From an uncultured Micrococcales bacterium (GTDB taxonomy: Bacteria > Actinomycetota > Actinomycetes > Actinomycetales > Microbacteriaceae): 12,246 nt of DNA. Each line of letters opens with the position of its first letter. Position 1 is the first letter of the stretch. The notes beneath the pieces are model-generated. The model saw only the letters and a program-made list of their open reading frames with translations, was not told where the DNA came from and did not search any database. Positions 1 to 12,246 of the stretch are shown here, piece by piece. The position numbers and the translations under genes are program-made. The DNA lies in NCBI GenBank assembly GCA_903820955.1, contig CAIJJH010000007.1:1-12246 (forward strand), written 5' to 3'.

Positions 1-1451
1 GCAACGCCGACAACCTGGTATGGGATCTTTTGCGCCGAGAGAGCGGCGACATACTTTTCGGTGCTGCCCTTCGAACGAAGCAAGAGGGCCGCGGTCGGCT
101 TTGGCTCGCCTGGCTCGGTGTGCAACTTGGCAGCAAACCACTTGGCCACGTGTTCGGCCTCTTCGCTTTGAGTTTGCAGGTACGCGATTTCGGTGTCGCC
201 GACAGGAGCGCCAGGCTTGGCGGTTAGTTTGACGGCCTTGATTCGACTGTGCGAAAGCTCCTCGAGCTGTTTCTGGTTTAGTCCTCTGGTTACGAAGACT
301 GGTTCTTGGCGGAGTTCTTCGAGCAGGTCGTTGGCCAGGTTGAGCACGCCGCTCGGGTTTCGCCAAGAGGTGGGCAGCGGAAACTGAATAACCTCTCGCT
401 CGGGAGTGCCAAAGTCTGTGATGAATTCGCGCAGGTTTGAGGCGCTAGCTCCTCGCCAGCCATAGATTGACTGGTTTGGATCGCCAACCGCGAAGACCGA
501 GTGCTGGGCGAAGAGGCCGCGGAGTAATTTGGTCTGCAGGGTGCTGGTGTCTTGGTATTCATCGAGCAGGACGTGCTTATAAAGCGAGCGCTCGCGACCG
601 GCAACCAAATCGGGCATCATTTCGACTGCTCTTGCGGCAAGCGCTACCTGGTCGCTGTAGTCGACCATGCCGCGCAGTTTCTTCTCTTCGATGAAACGAC
701 CCGCAAGGTTGGCGACCAACCCCGACTGGAAGAAGTCCTTCCAGGTGTTGAAGCGTGTGGTCGGGATCGGATTTTCTGGTGTCTGATTCTTGGCCGGCAG
801 AGAGGCGATGCGGTTGTAGGTCTCTTCTACGAAAGAGCCGATCTGCTCTGCGGTTACCCCGTTGTCGGCCATCTCGCTGGCGATCGAAAGGACCGCCTCG
901 ACGATGGTGTTCAACGATGAATCGGATTCATCGAGTCGCGCATCGACGTCGCTGCCGTATTTGAGAACCACCTCTCGAGCCAGTTGGTAGCGAGATGCAT
1001 CGGTGAGGAGGATCGAGTCTGGTTCGTAACCGAGCGCTAGGGCGTGATCGTGAAACAGCGAATTTGCGTAGGCGTTGTATGTCGAAATATTTGGAGCTGC
1101 GAATGGTTTGTCACGAAGCTCCGATGGCCAAAACTCGGTTCGCGAAAGCGTTAGCAGGCCGTTGTTGATTCGCTTGGAGAGCTCTGAGGCAGCCTTCCTC
1201 GTAAAGGTTAGGCCTAGGATTTCGCTCGGCAGCGAATAACCGTTGGCAACCAGCCAAAGCACGCGAACCGCCATGAGTTCGGTCTTGCCGCTACCGGCTC
1301 CGGCGACAACCAGGCTCGGAGCATCGGTTGGTGACTGTTCGACTGCAGCGCGCTGTTCCTCGGTGAGGCTCAGGTTCGGATTATTCGCGAGTTGTTCTTT
1401 GGACTTGACCGCTAGGAAGACCTGATCGGCGGAGAACTTGTTATTCGACAT
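1..1451 (-). CDS. adnB: ATP-dependent helicase-nuclease subunit AdnB (N-terminal 483 residues; C-terminus beyond the window)
   Basis: The reading frame is open without a stop from the ATG at 1451 to base 1. It encodes a UvrD-like SF1A motor: Q-motif region LTEEQ (29-33), Walker A AGAGSGKT (50-57), motif Ia LTFTRKAASEL (about 80-90), motif II LLDEYQDT with D297/E298, and motif III GDPNQSIYGWRGA from about 324. All motor motifs seen are intact. AdnB proteins carry a RecB-like nuclease at the C-terminus; that part lies outside the window. AdnB pairs with AdnA to unwind and resect DNA double-strand breaks, replacing RecBCD/AddAB in actinobacteria. The start overlaps the last 11 bases of adnA in another frame, which suggests translational coupling; the upstream ribosome site is weak (GGCGGTG). 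The order adnA then adnB and the sequence style around LTFTRKAASEL support AdnB over plain UvrD/PcrA. Confidence 0.9.
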   Translation of the reverse strand, partial: MSNNKFSADQVFLAVKSKEQLANNPNLSLTEEQRAAVEQSPTDAPSLVVAGAGSGKTELMAVRVLWLVANGYSLPSEILGLTFTRKAASELSKRINNGLLTLSRTEFWPSELRDKPFAAPNISTYNAYANSLFHDHALALGYEPDSILLTDASRYQLAREVVLKYGSDVDARLDESDSSLNTIVEAVLSIASEMADNGVTAEQIGSFVEETYNRIASLPAKNQTPENPIPTTRFNTWKDFFQSGLVANLAGRFIEEKKLRGMVDYSDQVALAARAVEMMPDLVAGRERSLYKHVLLDEYQDTSTLQTKLLRGLFAQHSVFAVGDPNQSIYGWRGASASNLREFITDFGTPEREVIQFPLPTSWRNPSGVLNLANDLLEELRQEPVFVTRGLNQKQLEELSHSRIKAVKLTAKPGAPVGDTEIAYLQTQSEEAEHVAKWFAAKLHTEPGEPKPTAALLLRSKGSTEKYVAALSAQKIPYQVVGV

Positions 1452-4400
1452 ATGACACCGCCGGTACTAGTTGGATTGCGCAGGCGCCGTAGCGATCGCT
1501 CGTGCAGTGGCTGCCGATATTGGCGATGAACAGCTTTTTCTCCATAGCCATCTCGGTTGCCGACTCTTGCAGGATGCCGGCGAAGTACTCGATGCCATAT
1601 TCGGCCTCTGGCGAGTTGATTGCCTCTTGGTCGAACACTCCGGAATCTTCGGAAACAAATACCAACCTGGCCCCTTCGAGTCGGTCGCCATCGCGGATGA
1701 TGTCGCCGAAAGCCTTTTGCTCGAACGCGAGCTGGTAGAGACCGAGCTGGGGGTGAACCTTAACTTCTTCTTTGGAAATTTTGCGGCCGGTCTTGAGGTC
1801 AACGATCATGACCTGACCCTCGGCATTGCGTTCGATGCGGTCGACTGTGCCCGAGACGTAGGCGTCGCCGAGTTGGAAGTTGAACTTCACCTCGGTTCCG
1901 ATTAGCTCGTATCCATCTCGCTCTTGAGCCGCAAGGTAGCCGGCCAACCTGGTCACCATCTTGCGAGCCTTACGTTTCTCTTTCTTTTCGAGCCATTCGG
2001 CCTCGAAGTCGAGGGTGTGCCATTTTGATTCGACCCCACGCCACAGTGTGGCTTCGTTGATGTTGGCGGTTTCTTCTAGAACCTTGTGGAGCAGGATTCC
2101 GAAGTTTGCCTCAAAGCTGCCCTCGCGCCCGCCGTGGTGCTTTATGAACCAGTGCAACGGGCACTTCAGGAAGTCGTCGAGCTGAGAAGGTGCAACGTAG
2201 ACCTGTTTTTCGCCGTCGAGAACTACCAGCGCTTCAACGGTTGAGAGATCGAGGATTCCGTACCACTGTTCCGGGTCGGCACCGGCAATGCCCTCGGCGG
2301 CCAACCTGGCCAGCCCATAGGCGGCCTCTAGGCGCTCGGTCTCGTTGGTGGTTTCGAGAATCGTTCGACGCAGTCGACCAACCGTGCCGCGCAACGTGTA
2401 GCGCGGTGCTCCGTAGCCCTCGGTCTCGGGAATCTGCCCGAGCACTAGCGAGACGAACTGCGATATTTGCGATTCGTCTCCGTCAACCGAGGTGACCACG
2501 AGCAAATCGGTGGCTGCACCGACGGCCTTGTTGAGAAGCCTTAGCTCCTCAGGGAGCTCACTTCTCACCAGGTCGGTGTTTTCGCTCTTCTTAGTCAAAA
2601 GCTCATCGAGTGAAACAGCGCCCAGTAGCGAGGACCGCGGCTTGAGGTTAGGCCAAACGCCTTCAATCAGCTGCGGAATCACCACGACTTTGAAGCGTCG
2701 GCCGATCAGGGCGGCCGATGTCAGCAAAAGCACTCGCTCGTTGTCGCGCGCGCCGATCGCAAGGGTGTCCTGCGGAAGATCCAGTGAAAGCTGGTCTTCG
2801 ATAAACGCGCGAATCGTGCCGTTGGGGTTGCGCTCCACGTAGCGGTTGGCCGCGGCGAACAGCGCCACCACTGCGTCCAGGTTGCGGCCCGCTTGCACGG
2901 CCACCTCGCCTACGTTCTTGGTCTGGAGTGGCCAGAAACGCATCGGCTTGGAGCCATTCCAAAAATGCCAAAGCAGGTCTTCGGCGGTTCTGCGTTCGTC
3001 GGTGACGAGGCGCTTGGCGTTCTCGAGTAGAGCGACGAACTCGGTGACGGCGGTTGCCTCTTTGCTGTCGAGAGTGGCCACTGTGCCGGGGGCGTTGAAC
3101 AGCTCCACCACGAGTTCGTCGCCGGTGCGATTCAGGCCCTCGTTGAGATCTGCCTGGCGTAGCTGGCGACGCAGGCGACGCAGTCCGAGGCTGTCGAGGT
3201 CGCAGAAAGGCGATTCGAGCAGCGACAAAGCACCTCGGTAGTCAACCGGTTCGTCGTCGAGCACGTGTTTGGCAAGGCGCAAAAGGTCGCCACTAGCGAA
3301 TTCGTCGCGAAGCGCGGACTTGCTGCCCAAAACGCTGGCCGGGACGCTCTCGCTGGCCAGAGCGGCGGCGAAGTTCTCGAGTAGCGTGCGCGATCTTGCG
3401 ACCACGGCCATCTCGCCCCATTCGATTCCGTCGTTCAGATGAAGTTCGCGCAGCCGCCTAGCCACCCAGGCAGACTCGCTGGTTGCGGTGTCAAACACCT
3501 TGCCCTCGACCTCTGCGCCAGGCACCAGGTTGGTTGCGCCGTGCACCTTGCGCTGCGGGCCGGCAAGCTCGGGCGGCATGGCCTTCGCAATGTTTGCCAT
3601 GGCAATCGAGATTGCCTCTGGGCGAACCTTGTGATCGTGCTCGAGCATGATCGTCTTGGCTCCGGCAGAACCAGCTACTTCGTCGATCAGGAGTCGCATA
3701 GATTGTGGGTCAGCCGAGCGAAACCCGAGAGTTGCGCTGTCTGGGTCGCCGAGCAAAACTAGGCCGGCGCCTTGCGAGACCAAGACCTTGAGTAGATGCT
3801 TGGCACCCGGGGTCAGCTCTTGCGCGTCATCAACGATTACCAGTTTCACGTCGGTCACGAAGGCTGGGCGAGGCTTCGACTCGAGGAGCTCGGCGGCCTT
3901 GGTCAGAAGCGTGGAAGGGTCGTGGCGGTTGTCGTTGGCCGGGGTTGCCAGATGTTCGAGATACTTTTCTAGGACGTCGGCTGCGCCCACCCAGACCTGT
4001 TGGCCGTGATCTGCGCCGGTGGCTCGCAACTCGGCCGGGGTTACCCCGTGCTCGAGGCAAACCGTGAACAGTTCGCGAAGTTCGGCACGAAAGCCGGAAA
4101 GTGAAATGACGTCTTCGTCAATGTGTGTTGGCCAGTTAGTCGAAAGTCCGGCTGCGGCCTCTTCGATCAAAAGCTGCTTCAGGATTCGATCTTGCTCAGA
4201 GCCGTTGATCAGCTCGGGTGAGCGAGTGCCGGTGGCTAACGCGTCTTCGCGCAAAACCGAAAAGGCAAAGCTGGCAAGTGTGCGAGCCATGGGGCCAGCG
4301 GTTGCGCCCTGATTGGCCAGAGCAAGTTCGTCGCGCAGAAGATTCGCGGCATCGCGACTGGCGGTGAGCGCCAAAACATTGTGAGCCTGCAGGCCGTTGG

Positions 4401-4569
4401 CTAACTGGGCAAGGTAAAGCGCCTTGAGGGCAGAAGTTTTGCCCGAGCCGGGCGCACCGTAAACGACGGCCTTTGCAGAAGCCTCGAGGGAGGCGACTTG
4501 TTGCTGCGAAGCCGAAAGCGGGTGATCGGCAAATTCGAGGCCGTGGTTGCGAAAAGTGGTAGTTGCCAT
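1441..4569 (-). CDS. adnA: ATP-dependent helicase-nuclease subunit AdnA
   Basis: This 1042-residue protein is close to the size I recall for mycobacterial AdnA. The N-terminal part is an SF1A motor: QQQ (22-24), Walker A GAPGSGKT (38-45), motif II IVDDAQE (245-251, Asp248 where UvrD has Glu) and motif III GDPDSATLGFRSAD (274-287). Motif V is weak (TSAALIGRRF, 617-626), and motif VI reads EELRLLNKAVGAA (674-686), with Ala685 at the usual arginine. The C-terminal part is a RecB/AddB-type PD-(D/E)XK nuclease: C803 in FLKCPLHWF, H828 in ILLHKVLEE, D910 in GTVDRIE, D924 and K926 in VDLKTG, then the QLGLYQLAF helix. C803, C1022 and C1030 fit a Fe-S nuclease, but the expected middle cysteine is D1025. 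The nuclease looks active; the motor looks secondary to AdnB. The ATG at 4569 lies 8 bases after a -10 element and has no ribosome site, so the transcript may be leaderless. Confidence 0.92.
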   Translation of the reverse strand: MATTTFRNHGLEFADHPLSASQQQVASLEASAKAVVYGAPGSGKTSALKALYLAQLANGLQAHNVLALTASRDAANLLRDELALANQGATAGPMARTLASFAFSVLREDALATGTRSPELINGSEQDRILKQLLIEEAAAGLSTNWPTHIDEDVISLSGFRAELRELFTVCLEHGVTPAELRATGADHGQQVWVGAADVLEKYLEHLATPANDNRHDPSTLLTKAAELLESKPRPAFVTDVKLVIVDDAQELTPGAKHLLKVLVSQGAGLVLLGDPDSATLGFRSADPQSMRLLIDEVAGSAGAKTIMLEHDHKVRPEAISIAMANIAKAMPPELAGPQRKVHGATNLVPGAEVEGKVFDTATSESAWVARRLRELHLNDGIEWGEMAVVARSRTLLENFAAALASESVPASVLGSKSALRDEFASGDLLRLAKHVLDDEPVDYRGALSLLESPFCDLDSLGLRRLRRQLRQADLNEGLNRTGDELVVELFNAPGTVATLDSKEATAVTEFVALLENAKRLVTDERRTAEDLLWHFWNGSKPMRFWPLQTKNVGEVAVQAGRNLDAVVALFAAANRYVERNPNGTIRAFIEDQLSLDLPQDTLAIGARDNERVLLLTSAALIGRRFKVVVIPQLIEGVWPNLKPRSSLLGAVSLDELLTKKSENTDLVRSELPEELRLLNKAVGAATDLLVVTSVDGDESQISQFVSLVLGQIPETEGYGAPRYTLRGTVGRLRRTILETTNETERLEAAYGLARLAAEGIAGADPEQWYGILDLSTVEALVVLDGEKQVYVAPSQLDDFLKCPLHWFIKHHGGREGSFEANFGILLHKVLEETANINEATLWRGVESKWHTLDFEAEWLEKKEKRKARKMVTRLAGYLAAQERDGYELIGTEVKFNFQLGDAYVSGTVDRIERNAEGQVMIVDLKTGRKISKEEVKVHPQLGLYQLAFEQKAFGDIIRDGDRLEGARLVFVSEDSGVFDQEAINSPEAEYGIEYFAGILQESATEMAMEKKLFIANIGSHCTSDRYGACAIQLVPAVSYVE

Positions 4570-4577
4570 TGAAAGTG

Positions 4578-4600
4578 AGAATACAGGCGACCACCGACTT
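4578..4600 (-). promoter_or_regulatory. RecA-NDp-like (PafBC-type) DNA-damage promoter for adnAB
   Basis: Read on the minus strand, the bases are AAGTCGGTG, exactly eight bases, then TATTCT. The mycobacterial RecA-NDp consensus, as I recall it, is tTGTCRGTG-N8-TAnnnT. Seven of the nine upstream positions match, including GTC-G-GTG, and both the N8 spacing and TAnnnT match. TATTCT is also a fair -10 hexamer; transcription would start at or just before the ATG at 4569. PafBC activates such promoters after DNA damage, independently of LexA. The role is inferred from motif and gene content; binding is not shown. Confidence 0.65.
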
Positions 4601-4602
4601 TA

Positions 4603-4625
4603 TTGTCTGTTCTCTGTCGTAATCT
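4603..4625 (+). promoter_or_regulatory. RecA-NDp-like promoter for the DUF3107 gene
   Basis: The plus strand reads TTGTCTGTT, eight bases, then TAATCT. This matches the tTGTCRGTG-N8-TAnnnT consensus at seven of nine upstream positions (T replaces R and the last G), with exact spacing and TAnnnT. The predicted start near 4632 would leave a leader of about 19 bases holding the ribosome site AAAGG (4641-4645). It is two bases away from the oppositely oriented site of adnAB, so the two form one symmetric block. Confidence 0.5.
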
Positions 4626-4650
4626 AGAGACGCAAGACAGAAAGGTAACC

Positions 4651-4875
4651 GTGGATATCCGTATCGGCATTCAAAACAGCCCTAGAGAGCTATCGTTCGA
4701 GAGCGACCAGAGCGCGGCCGAGGTGGAGTCACTCGTGGCAAGTGCCATCGAGACCGGTTCCAAACTCCTAAAACTCAGAGACAACAAGGGTCGCCTGTTC
4801 TTGGTTCCCGTAACCTCGATCGGTTACGTGGAATGCGGTGCCGAAGAGTCACGAAGAGTGGGGTTCATCGCCTAA
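4651..4875 (+). CDS. DUF3107 family protein
   Basis: This small protein of 74 residues begins MDIRIGIQNSPRELSFES and ends ERR-type VGFIA, which is the hallmark of DUF3107, a short actinobacterial family of unknown function. The middle segment LFLVPVTSIGYVE is a beta-rich stretch also typical of the family. I chose the GTG at 4651 because AAAGG (4641-4645) lies at the right distance and homologues begin with V/M-D-x-R-I-G; an upstream in-frame start at 4603 would add 16 residues that overlap the promoter. The gene diverges from adnA and overlaps the next membrane-protein gene by one base (TAATG), so the two are probably co-translated. The mycobacterial counterpart (Rv3208A, from memory) lies in the same neighbourhood. 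No biochemical role can be given from sequence. Confidence 0.88.
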   Translation: MDIRIGIQNSPRELSFESDQSAAEVESLVASAIETGSKLLKLRDNKGRLFLVPVTSIGYVECGAEESRRVGFIA

Positions 4876-5153
4876 TGGAAGTTTTACTAATACTTGGTTA
4901 CGCCGTTCTACTCGGTTTGGTTGCTCCTTACCTAACCACTCGCGCCGGCGAATACGGCACTCTGGTTCCGCCAGCAGTGGCAGCGGTCACCGGTTCGGTA
5001 ATCTGGGTCATCTTGACCTGGGTCGGCTTCAAATACGAGGAAGCCTGGATCTGGATCATCATCATGTTGGTCATGCCAGTGGTAATGATCATTGCCTCTT
5101 CACGACTAGCAGCGGCAAGAATCCACGCCCGCGAGGCTCTAAAAAACTCCTAG
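4875..5153 (+). CDS. Small three-helix membrane protein, unknown function
   Basis: The 92-residue product has three hydrophobic segments, at about residues 1-19, 29-51 and 56-78, and ends with a basic, alanine-rich tail. There is no signal-peptidase site and no recognisable enzymatic motif. I do not recognise a named family. The ATG at 4875 shares its A with the stop codon of the DUF3107 gene (TAATG), so expression by termination-reinitiation is likely; an upstream in-frame start at 4833 would lie inside DUF3107. The stop TAG (5151-5153) overlaps the stop of the convergent ferritin-like gene. The tight coupling suggests that it works with, or at least is made with, the DUF3107 protein, and that it shares the possible damage-responsive promoter. 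Confidence 0.8.
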   Translation: MEVLLILGYAVLLGLVAPYLTTRAGEYGTLVPPAVAAVTGSVIWVILTWVGFKYEEAWIWIIIMLVMPVVMIIASSRLAAARIHAREALKNS

Positions 5154-5926
5154 GCCGAAAGACCCAGCGCGTCCATGCGCAGGGAGTGAACGGCGATCAT
5201 GTCACCGACCAGCGGCTCGAGTTTGGTGTAAGCCGCAAGATTCACTTCGCGCTCCTGCTCGATGGTCAACTTTGAACCTTTAGAAACCCCGGCTAGCTTG
5301 CGGTTATCGAAGGCCGCGCGAAGCTCGAGCAAAACATCACCCATCAGGCGCCTGCCCCAGAGCGCAAGCCTGCTCTTTAGCTGTTCACTCTCGGCCATCG
5401 ACTCAACCAGGACTCGCTTGGCGAACTGTTCGAAGGTGTCGTCGGCGAGCGCGTCCTCGACCTGATCGCGAAGCGTCGGAGTGAGACCAACCGCCAAGCG
5501 ACGGTAGAAGTCGTCAAGCAAGCCGTAGACCAGGTACACCTTGATAACCGTTTCGTACCAGTCCATTCCGGTGGTTCGGGAGTGGAAGTTTCCGATGCGT
5601 TCGGTGAACGGCTCCATCGCGTCGGTTGCTTCGAAACCTAATCCGGCCAGGATGCTTGCGATTGCGCGGTACTTTTCGAAACTCTTGGCAGCGGCCTCGC
5701 TAAGTTCTGCCTTGTAATGAGTGTTTGGCGAAAACTTGAGTTCGTCGGTGAGAATCTCGAACTGAGTGAGCTTCAGGTAGGCCAACTGGCCGAGGAAGAT
5801 TTTGGGTTCGGGGGTGTATGGGCGAAGGTCGATCTTGCCCATGTTTCGAGGAGCGCGTTCTTCGCGGATAGGCAGAGCGATGCGACGGGCAACCGCGCGG
5901 AGTTTCTTAAGCCATTCGAACACCAT
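5150..5926 (-). CDS. Ferritin-like fold protein (MiaE_2-like), ligand residues apparently missing
   Basis: The 258-residue protein is predicted to be mostly helical. Conserved family segments include MEPFTERIGNFHSRTTG (104-120), YGLLDDFYRRLA (134-145) and LALWGRRLMGD. These place it in the actinobacterial ferritin-like / MiaE_2 group, whose founding relative is a tRNA hydroxylase. Active diiron members carry Glu, an ExxH pair and a late His; here the corresponding positions seem to be K52, S82/K85 and F165, and no ExxH motif occurs anywhere. It is therefore probably not a diiron oxygenase. The first 28 residues are basic and amphipathic. I chose the ATG at 5926: the longer frame to 6013 would run into the divergent helicase gene. 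An internal M29 is possible. The ribosome site is weak. Confidence 0.8.
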   Translation of the reverse strand: MVFEWLKKLRAVARRIALPIREERAPRNMGKIDLRPYTPEPKIFLGQLAYLKLTQFEILTDELKFSPNTHYKAELSEAAAKSFEKYRAIASILAGLGFEATDAMEPFTERIGNFHSRTTGMDWYETVIKVYLVYGLLDDFYRRLAVGLTPTLRDQVEDALADDTFEQFAKRVLVESMAESEQLKSRLALWGRRLMGDVLLELRAAFDNRKLAGVSKGSKLTIEQEREVNLAAYTKLEPLVGDMIAVHSLRMDALGLSA

Positions 5927-5954
5927 ACAAAGATACCTGAGGCTCAAGCCCTCG

Positions 5955-5973
5955 CGCCAAAGTAGACTTGGCG
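5955..5973. repeat. Perfect inverted repeat CGCCAA-N7-TTGGCG before the RNA helicase gene
   Basis: The arms are at 5955-5960 and 5968-5973 with a 7-base spacer. The site lies in the 64-base gap between the divergent ferritin-like and helicase genes, 8 bases before the helicase ribosome site. It could be a transcription-factor operator or a short hairpin in the helicase leader. Confidence 0.5.
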
Positions 5974-5980
5974 TAACTAT

Positions 5981-5985
5981 AGGAG
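5981..5985 (+). promoter_or_regulatory. Ribosome binding site that fixes a TTG start for the DEAD-box helicase
   Basis: AGGAG is followed by a 5-base spacer and then TTG at 5991. No ATG or GTG in the frame lies close to it, so the strong site decides in favour of the TTG start, giving MTFKDLGI as the N-terminus, which fits the aromatic residue upstream of the DEAD-box Q motif. Confidence 0.8.
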
Positions 5986-5990
5986 ACTTT

Positions 5991-7340
5991 TTGACTTTCA
6001 AAGATCTGGGCATCGATCAAGACATCGTGGATGCCCTCGAGGCTAAGGGTATTACCAACCCTTTCCCAATTCAGGAGCAGGCCATTCCGCTTGCCCTCAC
6101 CGGCCAGGACATCATCGGCCAGGCCAAGACCGGCACAGGCAAGACTTTCGGCTTCGGCCTCCCGCTGATCCAATCGCTAGGTCTTGACCCTGCCAAAGGC
6201 GCTCAGGCACTAGTCGTCGTGCCAACCCGCGAACTTGCTATTCAGGTTGCCGAAGACTTAGTTCTCGCGACAGCCAACCGCAACACCACCGTTGCAGCGA
6301 TCTACGGCGGCAAGTCATACGAGGGTCAGGTTGCCGAAATCGAAGCCGGCGCGCAGATCATCGTGGGCACCCCTGGTCGCCTAATCGACCTAAGCAAGCA
6401 AAAGCTTCTCAACCTAGGCAACATCCGCTTCATGGTTCTAGACGAGGCCGACGAGATGCTCGACCTAGGATTCTTGCCAGACGTAGAGCGCCTGTTTGCC
6501 TACACCCCGGAGGGCCGCCAGACCATGCTGTTCTCGGCGACCATGCCGGGCACCATCGTCCAGCTCGCCCGCAAGTACCAGAACCGCCCGGTGCACATTC
6601 GCGTGAATGACCCAGACGAAGGCCACACAAAAGCGGACATCAAGCAGTTCTTCTACCGTGCGCACGCGCTCGACAAGGACGAGTGCGTCGGTCGAATCCT
6701 GCAGGCCGAGGGTCGGGGCAAGACAATCATCTTCTGCCGCACCAAGCGTCAGGCAGGCAAGGTCGCCGACGAGCTAGTCGAGCGCGGCTTCAAGGCCACC
6801 GCTCTGCACGGCGACATGTCTCAAGAGGCCCGCGAGCGCTCGATGATTTCGTTCAGGACCGGCAAGAAAGACATATTGGTTGCCACCGAAGTCGCCGCTC
6901 GAGGCATCGACGTTGACGACGTGACCCACGTGATCAACTACACCGTGCCAGAAGACGAAAAGGCATACCTGCACCGCACCGGTCGCACCGGCCGAGCTGG
7001 TCGCACCGGAATCGCAATCACCTTTGTTGACTGGGACGACCTGAACCGTTGGAAGCACATCAACGATGCTCTAGAGCTCGGTGTGCCAGAGCCACTTGAG
7101 ACCTACTCTTCGTCTGAGCACCTGTTTACCGACTTGGGAATCGCCAAGGGCACCAAAGGTCGCCTGATTCCGGCAAAGCCCGAGGAGCGCAAGCCACAGT
7201 TTGACCGCAAGCCTCAGGGAAGCCGTGATCGTGGACCTCGACGCCCACAGGGTGACAAGCCGGTGGCCAGAACCGCTGCTCCACGCGAGGCAAACTCAGA
7301 CCGTCAGCGTCGCCGCACCCGCGGTGGCACTCAGGGGTAA
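5991..7340 (+). CDS. DEAD-box ATP-dependent RNA helicase (RhlE/DeaD type)
   Basis: The 449-residue protein shows the full SF2 DEAD-box set in order: Q motif with F3, the GITNPFPIQ block and Q28; motif I AKTGTGKT (45-52); Ia PTRELAIQV; Ib TPGRL; II LDEADEMLDLGF; III FSATMP; IV IIFCRTK; V VATEVAARGIDVDDV; VI HRTGRTGRAG. After about residue 390 comes a low-complexity tail rich in Arg, Pro and Gly, common in helicases that bind RNA nonspecifically. Its likely work is unwinding RNA duplexes in ribosome assembly, RNA decay or cold adaptation; the sequence does not tell these apart. It starts with TTG after a strong AGGAG. Longer frames with upstream starts (from 5802) would cover the divergent gene. 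Its last 10 bases overlap the convergent PHP gene. Confidence 0.93.
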   Translation: MTFKDLGIDQDIVDALEAKGITNPFPIQEQAIPLALTGQDIIGQAKTGTGKTFGFGLPLIQSLGLDPAKGAQALVVVPTRELAIQVAEDLVLATANRNTTVAAIYGGKSYEGQVAEIEAGAQIIVGTPGRLIDLSKQKLLNLGNIRFMVLDEADEMLDLGFLPDVERLFAYTPEGRQTMLFSATMPGTIVQLARKYQNRPVHIRVNDPDEGHTKADIKQFFYRAHALDKDECVGRILQAEGRGKTIIFCRTKRQAGKVADELVERGFKATALHGDMSQEARERSMISFRTGKKDILVATEVAARGIDVDDVTHVINYTVPEDEKAYLHRTGRTGRAGRTGIAITFVDWDDLNRWKHINDALELGVPEPLETYSSSEHLFTDLGIAKGTKGRLIPAKPEERKPQFDRKPQGSRDRGPRRPQGDKPVARTAAPREANSDRQRRRTRGGTQG

Positions 7341-8194
7341 ATTACTTCGCTGAACCCGAGAGCGGCTATTCGCTCTAGCATTTCTGGCGCGGTTAGGTTT
7401 TCGCCTAAGCGATTATCTTTGCCGGTAAGCCCGTGGTAATCGCTTGAGCCGGTGACTACCAGGTCAAACTCTTTCGCTAGCCCGAGCAACCATTTGCGCG
7501 CAAACTCGGGGACGTCGCGGTGGTAAACCTCGAAACCTGCCAAACCGGCTTCGATCATGACTCGAAAGTGCGCCTCTGGTAGCGCGTGACCGCCTGCCGA
7601 GCGTCCTAGTGGGTGAGCAATTATCGGCACTCCCCCGGCGTTTAGTATCAGTTCGATCGCCGACAAAACATCGGGAGCCGACTCGTTCGAAACGTAGTAC
7701 TCGCTGCCGTCATAGAGAACCTGATCGAAAACCTCACCGCGGTTGGCAAAGTGCCCGGCGGCAATCAGAGCGTCGGCAACGGCCGGTCGACCCATTGTCG
7801 CGCCTTCGCGCAATTGGGCGAGCACGTCGTCCCAGGTGATTGGCCAGCCGTTAGCCACCAGAGCGGTGATGTCGCGCAAGCGCTGTTCGCGCGCAACCAC
7901 GGTCTTGCGAAGCACGCTCTGCAACTCAGCGTTGTTTGGGTCGGGCAGGTAGGCGAGCAGGTGCACGCTAAAGGGCTTGTTTAGGCCCTGCGCCATGGTG
8001 GTCACTTCGATGCCGGGCACAAAACCCATGCCCAGTTCTCGAGCGACACTGGCTGCTTCTGCCCAACCGGCGGTTGAGTCGTGGTCGGTCAGGGCGAGGA
8101 CGTCGACCCCTGCGGCCTGTGCCGAATCAAAGATTGTGTGCACATCTTCACGCCCATCGGAGTGGGTGCTGTGCGTGTGCAAGTCGATCTTCAA
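7331..8194 (-). CDS. PHP-domain metal-dependent phosphoesterase (RNase AM / YciV-like)
   Basis: The 287-residue protein has all the metal-binding blocks of the PHP family: HTHS (H6, H8) near the start with SDG following, LTDHD at about residues 35-39, PGIEVTT, SVHLLAYL, IIAHPLG, and GSSDYHG near the end. The insertion between them and the overall length match the YciV/TrpH group, in which the E. coli member RNase AM trims 5' ends of short RNAs and hydrolyses 3',5'-nucleotide bisphosphates. A similar cytoplasmic nucleotide or RNA clean-up role is inferred. I chose the TTG at 8194, which sits 5 bases after AAAGG and gives MKIDLHTHS, the usual N-terminus; the longer frame to 8323 would overlap the divergent aminopeptidase gene. 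It diverges from that gene and converges on the helicase with a 10-base overlap. Confidence 0.88.
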   Translation of the reverse strand: MKIDLHTHSTHSDGREDVHTIFDSAQAAGVDVLALTDHDSTAGWAEAASVARELGMGFVPGIEVTTMAQGLNKPFSVHLLAYLPDPNNAELQSVLRKTVVAREQRLRDITALVANGWPITWDDVLAQLREGATMGRPAVADALIAAGHFANRGEVFDQVLYDGSEYYVSNESAPDVLSAIELILNAGGVPIIAHPLGRSAGGHALPEAHFRVMIEAGLAGFEVYHRDVPEFARKWLLGLAKEFDLVVTGSSDYHGLTGKDNRLGENLTAPEMLERIAALGFSEVIYP

Positions 8195-8198
8195 AACT

Positions 8199-8225
8199 GC
8201 CTTTCGTTGCCTTAAGCGTAAAGGC
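8199..8225. repeat. Inverted repeat GCCTTT/AAAGGC in the PHP-aminopeptidase divergent gap
   Basis: GCCTTT (8199-8204) is complementary to AAAGGC (8220-8225), and a second copy, GCCTT (8209-8213), can pair with the same right arm with a 7-base loop. The left arm overlaps the ribosome site of the PHP gene. It may be an operator or a leader hairpin, but arms this short also arise by chance. Confidence 0.25.
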
Positions 8226-8248
8226 TTTGAAAATGGCAGGATGTACCC

Positions 8249-9661
8249 ATGAGCAACGAAGATCAAAAGCCAGCCGAAGCACCCATCGCCGAGCGCGGGA
8301 GCTACCGCTCTCACCGACCCCACGGACCCAAGTTTCTCGCCTACATCTCGGCAAACTGGGCCGACCGTGACAATTCGCTTCCGGCCAGAGCTGAGATGGC
8401 TCCAATGGCCAAGGCCAGGCGAGCGCTGGTTGCCGATAAATTCGCTGGCAAGGTCGTGCTAATTCACTCGGGAGCGATGAAACAGCGCTCGAACGACACC
8501 GAATACCGCTACCGCCCGCACGCGGCCTTCACTCACCTCACCGGCTGGGGTTCGGTCACGGTGCCTGACAGCGTCCTTGTTATCGACACGCGACACAGCA
8601 CCCAAACCGTCTACCTGCGCGAAACCGCTGGTCGCGACAGCGAAGAGTTTTATGCCAACTCGGCAATCGGCGAGTTTTGGCTAGGCCCACGGCCAACCCT
8701 CGCTCAGGTCTCGGCTCTGCTAGACATCGACACCAAGGCACTCGGGGAACTCGACGATTTCAGGGCCGGGCTTCACGACTCCGAGGTTTTGACTCTCGAA
8801 AATGAAGAACTGGTCGAGTTTCTGAGCGAAATGCGTTTTGTGAAGGACGCGCTTGAAATTGCCGAGATGCGCAAGGCAGTTGCCGCGAGCGTCAAGGGCT
8901 TCGAAGAGGTTGCCAAGAACCTTCACCTTGCCGTCGGTCACCACCGCGGCGAGCGTGTGGTCGAAACCTCGTTCTTCTCTCAGGCTCGAATCGAAGGCTA
9001 CGACCTCGGCTACGAGACCATCGCTGCCGCCGGCCATCACGCCTGCATCCTGCACTGGATGGTGAACGACGGGCCGATCAAAGACGGCGACCTTCTTCTT
9101 CTCGACGCAGGCGTCGAGGTTGATAGCCTCTACACCGCCGACATCACCCGCACGATTCCGGTCAATGGCAAGTACACCGAGGCCCAGCGCAGGGTCTATG
9201 ACGCCGTTCTAAAAGCAGCCGACGCCGTGTTCGCGATTGCCAAGCCAGGGCTGGCGTTTCGCGAATTGCACGCAGAAGCCATGCGAGTGATTGCCGAAAC
9301 CGTAGCCGAGTGGGGCTTCATCAAGATCAGCCCCGAGGAGTCGCTCAAGCCAGAAAACCAGCTGCATCGCCGCTGGATGGTTCACGGCACCAGCCATCAC
9401 CTAGGTCTCGACGTCCACGATTGCGCCCAAGCTAAGCGCGATCTTTACCTAGATCAGGTCTTGACCCCTGGAATGATTTTCACCATCGAACCCGGGCTCT
9501 ACTTTCAGCCGGATGACCTGATGGTGCCGGCCGAGCTTCGTGGCATTGGTGTTCGCATCGAAGACAACGTTTTGGTTACCGAAACCGGCGTCGAAAATCT
9601 GAGCGCTGCGTTGCCTAGAACCGCGGTCGAGGTAGAAAAGTGGCTAGCGAAACTGAGCTAA
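8249..9661 (+). CDS. Xaa-Pro aminopeptidase (aminopeptidase P, peptidase family M24B)
   Basis: The 470-residue protein removes N-terminal residues that precede proline, in cytoplasmic peptide turnover. The N-terminal half is the AMP_N/creatinase domain (about 60-190, with GWGSVTVPDSVLVI). The C-terminal pita-bread domain carries all five metal ligands of the family: D286 (LLLLDAG), D298 (TADITRT), H383 (HGTSHHLGLDVHD), E414 (TIEPGLYF) and E438 (VRIEDNVL), plus the accessory H390. The length is close to that of E. coli PepP and actinobacterial homologues, with a hydrophilic N-terminal extension of about 45 residues. There is no signal peptide. The ATG at 8249 follows GGCAGG by 8 bases; the nearby ATG at 8241 is closed by a stop after three codons. 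Its stop overlaps that of the convergent stress-protein gene. Confidence 0.93.
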   Translation: MSNEDQKPAEAPIAERGSYRSHRPHGPKFLAYISANWADRDNSLPARAEMAPMAKARRALVADKFAGKVVLIHSGAMKQRSNDTEYRYRPHAAFTHLTGWGSVTVPDSVLVIDTRHSTQTVYLRETAGRDSEEFYANSAIGEFWLGPRPTLAQVSALLDIDTKALGELDDFRAGLHDSEVLTLENEELVEFLSEMRFVKDALEIAEMRKAVAASVKGFEEVAKNLHLAVGHHRGERVVETSFFSQARIEGYDLGYETIAAAGHHACILHWMVNDGPIKDGDLLLLDAGVEVDSLYTADITRTIPVNGKYTEAQRRVYDAVLKAADAVFAIAKPGLAFRELHAEAMRVIAETVAEWGFIKISPEESLKPENQLHRRWMVHGTSHHLGLDVHDCAQAKRDLYLDQVLTPGMIFTIEPGLYFQPDDLMVPAELRGIGVRIEDNVLVTETGVENLSAALPRTAVEVEKWLAKLS

Positions 9662-10119
9662 AGCCCAGAAATTTGATTCGCTTGACCCACTAGGTCGCCC
9701 GAAACCTGGACCTGGTACTGCTTGGCCACAAACTGCGCGACCGAGACAAATCCGCGCTTTTTGCGGGCCAGCGAGAAACGAATTACGTTGAGCAGAATTC
9801 CCACTCCGCAGCCAACCAGCGCCATGGTCGCGGTGCCCTGCACCGAGGTGAGCATGGTCGGGAAGAACAAGAAACCGATGATGAAGCCGAGCCAGGCGCC
9901 GTTTACGGCACCACGAATGGCAACGCTCGAATAGCTGATTCGGCCGCGCACCCTTTCAACCGATCGCAGGTCGTTGCCAACGATGGCGATTGCGCCCGGC
10001 GGGAAGTCCTTGGCGATCAGGTTTTCGACGAACGCCACCGCCGAGTCGTACTCGGTGAAACTAGCGATGACCTCGCCCGCTGGCGGAGGTGGGACAGGCA
10101 TTCTTCGAAAGTTGCTCAC
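9658..10119 (-). CDS. General stress protein (YflT/GSP17M-like) with two membrane helices
   Basis: The 153-residue product has an N-terminal soluble domain of the general-stress-protein 17M type: GEVIASFTEYDSAVAFVENL followed by IAIVGNDLRSVERVRGRISY (about 15-63). Two hydrophobic segments follow at about 71-90 and 95-115, with a basic stretch (ARKKRG) and a short soluble tail. It is probably an inner-membrane protein with both ends in the cytoplasm. The exact function is unknown; Bacillus YflT is sigma-B dependent. I chose the GTG at 10119, giving MSNFRRMPVP, which resembles related N-termini; ATG at 10101 is the alternative. The longer frame to 10362 would run through the divergent MgtE_N gene and is not credible. 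The stop overlaps the aminopeptidase stop by four bases. Confidence 0.82.
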   Translation of the reverse strand: MSNFRRMPVPPPPAGEVIASFTEYDSAVAFVENLIAKDFPPGAIAIVGNDLRSVERVRGRISYSSVAIRGAVNGAWLGFIIGFLFFPTMLTSVQGTATMALVGCGVGILLNVIRFSLARKKRGFVSVAQFVAKQYQVQVSGDLVGQANQISGL

Positions 10120-10165
10120 CAGCCCATTCTGGCACGATACGAAGCCCTCGTCTAAGGTTGAAGGT

Positions 10166-11410
10166 ATGAGTGCGACAAGACTGTTTGTAGCCCGCATTGC
10201 GGGTTGTGGCGTCTTTGACCCGGTTGGCGACAAAGTTGGCAAGGTCATTGACGTCCTTGTCGCATACCGTAAAACGGGTGCACCGAAGGTAACCGGAATG
10301 CTGGTTGAGATCACCGGGCGCCGTCGCGTCTTCGTGCCGATTGCCCGAGTCACCTCGATCAACTCCGGTCAGGTAATCACCAACGGACTCATCGACCTTC
10401 GCCGCTTCACTCAACGCGGCCAAGAGGTTCGAGTAATCGCCGAAATTTTGGGCCGCAAAGTCACCGTTCTAGACGGCTCGGGCACCGCTCAGATCGAAGA
10501 CCTTTCGGTCGAACAGGGCAAAAACAAGGACTGGCTGGTCACCGAACTGTTCCTCCGTCGCCCGAAGACCTCGGTTTCGCCTTTTGCCAAGGGTGAAACG
10601 CTTTTCACCACCTGGGAGAAGGTTGCCTCAACCGACAGCACCGAAGCCCAGAGCGCACAGCAGCTGATCGCCACCTATTCCGAATTGCGACCTGCCGACC
10701 TCGCCTCCGCGCTGATGGATCTGCCAGATGAGCGCATGGTCGAGGTTGCCGAAGAACTTGATGACGAACGCCTCGCGGATGTTTTGGAAGAGCTGCCCGA
10801 AGTCGAGCAGATCGAAATCATGCAGGAGCTCGACAACGAGCGTGCAGCAGAGGTTCTAGATTTGATGGAGCCGGACGATGCCGCCGACCTGATGGCGAAC
10901 CTGCCAGAAGAGAGAACCGAAGCAATTCTTGGCCTGATGGACGTCGAAGAAGCCGACGATATTCGCATGCTCATGCAGTACGACGAGTACACCGCCGGTG
11001 GTTTGATGACTACCGAGCCGATTATTTGCGCCGCCGACACCACCGTTGCCGAAGCACTGGCACTGATTCGCCGCAAGAATGTTTCGCCGGTGCTAGCCGC
11101 CTCGGTCTTCGTGACGCTTCCGCCATACGAAACCGCGACCGGTCGCTACCTGGGTGTAGTGCACTTCCAGCGCATGCTGCGCTACCCGCCGCACGAGCGC
11201 CTCGGAACCCTGTTGGACACCGAACTTGAACCGGTGAACGCGTCGACACACATTTCTGTGATTCACCGAACGCTGGCAAACTACAACTTGGTCGCACTGC
11301 CGGTTGTCGACGACGAACATCGGCTTATCGGCGTGGTCACCGTGGACGACGTGCTCGACCACCTACTGCCAGAAGACTGGCGAACCGAAGATGAGAAGGG
11401 AGGCGCATGA
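10166..11410 (+). CDS. Soluble PRC-barrel / MgtE_N / CBS-pair protein
   Basis: The 414-residue protein begins with a PRC-barrel-like region (about 5-85, DPVGDKVGKVIDVLV) and a second similar segment (95-132). Acidic helical repeats of the MgtE N-terminal type follow (about 172-275), with the MgtE signature YDEYTAGGLMTTE (272-284), then two CBS domains (about 283-345 and 350-403, ending VVTVDDVLDHLL). In MgtE these domains sense cytosolic Mg2+ and gate the channel; here the membrane part is absent, so it is not by itself a transporter. A divalent-cation or nucleotide sensing role is inferred. The ATG at 10166 starts MSATRLFVARIAGC; the upstream in-frame start at 9974 would lie in the divergent gene. 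The ribosome site is poorly placed (AAGG directly before ATG). It leads the operon with the DUF1003 gene and mrp. Confidence 0.88.
   Translation: MSATRLFVARIAGCGVFDPVGDKVGKVIDVLVAYRKTGAPKVTGMLVEITGRRRVFVPIARVTSINSGQVITNGLIDLRRFTQRGQEVRVIAEILGRKVTVLDGSGTAQIEDLSVEQGKNKDWLVTELFLRRPKTSVSPFAKGETLFTTWEKVASTDSTEAQSAQQLIATYSELRPADLASALMDLPDERMVEVAEELDDERLADVLEELPEVEQIEIMQELDNERAAEVLDLMEPDDAADLMANLPEERTEAILGLMDVEEADDIRMLMQYDEYTAGGLMTTEPIICAADTTVAEALALIRRKNVSPVLAASVFVTLPPYETATGRYLGVVHFQRMLRYPPHERLGTLLDTELEPVNASTHISVIHRTLANYNLVALPVVDDEHRLIGVVTVDDVLDHLLPEDWRTEDEKGGA
11399..11403 (+). promoter_or_regulatory. Ribosome binding site that favours the second ATG of the DUF1003 gene
   Basis: GGAGG lies 3 bases before the ATG at 11407 and 6 bases before the ATG at 11410. 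The latter is the better spacing, so the start at 11410 (one-base overlap with the previous gene) is preferred over 11407 (four-base overlap). The difference is one Met. Confidence 0.6.
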
Positions 11411-11907
11411 TGGCTGAGCGTCTAGATTCACCACTGGGCAACCGCAAGCGCTTTATCCCACGCCTGAGCATCGACCAAGAACGTTTTGGCCGCGCCTCGG
11501 AGGCCTTCGCACGCGCCATGGGCACCGGCGGGTTCCTAATTGGCATGACCGTCTTCTGTGCGGTCTGGCTGACCTGGAACAGCCTGATGCCGGCGTCCTT
11601 GCAGTTTGACCCTCGGCTCACCAACTTCACCCTGCTCACCCTGATTCTTTCGATGCAGGCTTCTTACGCAGCCCCGTTGATCCTCTTGGCGCAAAACCGC
11701 CAGGACGACCGAGACCGCGTTAAATTCGAGCAAGACCGCCAGCGTGCCGAGCGCAACCTCGCCGACACCGAGTACCTCGCCCGCGAAGTTGTTGCCCTGC
11801 GTCTCGCAACCAAGGATTTGGCTACCAAGGATTTCGTTCGCGACGAGCTGCGCGACCTCATGCGCGAGCTTCTCGAAGAACTGCGCGAAGAACCCAAGAA
11901 AAAGTAA
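11410..11907 (+). CDS. DUF1003 membrane protein
   Basis: The 165-residue protein has the DUF1003 pattern: a hydrophobic segment GFLIGMTVFCAVWLTWN (about 41-57), then FDPRLTNFTLLTLILSMQAS and APLILLAQNRQ (second helix about 72-95). The conserved N, FDP and QNRQ residues are all visible. The rest is a charged, helical and probably coiled-coil tail (about 98-165) rich in Arg and Glu, ending in KKK, presumably in the cytoplasm. The function of DUF1003 is not established. It overlaps the MgtE_N/CBS gene at the start and mrp at the stop (TAATG), so it is co-translated with both. The same gene order, MgtE_N/CBS then a membrane protein then mrp, is as I recall common in actinobacteria, suggesting a membrane partner for the soluble sensor. 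Confidence 0.88.
   Translation: MAERLDSPLGNRKRFIPRLSIDQERFGRASEAFARAMGTGGFLIGMTVFCAVWLTWNSLMPASLQFDPRLTNFTLLTLILSMQASYAAPLILLAQNRQDDRDRVKFEQDRQRAERNLADTEYLAREVVALRLATKDLATKDFVRDELRDLMRELLEELREEPKKK
11806..11835 (+). repeat. Two-copy 15-base tandem repeat in the DUF1003 tail
   Basis: GCAACCAAGGATTTG is followed directly by GCTACCAAGGATTTC (13 of 15 bases equal). It encodes ATKDL-ATKDF at residues 133-142, in frame, and looks like a recent five-codon duplication in the coiled-coil tail. Confidence 0.7.
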
Positions 11908-12246
11908 TGCTCGAAGCCCTAGCGAAGGTCATCGACCCGGAGCTTCGTCTACCGATCACCGAACTCGGCATGGTTGGTGAGATTACCGAAACCTCGGTCA
12001 CCATCAAGCTCACAATCACCGGCTGCCCGGCCGCCGACCGAATCGAGCGTGACGTTCGCGCCGTGGTTGGCGACCGAGACGTAATCATGACGGTTATGAC
12101 TCAGGCCGAACGTGACGAATTGAAGGCCAAGCTTCGCGCAGGCCGACCTCCGCGGGTGAACCCGTTTGACGAGCAAAACCCGTGCAAGGTTTATCTGATC
12201 GGCTCCGGCAAGGGCGGCGTTGGCAAGTCGAGTATCACGGCAAACC
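11907..12246 (+). CDS. mrp: Mrp/NBP35 family Fe-S cluster carrier ATPase (N-terminal 113 residues; continues beyond the window)
   Basis: The visible part has a DUF59/MIP18-like domain (1-75: VIDPELRLPITELGMV, then LTITGCPAADRI with C40), a linker, and the start of the ParA/MinD-like ATPase with the deviant Walker A SGKGGVGKSS (100-109), which is diagnostic of the Mrp/ApbC/NBP35 family. These cytoplasmic dimers hold and pass on 4Fe-4S clusters. The Cys-x2-Cys cluster site that joins the dimer lies near the C-terminus, outside the window. The ATG at 11907 shares its A with the DUF1003 stop (TAATG); there is no strong ribosome site (AAGAAAAAG), so translation probably depends on the upstream gene. 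Confidence 0.93.
   Translation, partial: MLEALAKVIDPELRLPITELGMVGEITETSVTIKLTITGCPAADRIERDVRAVVGDRDVIMTVMTQAERDELKAKLRAGRPPRVNPFDEQNPCKVYLIGSGKGGVGKSSITAN

Follow-up and report, generated by a model that had tools for sequence, protein, structure and literature searches.

Putative PafBC-type promoter of adnA and a patchy, lineage-specific RecA-NDp-like site at the divergent DUF3107 promoter in a member of the Microbacteriaceae

The gap between adnA and DUF3107 in the window (the whole stretch of 12,246 nucleotides analysed here, from an uncultured Micrococcales bacterium of the family Microbacteriaceae) appears to contain two promoters pointing apart, of which the minus one, serving adnAB, would be a true target of PafBC. 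When DNA is damaged, PafBC would enable the housekeeping RNA polymerase at the adnA promoter, and the plus promoter, with its strongly conserved -10 region, would express DUF3107 together with the adjacent 92-aa ORF. In much of the Microbacteriaceae the DUF3107 promoter looks ClgR-activated, with a box placed mostly 26-27 bp before the -10, as at clpC. The genus of the window has no box at this register, and a PafBC-type half-site seems to have arisen there in the exact register in several lineages, including that of the window, where DUF3107 would probably be weakly PafBC-responsive. We assign a probability of about 0.6 to this explanation as a whole, i.e. a PafBC-driven adnA arm combined with a shift from ClgR to PafBC at DUF3107. 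It builds on the sequences, their registers and conservation, and the presence of the pafBC and clgR genes, all of which are established, whereas binding, activation and co-induction are inferred.

The features of the gap and of its flanks are as follows.

3..1451, minus strand: adnB-like UvrD helicase, start only, cut by the window end
1441..4569, minus strand: adnA, UvrD-type helicase with PDDEXK nuclease (Pfam)
4576..4593, plus strand: position of the ClgR-type box (register 26, counted back from the -10 TA) in many members of the family; no box in the window
4578..4600, minus strand: putative RecA-NDp (PafBC-type) promoter of adnA, AAGTCGGTG-N8-TATTCT, one base off the core TGTCRG (basis: sequence and conservation)
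4603..4625, plus strand: RecA-NDp-like site of the DUF3107 promoter, TTGTCTGTT-N8-TAATCT, with TGTCTG as its core (one mismatch)
4615..4625, plus strand: conserved -10 region of DUF3107, TGTCGTAATCT, with identical letters in 27/60 genus promoters
4651..4875, plus strand: DUF3107 (PF11305, Pfam), related to PDB chains named TB9.4 and Small RNA-Binding protein (SRB)
4875..5153, plus strand: 92-aa ORF overlapping the DUF3107 stop by 1 base, without a Pfam match

A sequence-only reading had proposed that two RecA-NDp-type sites stand back to back in this gap, their upstream halves two bases apart, and the sequence read-out confirmed this layout. The minus site is spelled AAGTCGGTG-GTCGCCTG-TATTCT (4600-4578, minus strand) and the plus site TTGTCTGTT-CTCTGTCG-TAATCT (4603-4625, plus strand); N8 and TAnnnT are exact in both, and the two 9-mers are divided by positions 4601-4602 only. 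Because the -10 of adnA ends 8 bp before the ATG at 4569, the adnA transcript would be leaderless or nearly so. The distance from the end of the DUF3107 -10 to the GTG at 4651 is 25 bp.

On sequence alone, both sites are unexceptional in the 1.27-Mb assembly (202 contigs). When it was scanned with TTGTCNGTG-N8-TANNNT (position 6 free, the reversed pattern serving as control), no place was free of mismatches, 15 places had one mismatch, and 198 had at most two, compared with 131 for the control; the plus site has one mismatch to this pattern and the minus site two. The stricter core TGTCRG-N10-TAnnnT occurred exactly at 11 places (control: 5), and neither site of the window was among them. Other places in the genome thus match the motif as well as the two sites do; the minus site is raised above chance by its conservation. 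The plus site is raised only modestly, by a register-specific enrichment inside the genus.

The conservation of the adnA arm was assessed in a family set of 161 loci, from which L076 (not an actinobacterium) had been excluded and in which some genomes were present twice and many were incomplete; adnA was divergent to DUF3107 in 154 of them. Leaving out L071 and L091 (poor adnA alignment) and four duplicates gave 148 gaps, six of which come from the genus of the window itself. The adnA-direction core was found exactly in 93/148 of these gaps and with at most one mismatch in 131/148, as against 0.1 and 2.0 in dinucleotide shuffles, although the loci are related and the counts are not independent. 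A separate genus set (DUF3107 present in 60/67 genomes, adnA opposite in 44/60 loci, 42 after removal of two duplicates) gave 18/42 exact cores and 36/42 with at most one mismatch (shuffles: 0.1 and 0.8). Conservation of the adnA half as a PafBC-type site is thus far above chance in both the family and the genus. Judged by these alignments, the adnA-side site appears to be an old, widely conserved PafBC-type promoter in the Microbacteriaceae.

The regulator itself, whose presence in the genome had been named as a point to check, was also found. An adjacent pair of WYL proteins matches the two halves of the solved PafBC structure 6sj9, which identifies them as PafB and PafC. As a positive control, recA upstream regions matched the core exactly in 29/31 cases and to within one mismatch in 31/31 (30 genomes); the site upstream of recA in the window's own genome is GTGTCGGAG-N8-TAGTCT. 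About 60 bp further upstream of it (L195, G000:C58) lies what we take to be an SOS-like box. A PafC match was absent in 6/150 family genomes, some of which may be misses, as the query was distant. In gaps from genomes without a PafC match the exact core was found in 0/4 cases (two of the four being within one mismatch), as against 93/144 in the others, for only part of which PafC presence was tested. The lack of an exact core in genomes without a PafC match goes in the expected direction, but the number is small and mixed.

With a tTGTCRgtg-N8-TannnT motif, both PafB and PafC encoded, and a site conserved upstream of a DNA-repair gene, the adnA arm is very probably PafBC-driven. PafBC control of AdnAB in mycobacteria has already been published, and passages of PMC8223512 and PMC8151990 name AdnAB as a PafBC target there. 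The text of the RecA-NDp motif follows a passage of PMC5656591. The likeness to mycobacterial RecA-NDp/PafBC promoters (recA P1; AdnAB in the regulon) comprises the 9-mer, N8, TAnnnT, the PafB and PafC genes, and the occurrence of the motif at both recA and adnA. Unlike those promoters, the present one belongs to a small-genome member of the Microbacteriaceae and has adnA opposite DUF3107. A back-to-back pair of PafBC promoters was not seen in the parts of the PafBC literature covered by our searches, which were aimed at other questions than divergent pairs.

The DUF3107 arm lacks such family-wide conservation. The DUF3107-direction core was found exactly in 3/148 family gaps and with at most one mismatch in 12/148 (shuffles: 0.0 and 1.6), and in the genus it was exact, and register-specific, in 3/42. 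The earlier expectation that both half-sites would be kept in relatives thus holds for the adnA half in family and genus, but not for the DUF3107 half. A near-twin of the window (L063/L257) has TGTCGG at the plus site, which is a closer match than the TGTCTG of the window; the next sisters retain the minus site and show only TAGTCGTTG (L258) and TAGGTCTTC (L259) at the plus register.

On the other hand, the plus site is patchy yet not simply noise. When the genus promoters were aligned on the DUF3107 -10, GTC stood in the exact RecA-NDp register in 11/44 promoters facing adnA, compared with a mean of 0.4 and a maximum of 4 at other registers; it was missing from 33/44, and none of the 16 promoters without adnA opposite had it (0/16). 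The fuller TGTC[AG]G was present at this register in 3/44 promoters facing adnA versus 0.00. Outside the genus, ..GTC[AG]G occurred at the register in 6/140 promoters versus 0.52 (maximum 3), and the stricter TGTC[AG]G in 2/140, a count that two other registers equal. Four of the six looser matches outside the genus are accompanied by a box-like match close to the ClgR position, so that replacement of the ClgR box does not hold as a general rule.

In a tree built from adnA N-termini, of whose 41 inner branches only 10 are well supported, the GTC trait needs 8 changes, at least 6 of them forced by well-supported branches. The trait is hardly clustered, 46 of 500 shuffles being as clustered. One locus of the same genus, L292 (G188:C21, 427-475), carries an exact back-to-back pair, ATGTCGGTG-N8-TAGTCT and CTGTCGGTG-N8-TAATCT, 3 bp apart; a weak ClgR-like match (score 5.2) overlaps the plus site of this pair. 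A DUF3107 -10 of the same kind is also present in 16 genus loci (L260, L278 and L281 among them) whose upstream 480 bp yielded no adnA.

The strongest competitor of our explanation, towards which we lean only somewhat less than to its opposite, holds that the plus site is a chance match, that TGTCGTAATCT is an ordinary housekeeping promoter of DUF3107, and that adnA alone is a PafBC target. The scarcity of the core across the family (3/148 exact, 12/148 near) fits this view, as does the fact that most of the genus, the 16 loci lacking adnA among them, retains the -10 but no half-site; TGTCTG in the window is also off the core. However, a chance origin accords poorly with the register-specific enrichment within the genus (11/44 versus 0.4), with TGTCGG in the near-twin L063/L257, and with the perfect pair in L292. 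Weighing both sides, DUF3107 may plausibly depend on PafBC in the window, and whether this arm responds to PafBC there is close to an even call, falling slightly short of it.

At the DUF3107 promoter a different regulator comes into consideration for most of the family. A block, TTCnGCCnnnAGnGAACG, lies upstream of many family DUF3107 promoters, 26-27 bp before the -10 TA, and resembles the ClgR consensus, given as WNNWMGCYNNNRGCGWWS in a passage of PMC2905415 and also as CGC-N5-GCG in one of PMC3613350. At clpC, a known ClgR target, 29/29 promoters have the ClgR box 26 or 27 bp upstream of the -10 TA. A box matrix was trained on 26 clpC boxes, with the window's own genus excluded and L256 dropped (no ClpC start), and was applied with a threshold score of at least 6 to 146 DUF3107 promoters, L096 and L194 being left out for their short gaps. 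Forward boxes at 25-28 were found in 70/146 promoters (other forward four-wide windows: mean 0.2, maximum 1), and a further 25 had reverse boxes at 31-33 or 42-44, which gives 95/146 in either orientation, at registers picked after viewing the same loci.

Having an MGCYNNNRGCG-type box at the clpC register (70/146 forward), the family DUF3107 promoters are quite likely to be under ClgR control in the Microbacteriaceae, and DUF3107 would gain a likely place in the ClgR regulon. The box resembles those of the ClgR-activated clpC and clpP1P2 promoters (WNNWMGCYNNNRGCGWWS) and shares the 26-27 bp register of clpC; it differs from them in that the third position of its RGCG half is often A or T, and in that it is absent at the register from the genus of the window. 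The window scores -8.5 at register 26, i.e. it has no ClgR box at the clpC register. In the genus the box was found at the DUF3107 register in 0 loci, and a score of at least 3 anywhere within 170 bp was reached in 6/60, two of these scoring at least 6. We infer that the box was lost in the genus, and not that it was never present. In the window, the half-site on the DUF3107 side may plausibly have been added in this lineage only, within a genus without the family's ClgR-type box.

A relative of ClgR was matched in 149/150 family genomes, four of the matches being weak (G022, G039, G066 and G128; E 1e-14 to 1e-4) and possibly other proteins; with matches this general, the presence or absence of ClgR across genomes was dropped as evidence. 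The ClgR of the window's genome scores 93.6 bits against the NCBIfam ClgR model, under the curated cut-off of 170, and its naming rests on this match, on its place between a cinA-like gene (by reading) and recA, and on the clpC box, which in this genome scores 20.1.

The suggestion of class-wide ClgR boxes before DUF3107 was downgraded. Among the best 30 of 180 matching genomes, a score of 6 was reached within 200 bp upstream in 19/30 and in the downstream control in 10/30, and a score of 12 in 8 versus 5. Scores of at least 14, the only level at which the two diverged clearly, were found upstream of DUF3107 in other families of the class in 5/30 (L327, L328, L341, L342 and L353), compared with 0/30 in the downstream control. 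An ECF-sigma promoter for DUF3107 was likewise rejected, as the GAAC-to-CGTA distance of about 25 bp is off the usual ECF spacing.

The two kinds of site come close to each other in the gap. In a set of 91 loci having both the box and the adnA site, which admits two extra reverse registers (27 and 28) compared with the 146-promoter count, the two overlap in 20 and stand apart in 71. In 19/91 the register is identical and the ClgR box encloses the whole PafBC 9-mer. Where the sites overlap, half of the box letters are shared with the PafBC 9-mer, so that the score is partly borrowed, and the independent part consists of the GAAC half together with the box's register relative to the -10 of DUF3107. 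One may tentatively see in the gap an ancient two-regulator node at which, since one site can lie within the other, PafBC (DNA damage) and ClgR (protein damage) would have to compete or hand over, the genus having lost the ClgR arm and DUF3107 having been captured repeatedly by PafBC. If so, the node would be a switch with the repair of DNA breaks on one side and a small protein, putatively RNA-binding, on the other.

The broader claim of the sequence-only reading, a fully shared and co-selected divergent PafBC control point of both operons, appears unlikely. The symmetric arrangement in the window and in L292 would suit such a control point, as would the finding that GTC at the DUF3107 register is confined, in the genus, to promoters facing adnA (0/16 otherwise). 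However, the pair is absent from the next sisters and not kept in the family, where ClgR-type boxes stand at the DUF3107 promoter in 95/146 loci. What survives of a shared PafBC site for DUF3107 is a genus minority with the half-site in the exact register, only facing adnA, and the pair in L292. That the RecA-NDp-like sites here are read by ClgR instead of PafBC, in line with an earlier claim on mycobacterial recA (a 2011 report that ClgR recognises the RecA-NDp promoter itself, cited in a passage of PMC5656591) and as the overlap of box and adnA site in 20/91 loci might suggest, is very improbable, given that recA regions have RecA-NDp in 31/31 and box matches in only 5, scattered, that the clpC box keeps a fixed register, that 71/91 loci keep the sites separate, and that the exact core is found in 0/4 gaps of genomes without a PafC match, though two are near.

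Returning to the reading with a PafBC-driven adnA arm and a ClgR-to-PafBC shift at DUF3107, passages of the 2017 PafBC paper (PMC5656591) leave open how the RecA-independent DNA-damage promoter is shared by ClgR and PafBC. In the Microbacteriaceae the two motifs are separate (one at recA, the other at clpC), stand at fixed registers on opposite genes and overlap in 20/91 loci, which makes the question of promoter sharing directly testable. Both recA and uvrA have an SOS box as well as RecA-NDp upstream (PMC8223512), and the present gap resembles them in that a single upstream region would serve two stress regulators. It differs from them in that the two presumed regulators would serve opposite genes, with overlapping sites in 20/91 loci. 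In literature searches covering mostly papers available without subscription, ClgR and DUF3107 were not found together among the matches listed, nor were PafBC and Microbacteriaceae found together.

As for the product of the plus promoter, the nearest solved structures of DUF3107 are, by entry name, TB9.4, Small RNA-Binding protein (SRB; PDB 9nip) and DUF3107 domain-containing protein. Pfam annotates it as a protein of unknown function, and a passage of PMC4255298 lists DUF3107 (SCO5169) as a possible ATP-binding protein.

RecA-NDp-type sites were also observed elsewhere, upstream of a LysM gene divergent from a lexA-like gene (L007), an xseA-like gene (L011), a DUF6504-like gene beside a SRAP-like one (L002) and a gyrB-like gene (L315), all names being read from the sequence; the site of the xseA-like gene also falls within longer open frames. 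A RecA-NDp-like match at L010 1501-1523 falls between the clpC start and its ClgR box and uses the clpC -10; it may be due to chance.
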